NCBI RefSeq assembly: GCF_000585335.1
Contig: NZ_KK073872.1
Span: 2,409,283-2,473,282 of the forward strand
Direction of reading: 5' to 3'
DNA length: 64,000 nt
Source of the DNA: Cloacibacillus evryensis DSM 19522
Lineage (GTDB): Bacteria > Synergistota > Synergistia > Synergistales > Synergistaceae
Shown piece after piece: positions 1 through 64,000 of the stretch. Position 1 is the first letter of the stretch; each line of letters opens with the position of its first letter. The translations under genes were made by a program, and so were the position numbers. The notes under the pieces are model-generated. The model searched no databases and was not told where the DNA came from. It saw only the letters and a list, made by a program, of their open reading frames with translations.

Positions 1-1265
1 CCAAGCGCCGTGACCCTTTTCCAGTACAAACCGAGAATCAGCGGCGGTGCGAAGGAGGCCCCCATTACCGCCCAGGCGTAGAGAACGAACCAAAATACCA
101 TGCGCGTATTTGAAAGGGCAATACATGCTCCGCAGATGCCAACGGAGACGATCACGATACGCCCGACAACGGTCGCCCACCTGTCGGAGAGTTTTTTGTT
201 GAAGACACCCTCTATCATGTCCAGGTGCACAGTCTGGGAAACGACCATTATCAGGGAATCGAGCGTGGAGAGGATTGCCGAGAATACCGCGGCCAGCACG
301 ACGCCGGCGACCATCGGATGCAGCCTGTCTTTTATGAGTACGGGAAAGGCAAACTCCGGGTCGTGTATCGTCGGCATGATGACCCGGCAGATAAGGCCAA
401 TCAGAGTAGCCCCGCTGACGACGGCGACCATCCAGAATACGCCGATGACGGCAGAGATGATAAGCGTCCTGTCGTCGCGCGCCGTAATGAAGCGCTGCAG
501 TACCTGAGGCTGCCCCATAAGGCCGATCCCGCCGGCGGCGAGACCGAAGGCGAAGGCAAAACCGGCGTATCCGTCGATGCCCGCCGTCGCGTTCAGCAAC
601 ATGGGATCGAGCGCGAATGCTCGCTCCCAAAAGACGTGCCAGCCACCGAGATAAAAGATGAAGATAAAGGGCGAGACGAGCAGCACCAACAGCATGATCA
701 AGCCCTGCACCACATCGGTCCAAACGACGGCTCTGTAGCCGCCAAGAAAAGCATAGGAGGTACCGAGAAAGGCGGAGACCCAAATCGCATGTTCATAATC
801 CCAGCCGACAAGGGCCTCGAAGGCCTTACCGGCGCTTGTGAGCTGCGCAGAGGTGTAGATGACGAAAAAAAGAGTGATGATCAGCGAGGAGACGCCGCGC
901 AACAGCTTGGTGTGTTCTTTGAAGCGCACGCCAAAAAAATGAGGTATCGACATCGCGCCAGTACGTTTGGTGTAGCGGCGCAGCGCCGGCGCCAGACAAA
1001 TGTAGTTGAAGAAATAACCGAAGGTGTAGCCCACGCAGATCCACATCATCGAAACGCCGAAGGCGTAGGCAAACCCCACCGCGCCGGTAAATATCCAGCC
1101 GCTCGAATCTGTCGCGCCCGCGCTGAGCGCCGTCGGTATCGCGCCGAAATCGCGGTCCCCAAGATAGAATCCCTCGGCGGATCTGGAAAAATAGCGTGTC
1201 GCGATAAAGCCTATCATTATAAATATCACAAGATAAATGGCGGATACCGTGAGCATAGTATTCAT
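1..1265 (-). CDS. PutP-like sodium:solute symporter, 3' end cut by window edge
   Basis: Reverse-strand translation gives 421 residues of a solute:sodium symporter (SSS family) before the window ends; about 60-80 C-terminal residues are missing. The start MNTMLTVSAIYL leads into the first membrane helix. SAGATDSSGW at residues 48-57 matches the TM1 region of PutP/PanF-type Na+ symporters, and about a dozen hydrophobic helices follow. Its ATG overlaps the TGA of the upstream 47-aa gene (ATGA), so the two are translationally coupled, with AGAGG before the start. The substrate is probably proline or another small acid but cannot be fixed from sequence. Confidence 0.9.
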   Translation of the reverse strand, partial: MNTMLTVSAIYLVIFIMIGFIATRYFSRSAEGFYLGDRDFGAIPTALSAGATDSSGWIFTGAVGFAYAFGVSMMWICVGYTFGYFFNYICLAPALRRYTKRTGAMSIPHFFGVRFKEHTKLLRGVSSLIITLFFVIYTSAQLTSAGKAFEALVGWDYEHAIWVSAFLGTSYAFLGGYRAVVWTDVVQGLIMLLVLLVSPFIFIFYLGGWHVFWERAFALDPMLLNATAGIDGYAGFAFAFGLAAGGIGLMGQPQVLQRFITARDDRTLIISAVIGVFWMVAVVSGATLIGLICRVIMPTIHDPEFAFPVLIKDRLHPMVAGVVLAAVFSAILSTLDSLIMVVSQTVHLDMIEGVFNKKLSDRWATVVGRIVIVSVGICGACIALSNTRMVFWFVLYAWAVMGASFAPPLILGLYWKRVTAL

Positions 1266-1405
1266 TCGCCGCTTACCTCTCTTTCGCGCGCCCTCTCCGC
1301 CTTCATTGCGTAATAATAGTAGATCATGATCGCCGCTAGGGCCGTCAGCGGAAAAATTATGAACATGAAGGTTATCAAAAATGGTATTTCCGGTAAAATA
1401 TTCAC
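1262..1405 (-). CDS. 47-aa symporter accessory membrane protein
   Basis: A short gene not obvious by length. GTG start at 1405 is preceded by AGGAAGG at an 11-base spacing, and TGA overlaps the symporter ATG by 4 bases. The product begins MNILPEIPFLITFMFIIFP, has one hydrophobic helix at about residues 8-30 and a charged tail (KAERARERE). Very small single-helix proteins are known next to sodium symporters (the MetS/MetP pair, and 'symporter small accessory proteins'). Position, coupling and topology support that role; the sequence itself carries no catalytic motif. Confidence 0.75.
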   Translation of the reverse strand: MNILPEIPFLITFMFIIFPLTALAAIMIYYYYAMKAERAREREVSGE

Positions 1406-1505
1406 CAGTCAGGCCGCCTTCCTGATTCCATCAATTATAAATACCCCGTTTAATTTAAAGTAGACTAACACAGGACAATTTTTTACGCAAACCCATCAGA
1501 GGCAA

Positions 1506-1539
1506 AAATGGCCGGAGCTTATTAAAGATCCGGCCATTT
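1506..1539 (-). terminator. Rho-independent terminator of the TRAP operon
   Basis: An 11-bp stem (AAATGGCCGGA with TCCGGCCATTT) and a 12-base loop, 15 bases past the dctP stop. On the reverse strand the stem runs into a short T tract. It may also stop any transcription coming from the other side. Confidence 0.75.
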
Positions 1540-1553
1540 CGCATATTGCGGCG

Positions 1554-2609
1554 TTATTTCTTCTTAGGCGTGTAGCCGATAAACTTAGCCTCCTGTTTGT
1601 AGCCGAGTTCCCACAGTGTTTCGCGGTATATTCTGAGATACTCTTTTCCTTCGGGGGTCTTGCTGCATTCGTTGACAATAAGCTTAAGACCTGTCTCACG
1701 CGCTTTTTTCTCATCCTCGGTGCTCCATCTGATGATCTTGATCTTCGGATTTTCCTTCCATTTCTCGCGCGCCTTCACCTCGGCGACGTATACCATCGCC
1801 GACTGATAACGGGCGCGGTCACGGGCGACGATGATGATATCCTTAAGGTGCTGCGGGAGCTTCTCCCATTTGCCGGGGTTGACGACGAGCGGGAAGTATT
1901 CGCAGGTCCCGTTCTGGAAGGCGGGATCGACAACATACTTGGCAACTTCGTGGAAGCCCATGCGCATGTTCTCATCCCAGAAGGTCCATTCCGCGGCGTC
2001 GATGTTCTTCGTCTGGAAAGCGGTGTAAATCTCAGGAGCGGAAAGCGAGACGGTCGTCGCGCCAAGCGCGCGGTAGTAAAGCGCGCCGAAACCGGAGGTA
2101 CGGATCTTCTTGCCCTTGATGTCGGAGATCTTGTTGATGGGAACGACGGACATCAGCTGCTCATAGATCGGGCTCTCCATGATATGTCCAAGGTACTTGA
2201 TGCGGTGCTTGGCGTAGAGCTTCGAGAAAAAGGGTTCGAGCTTTTCATCGAGGTAAGCGCCCTCCGCATAGGTGTTGAGCGGACAGCCGGGACGTGTCTG
2301 GAGATTAAAGAGCGGATCTTTGCCCGTCCAGTAGGCTCCGTATACCATCGCCATATCGACGACACCGTTCGCCACGTTGTCAAAGGTCTCGAATACCGGG
2401 AAGAGGACTCCCGCTGCGTAGGGCTCGATTACCAGTTCTCCCTTAGAGAGCGTCTTGACCGTCTTGCAGAAATCCTCTGCGATCTTCTGCTGCTCTGTAC
2501 CGGGCATTGCGTGGGTTACTACGCGCCATCTGGTCGCTGCGTCTGCGCTCTGCACGGAAAAGACCGCGAGAAAAAGCGCAACAAGTACCATAACCTTAAA
2601 ACTCTTCAT
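1554..2609 (-). CDS. dctP: TRAP transporter substrate-binding protein (DctP family)
   Basis: 351-aa periplasmic solute-binding protein of a tripartite ATP-independent (TRAP) transporter. The start MKSFKVMV at 2609 is chosen over upstream ATGs because AAGGGGG precedes it and it opens a clear signal peptide cleaved near QSADA-ATR. The mature protein shows the DctP pattern: KIAEDFCKTVKTLSKGELVIE, then the domain with ALGATTVSLSAPEIYTAFQTKNIDAAEW, where the TRAP-conserved Arg/Asn ligand contacts lie. It is last in dctQ-dctM-dctP and ends at a terminator. The ligand is probably a carboxylate or amino-acid-like anion; the exact one is not readable. Confidence 0.93.
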   Translation of the reverse strand: MKSFKVMVLVALFLAVFSVQSADAATRWRVVTHAMPGTEQQKIAEDFCKTVKTLSKGELVIEPYAAGVLFPVFETFDNVANGVVDMAMVYGAYWTGKDPLFNLQTRPGCPLNTYAEGAYLDEKLEPFFSKLYAKHRIKYLGHIMESPIYEQLMSVVPINKISDIKGKKIRTSGFGALYYRALGATTVSLSAPEIYTAFQTKNIDAAEWTFWDENMRMGFHEVAKYVVDPAFQNGTCEYFPLVVNPGKWEKLPQHLKDIIIVARDRARYQSAMVYVAEVKAREKWKENPKIKIIRWSTEDEKKARETGLKLIVNECSKTPEGKEYLRIYRETLWELGYKQEAKFIGYTPKKK

Positions 2610-2650
2610 AATTACAGTTTCCCCCTTAAGTTTTTTTACTGCTCTATAAC

Positions 2651-3967
2651 TTAGCGTCCCATCGCAAGTCTGGGCAGCCAAAGCACAAGATTCGGAAATA
2701 GGAAGATCAATACTACAGATACAACCTGCAGGGCGAGGAAGGGCAAAGCGGCCCGGTATATCTCCATGATGTCTACATCCTTTGGAGCACATCCTTTGAG
2801 GTAGAAGAGGCTGAAGCCGAATGGAGGAGAGAGATAGCCGCACTGCAGCAGCACGTTGAATACAAGTCCAACCCAGAGCGGGTCATAACCGAGCTGCGAT
2901 AGGATCGGCGCAAGAATAGGAACCGCGAGGAAGATGATCGCGCCGGGCTCAAGGAACATTCCAAGGAAGAAGATGAAGGCCGCGGAGACAAAGAAGACCA
3001 TCGTCGCTCCGCCGGGCATGTTCATCGCCATATCGGCTATTATTGAGTTTCCACCAAGGCCTGAAAATACCGAGCCAAAGGCCGAGGCGCCGATCATCGT
3101 CCAGCCGACCATCGCTGTGATCGAGAGCGTCTCATAGCAGGAGCTCCAGACGATATCCCAGGTAAGGCGTCTGTTTAACAGGCCGATGAGGATAGCGCCC
3201 GCCGCGCCGAAGGCCGCCGCCTCCGTAGGCGTAGCGACGCCGTTAAGTATGGAACCGAGAACGATCGCAATGAGCAGCGCGGGGAGCGCTACGCCCCGCA
3301 GTGAGCGAAATTTTTCACCCCAGCTCGCGCGCTCTTTCAGAGGAAGCGCTGGCGCAAAATCTTTGTTAAAAAGAGCCCCAATTAGGACATAGCCAATATA
3401 CAGTACCGCCAGCAGGCCTCCAGCGCAGAGCCCTCCGGCGAAAAGACCGCCAATGGAGACTCCCGTCACGCATCCGTAGAGAACCATGTTGGTGCTGGGG
3501 GGGATAAGCTGTCCGAGCGTACCGCCGCCGAGGACGCAGCCAAGCGCAAGCTTTTTATTGTATCCATGCTTGAGCATCTGCGGCAAGCCGATAAGACCAA
3601 GGCCTATAACGCCTGCGGCGACGACGCCGGAGACCGCGCCGAGGATTGCTCCGACGATGACCGTCGCGATCGCCAGGCCGCCGCGCAGCCCGCCGGACCA
3701 CTTGAAAATAGTGTCATAGAGGTCGGCGACGACATTCGTCTTTTGTAATATATAGGCCATATATATAAAGAGCGGCACCGCAACGATCACGAAGTTATTC
3801 ATTGCCCCCCAGGTTGCGGAGACCAGCAGGTTGAGAGCTCCCCATCCCCAGAGAAAATAGGCGAAAACTATAGAAACCGCCGCCAGCGAAAAGGCTATCG
3901 GCACTCCGACTGCTAGCAGTACGAAGAGCAGGACAAACATCAGCAGCGGATAAAGATCACTTGACAT
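2651..3967 (-). CDS. dctM: TRAP transporter large permease (DctM family)
   Basis: 438-aa integral membrane protein with 12 or more hydrophobic helices, the normal length for DctM. Typical stretches include GVPIAFSLA near the N-terminus, GGTLGQLIPPSTNMVLYG near residue 150, and FLEPGAIIFLAVPI and LGYDPLWVGLV in the second half. It is the Na+-coupled translocating subunit that takes substrate from DctP and pairs with DctQ. The start overlaps the end of dctQ by 11 bases, so the two are translationally coupled; dctP follows after 41 bases. Confidence 0.93.
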   Translation of the reverse strand: MSSDLYPLLMFVLLFVLLAVGVPIAFSLAAVSIVFAYFLWGWGALNLLVSATWGAMNNFVIVAVPLFIYMAYILQKTNVVADLYDTIFKWSGGLRGGLAIATVIVGAILGAVSGVVAAGVIGLGLIGLPQMLKHGYNKKLALGCVLGGGTLGQLIPPSTNMVLYGCVTGVSIGGLFAGGLCAGGLLAVLYIGYVLIGALFNKDFAPALPLKERASWGEKFRSLRGVALPALLIAIVLGSILNGVATPTEAAAFGAAGAILIGLLNRRLTWDIVWSSCYETLSITAMVGWTMIGASAFGSVFSGLGGNSIIADMAMNMPGGATMVFFVSAAFIFFLGMFLEPGAIIFLAVPILAPILSQLGYDPLWVGLVFNVLLQCGYLSPPFGFSLFYLKGCAPKDVDIMEIYRAALPFLALQVVSVVLIFLFPNLVLWLPRLAMGR

Positions 3968-4466
3968 CCGAGTGTTCCTCCTCTAAGGCATCTTCTCTCT
4001 CTTTATCCGTGCCCCTGCCGGTGATGATCCCGACCATATCACGGATAGACTGGTAGGATAAAAGCAGGCACGAAATAGGTATGATCCACCGGTACCACCA
4101 CACATGTGGATTGAATGGGGTCTGGTGTGTGGAACGCTCAAGCATCATCGTAGAACGCCAGGCGGTGGGGATACTTACAACCAAAAGCGTCAGGACGACA
4201 AAAAGGACGACCACCTCCGAAAATACGGCTAATCTCTTGCGCCATTTGGTACTGAGATAGGGAGCAAGCGCCTCGACGGCGACATGCGCCTTTTTCATAT
4301 GGCAATAGGCTGCCCCCAACATGAAAAATGTCCCGTAAAGAAATATTGTTACCTCAAAACTCCAAATAGGAGTGTCGTTAAGCAAAAAGCTCTTCAGCGT
4401 ACTGTAGACGATCTCGACGATCAGCGGAAGAATTAAAAGAGAGATCATATGCGCAAACCTTCTCAA
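3957..4466 (-). CDS. dctQ: TRAP transporter small permease (DctQ family)
   Basis: 169-aa protein with four hydrophobic helices, the size and topology of DctQ, the small scaffold subunit of TRAP transporters. The TTG start at 4466 lies 9 bases after GGGG; an ATG at 4448 (MISLLILPLIV) preceded by AAGG is an alternative. KKAHVAVEALAPYLSTKWR in the loop after helix 2 matches the charged loop common in DctQ. The C-terminal tail is acidic (REDALEEEHSD). First gene of the TRAP operon, about 210 bases behind a strong promoter. Confidence 0.88.
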   Translation of the reverse strand: MRRFAHMISLLILPLIVEIVYSTLKSFLLNDTPIWSFEVTIFLYGTFFMLGAAYCHMKKAHVAVEALAPYLSTKWRKRLAVFSEVVVLFVVLTLLVVSIPTAWRSTMMLERSTHQTPFNPHVWWYRWIIPISCLLLSYQSIRDMVGIITGRGTDKEREDALEEEHSDVK

Positions 4467-4683
4467 TTTTAATTACCCCTTTCCCAAAGATTATGGTACT
4501 TTTCCCTGCACAAATAAAAACCGGCTGCCTCCTTTATCTTTTTATATATAAAATATTTGATGACACAATAGTTTCATCTCAACAAAAGAGTATGAACATA
4601 AAGGCTCAGCGAAGCGCTGTCCAGTATCACTGATTCTCACTCAAATATTTATTTTTACCTGTATTTTTTCTGACCCGCGTGAA

Positions 4684-4712
4684 AGTATAAGGCTCACCTT
4701 AGATTTTGTCAA
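4684..4712 (-). promoter_or_regulatory. Sigma70-type promoter for the TRAP operon
   Basis: On the reverse strand TTGACA (4712-4707) and TATACT (4689-4684) are separated by exactly 17 bases. Transcription would start near 4677, leaving an untranslated leader of about 210 bases before dctQ with a small hairpin (CAGCG/CGCTG near 4610) but no riboswitch I recognise. A CAAATATTTG palindrome overlaps the -35 box. Confidence 0.7.
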
Positions 4713-4719
4713 ATATTTG
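4710..4719. promoter_or_regulatory. CAAATATTTG palindromes, possible XRE operator
   Basis: The palindrome CAAATATTTG overlaps the -35 box of the TRAP promoter. Near-copies lie at about 4551 (AAATATTTGA) and 4639 (TCAAATATTTA) in the same divergent intergenic region. In AT-rich DNA some recurrence is expected by chance. The location suggests binding sites for the divergently encoded XRE/cupin regulator. Confidence 0.3.
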
Positions 4720-4763
4720 TTAAAAGTAAAATTTTTATTTTAAAGAATTATTTCTCACATCTA

Positions 4764-4792
4764 TTGAAACCTGTCTGATTTAGGTATATCAT
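4764..4792 (+). promoter_or_regulatory. Sigma70-type promoter for the XRE/cupin regulator
   Basis: TTGAAA at 4764-4769 and TATCAT at 4787-4792 with a 17-base spacer, 43 bases upstream of the TTG start of the regulator. It faces away from the TRAP promoter. Confidence 0.6.
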
Positions 4793-4835
4793 TATTATAG
4801 AATTACGAATTTCCACCAAACAGGAGGGATAGCGT

Positions 4836-5393
4836 TTGCTAGGAAGCCGCATTAAAAAACTTCGTAAAAAGCGCGGAGCCACACTGAAAGAGGTCGCGGA
4901 TGCAACCGGCCTGTCGCAGGGCTACCTGAGCCAGATAGAGACGGACAAGGTTGAGCCTTCCATCTCCGTGCTCCGAAAGCTTGCCTCTTATTACAAAGTG
5001 CTCATGCTCTATTTCTTTGACACCGATCCGGTGGATAACATTGTCGTCAGAAAAGATGAGCGCAGGATCATAGGAGGCCCCGGAGATCCTCTTATGTACG
5101 AACTGCTCCAGCACAATGTGAAAAATAAAAAGATGGAGTGCGCGATAATGAGGCTTGCTCCCCATTATCAGGATCCTGAGGGCGTATACACCTCATACCC
5201 AGGAGAAGAATCTTTCCTCGTCCTCAGCGGCACTGTGGAATTCGAGCAGGAGGGCAGCGTTTACAGTCTGAACGAGGGCGACAACATATACTATGAGTGT
5301 TCAAAACCGTTTCGCCTCTTCAACCCCGGCGATACAGAGGCCGTGATTGTCGGCGTATGTACTCCCCCGCACCATCAAATAGAAGAGGAATAA
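4836..5393 (+). CDS. XRE-family regulator with C-terminal cupin domain
   Basis: 185-aa transcription factor. Residues about 5-60 form a Cro/C1-type helix-turn-helix (LKEVADATGLSQGYLSQIE). Residues about 110-180 form a cupin (YPGEESFLVLSGTVEFE, then LNEGDNIYYECSKPF) that probably senses a small ligand. The TTG start sits 7 bases after AGGAGGG. This architecture (HipB/PuuR type) usually controls uptake or breakdown of amines, amino acids or carboxylates. Divergent from dctQMP, it is the likely regulator of that operon. A strong terminator follows the stop. Confidence 0.9.
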   Translation: MLGSRIKKLRKKRGATLKEVADATGLSQGYLSQIETDKVEPSISVLRKLASYYKVLMLYFFDTDPVDNIVVRKDERRIIGGPGDPLMYELLQHNVKNKKMECAIMRLAPHYQDPEGVYTSYPGEESFLVLSGTVEFEQEGSVYSLNEGDNIYYECSKPFRLFNPGDTEAVIVGVCTPPHHQIEEE

Positions 5394-5407
5394 AAAAGAC
5401 AGGCGAT

Positions 5408-5443
5408 AAAAAATCCGGAAGAGAATCTCTTCCGGATTTTTTT
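5408..5443. terminator. Bidirectional Rho-independent terminator
   Basis: ATCCGGAAGAG pairs with CTCTTCCGGAT (11 bp, AAT loop), flanked by an A run on the left and T7 on the right. It lies between convergent genes (XRE regulator and rmuC) and can serve both. Confidence 0.9.
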
Positions 5444-5484
5444 ATCGCTTTGTGGCAGGGATTATTTTGCAGGATAAACAGGCC

Positions 5485-6918
5485 TCATTCATCCTCCAAA
5501 TTGTCGGCTTCGGTCTGGATAACCTCCTCTTCACCGGAGACAGGGAGCTGCTGGACGTTTTTCAGGGCGCGGTTTATCGCTCTTGTACGCGTGCCGGCTT
5601 TGTCAAGTTCTTTTCCGGCCTGGTCTATCTTCTGCCGCGTCTTCTCCAGCACTTCGCCGAATTTTTCAAACTCGGTCTTTACTTTACCGAGGAGCACCCA
5701 GACTTCGCTTGATCGTTTTTCGATCGCGAGGGTACGGAACCCCATCTGGAGGCTGTTGAGCAAGGCGCAGATGGTGGTCGGCCCGGCCGGTACGACGCGG
5801 AAGTCGCGCGAGAGTTGTTCGCATAGGCCGTCGATGCGCAGCACCTCGGCGTAGAGCCCTTCTATCGGCAGATAGAGGATGCCGAAGTCTGTCGTGAAGG
5901 GAGGTTCGATATATTTGACGTGTATCGTCTTTGCCTCTTCGAGTACGCGAAGCCGCAGCGCCTTCTGCTGTTCCGTGATCTGCTGGCTGTCGCCGCTCTC
6001 CGAGGCGGAGATGAGGCGCTGGTAGTCTTCTATCGGGAACTTTGAGTCTATCGGCAGCCACACTTTGCCGCTTTCGTCGTCGGCGCCCGGGAGGATGACG
6101 GCGAACTCCACGCGCTCCGTACAATTCGGGCGCGTCGCGACGTTTTCCGCGTACTGTTCCCTGGTCAGCATCTGTTCAAGCAGGACGCGCAGCTGCATCT
6201 CTCCCCAGCTGCCGCGCACCTTGACGTTCGACAGCACTTTTTTAAGATCGCCGACATCGGATGTGAGGGCGCGCATCTCCCCCAGCCCCTTGTGCACCTG
6301 CTCCAGGCGCTCGGAAACTGTGGTGAAGGCCTCGCCGAGCCGTTTTTCGAGCGTCGAATGGAGCTGTTCGTCGACGGTGGCGCGCATTTTTTCCAATTTT
6401 TCTTCGTTGCTCTTGTGCAGCTCGCGCAGCCGTTCCTCAACGACTCCGCGCACCGCCTCCAGCTTTTCTTCGTTGAGGCGGCTGATGTTCGTCAGCTGGT
6501 TGGAAAAGGCCGCGAGGCTCTCCGCCTGCTGGCCGCTGATCTCTTTGATGCGCGTCGCCTGAGTCTCGCCGAGCTTCGTCAGCTGCGCGGAAAATGTCTG
6601 AAAGCTCTCGCGCTGGAGATCGCCGATCTCCTTGATGCGCTTCGCCTGCGCGTCGCCGAATGTGCTGATCCCGCGAGCCTGCTCAGCCCGCGCTTCTGTC
6701 GCCGCCTCGCGCTGTTCTTTGCGCATCGAGCCAAGGTTGTCGTTGAGCCGGCCCTCCGTCTCGTCAAGCCTTATCTCAATCTTCTGCAGCCGCGTAAGCA
6801 GCTCCCTCGTCGCCTGCTCCATCGCACCCGCGCTTTCGCGAAAGCGGGAGAGCGACATAACGATATATATGCCCGCAAGCAGGGCGAGGGCCCCAATTCC
6901 AATCAATACCGGCATCAT
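5485..6918 (-). CDS. rmuC: RmuC family DNA recombination protein
   Basis: 477 aa from the ATG at 6918, preceded by GGAAGG at 9 bases; the ATG at 6939 lacks a ribosome site. One membrane helix (LIGIGALALLAGIYIVM) is followed by a long coiled coil (about residues 30-220, repeated Arg/Glu/Gln heptads such as EEKLEKMRATVDEQLHS). Then comes the conserved RmuC domain (VRGSWGEMQLRVLLEQML, LPIDSKFPIEDY). RmuC proteins limit recombination at inverted repeats and are predicted nucleases of the PD-(D/E)XK fold; the exact activity is not settled. Confidence 0.93.
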   Translation of the reverse strand: MMPVLIGIGALALLAGIYIVMSLSRFRESAGAMEQATRELLTRLQKIEIRLDETEGRLNDNLGSMRKEQREAATEARAEQARGISTFGDAQAKRIKEIGDLQRESFQTFSAQLTKLGETQATRIKEISGQQAESLAAFSNQLTNISRLNEEKLEAVRGVVEERLRELHKSNEEKLEKMRATVDEQLHSTLEKRLGEAFTTVSERLEQVHKGLGEMRALTSDVGDLKKVLSNVKVRGSWGEMQLRVLLEQMLTREQYAENVATRPNCTERVEFAVILPGADDESGKVWLPIDSKFPIEDYQRLISASESGDSQQITEQQKALRLRVLEEAKTIHVKYIEPPFTTDFGILYLPIEGLYAEVLRIDGLCEQLSRDFRVVPAGPTTICALLNSLQMGFRTLAIEKRSSEVWVLLGKVKTEFEKFGEVLEKTRQKIDQAGKELDKAGTRTRAINRALKNVQQLPVSGEEEVIQTEADNLEDE

Positions 6919-6961
6919 TAACACGCACCTTCCATTCATCTGCCGCTATTATAAACTATTT

Positions 6962-7182
6962 CGACGAAGGCCTCCGTTTGCGTAAGCAAACGTTTTAAAC
7001 TTCCTTCGAGGGCGGCTAGTGCCGAGCGCGCCGCCCCTGTCCGCTTAAGAGCGGACATTTCAAAATTCCTCAGGGGCAAGCCTTCGGATGCGTTTGCCGA
7101 GCGCGTCAATCGGCGACGACGGCCTCCGTTTGCGCAAGCAAACATTTTAAACTTCCTTGGAGGGCGGCTAGTGCCGAATGCG
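6962..7182. repeat. Three tandem structured repeats with compensatory stem changes
   Basis: The whole rmuC to response-regulator gap is filled by three diverged copies of one unit: 6962-7030, about 7031-7106, and 7114-7182. Copies 1 and 3 differ at 6 of 69 positions. Each has an outer stem, an inner stem with a 4-base loop, and about 15 A/T-rich bases before the outer stem closes. Inner stems: GTTTGC/GCAAAC (6976-6991), GTCCGCT/AGCGGAC (7039-7056), GTTTGC/GCAAAC (7128-7143). Outer stems: CCTC/GAGG, GCCCCT/AGGGGC, CCTCC/GGAGG. GCCGAGCGCG-like ends recur at 7021, 7097 and 7173. The middle copy has changed both stems on both sides, which argues that folding is preserved. Confidence 0.75.
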
Positions 7183-7833
7183 TCAATCGGCCAGCGTCAG
7201 GAACCCCTCGCGTATCGCGTATTTCGTGAGCTCGGCCATGCTTTCGCAGCCAAGCTTGTCCATGATGCGGCGGCGGTGGGTATCTACGGTGTTTTTGCTT
7301 ATGAAGAGCGCGTCTGCGACCTGTTTGCTGTTGCGTCCCTTGACGAGGAGCTGCAGCACCTCTATCTCGCGTTCGGAGAGCGGGCTCGCGCAAACGACGT
7401 CTTCGTTGCGGAGCAGCCGCAGGTAATCGCCGACAAGCACGGTACATACCTTCGGCGAGAGGTATATCTCTTTCCTGCTCACGGAGCGGATCGCGTCAAG
7501 CATCAACTCCGGCGAGCTCTCTTTCAGGACATAACCGCGCGCGCCGGCCTTCAATGCTTCGGCGATGAAACGCCGGTCATTATGCATAGAAATGACAATG
7601 ACGGCGATATCGGGGAATTCAGAGCATATCTTCTCCGTCGCCTGTATGCCGTTCATATTGGGCATGGTGACGTCCATCAGGACGACCTCCGGCTTTAACT
7701 GCCGGACAGCGTTTACAGCCTCAAGCCCGTCGGAGGCGGAGCCTACGATCTCAATATCTTTTTCCCTGCTCAGCAGGCTCCTGAGCCCCTCGCGGAACAG
7801 CTCGTGGTCGTCGGCAATGAACAGTCTTATCAT
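7183..7833 (-). CDS. NarL/DegU-type response regulator
   Basis: 216 aa. N-terminal receiver domain with the acidic pocket (ADDHELF, residues 7-13), the phosphoacceptor Asp54 in VLMDVTMPNMNG, and the conserved Lys in VLKESSP. C-terminal LuxR-type helix-turn-helix at about residues 148-200 (LSEREIEVLQLLVKGRNSKQ, then KNTVDTHRRRIMDKLG). It overlaps the upstream histidine kinase by 4 bases (ATGA) and is clearly its partner. The stop codon abuts the tandem repeat block. Target genes are unknown. Confidence 0.95.
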   Translation of the reverse strand: MIRLFIADDHELFREGLRSLLSREKDIEIVGSASDGLEAVNAVRQLKPEVVLMDVTMPNMNGIQATEKICSEFPDIAVIVISMHNDRRFIAEALKAGARGYVLKESSPELMLDAIRSVSRKEIYLSPKVCTVLVGDYLRLLRNEDVVCASPLSEREIEVLQLLVKGRNSKQVADALFISKNTVDTHRRRIMDKLGCESMAELTKYAIREGFLTLAD

Positions 7834-8942
7834 CGGGTTTCATCCTCCTCCCGCAGATCGCTTATCTTGATTTTTAACGGCGCGAGCAAAGAGACCGTGG
7901 TTCCGTCCTTGTTGGAAACTATCCGCATGTCGCCCCCGATGTGCAGAAGCCGTTCCCTGATGCTGAATAGGCCGAGTCCGGCGGTATTGCCCCTGCCTGG
8001 GATGAAGTTTTTCCGCATACCGACGCCGTCGTCGTCGATCACGACCTGTATCTTGTTCGGTCCTCTGTTCACGTTGATGTGGACATGTTTGGCCTTCGCG
8101 TGTTTGATGACGTTGACCAGCAGCTCGCGCGACATCCTGTAAAGAATGACGCAGACGGCGTCATCCGCAGGGTGGTCTTTCTGCTGCCCCCGCGTCGAAA
8201 CGCTCCACATTATACCGCGCGGCGTCAGCAGCTTATCAGCGAGCGCCTCCAGAGCAGGCGTGATGCCCACTTCAAGCAGGATCGGCGGGCTCAGCTCGAA
8301 TATCAACTGACGGCTCTCCGCGATCATCCGCTCCGTAGCGTTTATGGCCCCATCCAGGATAGATTCGGCGGCATTCGGATTGTAGTAGTTTTCTTTAAGC
8401 TTGCGCAGGTCAAGCAGCAGCGAAAGCAGCGAGTGGCCTATGCTGTCATGCAGGTCGGTCGCGATCTCGCGTCTCGTAGTCTCTTCGCTGATCGTGAGTT
8501 TGGTCGCAAGCTCGCGCAGCATCGATTGGTATTTGATCAGTTTTTTCTGTTTGTCCTTAAGTTCCGCCTCTGATTTTTTGAGCTCCGTCCGGTCAAGAAA
8601 GATCGTCGCCGCAAGGTCTTCGGCCAAGGGAAATGCTATCGCTTCAAGGTATTTATCGGTGTAAACGCTCTCGCTCTCACAATGAACGGCGTGCTTCTCT
8701 TTCACGCAGCGCTCTATTATCTCGGACCAGCAGGGCTCGACGTCCGGCCATACTTCAAGAAAACTTTTCCCGATCACATCCTCGCGTCTTACTTTATTCA
8801 CCGTCTCGTAGGCGCTGTTCACATTGATATATATGATGGAGGAGGCTCCTCGCGTGCCGATATCGGGCTCGATCTTATAGAGAGCGATGGGATTGAATGT
8901 CTGTTCAAAGAAGAACTTTTCAAAAAAATTATTTTCTATCAT
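7830..8942 (-). CDS. PAS-containing histidine kinase (NarX/DegS class)
   Basis: 370-aa soluble sensor kinase with no membrane helix. Residues about 10-120 form a PAS domain (NSAYETVNKVRREDVIGKSF and a following core). A short coiled coil leads to the HisKA_3 dimerisation helix with phosphoacceptor His165 (REIATDLHDSIGHSLLSL). The HATPase domain shows NVIKHAKAKH, DDGVGM and GLGLFSIRERL. Cytoplasmic sensing of a redox or metabolic cue is likely. Transcribed with the response regulator directly downstream (ATGA overlap). Confidence 0.94.
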   Translation of the reverse strand: MIENNFFEKFFFEQTFNPIALYKIEPDIGTRGASSIIYINVNSAYETVNKVRREDVIGKSFLEVWPDVEPCWSEIIERCVKEKHAVHCESESVYTDKYLEAIAFPLAEDLAATIFLDRTELKKSEAELKDKQKKLIKYQSMLRELATKLTISEETTRREIATDLHDSIGHSLLSLLLDLRKLKENYYNPNAAESILDGAINATERMIAESRQLIFELSPPILLEVGITPALEALADKLLTPRGIMWSVSTRGQQKDHPADDAVCVILYRMSRELLVNVIKHAKAKHVHINVNRGPNKIQVVIDDDGVGMRKNFIPGRGNTAGLGLFSIRERLLHIGGDMRIVSNKDGTTVSLLAPLKIKISDLREEDETR

Positions 8943-9045
8943 GACGATCGACCATCCATCTGGAATTTATTTGCTTAATTATACTCTATACCGTTGATAT
9001 AAAGGCCGAACTGCGCGTAGGCGCAAATTCGATCGGCGGCGCAAA

Positions 9046-9086
9046 CAAAAACCTCCGCGATATCCCGGAAGCGGCATCTGCGGAGG
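9046..9086 (-). terminator. Terminator of the betaine-reductase operon
   Basis: On the reverse strand CCTCCGC and GCGGAGG (9086-9080 and 9058-9052) form a 7-bp stem followed by TTTTTG. It lies 58 bases past the last gene of the leftward grd-BCCT operon. Confidence 0.65.
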
Positions 9087-9143
9087 CTCGAATCTCTATC
9101 TCTTGCTTTTGAACGCCGCGGCTAAAGGCGGTAAAAAACCACG

Positions 9144-9899
9144 TTATCTTCCCCAGGGGCAGGCGGCGAGGCAGAGGCCGCACGTCCCAAGGCCGAATAC
9201 CTTTTCCATGTCGTCCCAGTAATGAAAGCAGCTATCCGCGTCAAACCGTTCGGAGAGTTCTTCGGAGGAGCTGAAAGCGCGCCCGCGCAAGGCGCCTACC
9301 GGGCACGCATCCCGGCACTTGGTGCAGCTTCCGCACCGGTTGGGGATCTCGGCGTCCGGCGCGAAGGGAGCGTCGGTGAGTATCGTTCCGAGCCTCATAC
9401 GCGGCCCCACCTGCGGGTTGATGACGCTGCAGCTCTTTCCGACCCAGCCAAGCCCCGCTTTGGCGGCGGCGATCCTGTGGCTGAATACCCCGATAACACC
9501 CAGCTCCGTCTTGGGAAGCTCCGCGGGATCTCCGGCCTCTGCGACGATCCGGTGTAGCCCCTTTGTCCGCGCAGCAGGGCGGTAGTCCGAAGCTGGAACG
9601 GGGTAAGACCTGAATCCGGCACGCTGCAGCCTGTTGGCGGCCATGACGCTGATGCGGTCGATCTCGCGGTTTATCGTACTGTAGACGGTGATGTAGTTTC
9701 GCGTCGGGGCCTCAAGCTGTTCCTGCACGACCTCTTTGGGAAAGAATATCGCAAAAGAAACCGCCGTCGGGAAAGAAGAAAAATATTCACCGTAAACCTT
9801 TTTTATGTAACTGCTCTCGCCGCTCAGGCCGGCGACGGCACAGAGGTCGGCTCCCTCAGCCTTGACGAACGCGATGATCTCTTCTTTGACTATGCTCAC
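9144..9899 (-). CDS. QueG-like 4Fe-4S protein
   Basis: 251 aa from the GTG at 9899, which has GGAGG nine bases upstream; a GTG at 9908 is too close to that site. The C-terminal third carries two ferredoxin-type clusters: CGSCTKCRDACP and CGLCLAACPWGR. The N-terminal two thirds resemble the cobalamin-binding half of epoxyqueuosine reductase (KTELGVIGVFSHRIAAAKAG, GWVGKSCSVINP), but the QueG C-terminal HEAT repeats are absent. Such short QueG-like proteins also occur beside corrinoid and amino-acid reductase genes. As last gene of the grd operon, an electron-transfer or activation role is an inference. Confidence 0.8.
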   Translation of the reverse strand: MSIVKEEIIAFVKAEGADLCAVAGLSGESSYIKKVYGEYFSSFPTAVSFAIFFPKEVVQEQLEAPTRNYITVYSTINREIDRISVMAANRLQRAGFRSYPVPASDYRPAARTKGLHRIVAEAGDPAELPKTELGVIGVFSHRIAAAKAGLGWVGKSCSVINPQVGPRMRLGTILTDAPFAPDAEIPNRCGSCTKCRDACPVGALRGRAFSSSEELSERFDADSCFHYWDDMEKVFGLGTCGLCLAACPWGR

Positions 9900-9950
9900 G
9901 CGAATCACCCTCCAGGTAAAATAATTTTCGTGTCAAACGATATAGATATT

Positions 9951-10928
9951 TTACACGTCAGGCCTGACGATGTGCAGACTTCGATCGCAGAACCAATCGT
10001 AGACCGTATACTCCGGCTTAGGCTGCAGGCGCAGGCGTTCTATGCTCGTACCGACGATAAAGAGCGGATTGGCCGGTTCGATGAGGTTTTTGCCGTCATA
10101 GGAAAGGCGCTCGTAAACGGCGTCAAGCTCCCTCTCGTTGTCCGTCACGATGACGAGCATCGTCCAGTTTTCCTGTTGCTGGGAATCGATGTCGGCATAG
10201 CCGGGGATGTAGACCCGCCGCTGGCCGAGCAGAAATAGGTGCAGCTTGCCGATCGCGTCGTATATTTCGTCGTAATGCACGCCGTCTGCGCGCAGGAAGA
10301 AAAGGCGGTCAGCGTCTTTCATGTAGTAAATGTCGTCTGGTAGATGCGCCTCTTTGCGATACAGCGCAAAATCATAGCGGCTCCTCAAAATGAGGTTGAA
10401 GCGCACACTGTCGGCCTCCACGCCATTTATCGCCATCCATTTCAGCATTCCGGATTTACCGGGAGGCGTGATCCCCCTGGCGCCTACACCCCATTTCGGG
10501 AAAGCGCCGCAGAAGGAACGGACGAGCGGGGATTCCGGCCACATATACTTGACGCGGCCGTCCTCAATTTTCCAGAGCTCTTCCCTCGCCAGTTTGGGCA
10601 CAGAGGGCAGCGTCTCGTTGACCGAATATTCTTTTATTCCAAATTGACCGATAAAGGCCCTCTCCATCAGAAGGTAAAGACGGTTGTTCCAGAGGGCCTT
10701 TTCGGCGTCAAATTTACCGATCGGAAGGGCGGAAAGATAATGCAGCTTCGCGCACTCCTGACGTCTTTTTTCTCCCTCTTCCGTAAGGATATAGCCACCG
10801 CCGTCCTTAACCAGCAATCCATTTCCGGATAGCTCCGAGAGAGAAGATACATTCTCTCCGACAAGGACAAAGGTCTCCTCATCCCAGCAGGGGAATTTAT
10901 CTTCAAAAAGAAGCAGTGCGCGGTCCAT
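9951..10928 (-). CDS. Unknown protein in the grd operon
   Basis: 325 aa, not recognised. No signal peptide or membrane helix. The first 65 residues look like a winged-helix fold (LSELSGNGLLVKDGGGYILT, then EEGEKRR), which would make it a DNA- or RNA-binding protein. The rest is a mixed alpha/beta region with aromatic-rich segments (YIPGYADIDSQQQENW, YTVYDWFCDRSLHIV). It starts 4 bases after the BCCT stop with GGGGAG upstream, so it is co-transcribed with the betaine genes. It could be an operon-specific regulator. Confidence 0.65.
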   Translation of the reverse strand: MDRALLLFEDKFPCWDEETFVLVGENVSSLSELSGNGLLVKDGGGYILTEEGEKRRQECAKLHYLSALPIGKFDAEKALWNNRLYLLMERAFIGQFGIKEYSVNETLPSVPKLAREELWKIEDGRVKYMWPESPLVRSFCGAFPKWGVGARGITPPGKSGMLKWMAINGVEADSVRFNLILRSRYDFALYRKEAHLPDDIYYMKDADRLFFLRADGVHYDEIYDAIGKLHLFLLGQRRVYIPGYADIDSQQQENWTMLVIVTDNERELDAVYERLSYDGKNLIEPANPLFIVGTSIERLRLQPKPEYTVYDWFCDRSLHIVRPDV

Positions 10929-10932
10929 AATA

Positions 10933-12456
10933 TTATCTCTCCCCTTTTTCCTCTTTCGTAAGCGCCTTCCAGAAGGACGCGCAGGCGCAGATCATTATCA
11001 GCGAGAATGGCATCGCCGCCGCCAGAGAAACTGTCTGCAGGTTCTGCAGGCCTCCGGTAAGAAGGAGCACTACCGCGAGCGCCGCCATCAGCACGCCCCA
11101 GACCAACATTTTGCTCTTGGGCGGATTGAGGTCGCCGTGCGTCGAAAGCATCGCCAGCACGAAGGTGCCGGAGTTGGCGGAGGTGACGAAGAATGTTACG
11201 ATCAGCACAAGCATCACGACCGACATTATCTGGCCGAGAGGGTAATGGCTGTACATCTCAAATATCCCGACCGAAACATCTTTTAGAACCTCGACGGATA
11301 CGTTTATCTTCTGAACCAGCTCAAGATGCAGCGCCGACGTGCCGAAGATCGCAAACCAGGTGAAGCTGCCCAGAGCCGGCACGATGAGCACGCCGCTGAC
11401 AAATTCCCTTACCGTGCGCCCGCGTGATATTCTGGCCACGAACGAGCCGACAAAGGGCGCCCATGATATCCACCAGGCCCAGTAGTAGAGCGTCCAGCCG
11501 CTGAGGAATGATTCATAATCCCCGCCGTAAGGCGCCAGCGTGAAACTCTCCTTCACCAGGCCGCTGAGGTAATCGCCGACCCCGGTCATCAGTGAATTGA
11601 CGATGGGGAGCGTCGGGCCCACCAAAAATAGCGCCAACATCAGCAGCAGGCAGACCCACAGGTTGAAATCCGCCACCACCTTGATGCCCTTTTCTATGCC
11701 AAGCGCCGCCGATCCGGTGTACAGGACTGCGAGTATCGCGATTATCGCTATTTGGATAAACATGCTCTTCGGAATGCCGAAAATCGCGTTAAGGCCGCTG
11801 TTGAGCTGCAGGGTGCCAAGCCCCAGCGACGTGGTGATGCCGGCAAGCGTCGCGAAGATGGCCAGGATGTCGACCGTCTTGCCAAATGCGCCGCGGACCT
11901 TCTCCTCACCTACCAGAGGGATGAAGATCGAGCTGATGAGCCCGGGAGAATTGTGGCGGAACTGGTAGTAGGCAAGCGGCATGGCGATGACGGCATATCC
12001 GGCCCAGGGGTGGAGCCCCCAGTGGAAGAAGGATATCTGTATCGCGTCGCGCGCCGCTTGTACCGAGCCGGCCTCCGCTCCAAATGGCAGCGATCCAAAA
12101 TGAAAAAGCGGCTCGGCTGCTCCGTAGAATACCAGGCCGACTCCCATTCCGGCAGAGAATAGCATGGCGAACCATGACATATTGCTGTATTCGGGACGCG
12201 AGTCGTCCGGGCCGAGGCGTACATTGCCGAAACGGCTCAGCGCCACGGCGATGCAGAATATTACAAATAGATTCATAGTCAGCATGTAGCCCCATCCGTA
12301 ATAACTTGTGAGGCCGCCGTTCAGAATCTTTGCGAAAGCACCGAAGCTCTGCGGGGAGACGAGCCCCCAGAACACCAGCGCAAAGGTTATGGCGATAGAG
12401 ATTATATAAACCATATTTTTTTTAGAGGCAGTGCCGTTATCTGTTTTTTCTGACAT
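10933..12456 (-). CDS. BCCT-family betaine/choline/carnitine transporter
   Basis: 507 aa from the ATG at 12456 (AAAGGAG upstream); the longer frame from 12489 lacks a ribosome site. Twelve membrane helices. The family signature YYWAWWISWAPFVGSFVARI with GRTVREFV lies near residues 325-365 and includes the tryptophans that form the quaternary-amine pocket. GMGVGLVFYGAAEPLFHF matches the first conserved BCCT block. Directly downstream of grdIH, it most likely imports glycine betaine for reduction; osmoprotection is the alternative. Its C-terminal tail is short, without the long osmosensing tail of BetP. Confidence 0.93.
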   Translation of the reverse strand: MSEKTDNGTASKKNMVYIISIAITFALVFWGLVSPQSFGAFAKILNGGLTSYYGWGYMLTMNLFVIFCIAVALSRFGNVRLGPDDSRPEYSNMSWFAMLFSAGMGVGLVFYGAAEPLFHFGSLPFGAEAGSVQAARDAIQISFFHWGLHPWAGYAVIAMPLAYYQFRHNSPGLISSIFIPLVGEEKVRGAFGKTVDILAIFATLAGITTSLGLGTLQLNSGLNAIFGIPKSMFIQIAIIAILAVLYTGSAALGIEKGIKVVADFNLWVCLLLMLALFLVGPTLPIVNSLMTGVGDYLSGLVKESFTLAPYGGDYESFLSGWTLYYWAWWISWAPFVGSFVARISRGRTVREFVSGVLIVPALGSFTWFAIFGTSALHLELVQKINVSVEVLKDVSVGIFEMYSHYPLGQIMSVVMLVLIVTFFVTSANSGTFVLAMLSTHGDLNPPKSKMLVWGVLMAALAVVLLLTGGLQNLQTVSLAAAMPFSLIMICACASFWKALTKEEKGER

Positions 12457-12511
12457 TGCTAGATTGCTCCTTTGCAGCCAGGTAGTCAAAACTATGAGAC
12501 GAACTACAACT

Positions 12512-12533
12512 GCGGGGCGTTGTAACGCCCCGC
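12512..12533. other. Intercistronic hairpin between grdH and the BCCT gene
   Basis: GCGGGGCG and CGCCCCGC pair around TTGTAA, 15 bases past the grdH stop. There is no T run on the reverse strand, so it is probably an mRNA-stabilising or partial-attenuation hairpin rather than a full terminator. Confidence 0.5.
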
Positions 12534-12548
12534 TCTAAACGCAAATAG

Positions 12549-13859
12549 CTAAATGCTTACTTTGAATACCTTGGGTTCATTGATATCTTCCGCGAGCGCG
12601 TCAAGCGCGACGCCGACTCTGTGGTAACGGAGCGCCCACTCTTCTTCTTTCGAGAGCGTGGGATCGCCGAGAGGATAGGGAACGGATGTCGTGGGAACTA
12701 TTCTGTTTGAGCCGACCGTCTTCGCGACGTCGATGAGGTTCGCCATGACGACGACGGGGAATCCTGCGCGTTCAATTTCTTTGGCCATCGTTGCACCGCA
12801 ACGAGTACAGGTTCCTCAGGTGGCGGTGAGGATCACGGCGTCAACTCCGGCCTGTTTCAGCTCGGCGGCGATCTCCTTGCCGAACTTTGCCGCGTAGTTC
12901 TGCGTCGTCCCCGTGCCTACGGTCACATAGTAGTAGTCGTAAAGCTTCGCGAATTTGCCCTCTTTCTCGTAGGCGCGCATAGCGTCGAGGGGAATGCCGC
13001 GGTCAGGAACCGCACACATGGCTTCGGGGTCAAATCCGGCGTGGATCGTCTTAAACTCTCCGGCGGGAAGGCGGTCCATACCGGCGATGTTGTATTTGCC
13101 CCACTTCTGGGCGGAGGCGCTCTGTATCCTGTCTGGGTTATCCGAGGGAACGACGCCGCTCGAAGATACCAGCGCTATCGTGCACTGCGACAGATCCTTC
13201 ACCGCCGCTGCCGGCGGTATCCTGTCGGTCTTCGGGATCACGAGCTCTGTCTGGAATGGTTTGCCGTTGAGTTTCTTGACAAGCATGTCGATGACGCGGT
13301 CGGCGGCCATCACTTCGCCTGGCGCGGGGATCTCGCTGCGGATGCCGCGTGGGAAATAGCCTTCATCCGCGGCGGGGAGAAGCTTCTCGCCCTTCGCGAT
13401 CTTCTCGGCATACTTCGCCATCAGCGTGAGGTCGTCCTTCATAAATGTCGCCTTGCGTCCGCCCTTGAAGATGATGCAGGAACTTTTGTACTCCTCAACT
13501 CCGGGGTTTTCCTCGTTCATCGATGTGATGACGGGCACGCCGTAACGCTCGGCGACGGCCTTGCAGAGAAGTCCGCAGCCTACTCCGTAACGTCCGGCCA
13601 TAAAGGCTGGACCGGCGAAGAAAATATCGAACTGCTTCGTGTCGAGCCAGGCGAATATTTCCGCGAGCGCTTCGTCCGTGTGGTTGGTGATATAGTTGTC
13701 GCCGCAGACAAAGGTATTTGTGACTTCCACATCCGGCATCATCTGATTGAGCATCAGCGAGCAGCCGATAAGTCCGTCATGGAAGATCGGCTTACTGTCA
13801 GCCGCGTCTTCGCCGCCCACCTGGCCGAAGAATTGGTTTATATAATGTATGGCTTTCAT
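12549..13859 (-). CDS. grdH: Betaine/glycine reductase selenoprotein B, in-frame UGA = Sec348
   Basis: One 436-aa gene interrupted by TGA at 12818-12816. Reading through gives ILTAT-U-GTCTRCGAT-MAKEIERAG, the UxxC redox motif of the substrate-specific selenoprotein B of glycine/sarcosine/betaine reductase (GrdB/GrdF/GrdH). Both sides of the TGA match one family: the N-terminal part KAIHYINQFFGQVGGEDAAD and the C-terminal part GSNRIVPTTSVPYPLGDP. A hairpin immediately after the UGA fits a bacterial SECIS. It starts 13 bases after grdI. Betaine as substrate is inferred from the adjacent BCCT transporter; GrdB (glycine) or GrdF (sarcosine) cannot be excluded. Confidence 0.93.
12789..12818 (-). 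promoter_or_regulatory. SECIS-like hairpin after the Sec UGA
   Basis: Twelve bases after the in-frame TGA (12818-12816) the mRNA can form CGTTGC-GGU-GCAACG, a 6-bp stem with a small loop. Position and size fit the coding-region selenocysteine insertion element that bacterial SelB needs. Confidence 0.7.
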
Positions 13860-13872
13860 CTGTTTCGCCCCC

Positions 13873-15180
13873 TTAGAAATCGGCGCAGCTTCTGCGCGAA
13901 TAGCCGCTGATGTGGTTTGCGCAGAACATGCCGTTGTTTTCCATTACACAGCTGCCGTCTGGATTGATGCATCCTTCCCAGCCGCCGGAATTGCCGTCGC
14001 GGGCAAGAGCTTCAAGTTCGCCGATGACCTCCATCGCCGGCATTTCGTAGAACTGCGACACGTTGCCGGTGGTCACCAAAGCGTCGGTGGCGGGGTTCAT
14101 CGAAACGAGCGGCTGAGAAGCGCCGTCTCTCCCGGTCGCCTCGTCCGACAGCCCTATCGTCTTGATGCCAAGCCTCTCAAGCTCGACGAGCATCGCCGTG
14201 TAGTCGACGTCGGGGTTGCCGTACCCCTCTTCGGCGACGACGGCGCCCTTCGCGCCGACCGCCGCCGCGATCTGGCCCGCGATCTGTACGCAGCGCGCCT
14301 TCTCTTCCATCTTCGGGTTGAGGGTCGAAAGGATCACGCCCAGGAAGTTGATCGTCTTTCCATGCTGGGCATAGAGGCGCTTTATCATCGGGTTGGTCGA
14401 AAATTCATAGGTGGATATTTTTGAGGAGCTGGGCATGAAGCTGCCGGAGACGAGGCATCCGTCAAGGAACTCGTTGGGATGCATGAAGGTCGGCAGCATC
14501 CTGTTGCCGTCCCATCCGTAGACGAGGGTGTTGTAGCCAAGAGCCTCCATCTGCGTCTGCGGCTGAAGGACATAGACTACGCCGGGAAGGGCCGCCGTCT
14601 TTTCGTCGCGTTCGTTGAGAGCCGGCAGGTCATAGACGTCGATCTCCTCGGGCTCCATATCGCGGACGCATTCGGCGATATGTTCAGCGAGGCGCAGGCC
14701 GGCCCAGCGGATCGCGTGGTTCTTCTTCTGCTGTTCCCTCTGCTCGTCAAGTTCGCTGGTGTCGGCGACGAGAACGAGGTTCGGCATATCTCCCCATATC
14801 GTGTAGTGCTGATAAGGGCCGCCCATGTCGATCAGTCCGTCCTGAAAACCGCCCCAATGCTTTCCTACGGAAAGGAGCGTCACTCCGTCAAGGACGTGGG
14901 TCCTCCCCATGCCGGCCTGACCCAGCGGGCTCGTCACGCCGGGATATGCGCCCTCGCCGCCGTTGACCTTGCATCTGAATTCCACCGAGTCTTTCACCGG
15001 GCAAAGTCTCACCATATCGCCGGGATGTACGACCTTAAGGTCGGCCTCGGTGATATATTTGTCTTCGCACACGACCTTGAGCGCCTCTTCCTTATTAACT
15101 GTGAGGACGCCGCCGCAATAGGCCGTCTTATCGCCAAAGACGATGTCTTTGACTTTGAACTTGCCAATTTCCAGTCTCAT
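13873..15180 (-). CDS. grdI: Betaine/glycine reductase proprotein, pyruvoyl-type subunit B component
   Basis: 435 aa from the ATG at 15180 (AGGAGG upstream; the longer frame to 15252 is not needed). It matches the GrdE/GrdG/GrdI proprotein of protein B: MRLEIGKFKVKDIVFGDKTA, GVTSPLGQAGMGRTHVLDGV, HPNEFLDGCLVSGSFMPS, TNPMIKRLYAQHGKTINFLG. The family is cleaved at an internal Cys that becomes a pyruvoyl group binding the substrate amine; Cys242 in LDGCLVSG is the best candidate, though Gly rather than Asn precedes it. First gene of the operon. Proteins A and C of the complex must be encoded elsewhere. Confidence 0.9.
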   Translation of the reverse strand: MRLEIGKFKVKDIVFGDKTAYCGGVLTVNKEEALKVVCEDKYITEADLKVVHPGDMVRLCPVKDSVEFRCKVNGGEGAYPGVTSPLGQAGMGRTHVLDGVTLLSVGKHWGGFQDGLIDMGGPYQHYTIWGDMPNLVLVADTSELDEQREQQKKNHAIRWAGLRLAEHIAECVRDMEPEEIDVYDLPALNERDEKTAALPGVVYVLQPQTQMEALGYNTLVYGWDGNRMLPTFMHPNEFLDGCLVSGSFMPSSSKISTYEFSTNPMIKRLYAQHGKTINFLGVILSTLNPKMEEKARCVQIAGQIAAAVGAKGAVVAEEGYGNPDVDYTAMLVELERLGIKTIGLSDEATGRDGASQPLVSMNPATDALVTTGNVSQFYEMPAMEVIGELEALARDGNSGGWEGCINPDGSCVMENNGMFCANHISGYSRRSCADF

Positions 15181-15244
15181 GTTTTTCCTCCTCCTATATT
15201 TAATAAATCTTATTGCGCGCTGTTCTTTATGTGAAAAGATACAC

Positions 15245-15280
15245 GAAAACACTATTCAGCCTCAATGAGGGAAAACACTA
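15245..15280. promoter_or_regulatory. Direct-repeat element upstream of grdI
   Basis: Two identical copies of GAAAACACTA at 15245-15254 and 15271-15280, 26 bases apart, enclose the palindrome CCTCAATGAGG (15261-15271). It lies 65-100 bases before the grdI start. A regulator-binding site for the betaine-reductase operon is a reasonable reading. A weak promoter, TTGAGG-18-TATCTT on the reverse strand, overlaps it. Confidence 0.45.
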
Positions 15281-15340
15281 AAAGTTTGTCATGTTTTACA
15301 CTACACGGGGTGTCACGACGAATTGCATCCGTCAATATAT

Positions 15341-15394
15341 AAGAACCGTCTCTTCGCCGATGCTATATAATAATGGGCGAAAAGACGGCTTCTT
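15341..15394 (+). promoter_or_regulatory. Leader hairpin upstream of pgm
   Basis: AAGAACCGTCT-TTCGCC pairs with GGCGAA-AGACGG-TTCTT (three stem segments, small mismatches) around an AT loop that itself contains TATAAT. It ends about 10 bases before the pgm Shine-Dalgarno sequence GGAGG. It could be a leader structure controlling pgm translation, or a cruciform-prone promoter. Confidence 0.4.
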
Positions 15395-15420
15395 AATACT
15401 TGATAAGGAGGCAACAGACA

Positions 15421-17028
15421 ATGGCGGAACGTCCCGAAATAAATATCCCAAGGCTGATGGCTGCCTATTATACTGAACATCCCGACATGGCGGACAAAGG
15501 ACAGAGAGTCTCCTTCGGCACCTCCGGGCACCGCGGCTCGTCGCTTAAGGACAGCTTCAACGACGACCACATCGCAGCTGTCGCGCAGGCGATCTGCGAA
15601 TACCGGCAAGCGCGGCGGATAACGGGGCCGCTCTTCATGGGAATGGACACCCACGCGCTCTCGGAGGCGGCGCTGCGCACGGCGGCGGAGGTCTTCGCGG
15701 CAAACGGCGTCGAACTGCGCCTGCAGGAAAACTTTACCTACACGCCGACACCCGTCGTCTCTCACGCGATACTCGGCTGGAACAGGAGGCCGGGAGCGCC
15801 GACGGCGGACGGCGTCGTCATAACGCCGTCCCACAATCCGCCGCAGGACGGCGGTTTCAAATACAACCCGCCCAGCGGCGGCCCCGCCGGGACCGATATC
15901 ACGAAGCTGATCGAGACGCGCGCCAACGAATTGATCGAAGAAAAGCTTGCGGGCGTCAAGCGCGTCGGTTTCAAAGAGGCCGTCTCGCGCGCCAATGTGC
16001 GCTTCATCGACTACGTGGCGCAATATACGGCGGAATTGGGAGAGATCATCGACATGGAGGCGATCGCAGCCTCCGGCCTCAAAATCGGCGCGGACCCTCT
16101 CGGCGGTTCCGGCGTCTTTTTCTGGGAGCCGATCGCGGAGCGGTACGGCCTTGACATCGAAGTCGTCAACAAAAGCGTCGACCCGACCTTCTCATTCATG
16201 CCGCTAGACCATGACGGCAAGGTCCGCATGGACTGCTCCTCTCCGTGGGCGATGGCGAAGCTCGTCGCGCTCAAGGACAAATATGACATCGCCTTCGGCA
16301 ACGACCCGGACTACGACCGCCACGGCATCGTAACTAAGGACGGACTGATGCAGCCCAACGCCTATCTGGCCGTCGCCATCGACTACCTGTTTACTCACCG
16401 TCCCATGTGGCGCGAAGAGTCGATGGCCGGGAAGACCCTCGTCTCAAGCTCGATGATCGACAGAGTCGCGGCGGGCGTCGGACGCAAGGTCTACGAAGTC
16501 CCCGTCGGCTTCAAATGGTTCGTCGACGGACTGCTCTCCGGCGCGCTCGCCTTCGGCGGCGAGGAAAGCGCGGGAGCCTCATTCCTGCGCAAAGACGGTT
16601 CCGCCTGGAGCACCGACAAGGACGGCTTCATCATGAGCCTGCTCGCGGCGGAGATCACGGCGGTCACCGGCAGGTCACCCAGCGAGCATTACGCTGGAAT
16701 GACGGAGCGCTTCGGCACGCCCTATTATTCGCGTAAAGACGCCCCCGCCTCGCGCGAAGAGAAGGAGAAGCTCAAAAAGCTCTCCCCCGCCGACGTCGCG
16801 GCCGAGACATTGGCGGGAGAAAAAATCACGGCAAAGCTCACCGCCGCCCCTGGCAACGGCGCGCCGATCGACGGCCTCAAGGTAGCAACGGAAAACGGCT
16901 GGTTCGCCGCCCGCCCCTCCGGCACGGAAGATATCTACAAAATATACGCCGAGAGCTTCAAGAGTGAGGAGCACCTGAAAAAAATCAACGAAGAAGCCAG
17001 GGCGATCGTAGCCAAAGCCATCGGATAA
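15421..17028 (+). CDS. pgm: Alpha-D-glucose phosphate-specific phosphoglucomutase
   Basis: 535 aa from the ATG at 15421 (GGAGG, 8 bases; the TTG-type frame from 15400 is too long). Interconverts glucose 1-phosphate and glucose 6-phosphate for glycogen and envelope sugar synthesis. It matches the bacterial Pgm subfamily: [11 protein letters not shown] near the N-terminus, phosphoserine loop [17 protein letters not shown] at about residue 133, metal loop [11 protein letters not shown] near 298, substrate loop FGGEESAG near 380, and phosphate-binding [16 protein letters not shown] at the C-terminus. All catalytic elements are present. It stands alone, divergent from the grd operon. Confidence 0.95.
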
Positions 17029-17079
17029 ACAAAAAAAAGACACGCTCGCAAAGCCGCTCTGCGCTAGGCAGATCCGCAT

Positions 17080-17120
17080 CCTCCGGCTAATTTGATATTG
17101 AATATTGAATCAGCCGGAGG
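17080..17120 (+). terminator. Hairpin after pgm
   Basis: CCTCCGGCT and AGCCGGAGG form a perfect 9-bp stem around an AT-rich 23-base loop, followed by TTTG. Probably the pgm terminator, although the T tract is short. Confidence 0.5.
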
Positions 17121-17250
17121 TTTGTATGGTGTATATAAAACGGCATTTGCAGGGGCTGACCGCTAAACAGCCCCGCCCTATGAGGGCTCCGTCCCGCCCG
17201 TAGAAAGGGGCCGGACGATCCCGCTCTCTATGATATGATCTGACCGCCGC

Positions 17251-17796
17251 TCAGGCATACCTCCGCCAGTACCATCTCAGCGCCTCGGCTTCCGCACGTT
17301 TGATAAAATCATCCTTGCCGTCGCAGTAAGCGCCGATATCGTGCGGAAACTTCTTCGCCAGCGCCAGTTTCAGCTCTTCGTAGGCGGCGCACACACCGGC
17401 ATTTTCCCGCAGATAATCGCGAAAGGCGAGATGGCGCGTTATTTCGTGGACGCTGTCGTACTGGTAGGCGTGTATCTGATGTGTGCGGCGTGCGCCTCCC
17501 TTGCGAAAGTACCTCCGCCCGGGCAGCCCGAATTCTCCCATCGCCTCGTAGCCGGCCCCGGCGAAGACCTTCTCACGTCCATCAAGCCGGGATATATCGG
17601 CGACGACGGCCAGAATGTCGATGACAGGCTTCGCCGCAAGGCCGGCGACCGAGGTGCTTCCAATGTGGAAGAGATTTATCAGATCGTCTCCGAGTATCCC
17701 GCGCACCATCGCCGCCTCTTTTTCAAAAGCCTCAGTCCACCCCGGGTCATGTTCAACGACCGTCACTTCGATATGGCCGGCATTTGTCGGATTCAT
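17251..17796 (-). CDS. GrpB family (UPF0157) nucleotidyltransferase-fold protein
   Basis: 181 aa, full length for GrpB/UPF0157. Recognisable features are VTVVEHDPGWTEAFEKEA at the start, the nucleotidyltransferase core LFHIGSTSVAGLAAKPVIDI, the strand with RTHQIHAYQYDS, and the C-terminal helix EELKLALAKKFPHDIGAYCD. The GS...D.D-like motif places it in the polymerase-beta fold superfamily. Members are sometimes fused to CoaE; the cellular substrate is unknown. Single gene with GGAGAGG before its ATG. Confidence 0.9.
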   Translation of the reverse strand: MNPTNAGHIEVTVVEHDPGWTEAFEKEAAMVRGILGDDLINLFHIGSTSVAGLAAKPVIDILAVVADISRLDGREKVFAGAGYEAMGEFGLPGRRYFRKGGARRTHQIHAYQYDSVHEITRHLAFRDYLRENAGVCAAYEELKLALAKKFPHDIGAYCDGKDDFIKRAEAEALRWYWRRYA

Positions 17797-17986
17797 CGGA
17801 CCCTCTCCTCTCGTATTCCTGTCAGCCGCGGACAGGTATTTTCCGCTTAACCGTTATATTACCATACCCCAATGAACTGAGAATCATTAAATGCGTTTAA
17901 GAATACAGGCCTATTGCCGCCCGTGCCGGACAAAATCATTGTTTGGCAAAGTTGCCGCATACTTATAGTCCTTGCAATATAGATAA

Positions 17987-18020
17987 CGGTATATCGATAT
18001 ATGTATACCGATATACATAT
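17987..18020. promoter_or_regulatory. Nested inverted repeats upstream of adhE
   Basis: Two overlapping palindromes lie 124-157 bases before adhE: CGGTATA/TATACCG (17987-18010, 10-base spacer) and ATATGTATA/TATACATAT (17999-18020, 4-base spacer). They share bases, so two regulator dimers or two conformations would compete. Neither matches the Rex consensus I know. The rest of the 347-base gap between 17797 and 18143 is AT-rich, with no gene or clear promoter. Confidence 0.5.
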
Positions 18021-18143
18021 TCTCATATCTTCATAAAACGCTTACTCTCCATTATCATTCTACTTAATGAATTGAGAATTTTTTCACATTCATAACAAAC
18101 GAAGAACTTTCTATTTGGGTAAAACCGGACAGGAGTGTTGAGA

Positions 18144-20759
18144 ATGGCAAAAGAGACAACGAAGAAAGAGCGGATCGTCGATAGTGTCGAGTCGCTTAAC
18201 GCGAGAATGGCCGAGGTACGCGAAGCGCAGCGCAAGTTCGCTCTCTACACGCAGGAGCAGGTGGACAGGATATTCCTCGCCGCGGCTACGGCCGCCAACA
18301 AGGCTCGCATCCCCCTCGCGAAAGCCGCCGTCGAGGAGACCGGAATGGGCGTCATGGAGGACAAGGTGATAAAGAACCACTTCGCCTCCGAATATATTTA
18401 CAACTATTATAAGGACGTCAAGACCTGCGGCGTCATCGAAGAGGACAAGGCATTCGGCACGCAGAAGGTCGCGGAGCCCGTGGGCGTCATCGCCGCGGTC
18501 ATCCCCACGACGAACCCCACCTCGACGGCGATATTCAAGTCGCTGCTCGCGCTTAAGACGCGCAACGGCATCGTCATCAGTCCCCACCCGAAGGCGAAAA
18601 ACTCGACGATAATGGCCGCCCGCATCGTGCTGGAGGCGGCGGTCGCCGCCGGCGCGCCGGAGAACATCATCGCCTGGATAGACATCCCCTCGCTCGATAT
18701 GACGAACACCGTCATGAGGGAGGCCGACCTCATCCTCGCCACCGGCGGCCCCGGCATGGTCAAGGCCGCCTATTCAAGCGGCAAGCCGGCCCTCGGCGTC
18801 GGCGCCGGCAACACTCCGGCGCTCATCGACGAAAGCGCCGACATTCAGCTCGCGGTAAGCTCAATCATCCACTCGAAGACCTTCGACAACGGCATGATCT
18901 GCGCTTCGGAGCAGTCGGTCATCGTGCTTGACCCTATTTATGACAAAGTAAGGGCGGAGTTCGCGGCCAGAGGCTGCTATCTGCTGAACAAGCGGGAGAC
19001 GGAGCAGGTGCGCAAGACGATCATCGTCAACGGCGCGCTCAACGCGGCGATCGTAGGGCAGAGCGCCTTCAAAATAGCCTCGCTCGCCGGCGTCAGCGTA
19101 CCTGAGAAGACGAAGATACTGATCGGCGAGGTCGAAAGCGTCGACATCAGCGAGGAGTTCGCGCATGAAAAGCTCTCGCCCGTTCTCGCGATGTACCGCG
19201 CGAAGGATTTCAGCGACGCGGTGGCGAAGGCGGAGCGCCTTATCGCCGACGGCGGCTTCGGACACACCTCTTCCGTTTACCTCAACGCCGTGACAGAACG
19301 GGAAAAGCTTGATTACTTCAAGTCCCGTATGAAGACGGGACGCGTCCTTGTCAATACGCCCTCGTCGCACGGCGGCATCGGGGACGTCTACAACTTCAAG
19401 ACCACCCCCTCGCTGACGCTCGGCTGCGGCTCCTGGGGCGGCAACTCCGTCTCGGAAAATGTCGGCGTCAAGCACCTCATCAACATCAAGACCGTGGCCG
19501 AAAGGAGAGAGAATATGCTCTGGTTCCGCGCCCCTCAGAAGTTATACATTAAAAAGGGCTGCCTGCCCGTAGCGCTGCGCGAGCTGAAGGAGGTCCTTGG
19601 CAAGAAGAGGGTCTTCGTAGTAACGGACAGCTTCCTCTACAATAACGGATACACAAGGGCGATCACCGACCGCCTCGACGAAATGGGCATCACCCACACC
19701 ACCTTCTTCAACGTAGCCCCGGACCCGACTCTGGCCTGCGCGCGCGAAGGCGCGGCGGCGATGCACGCCTTTGCCCCCGACTGCATCATCGCGCTCGGCG
19801 GCGGCTCTGCGATGGACGCCGGCAAGATCATGTGGGTCCTCTACGAGCATCCCGAGGCCGATTTCATGGATATGGCGATGCGCTTCGCCGATATCAGGAA
19901 GCGCGTCTACACATTCCCCAAGATGGGCGAAAAAGCCTACTTCATCGCCGTGCCTACCTCGGCGGGCACCGGCTCCGAGGTGACGCCCTTCGCGGTCATC
20001 ACCGACGAAAAGAGCGGCGTCAAGTATCCGCTCGCGGACTACGAGCTGATGCCGAACATGGCGATCGTCGACGCAGACATGATGATGAACGCCCCCAAGG
20101 GGCTGACGGCGGCCTCCGGCATCGACGCCGTGACCCACGCACTCGAGGCCTACGCGGCGATGCTCGCGACGGAATATACCGACGCGCTCGCGCTGCGCGC
20201 GCTCAAGTCTATATTCGAATACCTGCCGCGCGCCTACGACGACGGCCCCAACGACCCCGTGGCGCGTGAGAAGATGGGCAACGCCGCGACGATGGCGGGC
20301 ATGGCTTTCGCAAACGCCTTCCTCGGCGTCTGCCACTCGATGGCCCACAAGCTGGGCGCCTTCCATCACCTGCCGCACGGCGTGGCCAACGCCCTTATGA
20401 TAGAATATGTGCTGCGCTTCAACGCCGAGGAGGTCCCCTCAAAGATGGGCACCTTCCCGCAGTACGCCTACCCGCACACCCTCGCGCGCTACGCCGAGGT
20501 CGCCGATTATCTCGGCATCAAGGGCAAGAACGACGGCGAGAAGCTGGAGAACCTCATCGCCGCCGTAAACGCGCTCAAAGAGCGCGTCGGCATCAAGAAA
20601 ACGATCAGGGAATACGGCGTAGACGAGAAGGCATTCCTCGCCACACTCGACGAGATGACGGAGCAGGCCTTCGACGACCAGTGCACCGGCGCAAATCCGC
20701 GTTACCCGCTGCTCTCCGAGATAAAAGAAATGTACCTCAAGGCCTACTACGGAAAATAG
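18144..20759 (+). CDS. adhE: Bifunctional acetaldehyde-CoA/alcohol dehydrogenase
   Basis: 871 aa from the ATG at 18144 (AGGAG, 8 bases). Reduces acetyl-CoA to acetaldehyde and then ethanol, reoxidising two NADH; members assemble into spirosomes. Residues about 1-450 are a CoA-acylating aldehyde dehydrogenase with catalytic Cys near 253 (FDNGMICASEQSVIV) and GVGAGNTPALID. Residues about 460-871 are an iron-dependent alcohol dehydrogenase with GGGSAMDAGK, the HALEAYAAM helix and the metal-binding HSMAHKLGAFHHLPHG. Intact and full length. The two downstream genes follow within 20 bases and are probably co-transcribed. Confidence 0.97.
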   Translation: MAKETTKKERIVDSVESLNARMAEVREAQRKFALYTQEQVDRIFLAAATAANKARIPLAKAAVEETGMGVMEDKVIKNHFASEYIYNYYKDVKTCGVIEEDKAFGTQKVAEPVGVIAAVIPTTNPTSTAIFKSLLALKTRNGIVISPHPKAKNSTIMAARIVLEAAVAAGAPENIIAWIDIPSLDMTNTVMREADLILATGGPGMVKAAYSSGKPALGVGAGNTPALIDESADIQLAVSSIIHSKTFDNGMICASEQSVIVLDPIYDKVRAEFAARGCYLLNKRETEQVRKTIIVNGALNAAIVGQSAFKIASLAGVSVPEKTKILIGEVESVDISEEFAHEKLSPVLAMYRAKDFSDAVAKAERLIADGGFGHTSSVYLNAVTEREKLDYFKSRMKTGRVLVNTPSSHGGIGDVYNFKTTPSLTLGCGSWGGNSVSENVGVKHLINIKTVAERRENMLWFRAPQKLYIKKGCLPVALRELKEVLGKKRVFVVTDSFLYNNGYTRAITDRLDEMGITHTTFFNVAPDPTLACAREGAAAMHAFAPDCIIALGGGSAMDAGKIMWVLYEHPEADFMDMAMRFADIRKRVYTFPKMGEKAYFIAVPTSAGTGSEVTPFAVITDEKSGVKYPLADYELMPNMAIVDADMMMNAPKGLTAASGIDAVTHALEAYAAMLATEYTDALALRALKSIFEYLPRAYDDGPNDPVAREKMGNAATMAGMAFANAFLGVCHSMAHKLGAFHHLPHGVANALMIEYVLRFNAEEVPSKMGTFPQYAYPHTLARYAEVADYLGIKGKNDGEKLENLIAAVNALKERVGIKKTIREYGVDEKAFLATLDEMTEQAFDDQCTGANPRYPLLSEIKEMYLKAYYGK

Positions 20760-20774
20760 GAGGAGGATACGAAG

Positions 20775-21524
20775 ATGAAACTTGAAAAAATCATTGCAGT
20801 ACGCACCTCAAAGACCGTCTTTCGCGACGGGGACAAATGTATAAAGCTTTTTGACGGAGATCACTCGAAGGCGAAGATACTCTCCGAAGCCGCGACGCAC
20901 GCCAAAGTCGAGGAGAGCGGGCTGCCCGTGCCCAAGGTGCTCGAGGTGACGAAGGCGGAGGGCAAATGGGCGATCGTCTCGGAGTTCATCGCCGGCAAGA
21001 CGCTGGACCGCCTTATGGACGAGTCGCCGGAGAAAAATGGCGAATATATGGAGCGCTTCGTCGAGGCGCAGCTTAAGATCAACGCGACAAAGGCGCGCGG
21101 ACTCGAAAAGCTCAAAGACCGTCTCGCCGAGAGCCTCTTCGCGGCGGAACTTTCCTCCTCTACCCTCTACGAACTCCACATGCGCCTCGAATCGCTGCCG
21201 GCCGGCGACAAAATATGCCACGGCGATTTCGCGCCGAGCAACCTTATCGTCGCCGACGACGGCAAAGATTATATTGTAGATTGGTCGCACGCGGCGCAAG
21301 GCGCGCCCGCGGCCGACGCGGCGAGGACCTATCTGCTCTTCTGGCTCGCCGGGGAGATCGACGGCGCCGACAGCTACCTCAGCCTCTATTGTGAAAAGAG
21401 CGGCATCGCCAAAACGGAGATACAGAAGTGGATACCGCTGCGCGCCGCCGAGAGGCTCGCGCGGTGCAAGGCGGAAGAGCGCGAATTTCTGCTCTACTGG
21501 GTCAACGTCGTCGACTACGAATAA
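20775..21524 (+). CDS. APH-type phosphotransferase family protein
   Basis: 249 aa with the aminoglycoside/choline kinase fold: an N-lobe Lys strand (KCIKLFDG), hinge IVSEFIAGKTLDRLMDES, Brenner motif HGDFAPSNLIV near residue 150 and metal-binding DWSHAAQGAPAADAA. The catalytic Asp and downstream Asp are present, so it is probably an active small-molecule kinase. It starts 15 bases after adhE with AGGAGGA upstream. The substrate is unknown; an antibiotic-resistance role is not implied by the context. Confidence 0.85.
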   Translation: MKLEKIIAVRTSKTVFRDGDKCIKLFDGDHSKAKILSEAATHAKVEESGLPVPKVLEVTKAEGKWAIVSEFIAGKTLDRLMDESPEKNGEYMERFVEAQLKINATKARGLEKLKDRLAESLFAAELSSSTLYELHMRLESLPAGDKICHGDFAPSNLIVADDGKDYIVDWSHAAQGAPAADAARTYLLFWLAGEIDGADSYLSLYCEKSGIAKTEIQKWIPLRAAERLARCKAEEREFLLYWVNVVDYE

Positions 21525-21543
21525 TAAAAGGCAGGTAATAGAG

Positions 21544-21789
21544 ATGATAAAGATCAAAGTCTGTATTGGAAGCGCATGTCACGTAAAGGGCTCACGCCAG
21601 GTCGTAGAGGGGCTCCAGTTTCAGATCGCCGAACACTCGCTTAAAGACCGGATCAATCTCGGCGGCGTATTCTGCATGGGCCGTTGCCAGGAGGGCGTCT
21701 GCGTCACCGTAGACGATAAGTTCTTCTCCGTCAGCCCGCAGGAGGTCGCCTCGTTCTTTGAAAAAGAGGTACTGCCTCTGACGAAATAA
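21544..21789 (+). CDS. Thioredoxin-like 2Fe-2S ferredoxin domain protein
   Basis: 81 aa from the ATG at 21544. It has the thioredoxin-fold ferredoxin pattern of NuoE/HydA-associated proteins: CIGSACHVKGSRQV and, later, CMGRCQEGVCVTVDDKFF, giving the four Cys (Cx4C...Cx3C type) of a 2Fe-2S cluster. The N-terminal strand IKIKVCIGSAC is typical. Third gene of the adhE group. A role as a small electron carrier or assembly subunit for hydrogenase or NADH chemistry is inferred from the family. Confidence 0.85.
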   Translation: MIKIKVCIGSACHVKGSRQVVEGLQFQIAEHSLKDRINLGGVFCMGRCQEGVCVTVDDKFFSVSPQEVASFFEKEVLPLTK

Positions 21790-21808
21790 ACGATATTTTC
21801 CACGCATC

Positions 21809-21851
21809 GCACGTCGCCCCGCCGAAAGAGACAGCCGGCGGGGCGACGTGC
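21809..21851 (+). terminator. Very stable hairpin after the adhE group
   Basis: GCACGTCGCCCCGCCG pairs perfectly with CGGCGGGGCGACGTGC: 16 bp, GC-rich, 11-base loop. No T run follows, so it may act as a Rho-independent-like block or as protection of the 3' end. Confidence 0.55.
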
Positions 21852-21920
21852 GCCGTTCGGACGGACGAAAAACGGCGGACCTTTATTGACGCGTCTGCCC
21901 GGCCCCCGCGTGATATTCGT

Positions 21921-21950
21921 TTCACAAATCCCCCTCCGAGATGTTACAAT
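21921..21950 (+). promoter_or_regulatory. Candidate promoter of the cofE-like to dppF gene run
   Basis: TTCACA (21921-21926) and TACAAT (21945-21950) with an 18-base spacer, 40 bases upstream of the ATG at 21990. Best sigma70-like match in this 200-base gap. Confidence 0.45.
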
Positions 21951-21989
21951 AAACGCTGTTAAAATCCTTTTGCAGAGGGGTACGATCTA

Positions 21990-23171
21990 ATGCGTTATGT
22001 TGGAACCGTTTCAAGGGGGATACGCCTCCCGGTCGTCACCAGGGGTGCCGATATTGTAAAGATCATATCCGACAGCATAATCAATGCGGCGGAATCGGAG
22101 AGAGATAGATTCGTAATGAGGGACCGCGACATCGTCGGCGTGACGGAATCGCTCGTGGCGCGCTCGCAGGGGAACTATGTGACGCTGGACGACATTTCAA
22201 ACGATGTCGCGGCGAAGTTCCCCGAGGGAGACGTGGCGGTGATCTGCCCGATACTTTCACGCAACCGCTTCCACCAGCTGCTGCGCGGCATGGTAAAGGG
22301 GATAAGGGGCCATGTCCACGTCGTCCTCACCTATCCGTCTGACGAGGTCGGCAATCAGCTGATCGAGCCGATGAACTATTACCTCAACAGCGCGAAGCTT
22401 TCGGGCGAGTGCTTTGACGAAGAGGAATATTACAGGGTCTTCGGCGAATACAAACATCCTTTCACCGGCGTCGACTACGTACAGCTCTACAAGGGCATCG
22501 ACCCCGGCCGCGTCAGCGTGCATTTCTCAAACAATCCGCTCTCGGCGCTCAAATTCGCTAAACAGGTGATCGTCGCGAGCATCCACGCGCGCCGGATACA
22601 CAGGGACATCCTCGAAAAGGGCGGCGCGGGGAAGGTCGTCACGATGGACCAGATATGCAGCGGGCCGGCGCGTCCCGGAGCGGGATATAACAAGGACTAC
22701 GGGCTGCTCGGCTCGAATTACACGAACGACGAGTCGGTAAAGCTCTTTCCGCGCGACTGCGGCGAATTCGTCGGCAAGCTCCAGACGGAGCTCAAAAGAC
22801 GGACGGGGAAAGATATCGAGGTGCTCGTCTACGGCGACGGCGCTTTCAAAGACCCCGTCTGCGGCATCTGGGAGCTGGCGGACCCCGTGGTCTCCCCCGG
22901 CTTCACCGACGGGCTCAACGGAATGCCTAAAGAGATAAAGTTCAAGTACGTGGCCGACAACGCCGGCGAAAAGGACCCAGCGCAGGCGGTCGAAGAGGCG
23001 ATACGCGCAAAGAACGACCTTGATAAATTCGGACACTCGACGCTCGGCACGACGCCGCGCCGCCTGACGGACCTTGTGGGCTCGCTGTGCGACCTCACCT
23101 CCGGCTCTGGCGACAAGGGTACGCCCGTGGTCTATATCCAGGGCTACTTCGACAACTACCTCGATGACTGA
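21990..23171 (+). CDS. F420-0:gamma-glutamyl ligase (CofE)-like protein
   Basis: 393 aa. The N-terminal half follows the CofE/FbiB pattern (GTVSRGIRLPVVTRGADIV, then DIVGVTESLVARSQGNYVTL), the fold that adds glutamate to coenzyme F420-0. The C-terminal part (VLVYGDGAFKDPVCGIWELA, GHSTLGTTPRRLTDLVGSL) is characteristic of the longer bacterial homologues. Amino-acid fermenters of this type are not known F420 producers and no other F420 gene is in the window, so it may ligate glutamate to something else. Its stop overlaps the next start by 8 bases. Confidence 0.8.
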   Translation: MRYVGTVSRGIRLPVVTRGADIVKIISDSIINAAESERDRFVMRDRDIVGVTESLVARSQGNYVTLDDISNDVAAKFPEGDVAVICPILSRNRFHQLLRGMVKGIRGHVHVVLTYPSDEVGNQLIEPMNYYLNSAKLSGECFDEEEYYRVFGEYKHPFTGVDYVQLYKGIDPGRVSVHFSNNPLSALKFAKQVIVASIHARRIHRDILEKGGAGKVVTMDQICSGPARPGAGYNKDYGLLGSNYTNDESVKLFPRDCGEFVGKLQTELKRRTGKDIEVLVYGDGAFKDPVCGIWELADPVVSPGFTDGLNGMPKEIKFKYVADNAGEKDPAQAVEEAIRAKNDLDKFGHSTLGTTPRRLTDLVGSLCDLTSGSGDKGTPVVYIQGYFDNYLDD

Positions 23172-23898
23172 GCTTGAGAACGTTCTTCCCTTCAGCGGCA
23201 TAGACCCGCGCGGACGCGTAAAATTCTCCGTCCTGCTGGAGATGTTCCAGCAGATGGCAGACGAGGACGCCTCAAAGTACGGCCTCTCGGTGCGCCAGAC
23301 CCTGGAGCACGATATCACCTGGGTGCTGCGCAAGTACCGCATCGATCTTGAGAGGTATCCGACCAAGGAGAGCGGGAACATCACGATAAGGACATACGCC
23401 GAACCGTTCAGAAACCTCTTCTCGCTGAGAAGCTTCAAACTCTGGGATTCGCACGGCGGATTCCTCGGCTCCGCCTACACGTGGTGGGTGTTGATAGACT
23501 TCATCAAACAGCGCCCGATACGCCTTGACAAATGCGAGCTGATGAAGGCTTTCATGGACAGGCTCACCGACGATCTGCCGGACGACGTGAAGGTGCCGGA
23601 GGTGACGGCCCCTGGGATCGAGGAAAGGTGGAAGGTCCGCTGGCAGGATCTTGACGTCAACGACCACACCAACCACGCCGTATACTTCAACTGGGCGCTC
23701 GACACGGTGCCGGACGAAGTTCCCGAAAAGATGGAGCCGGTCTTCGTCGAGGGGGAATTCCTGCGCCCCGTTCCGCGCACCAGGGTGCGCTGCCTCACGC
23801 AGGAGCTTCCCCGCGAAGAGGGGCGCTGCTTCCTCCATTCGCTGCGCCATCTGGAAGACGACACTGAATACGCGAAACTCTCGTCAAGGTGGAAGTAG
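23164..23898 (+). CDS. Acyl-ACP thioesterase (FatA/FatB family)
   Basis: 244 aa from the ATG at 23164, overlapping the preceding gene by 8 bases. Double hot-dog thioesterase. First half: VKFSVLLEMFQQMADEDASK, TWVLRKYRIDLERYP, RSFKLWDSHGGFLGSAYTWW. Second half: WQDLDVNDHTNHAVYFNWAL, with the conserved Asn and His of the catalytic site. Hydrolyses acyl-ACP to release free fatty acids. Anaerobes use these enzymes to set chain length or recycle acyl chains. Translational coupling to the CofE-like gene is notable and unexplained. Confidence 0.88.
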   Translation: MTELENVLPFSGIDPRGRVKFSVLLEMFQQMADEDASKYGLSVRQTLEHDITWVLRKYRIDLERYPTKESGNITIRTYAEPFRNLFSLRSFKLWDSHGGFLGSAYTWWVLIDFIKQRPIRLDKCELMKAFMDRLTDDLPDDVKVPEVTAPGIEERWKVRWQDLDVNDHTNHAVYFNWALDTVPDEVPEKMEPVFVEGEFLRPVPRTRVRCLTQELPREEGRCFLHSLRHLEDDTEYAKLSSRWK

Positions 23899-23930
23899 AC
23901 TATTCAATCGGCTGCACGTGAGGTGTTCCT

Positions 23931-24512
23931 ATGAAAGTGACCATGCAGGATGTCGCGAATCACGCGGGAGTGGACAAGGCTACGGTGAGCCGTGTCCTTC
24001 GCGGCGACCACCGGATATCGGAAAAGACCAAGATAAAAGTTATGGAGAGCGTGCGCGCTCTCGACTATAAACTGGACCGCAACGCGAGAAACCTCTCCAC
24101 CAATACCAGCGGCCTTATCGGGGTCGTGCTTCGCGACCTCAACAGGCCGTGGCTCGGCGCCTTTCTCGCCGGCATCGACCGCGCCTTCGCCAACTCGGAG
24201 TATGAGATACTGCTGAAATCGACCGAGGGCAACGCGATGCGCGCCAGACGCGAGTTAAGTACCCTTGACGGGCGGCACGTGGAAGGCTTGATCTGGGGCG
24301 ACGCGGAAAATTTTCCGCGGGAGCCGCGCGTGCCGGCGGTCTGCCTCGGCTTCACCGCACCAGGAGCCTATTCCGTTACGATGGAGGACGCGGCGGACGA
24401 GCCCTCTTTTGAAACCGGCGTGCTCGTCGGACGGATGATGCTTAAGATAGTCGCCGGCAAGCCAGTGCCCGGCAGGGAGATACGCGTCATGCGCTCACGG
24501 GAAGGAGACTGA
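23931..24512 (+). CDS. Shortened LacI-family regulator
   Basis: 193 aa against about 330 for a normal LacI protein. Residues 1-56 are an intact LacI HTH plus hinge helix (MQDVANHAGVDKATVSRVLR, ALDYKLDRNARNL). Residues 57-145 are the first part of the sugar-binding core (GLIGVVLRDLNRPWLGAFLA, EGLIWGD). The text then jumps to the extreme C-terminal segment (FETGVLVGRMMLKIVAGKPV), so about 130 central residues, most of the second lobe, are missing while the frame stays open. It could still bind DNA but probably not a sugar. It lies 11 bases before the permuted binding protein. Confidence 0.85.
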   Translation: MKVTMQDVANHAGVDKATVSRVLRGDHRISEKTKIKVMESVRALDYKLDRNARNLSTNTSGLIGVVLRDLNRPWLGAFLAGIDRAFANSEYEILLKSTEGNAMRARRELSTLDGRHVEGLIWGDAENFPREPRVPAVCLGFTAPGAYSVTMEDAADEPSFETGVLVGRMMLKIVAGKPVPGREIRVMRSREGD

Positions 24513-24523
24513 CGAATACGACG

Positions 24524-26203
24524 TTGAAGAATACAAAAAACTGCCGCGATATTTTATTGCTGTTATTGATCATTTTTGCCTTTCCCGCGTTCTCATACGC
24601 TTCGGAGAAGATAGAGACAGACAAGATACACGGGCCGAAGATAGAGGAGCTCGCGATGCTGATAATATCCAACCCCGACGCCCAGATCATGGCCGCCGAG
24701 GCGGGAGACCTCGACATCGTGGGCGATATCGCGCGCCCCTCGGACATCGACCGTCTGAGCACGAATAAAAACTTGCAGATGTCCCTCGCGCGCGGCATGC
24801 ACGCTTTTTTCCTGCTGCTCAACAACGGGGCCGCCCCGTGGAACGACAGGGACGTGCGGCGCGCCGCCGCGATGGCGATCGACCGGAGCAGCATCGTCCG
24901 CATGATCTTTTCCGGTTACTGCGAACCGATAAATTCATGGCTGCCTCCGGTGTCGCCGTGGGCGCTCGCAAACAGCGCGGAGGATATCTACGACCCCGGC
25001 GCGGCGAAGGCGCTGCTGAAGAAAAAGGGCTACACATGGGACCTCGCGGGGACGCTGGTCGCGCCCGACGGCAGGAAACTCCCGACGATGAAGCTGCTGA
25101 CGCCGCTCGCCCGCGTCGCGCCGACGACGGCGGAGCTTGCGGAGCTGATCGCCGATTCGCTGAAGGCGGTGGGCTTCCCCGCCGAGGTGGACCCGATAGA
25201 TTTTTCCACGATGATCGCGAGGCTCGACCGCAAGGATTATTCTCTGGCCGTGCTGGCCTGGAGCATGGGACGCAATCCCGATTCGCTCTATTCTTTTTAT
25301 CACAGCGATATGGACGTCGAGGGCGGCTATAACATGACGGGAATAAGGGACGCGCGACTGGACAAAGCTCTCGCCGAACTGCGCTACGCACCGGACAGGA
25401 ACGCCGCCGAAAGGGCCTCTCGCAAGGCGCAGCTCCTGCTGCTCGACCTGATGCCCTCGGTGCCGATATACAGCCGCATCTCGGTGGCGGCTATCTCCAA
25501 CAAGTGGAAGAATATTTTCACCACGGACAAGATGACGGCGGACAATATATGGACGCTACTCACCGCGGAACCGAAGGACGGCAGAATGCGGCCGCTGACG
25601 ATGCTGCTGCCGGAAGAGCCGCGCAACCTCAACCCTTTTACCGCCTCTTCGGCCTATTCCTGGCAGGTGCTCGGCATGATATATGAATCGATGCTGTCCA
25701 CCGATCCATACACACTCGAAAACATGCCGTGGCTAGCCGCCTCGTGGGAGGTCAACACTACGGGAACGGGCGGGGCGCGTCACACGGAGCTGACCTTCAA
25801 AATCAGGCGCGGCCTTCGCTGGAACGACGGCAGTCCGCTGACGGCGCGCGACGTCAAGGCAAGCATCGACTTTATCCATAAGAACAAGATACCGCGCTTT
25901 TTCGACTCGGTGAAGAATATCAGGCGCGTGGAAACTCCCGACGACTACACGCTGCGCGTGGTGATGGACGGCGTCAGCTACTGGTACCTCGACAATGTCG
26001 CGGGGATCCCCGCGATCCCGAAAAAGGTCGTGGACAACATCAAGGACTGGCAGAGCTGGGACCCGCTCAACGCCAAAAACACGGGCGGCCCGCGCGGCCT
26101 CGTGGGGAGCGGTCCCTTCATGCTTAAAAGCTACAAGCCCGGAGAGTATGTGATGATGGTGAGAAATCCTTATTTCCGCCTTTTAGGGAGCGGCGCAAAA
26201 TGA
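24524..26203 (+). CDS. Circularly permuted peptide/nickel-type ABC binding protein (SBP_bac_5)
   Basis: 559 aa. The TTG start at 24524 opens a signal peptide (ILLLLLIIFAFPAFSYA); AAGGAG lies 16 bases upstream, longer than usual. Family blocks are present but in swapped order. Residues 37-330 match the normal C-terminal half (AAEAGDLDIVG, NDRDVRRAAAMAIDRSSIV, YDPGAAKALLKKKGY, LAELIADSLKAVG, MPSVPIYSR). Residues 357-550 match the normal N-terminal half (LNPFTASSAYSWQVLGMIYE, LRWNDGSPLTARDVKASIDF, GSGPFMLKSYKPGEYVMM, VRNPYF). The break falls in the linker after RNPxY and the native ends are joined near residues 330-357. The full permease/ATPase set follows by ATGA overlap, so it is likely functional. 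Confidence 0.88.
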   Translation: MKNTKNCRDILLLLLIIFAFPAFSYASEKIETDKIHGPKIEELAMLIISNPDAQIMAAEAGDLDIVGDIARPSDIDRLSTNKNLQMSLARGMHAFFLLLNNGAAPWNDRDVRRAAAMAIDRSSIVRMIFSGYCEPINSWLPPVSPWALANSAEDIYDPGAAKALLKKKGYTWDLAGTLVAPDGRKLPTMKLLTPLARVAPTTAELAELIADSLKAVGFPAEVDPIDFSTMIARLDRKDYSLAVLAWSMGRNPDSLYSFYHSDMDVEGGYNMTGIRDARLDKALAELRYAPDRNAAERASRKAQLLLLDLMPSVPIYSRISVAAISNKWKNIFTTDKMTADNIWTLLTAEPKDGRMRPLTMLLPEEPRNLNPFTASSAYSWQVLGMIYESMLSTDPYTLENMPWLAASWEVNTTGTGGARHTELTFKIRRGLRWNDGSPLTARDVKASIDFIHKNKIPRFFDSVKNIRRVETPDDYTLRVVMDGVSYWYLDNVAGIPAIPKKVVDNIKDWQSWDPLNAKNTGGPRGLVGSGPFMLKSYKPGEYVMMVRNPYFRLLGSGAK

Positions 26204-27174
26204 GCAAAAGCTGGTTTTTAAAACGCCTCCTTTCATCTTTTATCGTACTCGCGGCGGTACTGGTGCTGAATTTCCTGCTCTTCCGCATGATGCCCGGCGA
26301 CGCGGTGAGCACGATCATCGATCCTTCCTTCTCTCCCGAGGCCAAAGAGAACCTGCGCGCCCTTTACGGCCTGGACCGGCCGCTCTGGGAGCAGTTCGTC
26401 ATCTATATCAGGCAGATGCTCACCTTCAGCTTCGGCCTCTCCTTCCTAAGCAGGAAACCGGTCTGGGACGAACTTGTCTCGCGCCTGCCCGTAACGCTGA
26501 CCCTGACGGTGAGCTCGATGGCGATCTCCTCCGCGCTCGGCGTATGGCTGGGCATCAAAGCGGCGCTGAACCGCGGGCGGCTGGCGGAAAAGATCGTGCT
26601 GCGCGCGAGCGCCGTCACCTCTTCTTTCCCGGGCTTCTTCGTCCAGCTCGTGCTGCTGATGCTCTTTGCGCGCGCGCTGCCGCTCTTCCCGCTGCGCGGC
26701 ACGCTCTCCGTGCCGCCGCCTACGGGCGCGCTCGATATCTTTTTGGACTACGGCTGGCACATGGCGCTGCCGGTCCTCTCGCTTTCGCTGATGGGCTTCG
26801 GCGGCTGGGCGCTCTATGTGCGCAACCTGATGGTGCGCGCGCTGAACGAGGACTTCGCGCTGATGGCGCGCGCGCGCGGCCTTTCGCGCGGACGCGTCGT
26901 CTGGCACGCCTTCCGCACGATCCTGCCGCCGATCCTGACGATCCTCCTGATGTCAGTCCCCGGGCTCGTCTCGGGCGCGGTGATCACGGAGTCGGTCTTC
27001 TCGCTCCACGGAATCGGCACATTCCTGCTCGAAGCGATCTCGGGGCACGACTATCCAAGCGCGGGAGCCTCCTTCTACCTGCTCGCGCTCATCACCGTAC
27101 TCTGCAACCTGCTGGCCGACGTCGCCTACGGCCTCGTAGACCCGCGCGTGCGCATCGGGGGCAAGGTACAATGA
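26200..27174 (+). CDS. ABC peptide-type permease, DppB-like
   Basis: 324 aa, normal DppB/OppB length, six helices. It starts by ATGA overlap with the binding protein. Features are MSKSWFLKRLLSSFIVLAAV at the N-terminus, RMMPGDAVSTIIDPSFSPE with the DppB motif, YGLDRPLWEQFVIYI, and the coupling helix that contacts the ATPase (EDFALMARARGLSRGRVVWH). Imports di/oligopeptides, nickel or related solutes with the following permease. Confidence 0.92.
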   Translation: MSKSWFLKRLLSSFIVLAAVLVLNFLLFRMMPGDAVSTIIDPSFSPEAKENLRALYGLDRPLWEQFVIYIRQMLTFSFGLSFLSRKPVWDELVSRLPVTLTLTVSSMAISSALGVWLGIKAALNRGRLAEKIVLRASAVTSSFPGFFVQLVLLMLFARALPLFPLRGTLSVPPPTGALDIFLDYGWHMALPVLSLSLMGFGGWALYVRNLMVRALNEDFALMARARGLSRGRVVWHAFRTILPPILTILLMSVPGLVSGAVITESVFSLHGIGTFLLEAISGHDYPSAGASFYLLALITVLCNLLADVAYGLVDPRVRIGGKVQ

Positions 27175-28346
27175 GAGACATCCTCACGCGCAAAAGCGTG
27201 ATCGCCTTCGTCATAATTTCCCTCGCCGGCCTTTTCGCGCCCCTTATGACGGCCCAGTCTCCCTACGCGATATCGGGCGCGCCGTTTGCCCGCCCCGTCT
27301 GGTGGCGCAGCGCCACGCTGCCGGCGACACGCGATTTCGAGATCAAAGACAACCGCCTTGAGATCGAGTGGAACAAAAGGCCGCCGGCGATATTCTCGCT
27401 GACCGGCCAGATCGCCGCGGAGCCCGGAGCCAACGTGCGCGTGATCTGGCACACGCCGGAAAGAGACTATCTTCTCGACGACCTCAGCGGCTCAAGTTTA
27501 TATTGGATAAATCAGGACGGACGCGACATGATCTTCAAACAGGCGCTCGGGCTGCCGCTCATCAGCAGGAGCGTCGACTACCTGTTCCCGCTGCATGGAA
27601 GATACGCCCTCACCGTGGAGGGGGCGAAGAGCGCGGAGCTGAAGCTATCGCTGCCAGGCGAGCGCCAGGGGCTAATGGGCACCGACCAGCGCGGACGCGA
27701 CGTCTTCACAAGACTCATCTACGGTATCCGCACCTCGCTGATCATCGGCATCAGCGCGACGATCATCGCCAGCCTGCTGGGGATGGCCTTCGGCCTTACG
27801 GCCGGCTACATCGGAGGCTGGTGCGATACGCTCATCATGCGCCTCGTCGACATCCTGCTTTCGATACCGACGCTGCCGATACTGATGGTGCTCGCCGGTA
27901 TCTGGGGCAAGGGGCTCTGGCAGCTCGTATTGATACTTTCGATATTTTCGTGGATGGGTACGGCGCGCTCCATCCGCGCGCTCGTCCTCACAGTGCGCGA
28001 AAGCCCCTGGGTCGAGTCGCTGCGCGCGCTCGGCGCGAAGCGCGGATATATACTCTGGCGGCATCTCGTGCCGGAGACCGCGCCGATACTGCTCGCGAAC
28101 ATCGCGCTCGGCGTGCCCGGAGCGATACTCGCGGAGGCGGGGCTCGCCTTCCTCGGTCTCTCCGACCCGCGGCTCATCTCCTGGGGGCGCATGCTCCACG
28201 AGGCCCATTCCTTCGGAGCCTTCACCGAAGGGGCCTGGTGGCTGCTGCTGCCGCCAGGCTTAGGCATCGTCGCGGTCTGCCTCATATTTATGGATATGGG
28301 CAAATTCCTTGAAGAAAAAATAGACCCGAGGCTCGGCGGAAAATGA
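27171..28346 (+). CDS. ABC peptide-type permease, DppC-like with extracytoplasmic insertion
   Basis: 391 aa against about 290-300 for typical DppC. A first helix (SVIAFVIISLAGLFAPLM) is followed by about 120 soluble residues (about 38-160: ISGAPFARPVWWRSATLPAT, WNKRPPAIFSLTGQI, YLFPLHGRYALTVEG). Then the standard DppC core begins with MGTDQRGRDVFTRLIYGIRT and continues to EAGLAFLGLSDPRLISWGRM. The coupling helix is VESLRALGAKRGYILW. The insertion, in the TM1-TM2 loop, is predicted to face the binding protein. ATGA overlap with both neighbours. Confidence 0.9.
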   Translation: MRDILTRKSVIAFVIISLAGLFAPLMTAQSPYAISGAPFARPVWWRSATLPATRDFEIKDNRLEIEWNKRPPAIFSLTGQIAAEPGANVRVIWHTPERDYLLDDLSGSSLYWINQDGRDMIFKQALGLPLISRSVDYLFPLHGRYALTVEGAKSAELKLSLPGERQGLMGTDQRGRDVFTRLIYGIRTSLIIGISATIIASLLGMAFGLTAGYIGGWCDTLIMRLVDILLSIPTLPILMVLAGIWGKGLWQLVLILSIFSWMGTARSIRALVLTVRESPWVESLRALGAKRGYILWRHLVPETAPILLANIALGVPGAILAEAGLAFLGLSDPRLISWGRMLHEAHSFGAFTEGAWWLLLPPGLGIVAVCLIFMDMGKFLEEKIDPRLGGK

Positions 28347-29107
28347 TACTAGAAATAAAAGACCTCTGCGTCACATACAACAAATCGACCAGCCCCAACG
28401 ACGCGGTGCGCGGCGTCTCCCTCTCGCTCGCCGACAACTCCTTCAGCGGCCTCATCGGCGAATCGGGCAGCGGCAAAAGCACGATAATAATGACGCTGCT
28501 CGGCCTGCTGCCCGGCGACAGCGCCGCGAGCGGCGAAGTCCTCTACAAGGGGCGGGAAATACTCAACCTTCCCGAGAATGAAATGGCCTCCCTGCGGCAG
28601 CGCGAGATCGCCCTCATCCCGCAGGGGGCGCTCAGCTCCTTCACGCCGGTGATGACGATCGGCCGCCATATGCGTGAGGTGCTAGAACTGCACCTTGGCC
28701 TGCGCGGCGGGACCGCCGAACGAAGGATAACGGAACTCCTTGAGGAAACGGAGCTCCCCGCCGCCGTCGCCGCGCGTTATCCGCACGAACTCTCCGGCGG
28801 ACAGAAACAGCGCGCCGCGATCGCGATCGCGCTCTCCTGCGAACCGAAGCTCGTCCTCGCCGACGAACCGACGACGGCGCTCGACGTCATCACCCAGGCG
28901 GCGATCCTCAAATTACTGGAGCGGCTGCGCCGTGAAAAAAATCTGACGATACTGCTGGTCACCCATGACCTGCCGATGGCGGCCTCCGTCTGCCAGGAAC
29001 TGTTCGTAATGAAAGACGGAGAGCTGATCGAAAGCGGCACGCCGCGCCGACTGATCGACTCGCCGCGCGAGCCGCACACCAGGGCGCTCATCGCCGCGAT
29101 GCTGTAA
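28343..29107 (+). CDS. ABC ATPase, DppD-like
   Basis: 254 aa. Walker A GESGSGKSTI near residue 38, Q-loop IPQGALSSFTPVMTI, signature LSGGQKQRAAIAI, Walker B LVLADEPTTALD and switch His in LLVTHDLPMA. Forms a heterodimer with the next ATPase to energise the peptide-type importer. It is shorter than classical DppD (about 320 aa) because the C-terminal oligopeptide-transporter extension with its Fe-S cysteines is absent. Confidence 0.92.
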   Translation: MILEIKDLCVTYNKSTSPNDAVRGVSLSLADNSFSGLIGESGSGKSTIIMTLLGLLPGDSAASGEVLYKGREILNLPENEMASLRQREIALIPQGALSSFTPVMTIGRHMREVLELHLGLRGGTAERRITELLEETELPAAVAARYPHELSGGQKQRAAIAIALSCEPKLVLADEPTTALDVITQAAILKLLERLRREKNLTILLVTHDLPMAASVCQELFVMKDGELIESGTPRRLIDSPREPHTRALIAAML

Positions 29108-29120
29108 TATGGTGAAGAAG

Positions 29121-29921
29121 ATGGAAAACATACTGGAAATAAAAAACCTTACAATAGAATTCCGCACGCGCGGCGCCAAAGGCCACCGCGCTCTCGACGG
29201 ACTGGACCTCGCCCTGGAATACGGAGAGACCCTCTCGATCGTCGGCGAATCGGGCAGCGGCAAAAGCACGCTGCTGCGCGCGGCGATGGCGCTCATCCCG
29301 CCGACCGCCGGCGGCGTCTCGCTCTTCGGCAAAGACACGGCGCGCGTCTCCGCCCCGGAGCTCAACGGCCTGCGCCGCCGCTGCGGCTACGTGCCGCAGG
29401 ACCCCTACGGCGCGATACCGCCGGGGCTGTCAGTTATCGACGCCGTGACGGAGCCAGAGATCATCGCCGGGGTCAGGAGGGCAAAAGAGGAGCGCCGCGA
29501 ACGCGCGAAAGACCTGCTGGCGGAAGTAGGCCTCACAGGCGAGAGGATACTCTCCTCGCGCGCCGTAGGACTCTCGGGCGGGCAGCGCCAGCGCGTCGAA
29601 CTGGCGCGCGCCCTGATGCTCGACCCCGAACTGCTGCTCTGCGACGAGCCGACCTCGATGCAGGACGCCTCGACACGCGGGGAGATAATCGAGGTGCTGC
29701 GCCGCCGCACCGAAAAAGGAATGTCGATGCTCTTCGTCACCCACGACCTGCTCCTCGCAGCCCACGCGGCGCGAAAGATCATCGTCCTCAAAGACGGCAG
29801 GCTCTGCGAAAGCGGCAACTCAAAAGAGGTGCTCGCCGCGCCGAAGCATCCATACACCAAGGCGCTGCTAGACGCGCTGCCACGAGTAAATCGGCGCTTA
29901 GACGATGGAAGGGAAAGATAA
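29121..29921 (+). CDS. ABC ATPase, DppF-like
   Basis: 266 aa from the ATG at 29121 (GGTGA upstream); an in-frame ATG at 29109 is an alternative. Walker A GESGSGKSTLLRA, Q-loop VPQDPYGAIPPGLSV, signature LSGGQRQRVELAR, Walker B LLLCDEPTSMQD and switch His in LFVTHDLLL. The usual SALD after Walker B is SMQDAS, a mild change in the D-loop. Last gene of the transporter cluster; a palindromic hairpin and repeat follow immediately. Confidence 0.9.
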   Translation: MENILEIKNLTIEFRTRGAKGHRALDGLDLALEYGETLSIVGESGSGKSTLLRAAMALIPPTAGGVSLFGKDTARVSAPELNGLRRRCGYVPQDPYGAIPPGLSVIDAVTEPEIIAGVRRAKEERRERAKDLLAEVGLTGERILSSRAVGLSGGQRQRVELARALMLDPELLLCDEPTSMQDASTRGEIIEVLRRRTEKGMSMLFVTHDLLLAAHAARKIIVLKDGRLCESGNSKEVLAAPKHPYTKALLDALPRVNRRLDDGRER

Positions 29922-29961
29922 ACCGCGATTTACGCCTTAAAAGCCTCCCTCGCCGAGGGAG
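29886..29961. repeat. Short inverted-repeat element at the dppF end, related copy at 46559
   Basis: GTAAATCG (29886-29893) and CGATTTAC (29926-29933) bracket GATGGAAGGGAAAGATAA. The first arm lies in the last codons of dppF. A similar stretch at 46559-46609 shares GGCG-TTA, GATGGAA, AAAGATAA and GCGATTTAC. A hairpin CTCCCTCG/CGAGGGAG follows at 29945-29961. Looks like a small dispersed repeat. Confidence 0.4.
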
Positions 29962-29983
29962 CCGCAGGCCGTGCGATACAAAT

Positions 29984-30025
29984 AAAAAGGCTGCCCTTGG
30001 ATCTATACCGCTCCTTGGACAGCCT
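29984..30025 (-). terminator. pckA terminator
   Basis: On the reverse strand AAGGCTG...CAGCCTT (7-bp stem, long loop) runs into TTTTTATTT, 15 bases beyond the pckA stop. Confidence 0.55.
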
Positions 30026-30039
30026 TATATTTCAAAAAA

Positions 30040-31698
30040 CTATTTTATCGCCGCGATGACCCTCTCAACCGCCTGCAGGGCGTCCGGCGGCAGGGCGTCC
30101 ATGCCTCCCTTTTCCGTTTCGCGCGACTTGATGAACAGGAGGCGGTCGTTCATCCTGTTGGTGAACTGCTGCTTGTACGTCCAGTTGTTGAAGTCGGGCT
30201 CAAAACCGGGGATGGCCATATATTCTATGCCGGGGATGCCGCCGAAGGACTTCCAATCCGCTTTATTCTCGACGATAGCTTCGAGAATTGAAAGCGTCGT
30301 GTTCTTTTCGACCTTCTTGTCCATAAAAGAGCCCGTGTTGAGGATATAGCAGTCCACGCCGTCCTCGAAGAGAGTGCGGAAGCGGATGTAATCCATCGCC
30401 AACGGGTAGGTGCGGAAGGGGTTCGCGTAGCTCTCGATCACCAGCGCGTCGGGATCGACCCCGGGGGCGAGGCGTTCCGCGGAGGTACGTTTCGTGGCAA
30501 GCGTCGAGCCCATAACCGAGGCCAGCGACGGCCCCGTGAGCCTCACCACCGGCGGCAGCGTCGGGTCCTTCATAAGCCAGCAGATCGCGTTGAGCGGTTC
30601 GTCGATCCTGTCGATGCGGTTCGGCGTCCAGAAACGTGACTTTACGGCGCGGCCGTTGCCGTTGCGGATGTCTTCGCTGACCACCATCAGCTTCCCGTTT
30701 TCGTCGCGCGTCACGCCGCAGTTCTGCAGAGAGAGAAGATATTTGTTGTCGGGACAGCCGATCGGATAGTCCTGCATTTTGTCGAAATATGCCGGCTCGA
30801 GCGCTATCGCGTACTTCTCCTTGACGTTGATGATGACGGCGTCGTCGTGAAGCACGGTGACATTGTACTTATCTTTGTGTTTCGCGTGCGTTATGGTGGA
30901 CTTGCCGGAACCGGAGAGGCCGAATACGGCGAGAACATACTTCCTGCCGCTGCCGTCCTTCAGCTCATAGCGTTTCAGTCCGCCGTGGCAGGAGGCATAG
31001 CCGTTGCGCGCGGCGGCGCCCCAGGCAAGCGTCAGCGTTCCCTTCTTGAACTCTCCGAAATAACGCATCCCAAGGATCGCGGCGCAGTTCTGTTCAGGAG
31101 AGAAGAAGGCGAGACCAAGCGGATAGTCGGGATGAGTCCAGTAAGGGTCGGCGTAAACGAAGAGGTCGCCGTCGTTCGGCAGCTCGCGGGAATTCTTGTA
31201 GCGCTCCGCGTACTCGTCGTTAAGATACTGGAAATTAAGCATCCAGCTGTAAAGGTTGTTCTCAAATCCCTCCGGCATCATAATGTTGGCCTTGACCATG
31301 AAGTCCTCCTCAAGGCCGATGATCGCCTGGGCCGAATAGAACCGGCGGAAGCGGGCGTTATGGATGGCTTCGCGCAGCAGCGTCGCGAGGTCGGGCACGG
31401 ATACTCCCGGATGCCCCACTATCCTGCGCGCCGCGGCGCAGCGCCCGAATATCGCGCCGTCGTTGAAAAGCAGCACGTTCGCATCCTCGGGAAGGCCAAG
31501 CTCCGTCGGCCGGTGGACCGGCATGCCTGTCAGTTCCACAGTTCCGGGACTGTCCTTCGCAAGCCCGTAGGCCTCCCTGAGATCTTTGACCGGGGAGACA
31601 TTGTTGCCGTAAAAGGCCGTCTCGATAGTCGTCCTGATGGGTGTGGCGTTGAGCCGCTTGAAACTCTCCATATCCACAAAATGCCCCTGCGTAGCCAT
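30040..31698 (-). CDS. pckA: Phosphoenolpyruvate carboxykinase (ATP)
   Basis: 552 aa, ATG at 31698 with GGGAGG upstream. Interconverts oxaloacetate + ATP and PEP + CO2 + ADP. The P-loop (kinase-1a) FGLSGSGKSTITH lies near residue 262, a second phosphate/metal segment LHDDAVIINV near 285, and arginine-containing active-site stretches GNGRAVKSRFWTPNRIDRID and LTGPSLASVMGSTLATKRTS follow. It diverges from the E. coli type around the kinase-2 region (HDDA rather than DDEHGW), resembling a subgroup found in anaerobes. Monocistronic, with its own promoter, palindrome and terminator. Confidence 0.9.
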   Translation of the reverse strand: MATQGHFVDMESFKRLNATPIRTTIETAFYGNNVSPVKDLREAYGLAKDSPGTVELTGMPVHRPTELGLPEDANVLLFNDGAIFGRCAAARRIVGHPGVSVPDLATLLREAIHNARFRRFYSAQAIIGLEEDFMVKANIMMPEGFENNLYSWMLNFQYLNDEYAERYKNSRELPNDGDLFVYADPYWTHPDYPLGLAFFSPEQNCAAILGMRYFGEFKKGTLTLAWGAAARNGYASCHGGLKRYELKDGSGRKYVLAVFGLSGSGKSTITHAKHKDKYNVTVLHDDAVIINVKEKYAIALEPAYFDKMQDYPIGCPDNKYLLSLQNCGVTRDENGKLMVVSEDIRNGNGRAVKSRFWTPNRIDRIDEPLNAICWLMKDPTLPPVVRLTGPSLASVMGSTLATKRTSAERLAPGVDPDALVIESYANPFRTYPLAMDYIRFRTLFEDGVDCYILNTGSFMDKKVEKNTTLSILEAIVENKADWKSFGGIPGIEYMAIPGFEPDFNNWTYKQQFTNRMNDRLLFIKSRETEKGGMDALPPDALQAVERVIAAIK

Positions 31699-31727
31699 GG
31701 TTTTTCCTCCCGTATTAAAGAAAATTG

Positions 31728-31741
31728 TAACTAATTAGTTA
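31728..31741. promoter_or_regulatory. 14-bp palindrome in the pckA leader
   Basis: TAACTAATTAGTTA is a perfect palindrome between the pckA promoter and its start codon, about 30 bases before the ATG. Suitable size for a repressor operator. Confidence 0.45.
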
Positions 31742-31761
31742 TATTTCTGTGACCTATGCGT

Positions 31762-31789
31762 AGCATACATCAATAATTAAAATTGACAA
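31762..31789 (-). promoter_or_regulatory. Candidate pckA promoter
   Basis: Reverse strand TTGTCA (31789-31784) and TATGCT (31767-31762) with a 16-base spacer, about 65 bases before the pckA ATG. Confidence 0.5.
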
Positions 31790-31871
31790 GAGTTTTGATA
31801 CAAAGTAGACAATTTCAGAATATTAAAAAAGCGGCCGCTCATATATAAAAAAAGGGGATAAATCAGGGGAC

Positions 31872-31897
31872 AAAAAAAGAGCCCCGCGCGGAGGCTC
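31872..31897 (-). terminator. Terminator of the rrf2-fadL unit
   Basis: Reverse strand GAGCC...GGCTC with a GC-rich centre, followed by T7. It lies 33 bases after the porin stop. Confidence 0.75.
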
Positions 31898-31929
31898 CCT
31901 TGTCTTACAAACAAAATGTGTCCAATAAA

Positions 31930-33216
31930 TTACTTGAGTTTGACGGTGTAACCGAGTGAAACGACCTGCGTCAGGCCATCGTGGATGTAGGCGGAAGAGA
32001 AATCGGCTCCGCTTATATGAGACTGAACATCCCTGTTGCCTGCCCATATCGCTGTGTATGCGAATGAAAGCTCGCCATTAGCGTTCGGACGGTATTTGAA
32101 CCCGATGCTGCCGCGGTGGCGGTCGCCAGTCGGTACAGTGAAGTCCATCGTGTCATCAGGGACGGGGCTCTCGTCAAAGACATAGCCTCCGAGAATGCTC
32201 CACTTCTCGCTGAGCTTGTGCTCAATACCTATACCGATACGCCAAGCTGCCTTCCAATCCTTACGGGACTCGGATTTATTTGTTTTACCAAGTATGGCGT
32301 CGTCAAAATAGAGGTTGAGTGCATTGTAAGTCGACCAATTGGTCCAAGTGGCGTTTATTTCCATACGCGTCCTGTCATTGAATTTATGACCTAACCCAAA
32401 AGAGAGCGAATCCGGAAGCGTGACCGTGCCGTGCGCCTGGGTATCAAGGCGGTAGGGGCCTGTAAGCAGGCTCCCCTCAAATTTCGCGTCGGCGTCCATC
32501 GTATGCTTTACTCTCGCGCGATATACGACGGCGGCGGAAGTCTTCGGCGTAAAGTCATACATCACGGAAGCCACCCAACCAATATTGGTGCTGTTTCCCT
32601 CAACATCGGAATCGATATCCCCCAGAGAGAACGGGCTGGCCACCCCTGTTATCGCCGGCACAGTCTTCCTCATTCTCAGCTTAATATAGTTGACGTCAAG
32701 TCCGACTGCCGCGGAGAGCTTGTCGTTGATCTTAAAGGCATACGTCGGCTGGAATGTGATACCCTGTATCCCAGAATAGATAGTGTCGTAACGTCCCGGC
32801 CAGAGGTCGTCATATTCGATCTGATTCCCAAAACGCGGGAAGATCGCGACGCCCCACCACGCGTTCTTTCCTGCTTTCGTCGCGTAATACATATAAGGGA
32901 CAAAAGCTGGGCTGTATTCGTTATCCAACTCATTCCCGTTATTCCGGTTCAAGATGGAATTTTTAAACGATACCGACGTCGCGGCGTTAACCCAGCTGGT
33001 ACCGACGCTGAGATACGTACCGTTCAGTTTCGTGATCTGCGCGGGGTTGTACGCTAACACCGATGGATCATTCTCGCCGAACATGTAGTTATCTCCCATC
33101 GCGGTACCGGCAGCGCTCCACTCATATACACCAAAGCCCTCGGCAAAAGCGGAGGTAGGGACAGAGAGCGCAAGCAGCATCAGCATTAATGCCGCAACCA
33201 ATATTCTCTTCTTCAA
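31930..33216 (-). CDS. FadL/OmpP1-family outer-membrane transport protein
   Basis: 428 aa. TTG start at 33216 with GGAAGGA ten bases upstream. Signal peptide cleaved after SVPTSAFA. The mature N-terminus EGFGVYEWSAAGTAMGDNY and NDPSVLAYNPAQITKL match the FadL hatch region (the family's NPA motif is kept: YNPAQ). Alternating aromatic beta strands run to a C-terminal QVVSLGYTVKLK, ending in a beta-strand rather than the classic terminal Phe. Imports hydrophobic compounds across the outer membrane and proves a diderm envelope. It follows rrf2 by 26 bases, so they probably form one unit. Confidence 0.9.
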   Translation of the reverse strand: MKKRILVAALMLMLLALSVPTSAFAEGFGVYEWSAAGTAMGDNYMFGENDPSVLAYNPAQITKLNGTYLSVGTSWVNAATSVSFKNSILNRNNGNELDNEYSPAFVPYMYYATKAGKNAWWGVAIFPRFGNQIEYDDLWPGRYDTIYSGIQGITFQPTYAFKINDKLSAAVGLDVNYIKLRMRKTVPAITGVASPFSLGDIDSDVEGNSTNIGWVASVMYDFTPKTSAAVVYRARVKHTMDADAKFEGSLLTGPYRLDTQAHGTVTLPDSLSFGLGHKFNDRTRMEINATWTNWSTYNALNLYFDDAILGKTNKSESRKDWKAAWRIGIGIEHKLSEKWSILGGYVFDESPVPDDTMDFTVPTGDRHRGSIGFKYRPNANGELSFAYTAIWAGNRDVQSHISGADFSSAYIHDGLTQVVSLGYTVKLK

Positions 33217-33242
33217 ATGAACACAATCCTTCCGTAAGAAAA

Positions 33243-33755
33243 TTAATTAATATGCCCGAAATTGGGATGCTTCTGCCCCAGGCTCGGGGTGACGACCGAG
33301 ATTTCAATGCTTACATCCGTGCCCTTAGTGTAATACGAGGTAAAATCAGCCAGGGTGCGCGACTCGAGGTACCGGAAAAAAGCGCGCGACAACTCGTCCA
33401 TCATATCGCCGATAAAACATTTTTTACCGCGGCAGCCATCAAGGCGGCAGCCCCGCGATTCAAAGGGCCCGCCGAGCAGTTCAAAAATGGGATAAAGCGG
33501 CGTTTCGGATGGTACGCAGTTGAGCCTGTAGCCTCCGCCTGGTCCGCGGACGGACTTTATCAGGCCGCCTTTATTAAGACGCTGTAAAACCTTTGAGAGA
33601 TGGGGCTCGGAAGTGCCTATCGCCGCCGCCACCTGCTGAGTGGTGAGGCACCTGTCAGGTTCATTGGCAAGTTCCCCAAGAGCGTGAAGACCTAAAAGCA
33701 ACGGTTCGGGCAAATCTACTATCGGATTCAGAATGTTTTCCTCCTTCCATAGCAT
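33243..33755 (-). CDS. Rrf2-family regulator with three cysteines, start uncertain
   Basis: Up to 170 aa. Winged helix at about residues 20-85 (LGELANEPDRCLTTQQVAAA, SEPHLSKVLQRLNKGGLI, GPGGGYRL). The cluster CRLDGCRGKKC (Cx4Cx4C) follows near residues 102-112, consistent with an Fe-S sensing Rrf2 protein such as IscR/NsrR/RsrR. The only Shine-Dalgarno sequence (GGAAGGAGG) is inside the first codons. Translation therefore either begins on a leaderless mRNA at the ATG (33755) or at a rare ATT/CTG codon near 33731-33734. Upstream of the FadL-like gene, it is its likely regulator. Confidence 0.85.
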   Translation of the reverse strand: MLWKEENILNPIVDLPEPLLLGLHALGELANEPDRCLTTQQVAAAIGTSEPHLSKVLQRLNKGGLIKSVRGPGGGYRLNCVPSETPLYPIFELLGGPFESRGCRLDGCRGKKCFIGDMMDELSRAFFRYLESRTLADFTSYYTKGTDVSIEISVVTPSLGQKHPNFGHIN

Positions 33756-33760
33756 AATAT

Positions 33761-33784
33761 TGGAATAATGGATATTTTATTCCA
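33761..33784. promoter_or_regulatory. Inverted repeat upstream of rrf2
   Basis: TGGAATA-N10-TATTCCA, ending 5 bases before the rrf2 ATG. Symmetry and location suit an autoregulatory Rrf2 operator overlapping the promoter. Confidence 0.5.
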
Positions 33785-33930
33785 CTTTTATCAGACGGTC
33801 AAGTAGCGAATTTTTTAGTTTGACGCGGATTCCTTAACCATTTTCCGTGGGAAACATGAGATAATATAAAAAACACAGCCGCTCCGCCGGCATCCGGCGG
33901 CGGGCGGCGATCACAGAGAGGGAATCTACA

Positions 33931-34227
33931 ATGTTCTGGAGCAACGTATTTGAAACAGTGATGCTGTTGTGTTTCGCCGCCGCCTGGCCGGCTTCGATAT
34001 ACAAATCATGGGTCAGCCGCACAAGAAAGGGCAAGAGCCTCGCCTTCATGCTGATCGTGCTGGTGGGATACATGGCCGGGATCACCAAGGTGCTCGTGAG
34101 CCACACGGCGATATACATGCTGATCCCCTACACCGTCAACACGACGCTCGTCGCCTGCGACATCGTGCTCTACTACCGGAACTACCGCATCGACGAGGGA
34201 ATGCCGCATATATTCGGGGAACATTGA
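33931..34227 (+). CDS. PQ-loop/SemiSWEET-like small membrane protein
   Basis: 98 aa with three hydrophobic helices (VMLLCFAAAWPASIYKSW, AFMLIVLVGYMAGITKVL, YMLIPYTVNTTLVACDIVLY), the size of one SemiSWEET/PQ-loop unit. The PQ pair is PA here (WPASIYKSW), followed by the usual basic loop VSRTRKGKSLAF. Members dimerise to move small solutes; the substrate is unknown. ATG preceded by GAGGG, followed by a strong terminator, so monocistronic. Confidence 0.75.
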   Translation: MFWSNVFETVMLLCFAAAWPASIYKSWVSRTRKGKSLAFMLIVLVGYMAGITKVLVSHTAIYMLIPYTVNTTLVACDIVLYYRNYRIDEGMPHIFGEH

Positions 34228-34244
34228 TAACACTACTATTCGAG

Positions 34245-34276
34245 CGGCGGCATGTTGTTTTTCTGCCGCCGTTTTT
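34245..34276 (+). terminator. Terminator of the PQ-loop gene
   Basis: CGGCGGCA/TGCCGCCG stem (8 bp) followed by T5, 18 bases past the stop. Confidence 0.8.
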
Positions 34277-34365
34277 ACAGCCCGCAACATTTGAAACACA
34301 AATATTATTTTTGTCGCGAACATCTGCGTTTTTCAAAAAGTTACTAAATTTCATTGTCATTAGCC

Positions 34366-34394
34366 TTGTTACAATAGAGATAAAACTGTATACT
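34366..34394 (+). promoter_or_regulatory. Sigma70-type promoter of the minor-pilin operon
   Basis: TTGTTA (34366-34371) and TATACT (34389-34394), spacer exactly 17, 29 bases upstream of the first pilin ATG. Confidence 0.6.
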
Positions 34395-34422
34395 TTTTAA
34401 TAATATGATGGGAGGCGGTTCT

Positions 34423-34878
34423 ATGCCTTTTAAGAAAAATCCAACGTCACGCCATCGAGGCGCCGCGTTGCTGATGATAGTCCTAGTGGGATTTGCCGTG
34501 CTCTCAATTATAAGCGGAGTGGCGATCAATGTTGCATGGCGCACACTCCGTGCCGAGGCAAAACAGACACAGGAAATAGAAACAATCAGAACAGACGCGC
34601 TTGCACGCTCCGCAGTAAATACCGTTATTGAGGCGGCAAATGCAACTTCGGGTGATTTCTTCGGAGGAGCGTCAAATTCCATATCGTATGAAAGCGAGCA
34701 AGAAACGATCTTCTCCGCCCCCGATAAAACAACACTAAAGATAACGCTCAATGGAACGGCTAGAGACTACAATGTCACCGCCATAGTTTCCGCAGATACG
34801 AAAGCGTCTTCTGAGATACGGGCTGATGTGCTTCAAAGCGGCGACAAATACCTCATAACATGGAGGAAAATCAAATGA
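34423..34878 (+). CDS. PilX-like minor pilin
   Basis: 151 aa from the ATG at 34423 (GGAGG upstream). One N-terminal hydrophobic helix (GAALLMIVLVGFAVLSIISG) resembles the PilX/GspK-type 'RGxALLxxLV' start (RHRGAALLMIVLVG) that follows the prepilin-peptidase site. The C-terminal region is Ser/Thr-rich and polar. PilX-type proteins sit at the tip of type IV pili or type II pseudopili and help initiate assembly. First of four overlapping pilin genes; ATGA overlap with the next. Confidence 0.75.
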   Translation: MPFKKNPTSRHRGAALLMIVLVGFAVLSIISGVAINVAWRTLRAEAKQTQEIETIRTDALARSAVNTVIEAANATSGDFFGGASNSISYESEQETIFSAPDKTTLKITLNGTARDYNVTAIVSADTKASSEIRADVLQSGDKYLITWRKIK

Positions 34879-35219
34879 TGCGGCGAGGCAGCTTACTTGC
34901 GGAGGTACTGGTTTCAATACTGGTATTCACCATCGGCCTACTGGCCCTCGGCGGTTGCATCCTCTACAGCATGAGACTGATCGCAGCCTCGAAAGAAACA
35001 TTGCAGCAGGAGCAGGATGTCATAAACGCCTATGACAAATACATGCTGAAACGCGTCATTGACAATGACGGCACGCCGGAGGGAGCTCAAAGCGGCGGCA
35101 GCGGTACGATAAGGTTCAGCGGGAACGGTAGTGAGGAAGAAATTTCATACAACCTCTACCGTTATTCCGTAACCGGCAAAAAGGGCAGTGAAATATATGT
35201 CATACAGAGGGATAATTGA
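34875..35219 (+). CDS. PilV/GspI-like minor prepilin
   Basis: 114 aa from the ATG at 34875 (GGAGG at 34862, 8 bases; a second ATG at 34878 is possible). N-terminus MRRGSLLAEVLVSILVFTIG: a class III signal sequence with the conserved Glu5 (AE) and hydrophobic spine, but Ser replaces Phe at +1. Short polar head with a Gly/Ser-rich segment. Couples PilX and PilW translation through ATGA-type overlaps on both sides. Confidence 0.78.
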   Translation: MMRRGSLLAEVLVSILVFTIGLLALGGCILYSMRLIAASKETLQQEQDVINAYDKYMLKRVIDNDGTPEGAQSGGSGTIRFSGNGSEEEISYNLYRYSVTGKKGSEIYVIQRDN

Positions 35220-37732
35220 TGAAGCGTTACATAAAGCTGAGGGGATTTACCCTCGTAGAGATGCTTATCGGGATCGTGATGATGGCGATAGTTATCGGCG
35301 GGATAACCTTCGGCATCAATGCGGGTCTTAAAATATATACGCGCGCCGACGCAGAAAGTGAGATCCTGAGCGGCATGAGGTGGACGCTAAGGGGTTACAA
35401 TACCGAAGTCTCGCCTCTGCTCGCGAACGCCGTATCGATAGATATCCGCTCGCGCGACGCGGCCTATCTCAATACGATAAAAGACCTTAGTATCGACAAC
35501 AACGAGTATTACCTCTACATGGACCCTTCCGCAAATGCTCTGCGTTTTAAAACCAGCTCCGAGGACGCCATACTTGCCGGTTCTGAATATCTGGAAGAGT
35601 TGCTTTTTTATATATTCAAAACAGATGATTATCTACTGAAAATGGGAATTACGACGCGCCATCCCGAATTTCGAGACTTGAAACTGCATGTCGACGTAAA
35701 CCAGGGGCTTTATAACAAGCCTAAAAAGGACGGAGACAGCGCGAGCGATATAACTGACAAAAACATGTATACCGGGAACGTGATTCATTTCTGGGTACCC
35801 AGTAACGACGGGATAGAGGCCTCGTTGGATATCGTAAGCGACAGTACGAAAAGAATATTGAATTATGCGAGCGTTGACAAAGACATCGTCCTGCTGGCGA
35901 GCTACGACCTTTCGGTTTCCGGACATAACTTCTCGACCGGGACCTCTGGCGACAAATCTGTGATCGAGTGGTACATTTCGGCATCGTCCTCCGATTCTGC
36001 GCCCAGATATGCGATATCCGGCAGCAGCGGCGACATCACTCTGGATACGGAACAGAAAAAGAACGATTACAAATTCAAGGTAACCTCCGGGGATTCCGCT
36101 GTGACATGGGGAATGTTCGGCGTTATACGCTACAAGCTGATCCCAACCGTGGAATCGGACGGAGTGACGTACACGGGGAAAGAACAATGGAGCCCTTGGG
36201 TGGAACTGACGATGAAGGAAAACATTGATGGCAGCGCAGAAGGATTAACAAGCGACATATTTAAGCGCGGAGACGAATTAGAAAATAATAACGTCCAGGG
36301 AGAGCAAACCTTTAACACAACAACAGGGATATTGACCAATACAAGGCATGACGAGCAGACACAAATAAAAACCAAACTGGCGTCCTCGACGGAAAATGGG
36401 GAGAAGTACCTTACTTTGACGCCTCAAGGGGGAAAAGCCGCCCAAAAATGGACTTCGGATTTGGCCATTGATTTAATAACGACTATCAAAAGCAAGGATC
36501 TGTATTTTAACAGGTTTGGGAAAAATGTACCGAATTTCACTACACCGACCAACTACTCTGTCGTCGTAGACGCGGAGATAGCAGACGCCGACGCCTACGG
36601 GCTTTTCCTCAGCGGCGCCGTCAAATACCAAAATAACCCCAATAATGTCAAAAACGCAGAGAACTCCGGATATCTATTCCATTATGGATGGTATGGAGAT
36701 CCTACATACCAAAACCGTTTAAAAATGCGCCTAATCTCTGGTATGGCAGATAATACCAATAAACCCGGAGATCACCTTAGCGATATCTCAGCAGAAATAG
36801 GCTATGATAGCAATTATTCATTAGATAAGCATTACCATTGGACGCCTAGTTATCTTCAGAACAACTCATTTACGTCATCGGAGACGAAAGAGTTCTGGCA
36901 TTCTCGTCGAAGAGTAATATATACGATTCTGGAATATTATGACAATATCGAAAAAGCAACGGCCCCACGCTATATTGTCCGTGCCAGATATCTGAAGCAG
37001 CCTGATGAGATTCTCTCATCGCTATCTCTTGAAGAACGATATCGCGTCAAGAAGCTTGATCCATGGTACACAGGGAGACTCTTTTTCGACTCAGAACCGG
37101 CATGGTGGGGCGGATATATGGGGATGGCTCCGGAAAAGACTAATGACCCCCTCGTTGTAAAATACAAGATAATGAACTACACGGAATACGCTGGGAAATA
37201 CTGGGAAACGCTCAAAGTTTTTGATACTGAAGAGAAGACAAGATACCCATTAAGATGCTCAGAGAGTGTAACAGCAATTCTTACAGCAAGGTCCATGGAT
37301 ATCATAGCGGATGTTGATAAATTCAATCTGAATAATATAGACATTTTTAAGTCCCGTACAAGAGGACGGTTCCTTGGCATCAATGTCTGGGTCAATGATA
37401 TAGGCAACATCAAAGACATCGGCATGAAACTCTTCGAGTTCAACCTAGCTCCCGGTTTTTCAAAAGCGGAACTTAAAGCGATCATGCCAAAAGGCGCTAA
37501 GATGTACGAACTCAGCGATCTGGTCGGCAGCGACTGGCAATCAAATTATCCATGGCTAAACAGTGGCAATCAAAATATGAACAGCGCATTATTCAGCGGT
37601 GCCTCTTCAAACGGAGACGGCAATGGCAGCATATACACAAAAAGAGGCTCCGGCATTATGGGACTGCAGCACATACCCAGTGATTCATGCGAATGCCCAT
37701 TGTGCCTAAGGCAGGCCGGAAAAGAGTATTAA
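35219..37732 (+). CDS. Very large PilW-like prepilin
   Basis: 837 aa, several times the length of ordinary PilW (about 200-350 aa). The N-terminus has a textbook prepilin site and helix (KLRGFTLVEMLIGIVMMAIV, cleavage G/F, Glu5). The head is a long beta-rich region. Residues about 430-520 (YSVVVDAEIADADAYGLFLS, GYLFHYGWYGD) resemble a lectin/LamG-like sandwich. The C-terminal tail holds three closely spaced Cys (CECPLC). DNA from about 36200 to 37700 is visibly AT-richer than its neighbours. Probably a pilus-tip adhesin; the added domains are not assigned to a family. Confidence 0.78.
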   Translation: MKRYIKLRGFTLVEMLIGIVMMAIVIGGITFGINAGLKIYTRADAESEILSGMRWTLRGYNTEVSPLLANAVSIDIRSRDAAYLNTIKDLSIDNNEYYLYMDPSANALRFKTSSEDAILAGSEYLEELLFYIFKTDDYLLKMGITTRHPEFRDLKLHVDVNQGLYNKPKKDGDSASDITDKNMYTGNVIHFWVPSNDGIEASLDIVSDSTKRILNYASVDKDIVLLASYDLSVSGHNFSTGTSGDKSVIEWYISASSSDSAPRYAISGSSGDITLDTEQKKNDYKFKVTSGDSAVTWGMFGVIRYKLIPTVESDGVTYTGKEQWSPWVELTMKENIDGSAEGLTSDIFKRGDELENNNVQGEQTFNTTTGILTNTRHDEQTQIKTKLASSTENGEKYLTLTPQGGKAAQKWTSDLAIDLITTIKSKDLYFNRFGKNVPNFTTPTNYSVVVDAEIADADAYGLFLSGAVKYQNNPNNVKNAENSGYLFHYGWYGDPTYQNRLKMRLISGMADNTNKPGDHLSDISAEIGYDSNYSLDKHYHWTPSYLQNNSFTSSETKEFWHSRRRVIYTILEYYDNIEKATAPRYIVRARYLKQPDEILSSLSLEERYRVKKLDPWYTGRLFFDSEPAWWGGYMGMAPEKTNDPLVVKYKIMNYTEYAGKYWETLKVFDTEEKTRYPLRCSESVTAILTARSMDIIADVDKFNLNNIDIFKSRTRGRFLGINVWVNDIGNIKDIGMKLFEFNLAPGFSKAELKAIMPKGAKMYELSDLVGSDWQSNYPWLNSGNQNMNSALFSGASSNGDGNGSIYTKRGSGIMGLQHIPSDSCECPLCLRQAGKEY

Positions 37733-37751
37733 CGTCAAAGGGGATGTCACT

Positions 37752-38570
37752 ATGAGGAAAAAGGCTTTCACTCTGGCAGAAATATTGATCGTCATCGTCA
37801 TCATCGGCGTACTGGCGGCCATTGCCATGCCGTCGCTCACCGGTTCCACGGAGAGCGCGAAAGAGGCGGCGTGCAACGGAGAGATGGAAAAAATAAAAAA
37901 TGCCATTTCGCTTGAAGAATTTGGCAGAAACGCGAACTTCGCCGAAACGGTCGAGAAAATAATGAAGGAAGCACCCAAAGCGAAAAAAGGGCAGGTCGGA
38001 GACGATTTGGCTTATTATTCCGGCCTTTGTCAGGATGATGGTATATATTTGATAACACGCGGTAATATGAGCGCAAGCGTAAGGTGTACGAAGCATGGAG
38101 GAACCGTTGCGACAGTTCCTGTTACAGCAAATAATATTATCGCTGAACTCGATAGAATGACAAATACTCTAAATAATGCTGCAAACAAATACTTTTCAAG
38201 TCGAAACCCTAAATTTGAAAATGGCGTTGCGCAAACAACGCTCGATAAGAACGGCAAGAACTTTGCGCCTGACGTAAATAGTATCCTTGAGAACTTGTTC
38301 GGTTCAGATGTTAATTTGGGAACATGGCGGATTGAATTGACATCAAAAGAATCGCCGTTCGGATATAATTATTTTTACACGGCCTCGGATATTACAAAAA
38401 TGAACGTAGGCGAGATGGTCGACGTGTCCGCCGTCATCACGAAAAATTTTACGGACAATGAGAATACATATTCAGAAGGGACTTATACTGGGCAGGCAAG
38501 CGTTGAAACGAAATCTGTTGATAATGAAACGGTATATTACCTTAAGCCAATTTATTCATCTCTGAAATAA
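37752..38570 (+). CDS. Type IV pilin / type II pseudopilin, Cys-containing head
   Basis: 272 aa. Prepilin site and helix KKAFTLAEILIVIVIIGVLA (cleavage before Phe, Glu5), then a soluble head with Cys in AACNGEMEK, SGLCQDD and SVRCTKHGG that could form disulphides. The sequence is clearly paralogous to the pilin at 40221-41045. It follows the large PilW by 19 bases and closes the minor-pilin operon. Pilus assembly ATPase, platform and secretin genes are not in this window. Confidence 0.85.
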   Translation: MRKKAFTLAEILIVIVIIGVLAAIAMPSLTGSTESAKEAACNGEMEKIKNAISLEEFGRNANFAETVEKIMKEAPKAKKGQVGDDLAYYSGLCQDDGIYLITRGNMSASVRCTKHGGTVATVPVTANNIIAELDRMTNTLNNAANKYFSSRNPKFENGVAQTTLDKNGKNFAPDVNSILENLFGSDVNLGTWRIELTSKESPFGYNYFYTASDITKMNVGEMVDVSAVITKNFTDNENTYSEGTYTGQASVETKSVDNETVYYLKPIYSSLK

Positions 38571-38596
38571 TCACTGTAAATAAAAAACAACAGTGA
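38571..38596 (+). terminator. Hairpin after the pilin operon
   Basis: TCACTGT and ACAGTGA form a 7-bp stem directly after the stop codon. No clear T run, so moderate support only. Confidence 0.35.
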
Positions 38597-38634
38597 CATC
38601 GAGGACATGTTTCCTGCGGCCTGTTAAAATCAAT

Positions 38635-38665
38635 AATACCCGTGCTGTTCGGCAGCACGGGTATT
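38635..38665. other. 13-bp perfect hairpin between pilin and NSS genes
   Basis: AATACCCGTGCTG-TTCGG-CAGCACGGGTATT, a long perfect stem without a T tract. It could terminate transcription in either direction or be a REP-like element. A TATAAT (38734-38739) further on may serve the NSS gene. Confidence 0.5.
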
Positions 38666-38797
38666 GGTAGCTAACTGTCGATGCGGTCACATTAGCGCCG
38701 CCCACACTTTCCGTGATATCCGCGATGTTTTTGTATAATTTACTGCGCAGTGATGATACAATAAATTCGCGGCAGAGAAAAAACAGGAGGCATTATG

Positions 38798-40135
38798 ATG
38801 ATCGACGAAAATAAGCGGGAATCTTTCGGGAGCCGGGTCGGCTTTGTGCTTGCGGCGGCGGGGTCGGCGGTGGGACTCGGCAATTTGTGGAAGTTTCCGT
38901 ATATTGCGGGAAAGAACGGCGGGGCGGCTTTTCTTTTTATTTATATTGTGATAATCGTCTGTATCGGCGTCACCGCGATGACGGCGGAGGTCCTTATCGG
39001 GCGCATGGGCAGGCTGAACGCGGCGGACGGCTTTGAAAAGCTCGGCGGCAAGAGGTGGAAGCCGGTCGGGCTGGCCGGGATATTGTGTACCTTTATCATC
39101 CTCTCGTATTATTCCGTCATCGGCGGCTGGATCGTAAAATATTTCTTTATGTCTTTCACCGATCTTTTAGAATATGCCGGAGCGGGAAAAACCGGCGAGA
39201 TTTTCGGAGCCTTTGTTTCAAATCCGACGGAGGTGATCTTCTATCAGGGAATATTTATGCTGGTCACGGCGATCGTCGTATTGTTCGGGATAAAGGGCGG
39301 CATCGAGCGGAGCTGCAAGATAATGATGCCGATGCTGTTCGTGGCGATGCTTATCCTCATTCTCCGCGCGGTGACGCTGCCGGGCGCGATGGCCGGGATA
39401 GAGTTCTATCTCAAACCCGACTTCTCAAAAGTGACCTCCGAGACGTGGCTCGCGGCGCTGGGGCAGGGATTTTTCTCGCTTTCGCTCGGCGCGGGCGCGA
39501 TCATGATCTACGGCAGTTATCTGCCCAGGACGGAGAACATCATCTCTTCGGTGAAGCAGATATGCTTCATCGACACGGCGGTCGCTTTCCTCGCGGGGCT
39601 GATGATCTTCCCCGCCGTTTTCGCCTTCGGCGCGGAGCCGGCGGCGGGTCCCGGACTGACCTTCATCACCGTCCCCACTCTCTTCGCGAAGATGAGCGGC
39701 GGCGTGGTCTTCGCGGTGATTTTTTTCCTGCTCTTTTTCGTCGCGGCGCTGACCTCCTCGATATCGCTGCTTGAGTGTTCCACGGGATATTTCGTGGATC
39801 ACGGCATGGACAGGAAGATGGCGACGCTGATTACGGCGGTGCTGATTTTCATCACCGGCATTCCCTCGGCCTGCTCGCTCTCCGGCGGCCTCAAGATCGG
39901 CAGCCGCGACTTCATCGACGCGGCGGGTTATCTGACGGACAGCATCATGATGCCGCTCTGCTCGATGTTCTGCTGCCTCTTCGTCGGCTGGGCGCTGAAC
40001 AGGGAGCTGGTGAAGCGTGAGGCGACCAACGACGGGAAGATCAGCTTCGGGCTTTTCGATATCTGGATGATAATGGTAAAGGTGATCGCCCCCGCCGCGA
40101 TCCTGGTGATTTTCTTTACGGGGCTTAAGTGGTAG
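38798..40135 (+). CDS. Neurotransmitter:sodium symporter (NSS) family transporter
   Basis: 445 aa from the second ATG (38798, 7 bases after GGAGG; the ATG at 38795 is 4 bases away). Classic NSS N-terminus SRVGFVLAAAGSAVGLGNLW with KFPYIAGKNGGAAF, forming the Na1/Na2 and substrate sites in TM1. About 11 helices, as in short bacterial members (TnaT/MhsT type). YYSVIGGWIVKYFF is TM3, and SSISLLECSTGYFVDHG the TM8 region. Imports an amino acid with Na+, fitting amino-acid fermentation; the specific one is unknown. Confidence 0.93.
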   Translation: MIDENKRESFGSRVGFVLAAAGSAVGLGNLWKFPYIAGKNGGAAFLFIYIVIIVCIGVTAMTAEVLIGRMGRLNAADGFEKLGGKRWKPVGLAGILCTFIILSYYSVIGGWIVKYFFMSFTDLLEYAGAGKTGEIFGAFVSNPTEVIFYQGIFMLVTAIVVLFGIKGGIERSCKIMMPMLFVAMLILILRAVTLPGAMAGIEFYLKPDFSKVTSETWLAALGQGFFSLSLGAGAIMIYGSYLPRTENIISSVKQICFIDTAVAFLAGLMIFPAVFAFGAEPAAGPGLTFITVPTLFAKMSGGVVFAVIFFLLFFVAALTSSISLLECSTGYFVDHGMDRKMATLITAVLIFITGIPSACSLSGGLKIGSRDFIDAAGYLTDSIMMPLCSMFCCLFVGWALNRELVKREATNDGKISFGLFDIWMIMVKVIAPAAILVIFFTGLKW

Positions 40136-40160
40136 GGGAAAAGAACAAACAGCTCTAATG

Positions 40161-40211
40161 TATAAGGCAAGGAGGGAATGGCTTTTACCTCGCGCCCTTC
40201 CTTGTCTTATA
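40161..40211. terminator. Long imperfect hairpin between convergent genes
   Basis: TATAAG-CAAGGA-GG pairs with CC-TTCCTTG-CTTATA around a 20-base loop, centred between the NSS stop and the inverted pilin stop. Serves as a shared terminator by position; T tracts are poor. Confidence 0.45.
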
Positions 40212-40220
40212 TAAGATGAT

Positions 40221-41045
40221 TTATTTCAGAAATGGTGAGAATCCAGGCACTTCGGTCCAAGTAACATTTACCAGCTCTGATCCATATATTATCTCCGAAC
40301 CGTTTTTTATTGACCCATACACCTGATTTTTTATGTCACCATTCATGGCTGCTGTATTAATTGATGGAGAACACTTATACCATCTATCTGTTTCGCTGTT
40401 ATATACATACTCCGCTACATAGCTATTGGCTCCGCCAAACTTATTTTCACTTGCATATAACAGAGGATCTCCGCTTTTGCCCTTTATATCCGCTTTGACA
40501 TAATATTCCTTGCCGTCATAAACATAAGGGCCTCCCAAAAGTTTTCCCACTAATTCCATTAATTTGCGCCCCGACGGCCACTCCACGCCACTCGCCATCT
40601 CTTTATATGCGGCCAGCACATGTTCATATATTGTTTTCGTTCTGTCCATTTTTTCTTCATCATGCCCCTCAATGGAGCATGATATCAACAGCCTATCATT
40701 ACTCGTAGTCGTCATTGAATATGTGCCTCCTGCATGACATACTCCGAGGCAGAAAGCTGAATCATCCGCTGTACTCAGATTTTTAACCTTTGTAAACTGC
40801 GCCATCGCCTTTTCCAAAGATTCTTTGAAAGTTTTCCCATTTTCCGCGCGCTCCACATAATAGGCGCTCTTTATCGTGCGGCGATCCCCCCGGCACGCCG
40901 TTTTCTCCGCCGTTTCCGTCGACGAACCGGCGCTCAGCGCCATGAGGCCGGCGAGGATGCCGATGATGATCACGACGATCAATATCTCCACGAGGGTGAA
41001 TGCCCTCTTTTTTTTATTTTTCAAAAGTTTATCCACAACGACCAC
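40221..41045 (-). CDS. Type IV pilin-like protein, paralogue of the 37752 pilin
   Basis: 274 aa. GTG start at 41045, or a GTG at 41036 that has GGTGG upstream. Prepilin site and helix KKRAFTLVEILIVVIIIGIL (cleavage before Phe, Glu5). The head carries Cys in TACRGDRRT, AFCLGVCHAGG and LISCSIEGHD, matching the Cys pattern of the pilin at 37752-38570. It is inverted relative to the pilin operon and separated from it by the NSS gene. Function could be a structural or a minor pilin. Confidence 0.83.
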   Translation of the reverse strand: MVVVDKLLKNKKKRAFTLVEILIVVIIIGILAGLMALSAGSSTETAEKTACRGDRRTIKSAYYVERAENGKTFKESLEKAMAQFTKVKNLSTADDSAFCLGVCHAGGTYSMTTTSNDRLLISCSIEGHDEEKMDRTKTIYEHVLAAYKEMASGVEWPSGRKLMELVGKLLGGPYVYDGKEYYVKADIKGKSGDPLLYASENKFGGANSYVAEYVYNSETDRWYKCSPSINTAAMNGDIKNQVYGSIKNGSEIIYGSELVNVTWTEVPGFSPFLK

Positions 41046-41141
41046 CCGCTTTCAAAGCCCGCGATATCCGGGGCTTTCTAATTTCATCCTTATAAAAACA
41101 GTCGCTTTACTTTTTATAGGGACTCTCCCATGTCTATTATT

Positions 41142-43607
41142 TTAAGGCATTTTCAGGTATCTGGCGAGCGTATCGCAGAGCAGTTTCGGGTCGATCGGTT
41201 TTGCCAGATGTTCGTTCATTCCCGCGGATTTGGATTTTTCCACGTCCTCGTCGAAGGCGTTGGCGCTCATCGCGACGATCGGGATGCTGCGGGCGTCGGC
41301 TTTTTCGGTATGGCGGATGGATCTGGCGGCGGTAAGCCCATCCATCAGCGGCATGCGGATGTCCATAAGTATGAGGTCGTAGTAATGATCGGGGTTTGCG
41401 ACAAACGCCTCTATCGCCGCAAGACCGTTTTCCGCGACCTCCACTTCGAGGCCCACGGAGGTGAGGAGGCGCCTGGCAACTTCGACGTTGAGCAGGTGGT
41501 CCTCCGCAAGCAGCACGCGGCGGCCGCTGAAGTCATATTTTATCTTCGGCTCCCGCGCCCCCGCGTATTTTTTTTCACCGCGGCAAGGCCGCTCTTCGCA
41601 GAGTTCAAGAGGCAGCGTGATGACAAATTCGCTGCCGGCGCCCTCTATGCTGCTCACCGTTATGCGGCCGCCCATGAGTTCCGCGAGGTTCCTGGATATC
41701 GCCAGCCCCAGCCCGGTGCCGCCGTAAGCCGAGGAGGCTCCGGAGTATTCCTGTTCGAACGGATCGAAGATTTTCGTAATAAATTCTTCTTTTATGCCGA
41801 TCCCCGTGTCGTTGACGGAGAAGCGCATGTAGGCTTTGCCGGCGGATATCCTGTCCTGGCTGACCGCAAACCGCACGCGGCCTCCCGCCGGAGTGAATTT
41901 TATCGCGTTGGAGATGATATTTATCAGTATCTGCTGGAGTTTAATCGGGTCGCCAAGATAGCCGCTCTCTGTGAAGGTCATCATGACGCAGTCGTAGTCG
42001 ACGCCCTTCGCCTCCGCCTGTTCGCAGCAGATGGTATTGATGCCGTTGATGAATTCCTCAAAGGGGATCTTTTCTTTCTTGATGACGACTTTGCCGCTTT
42101 CGATGCGGCTCATGCCAAGTATGTCGTTGATAAGGGTCAGCAGGAAGCGCGCCGATATCCCGACTTTCGCCAGACAGTCAGAGACCTGTTCCGGGTCGTC
42201 CACACACTGCGCGGCGATCGCCGACATCCCTATTATCGCGTTCATCGGCGTTCTGATCTCATGGCTCATGCGCGAGAGGAATTCAGACTTGGCGAGGCTG
42301 GCCTGCTTTGCCTGGGCGAGCGCCTCTCTGAGCATCTCCTGCTGCCTCGCCTGCTCGTTGAAGATCTCAGTCACATCGCTCTTCGTCGCCAGTATAAAAC
42401 GTCTGATGTCGTCAAGATAGCAAAACTGCCATTTTTTCCGCGCTTTTCCGCCGCGTTTATCCTGCACGTTGAAGGAGCAGCTGAAGAGCTCCTGTCTTTC
42501 AAGTTCGCGCAGTATATTGTCCAGCTTCATCACCCGCACGGCTTCCGGCAGTTCTTCGTCCAGCACGTAACCGCCCAATATCGTATTCAGCCCGTTCCTG
42601 TAGTTGGAGGCGTCCGGACAACTGTCCTCAAGGGATTGATATATCGTCATCGCTCCGGTGCTGACGTCGATGAGGACGATCCGGTCATATTCTATCTCGG
42701 TTATCCGCTTGGTGATCATCTCCGGGTTTTTCTCTTTGCTGATATCATAGGTATAGAGGAAGCACATTATATCCCGCGTCTCCGGGTGGAGGAACCGCTT
42801 CGCGGAGGTACGCGCCCAGATGACTCCCCCGTCGTTGGTCCCGCGCAGGTACTCGAGCGTCGCCGGCGTCTCTTCGAGCGAGATCGGGGCGGAGAGGTTT
42901 TCGAGGCTGAACGTATCGAGTATTTCCTTTCTCTTTTCGTCCCTGATCGCGGTGGCGGAAAGAGCGGAGACCGCCCGGCTGAAGGGCATCCCCTCATGGC
43001 AGACGCCGATGTTGGGACCGGCCCGATAGACTTCTATGATATCTTTGGTGATGTTGGCCCTTGCCCTTGTAAGCGCGTTTTTGCTTTCCGCCGTATCCTG
43101 GAAACGCTTTTCTTCTTCAAAACGACGCTCCATCTCCTTCAGCCCGGTCATGCGGAGGTTCGCATTCCGGACGGCGGCATCCGCCTTTTGCCGCTTCGAG
43201 CGGGCGAGCGGACGTTCTTTGCCAAACCGCTCTCTCTTCCGTTCCGCCGTCACGTCGGAGAGCAGACAGGCGCAGTACCCCTCCGCAAGACGGTAGCTGA
43301 ACACGCAGAGGTATTTATCTATTTCAGGACTGTAGTCGACGATGGAGATCCCCGCTCCGGCAGAGGCCGCCCGTCCGTAAAAGTCCAGCCACTTGCGGTC
43401 GGCGTTGTCAAACAGCTTGTAAAAACACTTGCCGTTGACGTATTCCGCATCGAAACCCTCCAGCCGTGCGAGCGCCCTGTTGAGGTAGACGAAGCGAAAG
43501 TCCGCGAAATTGCCGTGATCGTCTTTCAGCATCTCTATTATGCAGGACGGCTGCGGGCTGTCGTCAAAACAGGCGCGAAAATCATCAAGCCTCTCCGTAT
43601 TTTCCAT
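41142..43607 (-). CDS. Cytoplasmic hybrid histidine kinase
   Basis: 821 aa, no membrane helix. PAS-like sensor regions lie at about residues 15-130 and 230-400 (including CFLYTYDISKEKNPEMITKR). Then come HisKA with phospho-His near 446 (FLSRMSHEIRTPMNAIIGMS), HATPase (ISNAIKFTPAGGRVRF, DTGIGIKEEF, GGTGLGLAIS), and a C-terminal receiver with Asp near 747 (YDLILMDIRMPLMDGL). No HPt domain, so phosphate must go through a separate HPt such as the one at 50275-50631. It follows the next hybrid kinase by 30 bases, and the two are close relatives in their kinase cores. Confidence 0.93.
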   Translation of the reverse strand: MENTERLDDFRACFDDSPQPSCIIEMLKDDHGNFADFRFVYLNRALARLEGFDAEYVNGKCFYKLFDNADRKWLDFYGRAASAGAGISIVDYSPEIDKYLCVFSYRLAEGYCACLLSDVTAERKRERFGKERPLARSKRQKADAAVRNANLRMTGLKEMERRFEEEKRFQDTAESKNALTRARANITKDIIEVYRAGPNIGVCHEGMPFSRAVSALSATAIRDEKRKEILDTFSLENLSAPISLEETPATLEYLRGTNDGGVIWARTSAKRFLHPETRDIMCFLYTYDISKEKNPEMITKRITEIEYDRIVLIDVSTGAMTIYQSLEDSCPDASNYRNGLNTILGGYVLDEELPEAVRVMKLDNILRELERQELFSCSFNVQDKRGGKARKKWQFCYLDDIRRFILATKSDVTEIFNEQARQQEMLREALAQAKQASLAKSEFLSRMSHEIRTPMNAIIGMSAIAAQCVDDPEQVSDCLAKVGISARFLLTLINDILGMSRIESGKVVIKKEKIPFEEFINGINTICCEQAEAKGVDYDCVMMTFTESGYLGDPIKLQQILINIISNAIKFTPAGGRVRFAVSQDRISAGKAYMRFSVNDTGIGIKEEFITKIFDPFEQEYSGASSAYGGTGLGLAISRNLAELMGGRITVSSIEGAGSEFVITLPLELCEERPCRGEKKYAGAREPKIKYDFSGRRVLLAEDHLLNVEVARRLLTSVGLEVEVAENGLAAIEAFVANPDHYYDLILMDIRMPLMDGLTAARSIRHTEKADARSIPIVAMSANAFDEDVEKSKSAGMNEHLAKPIDPKLLCDTLARYLKMP

Positions 43608-43637
43608 CGGCGTCCTCTCCTTTATGATATCAAACCG

Positions 43638-46475
43638 TCATCTTTCAAAAAATTTCGCAAGCACTCTGTAGAGTACGGATATATCTATCGGCTTCACCAC
43701 ATGCGCGTTCATTCCCGCCGCGCGCGTCTTTTCCACATCCTCGTCGAAAGCGTTGGCAGTCAGCGCGATTATCGGGACCGTCAGAGCGTCGGCGCGCTTC
43801 ATATTCCTTATCGCGCGCGCCGCCTCGTATCCGTTCATGATGGGCATCTGGATATCCATAAATACGGCGTCTATATCTCCCGGCTCCGAAGCCGCGAAGA
43901 TGTCGGCGCATATTTTGCCGTTATCGGCCATGAGGCATTCGATTCCTTTTTTCTCAAGTATTTTCCGCACGATGTTTGCGTTGACCGGGTGGTCTTCGGC
44001 GATTATCATTCTTCGCCCTTTGAGATATTCCCCGGACTTCCGGGAGGCATCCGGCCTGGCCGATACGGCGGGCGCGCGCTCCAGGCACAGTTCAAAGGAG
44101 AAGCGGCTGCCCTTGTCAAGTTCGCTTTCAACGTTTATCCAGCTCCCCATCATCGCGGCGATCCTGGATGCTATCGCCAGCCCCAGCCCCGTGCCTTTTA
44201 TGGCGCCGCTGTTGCGCCCCTCCTGTTTGAACTCGGTAAATATCGCGTCGATGTTTTCTTTTTCTATACCGATGCCGGTATCCTCCACGGAGAACGAGAC
44301 AACGGCCTCTCTTTCGGCCGCGCGGAGCAGCTCGGCGCGAAGGGTCACCTCTCCTCCGGGACGGTTATATTTGATGGCGTTCGAGATAAGGTTTATCAAC
44401 AGCTGCTTGATGCGCAGCTCGTCAGAGAGGACGTACAGGCTTCCCTCAAAGGACGCCAGTCTGAAAGCCAGCCCCTGCCGCGCCGCCGCGTCGGAGTATA
44501 TCAGCCCGATGGCGCGCACCGTCTCCGCCAGGTCGAAGGATTCTTTGCGCAGCTCCATCTTCCCTTCGTTTATCTTACTCATGTCGAGCACGTCGTTTAT
44601 AAGGGAAAGAAGGTGCCTCGACGCCTTTTTGATTTTCGCGCTCGCCGTCTTTATCTCCGCGAGGGATTCGGCTTCGGCGATCTCGTCGTTGATGCCGATT
44701 ATCGTGGTGAGAGGCGTGCGTATCTCATGGCTCATGGAGGCAAGGAATTTGCTTTTCGCCTCGTTCGCCAGCTCAAGTTCCTCGTTCTTCTCTTTTTTTA
44801 TCTTATACATGCCGCAGAGAAACAGGAACGCCGCCAGCGTCGCCGCAAAGAGACCGGCCAGCGCGCCCGCCTTCATGGGGTCGGTGTAGAATATGTCGCT
44901 CCACTTGGGCTGGTAAAATTTTTCCGTGTTCCTGCGCACGATATCGCGGATGTCGCTCGCGGGAAGGCTTTCGAGAGTCTTGGTGATTATGGAAAAAAGC
45001 AGCGGGTCGGCCTCGGCCGACACTCCGAGGGAAAGGCGCTGAGTTTCTCCCGATACCCCGATATAATAAAGGTTCCGATACTTGGCGAAGGACGAATAGT
45101 AACCGGCCTCGTAGGCGTTTATGAAAGCGCAGCCGGCTTCGCCCGTCCTTACCGCCTCTATGCAGTCCAGGGCCGAGGGGTAATAGTCGTACTTGAGGCC
45201 GGGGACGAATTTCCTCACCCTGGAGGAGATGTATTTGCGGTCAGTCACCGCCGCGCTGACGGCGGGGGCGGAGCGGCTCTTCCTCACGCAGACCACCATG
45301 GCCTGCGTGAAGGGCGGCGTAACGTGCGCCCCTTTTTCAGCGGCCCAGGCGTAGTCATAGGTCATGGCGCTGACTATATTTTTTTCGTCTTTCGTCCCGC
45401 CCTCCGGCCGGTCGACGCTCTCCGCGGCGAACTTGATCCCCGATTTTTCAGATATCAGTTCGACGATCTCGGGGACGATGCCGGAGAACTTTTTCTCCCT
45501 GGCGTCATAGTACTCCATCGGATGCCATCCTTCGTCATAGAGGGCGACGACGCGGGGAGAGCTCTTGATGTATTCGCGTTCTTCCCGCGTGAAGACGACG
45601 GGCGTCTCGCGCTCCGCGCCGTAATATTTGTTGTAAAGATCTGAATTGAAGCCGGGATAAGAAAAATTGATCTGATTAAGAGCCATATTAAGCTTTTCCA
45701 GGAGGGCGATGTTGTCCTTCCTCACGGCAAAGTAAAAGTTTTCAGGGGCGAATCTGGCGACGACTTTGAGGCCGCCGTCCATCCGGAAGTTGTCGGAGAA
45801 CAGGATGTCCGCCTTCCCCGCCGCTATCGCGAGGCCGGCCTCCTCATAGTTTGGGTAAAACTGATTGCCGGTGGCGAAACCTTTAGAGCGGCAGTAATCG
45901 AAATATTTCTCGTTGTTGGGGTTGCCGGCGACAAGCGCGGTACGCGCGCCGTCAAAAGAGGCAAAATCCTCGTAGGCGAAGCGGTCGTCATCTCTCCTCA
46001 CGACCAAACAATAGGCGTTGCGCCCGGAAGCGAGAGCCGTAAAGGCCAGTTTCTTTTCCCTGTCCCGGTCCTTGCGCAGATAACCGACGACATCCACTTC
46101 ACCGCGTTCAAGTCTGCCGAGCGTCTCCGCGAGGGTACCGTTTATGAACTCATATTTCCAGCCGGTAAACTGCGCGATCGCTAAAAAGTATTCGTAAATG
46201 TAGCCATTATGGCCGCCGGGCATCCCGTCGTCTCCGTACAGAAAGCTGCCTACACGCAGGACCGCCCCTCTGCCGTACTGTTCGGCCGGCGCGGCCTCCC
46301 CGTGTTCGCAGGGGGACAGGACGGCAAGCGCCGATAGGATGATACACAGGGCGAGGCGTCTCCATAGACACGGCACGCGCCCGCCGCGTTTCGGCTGCCG
46401 ATTTGCATTTTCGTACACAGGCATCAACTCCCTGCCGGCGGACATATCAGTACCGGGCAGCGCCGCCCGATACAT
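43638..46475 (-). CDS. BvgS-like hybrid kinase with two periplasmic binding domains
   Basis: Up to 945 aa. Weak start at 46475; a GTG near 46418 with GGGAG upstream is possible. Signal/anchor helix LALCIILSALAVLSP, then two SBP_bac_3 domains (about 65-290, LRVGSFLYGDDGMPGGHNGY; about 300-540, RVVALYDEGWHPMEYYDARE), TM helix AGALAGLFAATLAAFLFLC near 550, HisKA His near 581 (MSHEIRTPLTTIIGIN), HATPase (DTGIGIEKEN, GTGLGLAIA) and receiver (AVFMDIQMPIMNGYE). The HPt of true BvgS is missing. Senses an amino acid or similar solute directly in the periplasm. Confidence 0.92.
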   Translation of the reverse strand: MYRAALPGTDMSAGRELMPVYENANRQPKRGGRVPCLWRRLALCIILSALAVLSPCEHGEAAPAEQYGRGAVLRVGSFLYGDDGMPGGHNGYIYEYFLAIAQFTGWKYEFINGTLAETLGRLERGEVDVVGYLRKDRDREKKLAFTALASGRNAYCLVVRRDDDRFAYEDFASFDGARTALVAGNPNNEKYFDYCRSKGFATGNQFYPNYEEAGLAIAAGKADILFSDNFRMDGGLKVVARFAPENFYFAVRKDNIALLEKLNMALNQINFSYPGFNSDLYNKYYGAERETPVVFTREEREYIKSSPRVVALYDEGWHPMEYYDAREKKFSGIVPEIVELISEKSGIKFAAESVDRPEGGTKDEKNIVSAMTYDYAWAAEKGAHVTPPFTQAMVVCVRKSRSAPAVSAAVTDRKYISSRVRKFVPGLKYDYYPSALDCIEAVRTGEAGCAFINAYEAGYYSSFAKYRNLYYIGVSGETQRLSLGVSAEADPLLFSIITKTLESLPASDIRDIVRRNTEKFYQPKWSDIFYTDPMKAGALAGLFAATLAAFLFLCGMYKIKKEKNEELELANEAKSKFLASMSHEIRTPLTTIIGINDEIAEAESLAEIKTASAKIKKASRHLLSLINDVLDMSKINEGKMELRKESFDLAETVRAIGLIYSDAAARQGLAFRLASFEGSLYVLSDELRIKQLLINLISNAIKYNRPGGEVTLRAELLRAAEREAVVSFSVEDTGIGIEKENIDAIFTEFKQEGRNSGAIKGTGLGLAIASRIAAMMGSWINVESELDKGSRFSFELCLERAPAVSARPDASRKSGEYLKGRRMIIAEDHPVNANIVRKILEKKGIECLMADNGKICADIFAASEPGDIDAVFMDIQMPIMNGYEAARAIRNMKRADALTVPIIALTANAFDEDVEKTRAAGMNAHVVKPIDISVLYRVLAKFFER

Positions 46476-46638
46476 ATGCCTCTATATTGACCTATTGATT
46501 ATAACATCCTTGATGTAATATAAAACCAAGGGCTGGCGCATCAACAGGCCAACAGAGGGCGAATTGGCGTTTATAAGCGATCACGATGGAAAGATAAGCT
46601 GCGATTTACATGACCTTTTTCGACGCGCCGGCGCTATA

Positions 46639-47985
46639 TCAGCCTTTCAATATATGGGATACGGCCTCTCCGCAGAGCTTGACCGCCCTTTCCGCCGCCT
46701 CCGGGTCTATCGTCAGCGGGGGGTTGAAATAGATGACGTCGCCCAGCGGCCGCAGCAGCAGCCCAAAATCAAGGGCGCGTTTATATATTTTATAGCCGGT
46801 TCGTTCGGAGGCGGGAAAGGGCTCTTTTGTTCTCCGGTCGCGCACAAGCTCAACGGCGTTGACGAGGCCGATCCGGCGTATTTCCCCGACGTTCGGATGT
46901 CCGCCCAGCCGCTCCCTCAGCGCGGCGTTGAGAATGTCGGCCACGGCGGCCGCCTTTTCGAGTATTTTATCCTCGCGCAAAACTTTCTGTACCGCGAGCG
47001 CCGCGGCGCAGCCCAGCGGATTGCCGCTGTAGGTATGGCTGTGCATGAAGGCGCGCCCCTCGCCGTAATCGGCGTAAAAGGCGTCGTATATCTCGTCGGT
47101 GGCGACGGTGATCGCCATCGGCAGGTATCCGCCGGTGAGGCCCTTGGAGACGCACATGATGTCCGGGCTCACGCCGGCATGGTCAAAGGCGAACATCTTC
47201 CCCGTGCGGCCGAAACCGGTGGCGATCTCGTCGGCGATGAGAAGGACGCCATAGCCGTCGCAGAGCGCGCGCAGTTTTTTCAGGTACAGCGGCGGGTATA
47301 TCCTCATGCCGGCGCTGCCCTGAAGAAGCGGCTCGACGATCATCGCGCAGCACTCGCGCGCGTGGCGGGCGAAGGTTTCCTCCGCGGCGGCGAAGCATTC
47401 GCAGCCGCAGCTATCGCGCTCCAGGCCATATTTGCAGCGGTAGCAGTCGGGCGCCTCGACGCGCACGGTATCCATCAGCATCGGCCGGTATATCTTTGCG
47501 TAGAGGTCCATCGTTCCGACGGAAAGGGCGCCGATCGTCTCCCCGTGGTAACCGTCTGTGAGGCAGAGGAAGCGCGTCCTTTCGGGATGGCCGCACTGGT
47601 GCTGATATTGGAAGCTCATCTTGAGCGCGCATTCCACCGAGGCCGAGCCGTTGTCCGAGAAGTTGAATTTCGACAGCCCGCGCGGCACGATCCCCGCAAG
47701 CTCCTCGCATAACCGCACCGCCGGTTCGTGCGTAAAGTTGGCGAATATGACATGTTCGAGCCGGTCCAGCTGCTCCTTTACCGCGGCGTTTATCACGGGA
47801 TGGCAATGGCCGAGAAGGTTGCACCACCACGAGCTGACGATGTCGATATATTCTTTGCCGTCATAGCCGTAGAGGTATACGCCGCGTCCCTCCTTTATCG
47901 CGATGGGGGGAAGTTCCTCGTAGTCCTTCATCTGTGAACAGGGGTGCCATATATGTTTCAGGTCGCGCTCCGCAAGGCCGCTCAT
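46639..47985 (-). CDS. bioA: Adenosylmethionine-8-amino-7-oxononanoate aminotransferase
   Basis: 448 aa, normal length. Converts KAPA to DAPA using SAM as amino donor (biotin pathway). Class III aminotransferase features: HIWHPCSQMKDYEELPPI at the N-terminus (BioA type), YLYGYDGKEYIDIVSSWWCN, GYHGETIGALS, ADEIATGFGRTGKMFA, and PLP-lysine in CVSKGLTGGYLPMA. It starts directly after the bioD stop (TAG-ATG). Last gene of the bioYBDA operon. Confidence 0.95.
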   Translation of the reverse strand: MSGLAERDLKHIWHPCSQMKDYEELPPIAIKEGRGVYLYGYDGKEYIDIVSSWWCNLLGHCHPVINAAVKEQLDRLEHVIFANFTHEPAVRLCEELAGIVPRGLSKFNFSDNGSASVECALKMSFQYQHQCGHPERTRFLCLTDGYHGETIGALSVGTMDLYAKIYRPMLMDTVRVEAPDCYRCKYGLERDSCGCECFAAAEETFARHARECCAMIVEPLLQGSAGMRIYPPLYLKKLRALCDGYGVLLIADEIATGFGRTGKMFAFDHAGVSPDIMCVSKGLTGGYLPMAITVATDEIYDAFYADYGEGRAFMHSHTYSGNPLGCAAALAVQKVLREDKILEKAAAVADILNAALRERLGGHPNVGEIRRIGLVNAVELVRDRRTKEPFPASERTGYKIYKRALDFGLLLRPLGDVIYFNPPLTIDPEAAERAVKLCGEAVSHILKG

Positions 47986-48678
47986 CTAATTCCCGCCTCC
48001 GTAAAGTTTCCGCAGCTCCGCCGCCCCTATGCCGATGTCCTCGGCGCCGCGCGCCACGGTCGCGACGACCGGCACCCCCGCAAGCTCTTCTATCATCATT
48101 CGGTTGTCCTCCTCAATAATGCCGCCGGCAGTCCAGTTGTTCATGATCACGGCGCGCGGTTCCAGGCCGCGCGCCCGCATGTAGCTGACTGTGAGGACGG
48201 CGGCGTTGATCGCCCCCAGCCCTGATCCCGAGACGACGACGGAGGGAAGCCCAGTCTCGCGCACGATATCTTCGAGCATCAGGCGCGGCCCTTCGCCGAA
48301 CGATATCGGGCAGACGATGCCGCCGCTGCCCTCAACGGTCAGGAGGTCGAATTTTTTCATCATGCGCAGAAAGTCTCTCCGCACGACGGCAAGGCTCGCC
48401 GGCCTCCCTTCCATTCGCGCGGCGAGGTGCGGCGAATAGGGATGTTCGTAGATATGGGAGACCGCCTCCGCGGGGTCTCCGCCAATACCGGCCATACGGT
48501 GGACAAATTCCGCGTCGCCGGGGACCGGCGCGCCGCCTCTGCGCTCCGCTCCGCTTAGGGCCGCCTTATAATAACCGGCGTTCGATCCTGATTCGCGGAG
48601 CTTTTTCACGATCAACGCGGTAACGTAAGTCTTTCCGACATCCGTTCCGGTGCCGGTGACGAAGAGCCCCTCAGCCAT
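47986..48678 (-). CDS. bioD: Dethiobiotin synthetase
   Basis: 230 aa. ATP-dependent carboxylation/ring closure of DAPA to dethiobiotin. P-loop FVTGTGTDVGKTYVTALI at residues 6-23, EGSGGIVCPISFGEG for the nucleotide/substrate loop, and SGSGLGAINAAVLTV in the second half. Overlaps bioB by 8 bases and abuts bioA. Confidence 0.95.
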   Translation of the reverse strand: MAEGLFVTGTGTDVGKTYVTALIVKKLRESGSNAGYYKAALSGAERRGGAPVPGDAEFVHRMAGIGGDPAEAVSHIYEHPYSPHLAARMEGRPASLAVVRRDFLRMMKKFDLLTVEGSGGIVCPISFGEGPRLMLEDIVRETGLPSVVVSGSGLGAINAAVLTVSYMRARGLEPRAVIMNNWTAGGIIEEDNRMMIEELAGVPVVATVARGAEDIGIGAAELRKLYGGGN

Positions 48679-49639
48679 CTCTTCTCACCTCAAAACCGAG
48701 CGAGGCGATCATCTCGCGATCCCTCCGCGGCGATATTCCCGCGGTGGTGAGCATATCTCCGGTTATAGCGGCGTTCGCCCCATACTTGAAGCAGGAATAC
48801 CCCTTGTCGGCGAGCAGCCCCCGGCCTCCCGCGAGGCGTATCGAGGCCTCCGGCAGAATGAAACGGTATATCGCGACGGTGCGCAGTATCTCTTCGTGTG
48901 GCAGCGGCCTGTTTTTCTCAAAGGGAGTGCCGGCGATCGGGTTGAGTATGTTCAGAGGCACCGAGCTTATTCCCAGCTCACGCAGCTCCAGAGCCATCTC
49001 TATACGGTCCGCCATCCTCTCGCCGAGTCCGATGATGCCGCCGCTGCAAACGGAAAGGCCGGCTTCGCGCGCCGCCGCTATCGCCGCGGCCTTCTCACGC
49101 CAACCGTGCGTCGTGCAGATGTTGGGAAAAAATTTCTCCGAACTCTCAAGGTTGTTGTGCGCGCGCTCCGCCCCCGCCTCTTTGAGCACCGCGAACTGCT
49201 CCGCGCTCAACAGGCCGAGCGACACGCAGGGAGACAGCCCCGTCTCCCTGCGTATCATCGCTATCGACCGGCAGACAGAATCAAGCTCTTCGTCAGAGAG
49301 CGCCCCGCCCGAGGTGACGATCGAAAAACGCAGCGCGCCCCCCGCCTCCGCCGCGCGGGCCTCCGCGACGATCGCTTCCGGGGAGAGCAGCCGATATTCA
49401 CAGGCGTCGGTCCGGTAATGGGCCGACTGCGCGCAGAACTTGCAGTCCTCGGAGCAGCGGCCGCTCTTCGCGTTCACGATCGCGCAAAGGTCGAACCCGC
49501 CGCCGCAGCGCCGTTTACGTATCTCGGCGGCGGCGGCGCATAGGTCGCCAAGCGGCGCAAGGCAAAGCAGCGCGGCCTCTTCGGCGGATATTTCGCCGCC
49601 GCTCATAACGGCATTTTTCAGTTCTTCAAGAACGGGCAT
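48671..49639 (-). CDS. bioB: Biotin synthase
   Basis: 322 aa from the ATG at 49639 (GAGGAG upstream; the TTG at 49663 is an unneeded extension). Radical-SAM enzyme inserting sulfur into dethiobiotin. The CxxxCxxC cluster lies in AKSGRCSEDCKFCAQSAHY near residues 55-70. Further BioB features are AHNNLESSEKFFPNICTTH, CSGGIIGLGERMADRIEMAL and ILNPIAGTPFE. Its start overlaps the bioY end by 14 bases. The length matches bacterial BioB. Confidence 0.96.
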   Translation of the reverse strand: MPVLEELKNAVMSGGEISAEEAALLCLAPLGDLCAAAAEIRKRRCGGGFDLCAIVNAKSGRCSEDCKFCAQSAHYRTDACEYRLLSPEAIVAEARAAEAGGALRFSIVTSGGALSDEELDSVCRSIAMIRRETGLSPCVSLGLLSAEQFAVLKEAGAERAHNNLESSEKFFPNICTTHGWREKAAAIAAAREAGLSVCSGGIIGLGERMADRIEMALELRELGISSVPLNILNPIAGTPFEKNRPLPHEEILRTVAIYRFILPEASIRLAGGRGLLADKGYSCFKYGANAAITGDMLTTAGISPRRDREMIASLGFEVRRDG

Positions 49640-50192
49640 AGCGCAGCGGGCTCCTCTCCGCAAGGCGTACCGCGATCAGCGCCCCGACGAAGCAGAGCAG
49701 GATGTCGCCCGGGACGGCCAGCAGGAAACAATAGATAAAGAGCGCCTCAAAGCTCAGCGGCTGCGCAAGGACGAAGTTTGAGATCAGGCAGCAGTAGGCA
49801 ATGCCGCAGAGATAGACGGCGGCGAGGCCGGCGACCGAAGCCGCTACGGCGAGCTTGAAGCTGAGCCGCCGCGCGGAAAAGGCGATCTTTCCCGTGAGCC
49901 AGGCTCCGAGCATAAACCCGATCAGATAGCCGAAGGAGGGCTTTAACAGGTAGGCTGGGCCGCCCCCTTCCGTAAAGACTGGCGCTCCGACAAGGCCAAG
50001 CACAAGGTAGACGGCGACGGAGAGCGCGCCGAGCCTGCCTCCAAGCAGAAGGCCGGCAAGCGTGGTGAAGAGAAATTGAAGCGTGAACGGGACTACCGGC
50101 AGAGGCACCTTTATCTGCGCGCCCACCGCTATCAGAGCGGTGAAGAGCGCGCATAATATCATTTGCCGGGTATCAAGGCCGCCTTTTGACAT
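49626..50192 (-). CDS. bioY: Biotin transporter, ECF S-component
   Basis: 188 aa from the ATG at 50192, preceded by AGGAGG. Six hydrophobic helices. The BioY signature is IAVGAQIKVPLPVVPFTLQF near residues 20-40, followed by LGLVGAPVFTEGGGPAYLLK and PSFGYLIGFMLGAWLTG. Imports biotin alone or with an ECF module (not encoded here). First gene after the BirA-type operator, so import and synthesis are co-regulated. Confidence 0.95.
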   Translation of the reverse strand: MSKGGLDTRQMILCALFTALIAVGAQIKVPLPVVPFTLQFLFTTLAGLLLGGRLGALSVAVYLVLGLVGAPVFTEGGGPAYLLKPSFGYLIGFMLGAWLTGKIAFSARRLSFKLAVAASVAGLAAVYLCGIAYCCLISNFVLAQPLSFEALFIYCFLLAVPGDILLCFVGALIAVRLAERSPLRYARS

Positions 50193-50254
50193 GACGCAAA
50201 TCCTCCTGAAAGAAAGTTTTCTTCCCGGAGAATTTATCATATCTGCTAAAGATA

Positions 50255-50284
50255 TGTCAACTTATAATTTTATACTAGTTGACA
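50255..50284. promoter_or_regulatory. BirA-type operator of the bioYBDA operon
   Basis: TGTCAACT-N14-AGTTGACA is a perfect inverted repeat with the 14-base spacer typical of BirA operators. It lies 62 bases before the bioY ATG and covers AT-rich promoter-like sequence (TATAAA on the reverse strand). Its last 10 bases overlap the 3' end of the HPt gene. Confidence 0.85.
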
Positions 50285-50631
50285 GCGCTTTCCACCATCT
50301 TCTCCAGCCGCCCGCGCGATTCGAGCAACTTTTCATATTCAGCGAGGACTCCGTCCGTCTCTTCGGCGCGGAGCGGCTCGACTATCCGCACGACGATATC
50401 ATAGATGGGGATGAGACCGAGATTGGCCAGCACGCCCTTCAGCGTATGCGCGCAGTAGAAAGCCCTCTCCCTGTCTCCGGCGCGCAGGGCGTCGCCAAGG
50501 GCGAAGAAGGCCTCGTCGCGGGCGATGCTCCGCAGACAATCCATATATAGTTCATCGTCGCCGACGACCCGCTCCAGCGCGCCGTCGACATCGCAGCCCC
50601 ATCTTTTGAGTTCTCCATATAATTTTTTCAT
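50275..50631 (-). CDS. Stand-alone HPt phosphotransfer protein
   Basis: 118 aa, one four-helix HPt domain. The phosphoacceptor site AHTLKGVLANLGL (His near residue 62) matches the HPt consensus H-[ST]-L-K-G, with the downstream NLG. No kinase or receiver attached. Both hybrid kinases in this window end in a receiver and lack an HPt, so this is a plausible shuttle for them. Its stop codon lies inside the bio operator. Confidence 0.85.
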   Translation of the reverse strand: MKKLYGELKRWGCDVDGALERVVGDDELYMDCLRSIARDEAFFALGDALRAGDRERAFYCAHTLKGVLANLGLIPIYDIVVRIVEPLRAEETDGVLAEYEKLLESRGRLEKMVESAVN

Positions 50632-50853
50632 TATCTCGCCCTTCTGTTGACCAGATTATCATCCACGGCCAGAATACATTTTCCCGGCACCGATCCAATC
50701 CCCCTAAGATCGAGAACCGCCCAATTCAGTCACTGCGAGGGCATCTGTGAAACCTACGTCAGGCTAAAATCAATGGCTATGATTATACGTTATTTTTTTA
50801 TTTCCCGTATTGTTTTTATTCACATTTTGGAATATTCGGCGGTAAAATATACC

Positions 50854-50881
50854 TTGTTTATCCGCTGTTTAGAGTTATACT
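50854..50881 (+). promoter_or_regulatory. Candidate promoter of the class IV aminotransferase
   Basis: TTGTTT (50854-50859) and TATACT (50876-50881), spacer 16, 51 bases before the TTG start. The rest of the 300-base gap 50632-50931 shows no gene or strong structure. Confidence 0.5.
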
Positions 50882-50931
50882 TCTACAGTAATTTTATGAA
50901 GGTATCATCAATTTGAAAGAAGGTATAGATT

Positions 50932-51771
50932 TTGGCTCTTTGCTACTACAACGAAAAATTCTCCCCCGTCGCGGAGTGCGCGCTGCCCCTGACAGATATG
51001 GCGATCCAGCGCGGCGTGGGCGCCTTTGAATCGATCAGGATATACGACGGGACGCCGTTCGCCATGAAGCAACATCTTGACAGGCTCGCGGGAAGCGCGG
51101 CCGGCTCCGGGATCATGGCGGGGCAGATCATCGAAAAACTCCCCGGGCTCATCCGCGACGGGCTCGCGCTGCCGGAAAACGTAAAATTCGACGGCCTTGT
51201 GAAGCCATACATCACAGGCGGGGACGTGAACAATAAGGGCAGCTTCCCCGACCCGCGCTTTTTCATCATCTTCGACGAGGTACACAAGCCGACCGAAGAG
51301 GAAAAGAAGAAGGGCATCGTGCTCGAGCCAAATCATGTCGCGCGTCCGTTCCCGCTCATCAAGAGCACCAATTACCTGTTTGGCCTCATCCCGCTCTCAA
51401 AGGCCCAAAAGGTAAACTTTGAAACGCTTTACATCACCCCCGAGGGTGAGATCACCGAAGCCATGAGCAGCAACTTCTTCCTCTGCAAAGAGGGAAAGAT
51501 CATCACCGCCCCCGTCGGCAAGGTCCTCAAGGGCGTGACGCGCGACATCATCATCACGCTCGCGAGGGAAAACGGCTTTACGGTCGAGGAACGCTGCCCG
51601 CTGGAGAAGGAACTCGCGGAGGCTGACGAGGCATTCATCACCGGCACAGTCAAGGAGATACTCCCCGTCGTGCGCGTGGGCGCGCAGCAGATCGGCGGCG
51701 GCCGCCCCGGTCCCGTCGCGCAGAACCTTCAGCATATCTTCCTGAAGAACCAGCACCGCTGGATGGACTGA
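50932..51771 (+). CDS. Class IV aminotransferase
   Basis: 279 aa, TTG start with AAGGT upstream. Fold-type IV PLP enzyme of the branched-chain/D-amino-acid aminotransferase or aminodeoxychorismate lyase group: PLTDMAIQRGVGAFESIRIY at the N-terminus, an Arg/His substrate region KQHLDRLAGS, PLP-Lys in LIKSTNYLFG, the signature EITEAMSSNFFLCKEGKIIT, and KGVTRDIIITLARENG binding phosphate. Amino-acid transamination is the best guess in this organism; the substrate cannot be decided without structure-level comparison. Confidence 0.87.
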   Translation: MALCYYNEKFSPVAECALPLTDMAIQRGVGAFESIRIYDGTPFAMKQHLDRLAGSAAGSGIMAGQIIEKLPGLIRDGLALPENVKFDGLVKPYITGGDVNNKGSFPDPRFFIIFDEVHKPTEEEKKKGIVLEPNHVARPFPLIKSTNYLFGLIPLSKAQKVNFETLYITPEGEITEAMSSNFFLCKEGKIITAPVGKVLKGVTRDIIITLARENGFTVEERCPLEKELAEADEAFITGTVKEILPVVRVGAQQIGGGRPGPVAQNLQHIFLKNQHRWMD

Positions 51772-51787
51772 CCTCTCTAAAAAGGCC

Positions 51788-51815
51788 GGCGGGGCATCTT
51801 CCGCGACGCCCCGCC
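51788..51815 (+). terminator. Hairpin after the aminotransferase gene
   Basis: GGCGGGGC and GCCCCGCC pair (8 bp, 12-base loop) 16 bases past the stop; only a weak T run follows. Confidence 0.45.
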
Positions 51816-51827
51816 CTTCCGCTTTCC

Positions 51828-52178
51828 ATGAACAAATATCTGCGTCCCGCCTTTCTTATTCCGATCTCGTATTCGCTGTTCAGCGCCGCGCTGACGATAC
51901 TCCTGCTCGCGGCCGCCGCGTCCCGGTATACGGCGCGCGGCGGCGCGGCGGCGGTTTTCTTTTTCCGTTACGGCTATCTCATCTTCGCCGCGTTCGGAGC
52001 GGCCGCGGCGGTCAGCCCGCTAGGGCTCCCGCTCTGTCTTTGGCTCTCGCTGCGCCACCGCGGAAAGAGCGCGGGCGAAAGCCCCCTATACAGGACGTCG
52101 CCGCTTGTTATGAGCGCCGTCACCCAGGGCATTTTGCTCGCCGCGCTGCTGTTTTTCATCATTTCAAACCTTTTCTAA
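51828..52178 (+). CDS. Small membrane protein of unknown function
   Basis: 116 aa, not recognised. Three hydrophobic segments (LFSAALTILLLAAAA, YLIFAAFGAAAAVSPLGLPL, VTQGILLAALLFFIISNLF) separated by basic loops (SLRHRGKSAGESPLYRTS). Ala-rich and Arg-positive inside, so probably an inner-membrane protein with the N-terminus in the cytoplasm. No ribosome site stands out and codon bias is typical of the region, so coding is likely but not certain. Confidence 0.55.
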   Translation: MNKYLRPAFLIPISYSLFSAALTILLLAAAASRYTARGGAAAVFFFRYGYLIFAAFGAAAAVSPLGLPLCLWLSLRHRGKSAGESPLYRTSPLVMSAVTQGILLAALLFFIISNLF

Positions 52179-52181
52179 CGC

Positions 52182-53633
52182 CTACGAGGGGATTTTTATT
52201 TTGCCGGCCTCCGGCATGCCGGCGGCGGCGATAAATTCCCGCAGCCGGTAGAGAGAATAGCGATAGGTCTCAGTCAGCAGCTCCGCGAACTCGCTCTCGC
52301 TGCCGCCGTCAAGCGCGCACAGCGCCTGGGCGCACTTGTCCTCAATGAAGTCCAGCCCCGCGCGCGCCGCGGGCTGGAACATCAGGTGGTTTCCCCAGAG
52401 GAGCAGGCTGTTCGTCTCATTGAAGATGTCGCGCAAAGGTTCGCCCGGCAGCGCTTCAAAGATACATTTCATAAAGGTCCTGGGGACGACCGTGCCCCGC
52501 TCGCTGAGAACTTCGCGCATGCGCCTCCTCTGGCCGTCCGTAAACCGCCGCGCGGCGAGCGGGGCGGCGTGAGGCAGCATAGCCGTCATCAACTGCAGGG
52601 CGCAGAGATAGACCCAGATGTCCCGCTTTTGGTTCGGCTCCGAAAAACGGCTGATGTCCTTCCCCACGCAGGAAAGTTCGACCCGTGGGCGGCAGCCGTT
52701 GCGAATGGAGACAAAGCCGCGCCCCCGCAGCATTTCAAGCGCCTGGCGCACCACATAGAGCGAAACTCCGTAATCCGACGCCAGCTCCTTCGAGGAGGGC
52801 AGGAGGTCTCCGTCGTTCCAGCGTCCGACGGCGATGCCGTCGATAATGTCTCTCGCGATCTCGGCATAGAGATAGATCCGCCCTTTGGCGGCATTCCAGT
52901 GAAATTTTTCCCGCTCACGGGGGCGGATATCCGGGTTCGCCGCCTCTATCTTCGCAATGTAGCTTTCGGCATACGCTCTCGCCGAGCGGTACATCAAACG
53001 CAGCCGCGCTTCGGCCGTGCCGTAATCGCGCCGCCGCAGCGGCTCCATCACCCAGCAGAAGCCGCGCCCATCATCCTCTCTAAGTGCGTCGTAGGGATGC
53101 TTGAAGCCGTCGGCCCGCGGGACCTGCGCGCTGAGTTCGAGGCTCGAATAAAGGTCGCCTAAGAGAGGGTTTCCCGATTTTTTAAGTATCGCGTGCAGCA
53201 CAAGCGAAGATAAACGCCAGCTCTCCTCGCCCCGCGCGCGGTCGGCCTTTTTTATAAGCGGGTCCAGGACATAAAAATCATCGTCGCCGCACTGTCTGGC
53301 GCAAAAGAGAAAAAGCGGCGGCATCAGGAGCTCGAGCACGTCATATATTTCAGGCACGGACTCTTTGCGGGCGACCGCCTCCGCCAGCTTCTGCCTAGTT
53401 CCGCCGCCGGGGTCTTCCGCCCTGACGACGACGGCGCGCCGCCTCTCGGCGGTGCTGATATACCCGTCGTCGCGCAGAGCCCTCAGCACGTCCCGGGAGG
53501 TGCGGATGCCGACGTTATACATGCGGCACAGCTCCGGGGCGGAGGGCAGAGGCGAGCCGCAGGCATATCTGCCGGCCCTTATCTGCGCAAGAATACTGTT
53601 ATATAGGTATTGAAACATACTATTCTTTTTCAT
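52182..53633 (-). CDS. GntR-family regulator built of two complete FadR-like units
   Basis: 483 aa from the ATG at 53633 (GAGG at 6 bases). Two GntR winged helices are present. The first is at about residues 5-70 (YNSILAQIRAGRYACGSPLP, RTSRDVLRALRDDGYISTAE); the second at about 240-305 (AEIARDIIDGIAVGRWNDGD, LPSSKELASDYGVSLYVVRQ, ALEMLRGRGFVSIRNG). Each is followed by about 150 residues of helices like a FadR/FCD effector domain. A tandem fusion of this kind could act as a single-chain dimer. Ligand and targets are unknown; it converges on the small membrane protein gene. Confidence 0.85.
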   Translation of the reverse strand: MKKNSMFQYLYNSILAQIRAGRYACGSPLPSAPELCRMYNVGIRTSRDVLRALRDDGYISTAERRRAVVVRAEDPGGGTRQKLAEAVARKESVPEIYDVLELLMPPLFLFCARQCGDDDFYVLDPLIKKADRARGEESWRLSSLVLHAILKKSGNPLLGDLYSSLELSAQVPRADGFKHPYDALREDDGRGFCWVMEPLRRRDYGTAEARLRLMYRSARAYAESYIAKIEAANPDIRPREREKFHWNAAKGRIYLYAEIARDIIDGIAVGRWNDGDLLPSSKELASDYGVSLYVVRQALEMLRGRGFVSIRNGCRPRVELSCVGKDISRFSEPNQKRDIWVYLCALQLMTAMLPHAAPLAARRFTDGQRRRMREVLSERGTVVPRTFMKCIFEALPGEPLRDIFNETNSLLLWGNHLMFQPAARAGLDFIEDKCAQALCALDGGSESEFAELLTETYRYSLYRLREFIAAAGMPEAGKIKIPS

Positions 53634-53760
53634 AGGCGGCCTCATCTCCTGCCAGTTGAATTGTACAATTTTATTATAACGTTTTTTGTTAAGCTATATG
53701 GATACGTATACAAAAAGTACCTTGCAAGATTTTTCTTCATATTTATAATCGGGGTGGATA

Positions 53761-56043
53761 ATGAAATCAGTCGCCGGGGTAATTCGTTCTTCAATTATGT
53801 ACAGAGGCATTGGCATGTTAGTCAAATACAGGAATTTTTCCCAATATAAAACCACTATTATTTTTTTATCGTGCGCCTTCGTCTTTTTTCTGGCGCTTTC
53901 AGGCATGATGATCCACAACGCCGTCGAGCTCAGGCGGTCCATAAACGACCTTACGGAAACTTACTTGAGCGACGTGGCCGACGAGGCGTCGCGCTCCGTC
54001 AATAACAGGCTCGCGGAGATATTCGGCTCCATGCGCATCATCGCAAGCTCGATCCCGCACCTGAAGGAGGCTGAAAGAGGGCCGTTCCTCGCGGAAAAGG
54101 CCGAAATTTCCGATTTCATCAATATGGGGATCGTCGGAGACGACGGCATCGTCCATTTTATATATGGAGAGTCCTATAATATAAAAAACAACCCGCTTTT
54201 TACCTCGTCGCTGGATAAAGATTTTCGTGCCGGGACGGAGGGGAAAGATATTTTTTATATAGCGCCTATCCCCGGCGGCGACCGCGACAGCCGCGCGCTT
54301 GTCGCGGTGAAGACAAAGAGGGATATGCAGGAGCTTATTGCCGGAAATTTTTTCGGCGGAGAGGGCAGCACCACCATACTCAACCAGAAAGGCGCCCTGA
54401 TCGTTCCGCCGCTAAAAAAGAAGCATTCGGAGCTCATAAGAAAATCAAATTATCAGGGGACCGAAGACTGGGCCGTAAGGATGCTTGACGATCTCGGCAA
54501 AAACAGGCAGGGGCGCTTCATCCTGCCGACCGTCAGCGGCAGGGGGATCTACATAGATTACAGGCCGCTCGCGATAAACGGATGGTTTCTCGCCATCGCC
54601 GTACCTACGGATATCATCGCCTCACACGCCGAAATATTCATCGCGCGCACGTTCCACGGGACATTTATCCTGATACCGATCCTCTTCTTGCTGACGGCCG
54701 CCGTCATCGGTATCCAGAACCGCTGCCGCATAATGGTGGAGAACGTTTCCTTCTACGATCCGGTGACGGACGGCGTCAGCAACGCCTGCTTCCTGGTCAG
54801 GGCGCGGAAAATCCTTAATAAAGCCCCGCGCGGCAGCTTCGCCGTCGCCTCCGTGAATCTCAGGAATATGGGGCTCATCAACGAATACGAGGGCAGGATG
54901 TACGGAGACGGGCTCCTGCGCAAGGTCTATGACATTCTCAACGCCGAGGCCGCCAAAGCCGGTGAGATGGCCGCGCGCGGCAATGCGGCGACTTTTTATA
55001 TGCTCATGGAAAACATGGCGGCGGAAAAGCTCCTGAAACGCCTCAAAGGGATCGCCGATAAGATCGAGAAGCTGGGCGACAGTATGGGGCCGATACGCGT
55101 CGACGTCGGCATTTTTCTCCCCTCTGACGAACCCATGACCGCGGAAGAGGCCGAAGTCTGCGCCGATACGGCGCGCAAGAGCGCCGAGCGCTCCTATCTC
55201 AGCACCTTCACCTTTTATGACGAGGAATTCAAACATAAACAGCATGAAGCGGTCTGCATGCTTAACGACATCGAAAGGGCGATCGAAGAGAAAAAGCTGA
55301 CCATTTACCTGCAGCCGAAGGTCTGTACGCGAACGGGAAGGGTCGCCGGCGCGGAGGCCCTGGTCCGCTGGAAACATCCCAAGCTCGGCTTTGTCAGCCC
55401 CTCGGTCTTTATACCGCTTTGTGAAAAGAACGGCATCATCGCCCGCCTCGACCTTATGGTATTCAGGGAGGTCTGCGAGGTGCTGTCCGGCTGGAAAGAG
55501 GCCGGCATGCCGCTGCTGCCGATATCGGTAAACCTCTCGCGCCAGCACCTGAAGAACCCCTCGTTCTTCGCGGACTACAAGAAGACCGCGGACGCGGCGG
55601 GCATCGATCCGAAGTTCATAGAATTTGAGCTGACCGAATCGCTGATGCTGGAGGGCAACGACTTCAAAAACGCGCGCCAGGTCCTCTCGGAGATACATAA
55701 GGCCGGCTTCACCTGTTCACTGGACGATTTCGGCTCCGGCTACTCGTCCTTCGGGCTGCTGAAAGACCTCCATATAGACTGCCTCAAGCTGGACGGGATC
55801 TTTTTCGTCAACCGTTTTGAAACGCCGGAGACAAAGGCCGTCATCGAGAGCATCGTCTCCCTCGCAAAGAGACTTAACATACGGACTGTGGCCGAGGGCG
55901 TGGAATATAAGGAGCAGGCCGATTTCCTGCGTTCGGTCGGCTGCGACCTGATACAGGGCTTTTACTATTACCGGGCGGTGCCGGTAAAAGAATTTGAGCG
56001 CATCATCCTTGAGGACAGGAATAAAAGCGCGGGCGGAAAATAA
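53761..56043 (+). CDS. Cache sensor, degenerate GGDEF, intact EAL phosphodiesterase
   Basis: 760 aa (start ATG 53761; an ATG at 53815 with AGAGG upstream is equally plausible). TM1 at about 35-55, periplasmic dCache domain about 60-310 (MGIVGDDGIVHFIYGE, GRGIYIDYRPLAINGWFLAI), TM2 about 310-330. Then a GGDEF-fold domain (DPVTDGVSNACFLVRARKIL) whose GG[DE]EF loop is replaced by ARGNAATF, so no cyclase is expected. The EAL domain (about 505-745) keeps EALVRW, NLSRQHL, ELTES, DDFGSGYSS, KLDG and AEGVE. Predicted ligand-controlled c-di-GMP hydrolase; a pilus or motility link is likely but indirect. Confidence 0.92.
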   Translation: MKSVAGVIRSSIMYRGIGMLVKYRNFSQYKTTIIFLSCAFVFFLALSGMMIHNAVELRRSINDLTETYLSDVADEASRSVNNRLAEIFGSMRIIASSIPHLKEAERGPFLAEKAEISDFINMGIVGDDGIVHFIYGESYNIKNNPLFTSSLDKDFRAGTEGKDIFYIAPIPGGDRDSRALVAVKTKRDMQELIAGNFFGGEGSTTILNQKGALIVPPLKKKHSELIRKSNYQGTEDWAVRMLDDLGKNRQGRFILPTVSGRGIYIDYRPLAINGWFLAIAVPTDIIASHAEIFIARTFHGTFILIPILFLLTAAVIGIQNRCRIMVENVSFYDPVTDGVSNACFLVRARKILNKAPRGSFAVASVNLRNMGLINEYEGRMYGDGLLRKVYDILNAEAAKAGEMAARGNAATFYMLMENMAAEKLLKRLKGIADKIEKLGDSMGPIRVDVGIFLPSDEPMTAEEAEVCADTARKSAERSYLSTFTFYDEEFKHKQHEAVCMLNDIERAIEEKKLTIYLQPKVCTRTGRVAGAEALVRWKHPKLGFVSPSVFIPLCEKNGIIARLDLMVFREVCEVLSGWKEAGMPLLPISVNLSRQHLKNPSFFADYKKTADAAGIDPKFIEFELTESLMLEGNDFKNARQVLSEIHKAGFTCSLDDFGSGYSSFGLLKDLHIDCLKLDGIFFVNRFETPETKAVIESIVSLAKRLNIRTVAEGVEYKEQADFLRSVGCDLIQGFYYYRAVPVKEFERIILEDRNKSAGGK

Positions 56044-56055
56044 AGACGTAGAGAT

Positions 56056-56096
56056 GAGAGTCCGCCCCATACTGCCGGGCGGACTCTCTGTTTTTT
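56056..56096 (+). terminator. Rho-independent terminator after the EAL gene
   Basis: GAGAGTCCGCCC pairs perfectly with GGGCGGACTCTC (12 bp, 9-base loop) and is followed by TG then T6. Confidence 0.92.
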
Positions 56097-56125
56097 AGTT
56101 TAGAGGCGGCGCGGACGGCTTCGCG

Positions 56126-57181
56126 CTATTCGTACCAGACCACGCGCGGGAATACCACGGAACAGGCCTCTCCCACCTCGAAGCGCGGCTCGCGGCGGCC
56201 CTTCTGCACGCGCACCTCCTGCGAACCGATCCTGACGATGTAATCGACCGTCTCGCCAAGGTACGCCATACGGGCGATGACGCCCTTGACGCCCTCGCCT
56301 TCGGCTACGAAATCGACCTCAGAGGGACGGCAGGCAAGCGTCGCCTTCGCCGCCGAGGCAAATTCTGCGGGGACCTCGCTCTTCAGCGCGCCGGCTTCGG
56401 GAGCGCTTTCTATGACGGCGCGCCCGCCGTCCAGCTTCACCTTGATGAAGTTGGAAAGGCCGATGAAGCTGAAGACGAACTGGTTCTTCGGCTTCGCGTA
56501 GATGTTGAGCGGCGAGTCTATCTGCATCGTCTGGCCGTCTCTCATGACCATGATGCGGTTTGAGAGCGCCATCGCCTCTGACTGGTCGTGCGTTACAAAT
56601 ATGATCGAGAAGTCATATTTGCGCTGGAGGTCCTTTATCTCAAAGCGCATCTCCTCGCGGAGGTGCGGGTCGAGGTTTGAAAGCGGCTCGTCAAGCAGCA
56701 GCAGCCCGGGGTTGATCGACAGCGCGCGCGCAAGCGCGATGCGCTGTTTTTCGCCGCCGGAGAGGTCGTTCGGATAGAGCCGGGCCTGTTTGGTCAGGTT
56801 CGTGTTTTCAAGCGCCTGCTTTGTGCGCGACTCTATCTCCGAACGAGAGAGGTTCTTTATCTTCAGCGGAAAGGCGACGTTGTCATAGACCGTCATATGC
56901 GGCCAGACGGCGAAGGCCTGGAAGACCATGCCGAAGCCGCGGTGTTCGGGCGGAACGTAAAAGTTCTTCGCCTTCGAGGATATCAGTTTGCCGCCGACCT
57001 CGATCTCTCCCTCGTCAAGGTCCTCGAAGCCCGCGACCATGCGCAGCGTCGTAGTCTTGCCGCAGCCGGAGGGGCCGAGGAATGAGAAGCATTCGCCCTT
57101 TTCTATCGACAGGTTCAGCTTATCGACGGCGCGTACCGTTCCGAAAAGTTTCGTTACGTCTCTGAGTTCTACATATGCCAT
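56126..57181 (-). CDS. Ferric/polyamine-type ABC ATPase (second of two)
   Basis: 351 aa. ABC ATPase with a C-terminal TOBE domain, FbpC/PotA group. Walker A GPSGCGKTTTLRMVAGFE near residue 40, Q-loop MVFQAFAVWPHMTVYDNV, signature LSGGEKQRIALAR, Walker B GLLLLDEPLSNLD, switch His IFVTHDQSEA. TOBE segment from about 240 (LACRPSEVDFVAEG). It starts 2 bases after the permease stop. The transporter has another ATPase at 58883-59983, so a heterodimeric motor is possible. Confidence 0.93.
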   Translation of the reverse strand: MAYVELRDVTKLFGTVRAVDKLNLSIEKGECFSFLGPSGCGKTTTLRMVAGFEDLDEGEIEVGGKLISSKAKNFYVPPEHRGFGMVFQAFAVWPHMTVYDNVAFPLKIKNLSRSEIESRTKQALENTNLTKQARLYPNDLSGGEKQRIALARALSINPGLLLLDEPLSNLDPHLREEMRFEIKDLQRKYDFSIIFVTHDQSEAMALSNRIMVMRDGQTMQIDSPLNIYAKPKNQFVFSFIGLSNFIKVKLDGGRAVIESAPEAGALKSEVPAEFASAAKATLACRPSEVDFVAEGEGVKGVIARMAYLGETVDYIVRIGSQEVRVQKGRREPRFEVGEACSVVFPRVVWYE

Positions 57182-57183
57182 CT

Positions 57184-58890
57184 TTAGGCACCTCCGTTAT
57201 CGGCGCGGCGTTTCTTTTCAAAGAAGCGCTTGATAAGTATTTCGCCGCCGACGATAAGGAGAAGCGCGACGCCGGCCAGCGCGCAGGCGTAGACCGTTTC
57301 GCCGTCCTCATTGAGCGTGTAGATGGCGACGCCTATCGTCCTCGTCGTCGGGCCGTAGAGCAGGACGGAGGTCGTCAGCTCGCGGAGCGCGGGGAGGAAG
57401 ATGAGGAAGAATGCCGCGACCATGCCGGGGCGGATAAGCGGGATGACGATGTCGCGCAGCGACTGCCACGGCGTGGCTCCGCTCGCGCGGCTCGCCTCGA
57501 CGAGCGAGTCGTGCACCTGTTCGAGCGCGGCGCTGTTGGACTTCAGCGAGAAGGCCATGTAGCGCGCGATGTAGGCGACAAAGATTATCCAGGCGGTGTT
57601 ATAGATATTGATGCCGAAGCGTCCGCTCCAGGTCAGGATGACGCCGAGGGCGATGACCGTTCCCGGCAGCGAGAAGGGAAGCATCCCGAGGAATTCGAGG
57701 AACCACTTGCCGCGCACCTTCAGCTTGACGAGGACGTAGGAGATGATGCCGCCGGCGATCATCGTCACGAAGGCCGCGGAGAGCGAGAGGTAGGCCGAGT
57801 TCCAGATCGCGTCCTTCGTGAGCTTCCACTCAAAGAGGACGTAACGGTAGTTCTCCCACGACATATTCTCCAGCGCGAGCGGCAGGCCGTAGGTGTTGAG
57901 GAACCCGACGAGGAAGATCGTCACCGTCGGCATTACGACCGTGATGAGCAGATAGACGCAGCAGAATATGAATAGCGGCGTGCGCAGCCCGCGAAGTTTG
58001 AGGACCGTCGGGCGCACGCTCTTTCCCGCGATTATCTGGAAGCGTCCTGATTTGATGACCTTGTTCTGCGCGTAGAGTATCACCGCGGCGGAGAGGACGA
58101 GGACGACCGAAAGCACCGTCGCGGCGCGGATCGCGGTGAAGCTGCCCGCGCTCTGGTGGATGAGCTCGTAGATCATCGTCGGGATCGTGTAGATGCCGAC
58201 TTCGGTGCCGAGGATGGCCGGCGTTCCGAAGTGTGAGAGCGAGTACAGGCAGACGAGCAGAGCCCCCGCGACGACGGCGGGCATGATCAGCGGTATCGTG
58301 ATCTTCCGCGTGATCGTGAAGAGCCCCGCGCCTGAGATGCGCGCCGACTCCTCAAGCGTCGGGTCCATGCGTTCGAGCGCGCCGCTCACCTGGATGAAAA
58401 CGAAGGGGAAGAGGTACATCGTCTCGATGATGACGATCCCCCAGAACCCATAGATGTTGAAGAGCGCGTGCCGCGTCCCCGTGATCGCCATCCAGAGCTG
58501 ATTGATGTATCCCGCGCGCGGCGAGAGGAGCATCTTCCACGCCAGCGCCCCGATGAACGCGGGCAGCATGAAGGGAACCGTAAAGAGGACCTTCATCGTC
58601 TCCTTGAAGGGAAGGTCGGTCCTCGTAACGAGCCAGGCGAAGAGCGTGCCGACGAATGTGCAGGTGACCGTGACGCAGGCCGCGATCATGATCGACATTT
58701 TAAGGGCCTGGAAGGTCTCCTCCTGCATGATGGTGTTCATGACGGCCTGCATGTTGAGGTGGCCGTCGACGATGAATGACGTCCAGAAGATAAGGACGAC
58801 CGGCAGGGCCACTATTACGACAAGGATCAGGACGGAGAGAAGGAATATGATTTCCGCCATTCCGAACTTTTTAGCGCCGGCGCTAGGCAT
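57184..58890 (-). CDS. Ferric-type ABC permease, fused double unit (FbpB-like)
   Basis: 568 aa with about 12 helices in two homologous halves, the usual AfuB/FbpB fusion. Each half has an EAA-type coupling loop contacting the ATPases: EESARISGAGLFTITRKITI near residue 185 and VEASRASGATPWQSLRDIVI near 475. Hydrophobic start AEIIFLLSVLILVVIVALPV. It overlaps the upstream ATPase by 8 bases. Substrate is probably Fe3+ or a small organic anion of the same family. Confidence 0.93.
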   Translation of the reverse strand: MPSAGAKKFGMAEIIFLLSVLILVVIVALPVVLIFWTSFIVDGHLNMQAVMNTIMQEETFQALKMSIMIAACVTVTCTFVGTLFAWLVTRTDLPFKETMKVLFTVPFMLPAFIGALAWKMLLSPRAGYINQLWMAITGTRHALFNIYGFWGIVIIETMYLFPFVFIQVSGALERMDPTLEESARISGAGLFTITRKITIPLIMPAVVAGALLVCLYSLSHFGTPAILGTEVGIYTIPTMIYELIHQSAGSFTAIRAATVLSVVLVLSAAVILYAQNKVIKSGRFQIIAGKSVRPTVLKLRGLRTPLFIFCCVYLLITVVMPTVTIFLVGFLNTYGLPLALENMSWENYRYVLFEWKLTKDAIWNSAYLSLSAAFVTMIAGGIISYVLVKLKVRGKWFLEFLGMLPFSLPGTVIALGVILTWSGRFGINIYNTAWIIFVAYIARYMAFSLKSNSAALEQVHDSLVEASRASGATPWQSLRDIVIPLIRPGMVAAFFLIFLPALRELTTSVLLYGPTTRTIGVAIYTLNEDGETVYACALAGVALLLIVGGEILIKRFFEKKRRADNGGA

Positions 58891-59983
58891 CCTCTATCAC
58901 TCCTTCCATTGTCCTTGAATCAAAGATGAGCTGGTTGGCGAGCCTTATCCCCACGCGGTCTCCCTCGTTGAAGATCAGATCGTTGTCTACCGCCCTGTGG
59001 GTCTCGATCTGGGAACGAAGCTCCATTCCCGCGAAATCAAGACGCTGGTCGACGATCGGTCCGAGCAGGTTAACCCGCTTTACGACGGCGGTCGGCATCC
59101 CAGCCTCCGGTTCACGTATGAGGTCTATGTCGGAGGGACGGCAGCCAAGGACGGGGTCCGCGGGCACGCCGCCCTTCACATCTTCGGCGAGGAGCTCTCC
59201 GCTCCCCTTCGCGTAGGCCTTGCCGTCGCGCACTTCGACGGGGATCATATTCGATATTCCCATAAAACGGAATACAAAGGCGTTGACCGGATTCTCAAAT
59301 ACGTCCACCGGCGTGCCGATCTGGCAGACGTTGCCGTTCTGGTCAAGCACCGCGAGGCGGTCGGAGATGGCGAGCGCGATCTCCTGATCGTGGGTGACGT
59401 AGAGGACGGTGACGCCGGTCCTTTTTTGCAGGGCCCTGATCTCGAAACGCATCTCCTCGCGCAGGTTGGCGTCAAGGTTCGTAAGCGGTTCGTCAAGGAG
59501 CATGATCTTCGGCTCGGCGACAAGCGCCCTCGCGAGGGCGACGCGCTGCTGCTGTCCGCCGGAGAGCTGTGAGGGGAGCCTGTCTTCAAGTCCCGTGAGG
59601 TTGACGCTGTTGATCGCCTCCTGAGTCCTCCTATCGGCTTCGCCCTTCTCCACCTTCTGCATCTTGAGCGGGTAGATCACATTTTCCTTGACCGTCATGT
59701 GGGGCCATACGGCATAGTCCTGGAAGACGACGCCCAGCGAGCGCTCGTCGGGCGGGACCATTATCTTCTCCGCCGGCGACGACTGCGTTACGCCGCCGAT
59801 CTTTATCGTGCCCGCGTCGGGCGACTCAAAGCCGGCGATCATGCGGAGCATGACCGTCTTGCCGCATCCCGAGGGGCCGAGCAGCGTGAAGCACTCGCCG
59901 TCCTTTATGGTCAGGTTGAGATCCTTGTAGACGACTTTGGGGCCGTAGGCCTTGCGCACATGTTCGATTTTTACTTCAGCCAA
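58883..59983 (-). CDS. Ferric/polyamine-type ABC ATPase (first of two)
   Basis: 366 aa. Walker A GPSGCGKTVMLRMIAGFE, where the residue after the P-loop Thr is Val, a harmless variation; Q-loop VVFQDYAVWPHMTVKEN, signature LSGGQQQRVALAR, Walker B IMLLDEPLTNLDANL, switch His LYVTHDQEIALAI. C-terminal TOBE region. Clearly a paralogue of the ATPase at 56126-57181, with which it brackets a single fused permease gene. Confidence 0.93.
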   Translation of the reverse strand: MAEVKIEHVRKAYGPKVVYKDLNLTIKDGECFTLLGPSGCGKTVMLRMIAGFESPDAGTIKIGGVTQSSPAEKIMVPPDERSLGVVFQDYAVWPHMTVKENVIYPLKMQKVEKGEADRRTQEAINSVNLTGLEDRLPSQLSGGQQQRVALARALVAEPKIMLLDEPLTNLDANLREEMRFEIRALQKRTGVTVLYVTHDQEIALAISDRLAVLDQNGNVCQIGTPVDVFENPVNAFVFRFMGISNMIPVEVRDGKAYAKGSGELLAEDVKGGVPADPVLGCRPSDIDLIREPEAGMPTAVVKRVNLLGPIVDQRLDFAGMELRSQIETHRAVDNDLIFNEGDRVGIRLANQLIFDSRTMEGVIEDA

Positions 59984-60013
59984 TCAAGACAACTCCTTTC
60001 GTTAATAAGATAT

Positions 60014-60041
60014 GGGGAAGGTCTGTTGTCAGCCCTTCCCC
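60014..60041 (-). other. Intercistronic hairpin between binding protein and ATPase genes
   Basis: GGGGAAGG/CCTTCCCC (8 bp, 12-base loop) in the 116-base gap after the binding protein. No T run. Such hairpins often protect the upstream mRNA so the binding protein is made in excess. Confidence 0.5.
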
Positions 60042-60099
60042 GAAAATTAAAGATTACATCATCGAGGACTCCGGTCTCCCGTCGTCCCGCATACGCTCT

Positions 60100-61089
60100 T
60101 TATTTGCCGGGGCGCATAGTATCCTTGAATTTCTTTATCGTGCCTTCCTTCGCGGAGCTCATGTTCTGGAAGTCAAGCTTGATAGCGTTGACGACCGCGT
60201 CATGCGGCTTCGGCAGCGGGCTGTCCTTGGGCATCACAACGTCCGCTCTTACAGGCAGCGTATAGTTGTCGGCGATGATCTGCTGGCCTTCCTTTGAAAG
60301 GAGGAAGTCGACAAATTTCTGCGCGGCGGAGAGATTCTTCGTTCCCTTGATGATCGCCACGGGGCTGGGGAGGACGATCGTCTCTTTCGGGTAGGCCATC
60401 GCGAGCGTGGCGCCCTTCTTTATCTTCGCCATCGTGATGTAGTCGACGCCGATGCAGGCGACAAGGTCGCCCATCGCCGTGTCGTCTATGACCTGGCCGG
60501 AACCCTTGCCGAGGATGCCGCCGTTCTTCTGGATATCTTCAAAGTATTTCCAGCCATAGAGCTTCTCAAGCGCTGCCACGCTGCCGTAGGCGGTGCCGGA
60601 GAGGGCGGGGTCGGCGATGCCGAAGGCGTCTTTATAGTCCTTGCCGAGTACGTCCTTCCATGTCTTGGGGGCCGTCTTGATGAAGCGGGTGTTGTAGACT
60701 ATGCCGAGCGTCCCGTTGCGGGCGGGGGTGAAGTAGCCGTCGGGCTCTTTGACGGGGCTTTCGACATACTTAAGGTTGGCCGACTTGTAGGGCTGGAGCA
60801 CGCCCTCCTTCTTGAGCTGGTAAAAATCGGGAACTTCGCTGTGCCAGAGCACGTCGACGACGAGCTTGCCGGCTTCGCGTTCGGCGGCGATCTTCGCCAT
60901 CAGCTTGCCCGCGCCCGCTACATAGGCGTCGAACTCTATGCCGGGATTCTTTTTGAGGAACTCATCTTTCAGCGCTCCGATAAGAGAATCCTTCATCGAT
61001 GTGTAGACGGTGAGCTTTTCCGCCGCCATCGCCGCGCTTGAAACAAAAATCATAGAGACCAGAAGCGCCGCTGCAAAAACTTTTTTCAC
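60100..61089 (-). CDS. Ferric-type ABC substrate-binding protein
   Basis: 329 aa from the GTG at 61089 (AAGGAGGTAAC upstream); the ATG at 61146 is inside the leader. Signal peptide MKKVFAAALLVSMIFVSSAA-MA. The mature part follows the AfuA/FbpA/phosphonate-type group: AEKLTVYTSMKDSLIGALKD, NPGIEFDAYVAGAGKLMAKI, ADPALSGTAYGSVAALEKLY, VLPSPVAIIKGTKNLSAAQK. Iron-coordinating tyrosine pairs typical of FbpA are not obvious, so the ligand may be an organic acid or phosphonate. First gene of the four-gene importer operon. Confidence 0.92.
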   Translation of the reverse strand: MKKVFAAALLVSMIFVSSAAMAAEKLTVYTSMKDSLIGALKDEFLKKNPGIEFDAYVAGAGKLMAKIAAEREAGKLVVDVLWHSEVPDFYQLKKEGVLQPYKSANLKYVESPVKEPDGYFTPARNGTLGIVYNTRFIKTAPKTWKDVLGKDYKDAFGIADPALSGTAYGSVAALEKLYGWKYFEDIQKNGGILGKGSGQVIDDTAMGDLVACIGVDYITMAKIKKGATLAMAYPKETIVLPSPVAIIKGTKNLSAAQKFVDFLLSKEGQQIIADNYTLPVRADVVMPKDSPLPKPHDAVVNAIKLDFQNMSSAKEGTIKKFKDTMRPGK

Positions 61090-61102
61090 AATGTTACCTC
61101 CT

Positions 61103-61180
61103 TGAAATAGTCGGGGGGGCTTCCCCCAATTTATTAAATTCCGCACCGCCGCCGCTCAAATATGCGGCGCGGCGGCAAGT
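61103..61180 (-). other. Structured leader of the binding-protein operon
   Basis: On the reverse strand two hairpins precede the start: CCGCC-GCGCCGC with GCGGCGGCGG (about 61142-61173), then GGGGG/CCCCC (about 61109-61123) just before the ribosome site. They could modulate translation. The rest of the 394-base gap holds the promoter, the folD terminator and AT-rich sequence, with no gene. Confidence 0.35.
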
Positions 61181-61282
61181 GCAAAAGTTAATTCGGTATT
61201 CGATAACAGGTACGCTGATCAATTAAAGGCTCCCGCTAACATAGTTAATGGTCAAATCGTTACATTCTTAACTTGCGGTTCA

Positions 61283-61317
61283 GGTATAGATTATATACCC
61301 ATAACAGCAAAAATCAA
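61283..61317 (-). promoter_or_regulatory. Promoter and inverted repeat of the ferric-type ABC operon
   Basis: Reverse strand TTGATT (61317-61312) and TATAAT (61295-61290), spacer 16. The -10 box lies in the inverted repeat GGTATA-N5-TATACC (61283-61299), a possible operator. Start codon about 190 bases downstream. Confidence 0.5.
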
Positions 61318-61404
61318 ATAGTAAGATTTTTATCTTATATAACTGACGAAAAGTTAAATGTAAAATTATTACATAAATAGTTTCTTATTTATCGATAAAC
61401 CTTA

Positions 61405-61450
61405 TAAAAAACGGCGGCTGGGATCGGCGTAAAAATTCCTCCGCGCCGCC
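61405..61450 (-). terminator. folD terminator
   Basis: Reverse strand GGCGGC...GCCGCC followed by G then T6, 34 bases past the folD stop. The loop is long, so support is moderate. Confidence 0.5.
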
Positions 61451-61483
61451 CCGGCCACAGTTTTTAATTTTTGCCGATCTGTG

Positions 61484-62344
61484 TCAGCGCTTCCCCGTCA
61501 GGCTCATCTGACAGGCTTCGACGACGTGCTTGGCCAGCACCGCCGTTGTAACGCGCCCGATGCCGCCCGGCACCGGCGTGATGGCGGCCGCGCGTCCGTC
61601 CGCCGCCGCGCCGTCCACATCGCCGCAAAGGTTTCCCTCTTCGTCAAAATTTATACCGACGTCGACGATCACCTGTCCCTCTCCCAGATGATCCCCGCCG
61701 ATCAGCTTCGCCCGGCCCGCGGCAACCACGAGGATATCAGCCTCGCGGCATATCTGCGCGAGCCCCTTCGTCTTCGTGTGGCAGATCGATACGGTGGCGT
61801 TGCGGCGCAAAAGCATCATCGCCACAGGCTTGCCGACGACGAAGCTGCGTCCAACGACGACGGCGCGTTTTCCCTCGATGCCGACGCCGTAGTGATCGAG
61901 CATGTCAATGCAGGCCTCGGCGGTGCACGGGGCAAAGCCTACCCGTTTGTCGGAATAAAGGCCGGCCATCGAGTATTCCGTGATGCCGTCGATATCCTTT
62001 TCCGGCGCCAGCGCGCGGCAGACGGCGCGGTCGTCAATATGTGGGGGCAGCGGGCGCAGGATGAGCACTCCGTGGACGCTCCCATCGTCGTTTATCGAAC
62101 GCACCAGCCCGACGACCTCCTCCTGAGTGACATCCGCAGCGAAGTGGTATTTACGCACGCCGACGCCGGCGGCTTCGCAGCATTTAGCGGCGCCGCGCTC
62201 GTAGGCGATATCATCGCCGTTTTCCCCCACTCTGATTATCGCGAGCGTCGGCGCGGCGCCCAGGGCGCGCAGTTCGTCGCATCTGTTTTTCAGGTGAAGG
62301 TTCAAGGAATCTACAACGGGCTTTCCTTTAAGGATCTCTGTCAT
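61484..62344 (-). CDS. folD: Methylenetetrahydrofolate dehydrogenase FolD, cyclohydrolase residues altered
   Basis: 286 aa, normal length. NADP-binding and fold motifs are intact (PCTAEACIDMLDHYGVGIEG, VVVGRSFVVGKPVAMML, VDVGINFDEEGN, TPVPGGIGRVTTAVLAKH). In the catalytic helix the family YVxSKxK reads YERGAAK: Tyr48 is kept, but the general-acid/base Lys position is Ala52 and only the second Lys (54) remains. The GILVQLPLP strand reads GVLILRPLP, so the conserved Gln is Leu. Both are cyclohydrolase residues. Similar changes occur in clostridial FolD. Dehydrogenase activity is probable; cyclohydrolase activity may need a separate FchA. Confidence 0.93.
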   Translation of the reverse strand: MTEILKGKPVVDSLNLHLKNRCDELRALGAAPTLAIIRVGENGDDIAYERGAAKCCEAAGVGVRKYHFAADVTQEEVVGLVRSINDDGSVHGVLILRPLPPHIDDRAVCRALAPEKDIDGITEYSMAGLYSDKRVGFAPCTAEACIDMLDHYGVGIEGKRAVVVGRSFVVGKPVAMMLLRRNATVSICHTKTKGLAQICREADILVVAAGRAKLIGGDHLGEGQVIVDVGINFDEEGNLCGDVDGAAADGRAAAITPVPGGIGRVTTAVLAKHVVEACQMSLTGKR

Positions 62345-62434
62345 CTATCTTTTACCATCTTTCATTAAGATAAAACCATAATATGCGCTATATTTTAGCA
62401 TATCGCCGCCCGCGCGCCGTCGGACCGGCGGCCT

Positions 62435-64000
62435 CTAATTTTCTCCAAACAGCGCCGTATCCACGCTCGCGCTGAAGTGTTCCCTGTCAAGGACGTCGTA
62501 GATGTTGCAGCGGTCGAGCGTCTGCATCACCTTCGGATGGACGCCGCAGATGAGCACGCTGGTCCCGGCGAGGAGGCGTTCCCTTATTATATCTATGAGA
62601 GTGGTGGCGCCGACGAAATCTATCAGCGGAACGCCGCGCAGCGATATTATCACCTTGTCGCACTTCGGCAGATCGCGGAAGCTCCTGACGAGCTTGTCGT
62701 CGTTGGAAAAGAAGACGACTCCGGTTACGTAGGCGATGTAGGCCTCGCCGTGCATCGCCTCGACGTCGTCGTCGCGCCCGCGCAGCTTGCTGTTGAGTAT
62801 CTTCGAGAAGTATATGTTGAGCTCCGCCGCTTTAAGGATAAAGACAAGCATCGCGAACTCTATCCCGATCACGATCGCCACCGTAAGGTCGAATACCACC
62901 GTACAGACCATCGTGATGAGGAATTGCAGCATCGCGCTCTTGAAGCCGCTGGAGAATATCTTCTTTATCGCGTGCCACTCGTTCATGCGCCAGGCCGTCA
63001 TCATCAGCACCCCGGCGAGCGCGGAGAGCGGCAGCGCCGACATCACGGGACTGAGGAAGAACATCGAGGCAAGCAGTCCGACCCCGTGGAATATGCCGGT
63101 GAGCCTCGTCTGGCAGCCGGATTTTATCGCGACGCTCGTGCGCGCGATCGCCGCCGTCGCGGGAACGCCGCCTAGAAGCGGGATCAGCATGTTGCCGATC
63201 CCCTGCGATATCAGCTCCTGGTTGGCGTCGAACCTGCCGCCCGTCATCTGCTGGCCGCTCGCGCCGCAGAGCAGGCTCTCGATCATGCCGAGCGCTGCGA
63301 TCGTGATCGCCGGCGACAGCATCGAGGGAAGACGGAAAAAATCTATCCCCGAAAGCGAAAGGCGCGCCTCGGAGACGAGCGAGCGCGGGATATCGCCCAC
63401 GGTGGCGACGTCAAAGCCGCATAAAAGGCTGAGGAGCGTCGCGATCGCGATCGCGGCAAGCGAGGATGGCACCTTCTCCGCAAGGCGCTTCGGCCATGCG
63501 GCCATGATGACGATGACCGCCAAGGCGACGAAGAGCGCGGCGCAGTTTATGTCGAAGCCAAGCGAATGATAGGAGATGAGACGCTCCAGCGCCGTCTCTC
63601 CCCTCGATACCGTGCCGAACATGTTGTCTATCTGTCCCAGAGCGATTATCACCGCGATCCCCGAGGTGAAGCCCGTGATCACCGGAGCCGGGATCAGGAA
63701 GATGAACTTTCCCAGTTTGAAAATACCAAGCAGCAAGAGAATGACGCCGGCCATAAAGCTGACGGTAAAGAGGCCGTCGATGCCGTAGCGCGCGACGACG
63801 ATGGCCAGCACCGCCGACATCGCTCCGGTCGGACCCGATATCTGGAAGGAGGCTCCCGAGAAGAGGCTCATCACTATCCCGCCGATGATCGCCGTAATGA
63901 GCCCCGCGGCGGCGTCGGCGCCGCTGCCCACGCCGAAGGCGAGCGCCAGCGGCAGCGCGACGGCGGCGACCGTCATCCCCGCGCTGAAGTCCTTAGCCAG
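62435..64000 (-). CDS. SulP-family anion transporter with STAS domain, N-terminus beyond window
   Basis: 522 residues visible; the frame stays open to base 64000 (LAKDFSAGMTVAAVALPLAL), so the start lies outside. Roughly 10-12 helices with the SulP hallmark FSGASFQISGPTGAMSAVLA near the first helices. A C-terminal STAS domain (about the last 120 residues: AYIAYVTGVVFFSNDDKLV, KVIISLRGVPLIDFVGATTL) ends in ASVDTALFGEN. Transports sulfate, bicarbonate or a dicarboxylate; the family is broad and the substrate is not readable. Confidence 0.93.
   Translation of the reverse strand: MAKDFSAGMTVAAVALPLALAFGVGSGADAAAGLITAIIGGIVMSLFSGASFQISGPTGAMSAVLAIVVARYGIDGLFTVSFMAGVILLLLGIFKLGKFIFLIPAPVITGFTSGIAVIIALGQIDNMFGTVSRGETALERLISYHSLGFDINCAALFVALAVIVIMAAWPKRLAEKVPSSLAAIAIATLLSLLCGFDVATVGDIPRSLVSEARLSLSGIDFFRLPSMLSPAITIAALGMIESLLCGASGQQMTGGRFDANQELISQGIGNMLIPLLGGVPATAAIARTSVAIKSGCQTRLTGIFHGVGLLASMFFLSPVMSALPLSALAGVLMMTAWRMNEWHAIKKIFSSGFKSAMLQFLITMVCTVVFDLTVAIVIGIEFAMLVFILKAAELNIYFSKILNSKLRGRDDDVEAMHGEAYIAYVTGVVFFSNDDKLVRSFRDLPKCDKVIISLRGVPLIDFVGATTLIDIIRERLLAGTSVLICGVHPKVMQTLDRCNIYDVLDREHFSASVDTALFGEN

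Follow-up and report, generated by a model that had tools for sequence, protein, structure and literature searches.

Three structured repeats fill the spacer between rmuC and a response regulator (RR) gene in Cloacibacillus evryensis. They raise the question of whether this DNA encodes an RNA serving its neighbors or carries copies of an element found elsewhere. We analyzed a 64,000-nucleotide stretch of the genome containing the locus (the window), together with the rest of the genome and those of relatives.

Three structured units in the rmuC-RR spacer

We observed three structured units at 6962-7192 of the window. Two are near-identical, and the middle one belongs to a sister subtype with other stems (Table 1). 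Stem A, hairpin B (with four loop bases) and an unpaired arm rich in A and T recur in every unit. Units 2 and 3 add a further stem, hairpin C, whose loop is ATGCGTNN; in unit 1 hairpin C is truncated at the start of unit 2. The middle unit reads AAGC...CGGATGCGTTTGCCG and its subtype has many relatives elsewhere, whereas units 1 and 3 read GGCTAGTGCCGAATGCGTCAATCGGC. Copies 1 (6962-7030) and 3 (7114-7182) lie 152 nt apart and were 91% identical over 69 nt. The middle unit folded better than its shuffled versions (z = -4.3; 0/200 as good), as did copy 1 (z = -3.5) and the whole array on the plus strand (z = -3.5). Copy 3 alone was unexceptional compared to shuffles (z = -1.0).

The original prediction had placed three structured repeats in this spacer and was largely reproduced, including the hairpin B stems that it gave. 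The outer stem that it proposed, CCTCC/GGAGG, is present in copy 3 only. Copy 1 reads CGAGG, which breaks one pair, and its minimum free energy structure favors another pairing. The middle copy was described as having different stems that still pair; the pairs hold, and this copy represents a separate subtype, not a sister of the other two that has mutated. The last copy does not end exactly at the RR stop codon as proposed. Unit 3 runs to ~7192, and the stop TGA (7185-7183, minus strand) and the two preceding codons sit within its terminal hairpin C, GCCGAATGCGTCAATCGGC (7173-7191). The C-terminal codons and stop of the RR gene (..LTLAD-stop) come from unit 3; element-free relatives end in ..LTLE-stop or ..LALD-stop.

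The true start of rmuC may be the ATG at ~6918 rather than 6939; orthologues align from MMPVLIG. The conserved TAGTTTATAAT between the array and rmuC is -10-like, and no full sigma-70 match was found there. We also observed an imperfect 34-bp palindrome inside rmuC (arms 83% complementary) and, elsewhere in the window, a SECIS_4 selenocysteine insertion element, where there is probably a selenoprotein gene.

Table 1. Positions of features in the window and of a larger repeat in the C. evryensis genome.
Feature	Position	Strand	Details
rmuC, downstream of array	5485..6939	-	Pfam PF02646, E 1.5e-73
Palindrome inside rmuC	6822-6855		34 bp, imperfect
TAGTTTATAAT	6948..6958	-	conserved in C. evryensis, G001, G020
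Unit 1 (subtype II)	6962..7030		arm TTTTAAACTTCCTTC
Unit 1 stem A	6971-6974/7008-7011		imperfect
Unit 1 hairpin B	6976-6991		GTTTGC-GTAA-GCAAAC
Unit 2 (subtype I, the one in genes)	7029..7102		R1 match 74.3 bits, E 9e-14 in whole genome
Unit 2 stem A	7033-7038/7072-7077		GCCCCT/AGGGGC
Unit 2 hairpin B	7039-7056		GTCCGCT-TAAG-AGCGGAC
Unit 2 single-stranded arm	7057-7071
Unit 2 hairpin C	7085-7099		CGG-ATGCGTTTG-CCG
Unit 3 (subtype II)	7117..7192		near-duplicate of unit 1; R1 match 62.2 bits, E 6e-11
Unit 3 stem A	7123-7127/7159-7163		CCTCC/GGAGG
Unit 3 hairpin B	7128-7143		GTTTGC-GCAA-GCAAAC
Unit 3 hairpin C	7173-7191		GCCGA-ATGCGTCAA-TCGGC
RR gene	7183..7833	-	Response_reg + GerE/LuxR (Pfam)
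SECIS_4	12778-12815	-	60.9 bits
Larger repeat, C. evryensis	C1:2759618, 237387, 2574862, 81762, 3126553 and others		empty forms L246-L256

A repeat family with a conserved fold

A DNA search of the C. evryensis genome returned relatives at 444989, 671589, 226360 and 3122639, and a pattern search gave more. We built a covariance model with a three-helix structure (R1) from an alignment of 22 copies (MAFFT). At E < 1e-7, R1 found 18 copies in the 3.49-Mb genome; relaxing the cutoff to E < 0.01 raised the count to 22. Matches were patchy across the family (14 of 53 genomes, 8 of 22 genera), and several of those at E 1e-4 to 1e-2 are calls of the model only. Strong matches were limited to three genera, g1 (C. 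evryensis and G001), g9 (G009, G027 and G034) and g20 (G020). Across the order, 10 of 183 genomes matched at E ≤ 1e-4, every one of them in the same family.

The unit is 75-82 nt long: stem A encloses hairpin B and is followed by an arm and then by hairpin C. The ~15-nt unpaired arm is conserved (like ATNTNAAANTTCCTNA). In the 22-copy alignment, 89.9% of cells were paired and 14 of 18 pairs had changes on both sides (0/500 shuffles). The 61-copy alignment, which was fitted to R1 and so leans towards structure, gave the same answer as the 22-copy alignment, which is free of that bias (91.4% of cells paired; double changes in 17 of 18 pairs; 0/500 shuffles). The 61 copies had 207 double-change cells compared to 55 ± 5.5 in a shuffle control that ignores relatedness, an effect far exceeding the tool's stated bias; slid controls were 35-42% paired. 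Scanning with a covariance model gave further copies in both the C. evryensis genome and related genomes, and the covariation extends beyond the three window copies. The predicted conserved structure, and membership in a REP/MITE-like family, are supported by these relatives and by overwhelming covariation.

Subtype II units carry GACG (CGTC on the other strand) just before stem A in C. evryensis, G020, G027, G029 and G015; subtype I units do not. The loci with this tag were L114, L125, L134, L126, L135, L207, L128 and 7115-7118 of the window. Related intergenic units of like architecture occur in other genera (L117-L121, L127, L130 and L131, in G008, G011, G026, G061 and G064), and these have GATC at both ends (TGATC...GAGATC).

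Weak R1 matches in C. evryensis and G001 were part of a larger palindromic repeat that lies between genes and has GTAAATCGGCGTTTA inverted repeats at its borders. In the same genome, copies of this repeat either carry or lack a related ~82-bp module at one exact point (junction GGCGA/GGAC). The module ends in GCATGCGGATGCGTTTACCGC, which resembles the 3' half of a subtype I unit. The difference is either an insertion into the larger repeat or a clean loss.

Copies in reading frames of protein genes

We examined every strong locus outside the window for long reading frames and observed that most C. evryensis copies lie in-frame in protein genes. Host genes were named from Pfam or by recognition of their translations, and MurG additionally by PDB matches. 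Units were present in NudC (two), a patatin-like protein (three, directly after the signal peptide), an [FeFe]-hydrogenase-like protein (one), a NusG-II-domain protein (one inside, one just upstream) and MurG (one). By sequence recognition, we take further hosts to be a LivG-like ABC protein (two units at the C-terminus), MurJ (an N-terminal array), ThrB (a decayed copy at the C-terminus) and a ClC channel (a decayed copy at the N-terminus). Recognized in the same way, other hosts in G001 are presumably a nitrogenase-component-like oxidoreductase and a ferredoxin/CCG-domain-like protein. The N-terminal copies of MurJ and the patatin-like protein may lie partly upstream of the true start. Predicted translation as part of a protein, which the original prediction had set against its own reading, applies to most other copies and not to the three in the window.

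Start-to-start spacing in coding arrays was 75, 78 or 81 (multiples of 3, 10/10), with the caveat that spacings inside one array are non-independent, so that these represent six arrays rather than ten events. Spacing in intergenic arrays was 64, 79, 79 and 88. Subtype I units have two to six open frames and subtype II units fewer, commonly two or less. The same minus-strand frame is used in eight genes and gives AADASAGLPPEEVLTVRQGEQGAA-like peptides; the NudC insert would encode the peptide AADASAGLPPEEI... The MurJ copies and one G001 copy are on the opposite strand, and G001:2569889 uses a third frame. Because copies occur in more than one strand and frame, the rule is that a unit has an open frame and a length divisible by 3; it need not encode one particular peptide. 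This pattern is what survival in genes would leave after selection against disrupting copies, and it does not imply that insertion prefers frames.

Occupied and empty orthologous sites

The C. evryensis MurG contains a 78-bp (26-residue) insert between its two domains, with a clean cut compared to G001 in the DNA alignment. Neither G001 nor five other species have this insert in their MurG, and the PDB alignment places it after the N-domain, past the GVPVRDF motif. MurG is expected to be essential, so the insert-bearing protein should be functional. NudC has 52 extra residues (2 × 26), and its orthologues in G001, G020, G027, G009 and G021 have no insert. We observed ~26 extra residues in the [FeFe]-hydrogenase-like protein compared to five relatives, ~25 within the NusG-II domain, and ~25 of decayed sequence at the ClC N-terminus. 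LivG has two units in C. evryensis, one decayed unit in G001 and none in the others. The MurJ N-terminus has about four units in C. evryensis, four in G009, one to two in G027 and G034, and half a unit in G001 (L083, L109, L110, L113).

The RR-rmuC gap also differed between genomes. A contig search with the RR gave one useful relative, the same MAG contig as G020, and otherwise distant regulators. The gap is empty in G001 (RR end LTLE-stop), has two units in G020 (types 1 and 2, same order; LTLAE-stop) and three in C. evryensis (LTLAD-stop). Unit 1 is thus also found at the orthologous place in G020, and unit 3 has no counterpart there. None of the window units was present at this place in the sister species G001, nor in G014, G021 or G027. 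RR identity to C. evryensis was 91% for G001 and 74-77% for G020. Because G001 is the closer relative and yet its site is empty, the data suggest either a clean loss in G001 or transfer or re-insertion between lineages. In the G001 gap (L200), a terminator-like GGGGCGGTTTTTTT follows the RR stop; C. evryensis has the array there and lacks this sequence, and the array may have taken the terminator's place.

Comparison with known palindromic elements

Rickettsia palindromic elements (RPEs; Ogata et al. 2000, 2002, as cited in PMC10969869 and PMC3733652) are, in these accounts, small palindromes, many of them in-frame in unrelated protein genes and others intergenic. Their insertion is polymorphic between related species and they have no known transposase, as in the Synergistaceae element. 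The review PMC10969869 gives a length of ~150 bp, places nearly half of RPEs in ORFs, and finds a similar process conceivable in other prokaryotes. Likened by these descriptions, the Synergistaceae element differs in phylum, in length (75-82 nt), and in its three-helix fold, conserved arm and head-to-tail arrays with multiple-of-3 spacing. We observed two RPE-like traits: a palindrome at many unrelated sites (18 strong C. evryensis copies with a conserved fold), and in-frame inserts missing from orthologues (MurG, NudC, hydrogenase-like, NusG-II and ClC). Homology to RPE-1 to RPE-10 is unlikely because R1 matches are confined to one family of the order.

CGTC-tagged REPs (PMC3733652), which include RPE-4 and RPE-6, are built from a single stem of 8-9 bp, a loop of 4-5 nt and a short tail. 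They resemble our element in being palindromic and in having intragenic members and no dedicated transposase, and the GACG/CGTC at one end of subtype II units may correspond to their tag. Subtype I units are untagged, and the Synergistaceae element has three helices rather than a single stem. GTAG REPs and REPtrons with RAYT (PMC3733652) are likewise palindromic and clustered, supply stop codons for flanking ORFs and are sometimes intragenic. Unlike these, the Synergistaceae element has no GTAG end and the C. evryensis genome has no Y1 transposase. PARCEL (PMC2996958), a defined amphipathic repeat at the protein level (DUF285) that occurs in proteins whose function is unassigned, shares 25-residue tandem units from DNA with dyad symmetry. 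We rejected it as a relative on that paper's definition; here the hosts are housekeeping proteins and the inserts occur in more than one frame. As for MITEs, the unit is palindromic, and no target-site duplication was definable at the MurG or NudC junctions. We set aside attC-type integron sites on the basis of the consensus, which has no visible GTTRRRY/RYYYAAC boxes.

Origin of the units

The window units are likely copies of a small, non-autonomous mobile palindromic element of the Synergistaceae that is RPE-like. A cis-acting structured RNA (an RR 3' UTR or rmuC leader acting as a terminator, processing or stability element) under local regulatory selection would fit the strong fold on both strands and the position between two same-strand genes, retained in a second genus (G020). 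However, the place is empty in the sister species and three other genomes, most copies lie within reading frames of unrelated genes, and no terminator-type T tract was found. Rfam 15 gave chance matches only, whether searched at the gathering thresholds or at relaxed ones (the best was SL1 with 20 bits, E 0.24). G.U (28) and A.C (26) departures in the stems were balanced, which argues against an RNA strand preference. We consider this explanation quite unlikely, and the units probably do not form an RNA gene linked to rmuC or the RR gene. Selection on functional peptide modules, with the DNA palindrome secondary, could account for the shared frame and similar peptides in eight genes. It does not fit the copies on the opposite strand or in a third frame, stems that vary by compensating pairs, or intergenic copies that retain the fold, and it is very improbable.

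Mobilization of an ordinary REP/BIME in trans by a RAYT (Y1 tyrosine transposase) would agree with palindromic, partly intergenic units that supply stops and enter ORFs, as REPs do (PMC3733652), and Y1 genes exist in G001, G027, G034 and G014. Nevertheless, we did not find a transposase or other mobilizer: Y1_Tnp (PF01797) is missing from C. evryensis, the genome richest in copies, and also from G009 and G020, and no unit lies within 1.5 kb of the Y1 loci of the relatives. The RAYT route is thus without support here. Unit length, three helices, head-to-tail arrays, the lack of a GTAG end and a GACG/CGTC end in subtype II only also speak against this explanation, which we regard as unlikely. 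Quasi-palindrome correction yields perfect arms with freely drifting sequence. The covariation might accordingly have been made mechanically by such template switching rather than by structural selection, with the elements being mobile repeats regardless; the perfect arms, drifting sequence and balanced departures are as expected. The conserved unpaired arm, the hairpin C loop and the spread to new sites are left unexplained, and this account is unlikely. Template-switch correction could have produced part of the pair covariation, but not the conserved arm or loop C.

For a mobile palindromic element, the repeat family, its conserved fold, the occupied and empty orthologous sites and the preservation of frame were observed. 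The element would insert into chromosomal DNA and then often multiply or shrink as a head-to-tail array. Array growth and half-units, as in the MurJ of G001, fit slippage or recombination between direct repeats. Subtype I, stop-free in several frames, would have repeatedly entered protein genes in-frame, each unit contributing 25-26 residues to a linker, loop or terminus, and the stop-richer subtype II would sit between genes. In the window, units may have landed at the 3' end of the RR gene and replaced its last codon and stop, so that they now fill the RR-rmuC spacer. We infer that a mobilizing enzyme, supplied in trans, would recognize the folded single strand (ssDNA or RNA). A bolder proposal, possible but doubtful, is a distinct RAYT-independent class of non-autonomous element, recognized when folded (ssDNA or RNA). 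Its stop-poor, multiple-of-3, gene-tolerated subtype would have evolved from a stop-containing intergenic one and time and again extended conserved proteins, each unit adding 25-26 residues.

Overall, the repeat is real and well supported. The original prediction was right about structure, and its REP/MITE-like reading was right in kind. Its reading as a structured RNA particular to this spacer is probably wrong, given that the sister species has no units at the corresponding site and that most copies lie in-frame in unrelated protein genes. Hairpin C, mobility and the in-frame habit are additions to it. As far as we searched, no publication described palindromic repeats of this kind in Synergistetes. 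Because REPs and RPEs inserted within genes are known from other phyla, the Synergistaceae element is not a new category. The best-known palindromic inserts read in-frame within proteins are those of Rickettsia, whose members live as obligate intracellular bacteria and have reduced genomes. Here the process is seen in a Synergistaceae genome of 3.5 Mb, and the sister species has clear empty sites, murG included. The greatest interest lies outside the window, in the precise in-frame insertions in conserved proteins. How hairpin elements that have no known transposase spread, and how proteins tolerate such inserts, are directly testable in this family.

Follow-up and report, generated by a model that had tools for sequence, protein, structure and literature searches.

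The betaine reductase GrdHI of Eubacterium (Peptoclostridium) acidaminophilum combines a GrdH-type selenocysteine subunit with a partner that is without the pyruvoyl cysteine, and it works with the common proteins GrdA and GrdC/D. The locus described here lies in a 64,000-nt stretch of the Cloacibacillus evryensis DSM 19522 genome (the window) and shares the selenocysteine-containing GrdH, the pyruvoyl-less partner and the use of shared GrdA and GrdC/D proteins; it differs in that its GrdH scores below the strict NCBIfam threshold and in that a two-component system and a 325-aa protein are encoded nearby. The glycine (GrdB/GrdE) and sarcosine (GrdF/GrdG) systems have in common with the window the protein family, the UGTC motif, the SECIS element and the shared GrdA and GrdC/D; however, the GrdE and GrdG partners keep a GNCVxACDK motif that is cleaved to give the pyruvoyl subunit, which GrdI of the window does not have. 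Fluoroacetate reductase FarBE likewise pairs a GrdB-family selenocysteine protein with a partner that does not have the pyruvoyl cysteine, but the FarB-like copy of C. evryensis reads UGTSSRGG with no later cysteines, and FarE is a separate NCBIfam family encoded elsewhere in the genome.

Clusters of this kind have been described before. For Cloacibacillus porcorum MFA1, the available part of one report lists several GrdB selenoproteins with SECIS elements, the selenocysteine machinery and one cluster located by the betaine transporter gene opuD (PMC10838667). C. evryensis resembles that strain in its GrdB selenoproteins with SECIS, its cluster with a betaine transporter, its selenocysteine machinery and a GrdI that is no proprotein, and differs in having seven TGA-containing GrdB genes compared with the eight given in that part of the report. 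Abyssisolibacter is likewise described as having grdIH clustered with a betaine transporter (PMC10536192, in the part available), and GrdH is stated to make trimethylamine from betaine (PMC6964529, in the part available). The arrangement of grdIH with a betaine carrier is already known, with such a Cloacibacillus cluster described in 2023 (PMC10838667, in the part available), and the locus is otherwise ordinary, known biology. The words Synergist-, Cloacibacillus and Pyramidobacter were absent from the main text of the grdH papers compared; judged by their genes, the Synergistota would join the bacteria able to turn betaine into trimethylamine.

The grdIH pair is of the betaine reductase type

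The grdI- and grdH-type genes are neighbors on the minus strand (Table 1), are separated by 13 nt, and look like a single operon. The grdI product matched the Pfam family Gly_reductase (PF09338, E 6.5e-171) and the grdH product matched GRDB (E 2.6e-150). Among the NCBIfam models, the grdH product scored far best with betaine_GrdH (NF040795; 684.7 bits), followed by GrdF (505.6 bits) and GrdB (447.6 bits). This bears out the betaine-reductase-type selenoprotein proposed in an earlier reading of the DNA (here, the sequence-only reading), though the score is under the at least 775 bits required by the naming rule of NF040795, which is a strict 'exception' model; we therefore name the protein betaine-reductase-type and treat its substrate as inferred. 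A search of solved structures with GrdH and GrdI as queries gave zero matches, and the predicted structure of GrdH (mean pLDDT 83.8, pTM 0.56) was uninformative, with its best PDB matches at a TM of about 0.2.

Table 1. Features of the grdIH locus (positions in the window)
Feature	Position	Strand	Remarks
grdI-type gene	13873-15180	-	435 aa; partner subunit of substrate-specific protein B; RBS AGGAGG
grdH-type gene	12549-13859	-	436 aa if TGA is read as Sec; selenoprotein subunit of protein B
In-frame TGA, Sec348	12816-12818	-	translated with TGA=U; UGTC motif, context TATUGTCTRCG
SECIS element (Rfam SECIS_4)	12778-12815	-	60.9 bits; gathering score 38
GC-rich hairpin	12512-12533	-	between grdH and carrier gene; no T-run
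BCCT carrier gene	10933-12456	-	ATG at 12456 with AAGGAG upstream; stop at 10933
325-aa protein, no known family	9951-10928	-	4 nt from carrier gene; recurs beside grd genes
4Fe-4S protein, QueG-like C-terminal half	9144-9908	-	Pfam Fer4_16; loosely linked
Histidine kinase	7830-8942	-	HisKA_3 and HATPase_c
LuxR-type response regulator	7183-7833	-	Response_reg and GerE

We consider it highly probable that GrdHI is protein B of a betaine reductase that is fed by the neighboring BCCT carrier and passes its product to GrdA and GrdC/GrdD. The two genes are an ordinary intact pair, whose enzyme probably serves to convert betaine to trimethylamine for energy. By analogy with the glycine reductase mechanism as generally known, and with sequence as its support at this locus, the route would run as follows: (i) the carrier would import glycine betaine, probably with Na+; (ii) GrdHI would bind betaine, and Sec348 would attack the carbon beside the quaternary nitrogen; (iii) trimethylamine would be released, leaving a carboxymethyl-selenoether; (iv) the carboxymethyl group would be handed to GrdA, a shared selenoprotein present as a single copy, and on to GrdC/GrdD; and (v) GrdC/GrdD would yield acetyl phosphate and hence ATP, with electrons supplied by thioredoxin.

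The GrdI partner is without the pyruvoyl cysteine

Where GrdE has GNCVxACDK, GrdI of the window has GSFMPSSSK(I), and the pyruvoyl cysteine is absent. The GrdE-type paralogs from the glycine-like and sarcosine-like clusters of the same genome both read GNCVSACDKN. In C. difficile, GrdE forms its pyruvoyl group from the cysteine at the N-terminus of peptide 242-266 (PMC9908766, in the part available), while FarE, like GrdI, is described as being without the two conserved cysteines and as not a proprotein (PMC10838667, in the part available). The sequence-only reading had called GrdI a partner proprotein; the partner role stands, and the proprotein role is withdrawn because the pyruvoyl cysteine is missing and the available part of PMC10838667 denies it. 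The quaternary nitrogen of betaine is a good leaving group and forms no Schiff base, which may explain why GrdI has no pyruvoyl cysteine; this reasoning draws on the available discussion in PMC10838667 and on general chemistry.

The motif was compared across related loci. Among 30 of these, the partner was of the GSFMP type in 21 (partial in L044) and carried GNCVAACDK in nine; two further loci (L047 and L053), for which a partner gene was not within reach, stand outside this count. Five extra copies located upstream (in L052, L054, L056, L057 and L061) were all of the GNCV type. A BCCT gene followed grdH in all 19 GSFMP-type loci with enough flanking sequence (L041 and L064 are truncated) and in none of the nine GNCV-type loci within the fetched flank, with the two marks measured independently of one another in loci that are not independent lineages, being mostly from Synergistota plus one Clostridia group. 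The partner motif (GSFMP versus GNCVxAC) provides a simple marker of betaine-type versus glycine/sarcosine-type clusters.

The adjacent BCCT carrier and its linkage to grdIH

The BCCT carrier gene that the sequence-only reading noted after grdH lies 92 nt beyond it, or 59 nt if translation starts at the TTG at 12489. Scanned from this TTG, the product matched Pfam BCCT (E 6.7e-186) and the NCBIfam family betaine_BCCT (NF047988) at 633.4 bits, which misses the naming cut-off of 650. The protein is BetP-like, with a WAWWISW aromatic box and a GMGxG glycine stretch; it reads YYWAWWISWAPFVG where BetP has YYWAWWISWSPFVG, and GMGVG where BetP has GMGIG. These features suggest that it probably mediates Na+-coupled betaine uptake. 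Its closest solved relative is a trimethylamine transporter (375 bits), slightly ahead of BetP (360 bits), so the substrate is not fixed by sequence. In the genomes of relatives, a BCCT gene followed grdIH in 17 of 19 loci, a set that partly overlaps the first set of loci; the exceptions were L124, where the gene of the 325-aa protein lies right after grdIH and no BCCT gene is present there, and L135, which has no BCCT gene.

The hairpin in the grdH-BCCT gap of the window (9 pairs, 8 of them G-C) had a folding energy of -19.8 kcal/mol (z -2.9). We compared 22 grdH-BCCT gaps, that of the window included, using only 15 shuffles per gap, and found a strong hairpin in 11 of the 11 Synergistota gaps (-17 to -28 kcal/mol, each more than 2 sd beyond the shuffle mean). 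At least four T residues directly followed the hairpin in 8 of the 10 other Synergistota gaps, as in an intrinsic terminator; the gap of the window has none such. Two gaps from Flavonifractor also had strong hairpins, while the nine Clostridia-type gaps were just 25-32 nt long with no hairpin. Scans for promoters (5 found, 4.9 expected) and terminator-like elements (10 found, 9.2 expected) gave counts close to expectation and by themselves are no proof; the case for the hairpin is thus made by the fold statistics and the comparison of gaps. The placement of the hairpin suggests that the carrier is expressed separately from grdIH, and in Synergistota this separation probably comes about through partial termination or a promoter of the carrier's own; in the nine Clostridia-type loci, it looks to be co-transcribed with grdIH. 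An operon that includes the transporter, as claimed by the sequence-only reading, is therefore upheld as to adjacency and only in part as to a single transcription unit, given a strong hairpin that is terminator-like in most Synergistota relatives.

These hairpins, together with the two further BCCT genes of the genome (three with the window copy), would also fit a BCCT protein that acts as an osmoprotectant carrier, a neighbor of grdIH by history that stands outside the catabolic unit. We regard this as unlikely, since the adjacency of grdH and the BCCT gene holds in all 19 loci that have sufficient flank, which come from two phyla, and since the nine Clostridia-type gaps are so short and free of hairpins.

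Betaine as the probable substrate of GrdHI

From the family score, the partner motif and the transporter, we infer that betaine is the substrate of GrdHI. The partner FarE and that of an orphan GrdH-type pair at another locus (L071, see below) are also pyruvoyl-less, so absence of the cysteine is not peculiar to betaine enzymes. In line with this and with the trimethylamine transporter as top solved relative of the carrier, the substrate might be another compound that forms no Schiff base (e.g., dimethylglycine, a carnitine-type compound or a sulfonium) and is carried by the BCCT protein. The chance of this appears small, as the top score of the selenoprotein is to the betaine GrdH model, the best family of the carrier is a betaine family, and the same link of grdH with a BCCT gene recurs in Synergistota and Clostridia.

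It is very improbable that GrdHI is protein B of a sarcosine or glycine reductase with a pyruvoyl-type proprotein, even though the top NCBIfam match of the grdI product was sarcosine_GrdG (326 bits) and its matches included no GrdI model. That score is far under the GrdG cut-off of 780, the pyruvoyl cysteine is missing from the partner, the selenoprotein scores 179 bits higher with GrdH than with GrdF, and other pairs in the genome are a better fit for glycine or sarcosine. One paralog is of the glycine type, with 647.9 bits against a GrdB cut-off of 602.2, and a glycine riboswitch (L071:13832-13935, minus strand, 65.7 bits) precedes grdX and the glycine-type grdE/grdB; this separate pair with its riboswitch suggests that glycine is covered elsewhere in the genome.

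Selenocysteine insertion and the shared machinery

The SECIS_4 element begins at the base right after the in-frame TGA of grdH (E 5.3e-12 over the whole window), and the model alignment places the start of its apical stem (CGUUGC-GGU-GCAACG) 12 nt past the TGA. Thermodynamic folding of the 38-nt region was no better than shuffles (z -0.54), and a longer stretch around it folded into another structure by plain energy folding; support for the element thus comes from the covariance model and not from fold energy. A TGA was found at the aligned position in 21 of 21 other GrdH-type and 16 of 16 GrdB-type sequences, in an alignment drawn up without the GrdH sequences of L061 (split match) and L064 (cut off).

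The genome, searched as a single contig of 3,488,464 bases, encodes one copy of SelA (566.9 bits), one copy of SelB over the cut-off (386.1 bits), SelD (316.9 bits) and a single tRNA-Sec that exceeds the gathering score (76.2 bits), on which ARAGORN concurs. GrdA is present as a single TGA-containing copy adjoined by a thioredoxin-like gene, and GrdC (727.7 bits) and GrdD (555.5 bits), both above cut-off, are found together in locus L081. With these results, the sequence-only reading proved right on three counts: (i) the TGA encodes Sec in a UxxC motif (U348, UGTC); (ii) a hairpin is located 12 bases downstream; and (iii) SelA/B/C/D and GrdA/C/D are encoded elsewhere in the genome. Given the SECIS element after the TGA and the whole selenocysteine machinery, Sec348 is very likely made. 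A genuine stop that leaves grdH truncated or a pseudogene has only the stop codon itself in its favor and can be dismissed with near certainty, as the SECIS is present, the frame and TGA are kept in all 22 GrdH-type sequences including that of the window, and the genome has the full Sec machinery. As a separate observation, the selD gene has an in-frame TGA of its own (L077; G000:C1:1728349-1729275).

Downstream neighbors of the carrier

The 325-aa protein encoded next to the carrier gene had a weak winged-helix match at its N-terminus (Pfam HTH_45, E 0.017, below cut-off), which hints at a regulator; its predicted structure (mean pLDDT 60.2, from 4 sequences) gave no significant match. Its gene comes after that of the carrier in L038, L039 and L040 as well as in eight loci from the genomes of relatives (L088-L094 and L103), some of which are probably the same genomes counted twice. 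The family was present in 36 of 60 genomes searched, C. evryensis included. Counted over 41 of 53 rows (three from C. evryensis itself and nine weak fragments were dropped), copies in relatives were located within 6 kb of a GrdB-family gene in 11 cases and within 12 kb in 16, farther off on the same contig in nine, and on contigs without a GrdB-family gene in 16, where the GrdB positions used come from those genomes and contigs that had a counted copy. A paralog (54% identical) is encoded in C. evryensis at L081:11959-13110 (minus strand), adjoining grdC/grdD.

Beyond this gene, the 4Fe-4S protein scored 66.5 bits with NCBIfam QueG (cut-off 200), and its ortholog was found in four fetched loci (L039, L089, L092 and L093). 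The genes of the histidine kinase and response regulator were near grdIH in L038, L040, L042, L064 and the same-genus genome L088, and were directly upstream of grdI in L040, L042 and L064. It is possible that this kinase/LuxR-type pair serves as a betaine-responsive regulator.

Other protein B copies in the genome

Seven GrdB-family genes of the genome contain a TGA, and one further, shorter copy lacks it. On the GrdH model, the six TGA-containing paralogs other than the window copy scored 366-537 bits, compared with 684.7 bits for the latter. A second GrdH-type Sec protein and its partner (L071:7519-8814 and L071:8857-10155, minus strand) reached 536.7 bits on this model and had 8 of the 12 residues that separate GrdH from GrdB-type sequences; the partner of this orphan pair does not have the pyruvoyl cysteine, and DctM and NMT1_3 (TRAP-TAXI) transporter genes adjoin. 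This pair and the recurrent 325-aa protein could be new.

We tentatively suggest, as a broader scheme that may well prove wrong, that protein B divides into two branches, one with a pyruvoyl group (for glycine, sarcosine and proline-like substrates) and one without it, which acts on leaving groups unable to form a Schiff base and has three members in this genome (GrdHI, FarBE and the orphan GrdH-type pair by TRAP-TAXI genes). In this scheme, the Synergistota betaine unit would also be its own regulated module, including a soluble histidine kinase with its response regulator and the winged-helix-like protein repeatedly found next to grd genes.

Two additional loci were noted. A full-length GrdE/GrdB-type pair with Sec (L073:8453-11056) is flanked by two proline racemase genes and a sodium:solute symporter gene, and its partner retains a TVCSDK motif; this may be a proline-type reductase that uses GrdB/GrdE components in place of PrdA/PrdB. 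The second locus (L074:7230-11430) encodes FarE (912.4 bits, cut-off 675) and the FarB-like Sec protein without later cysteines, as well as a shorter GrdB-like copy in which Cys replaces Sec. In a same-genus relative, nine GrdB-family matches were detected, eight of them with TGA.
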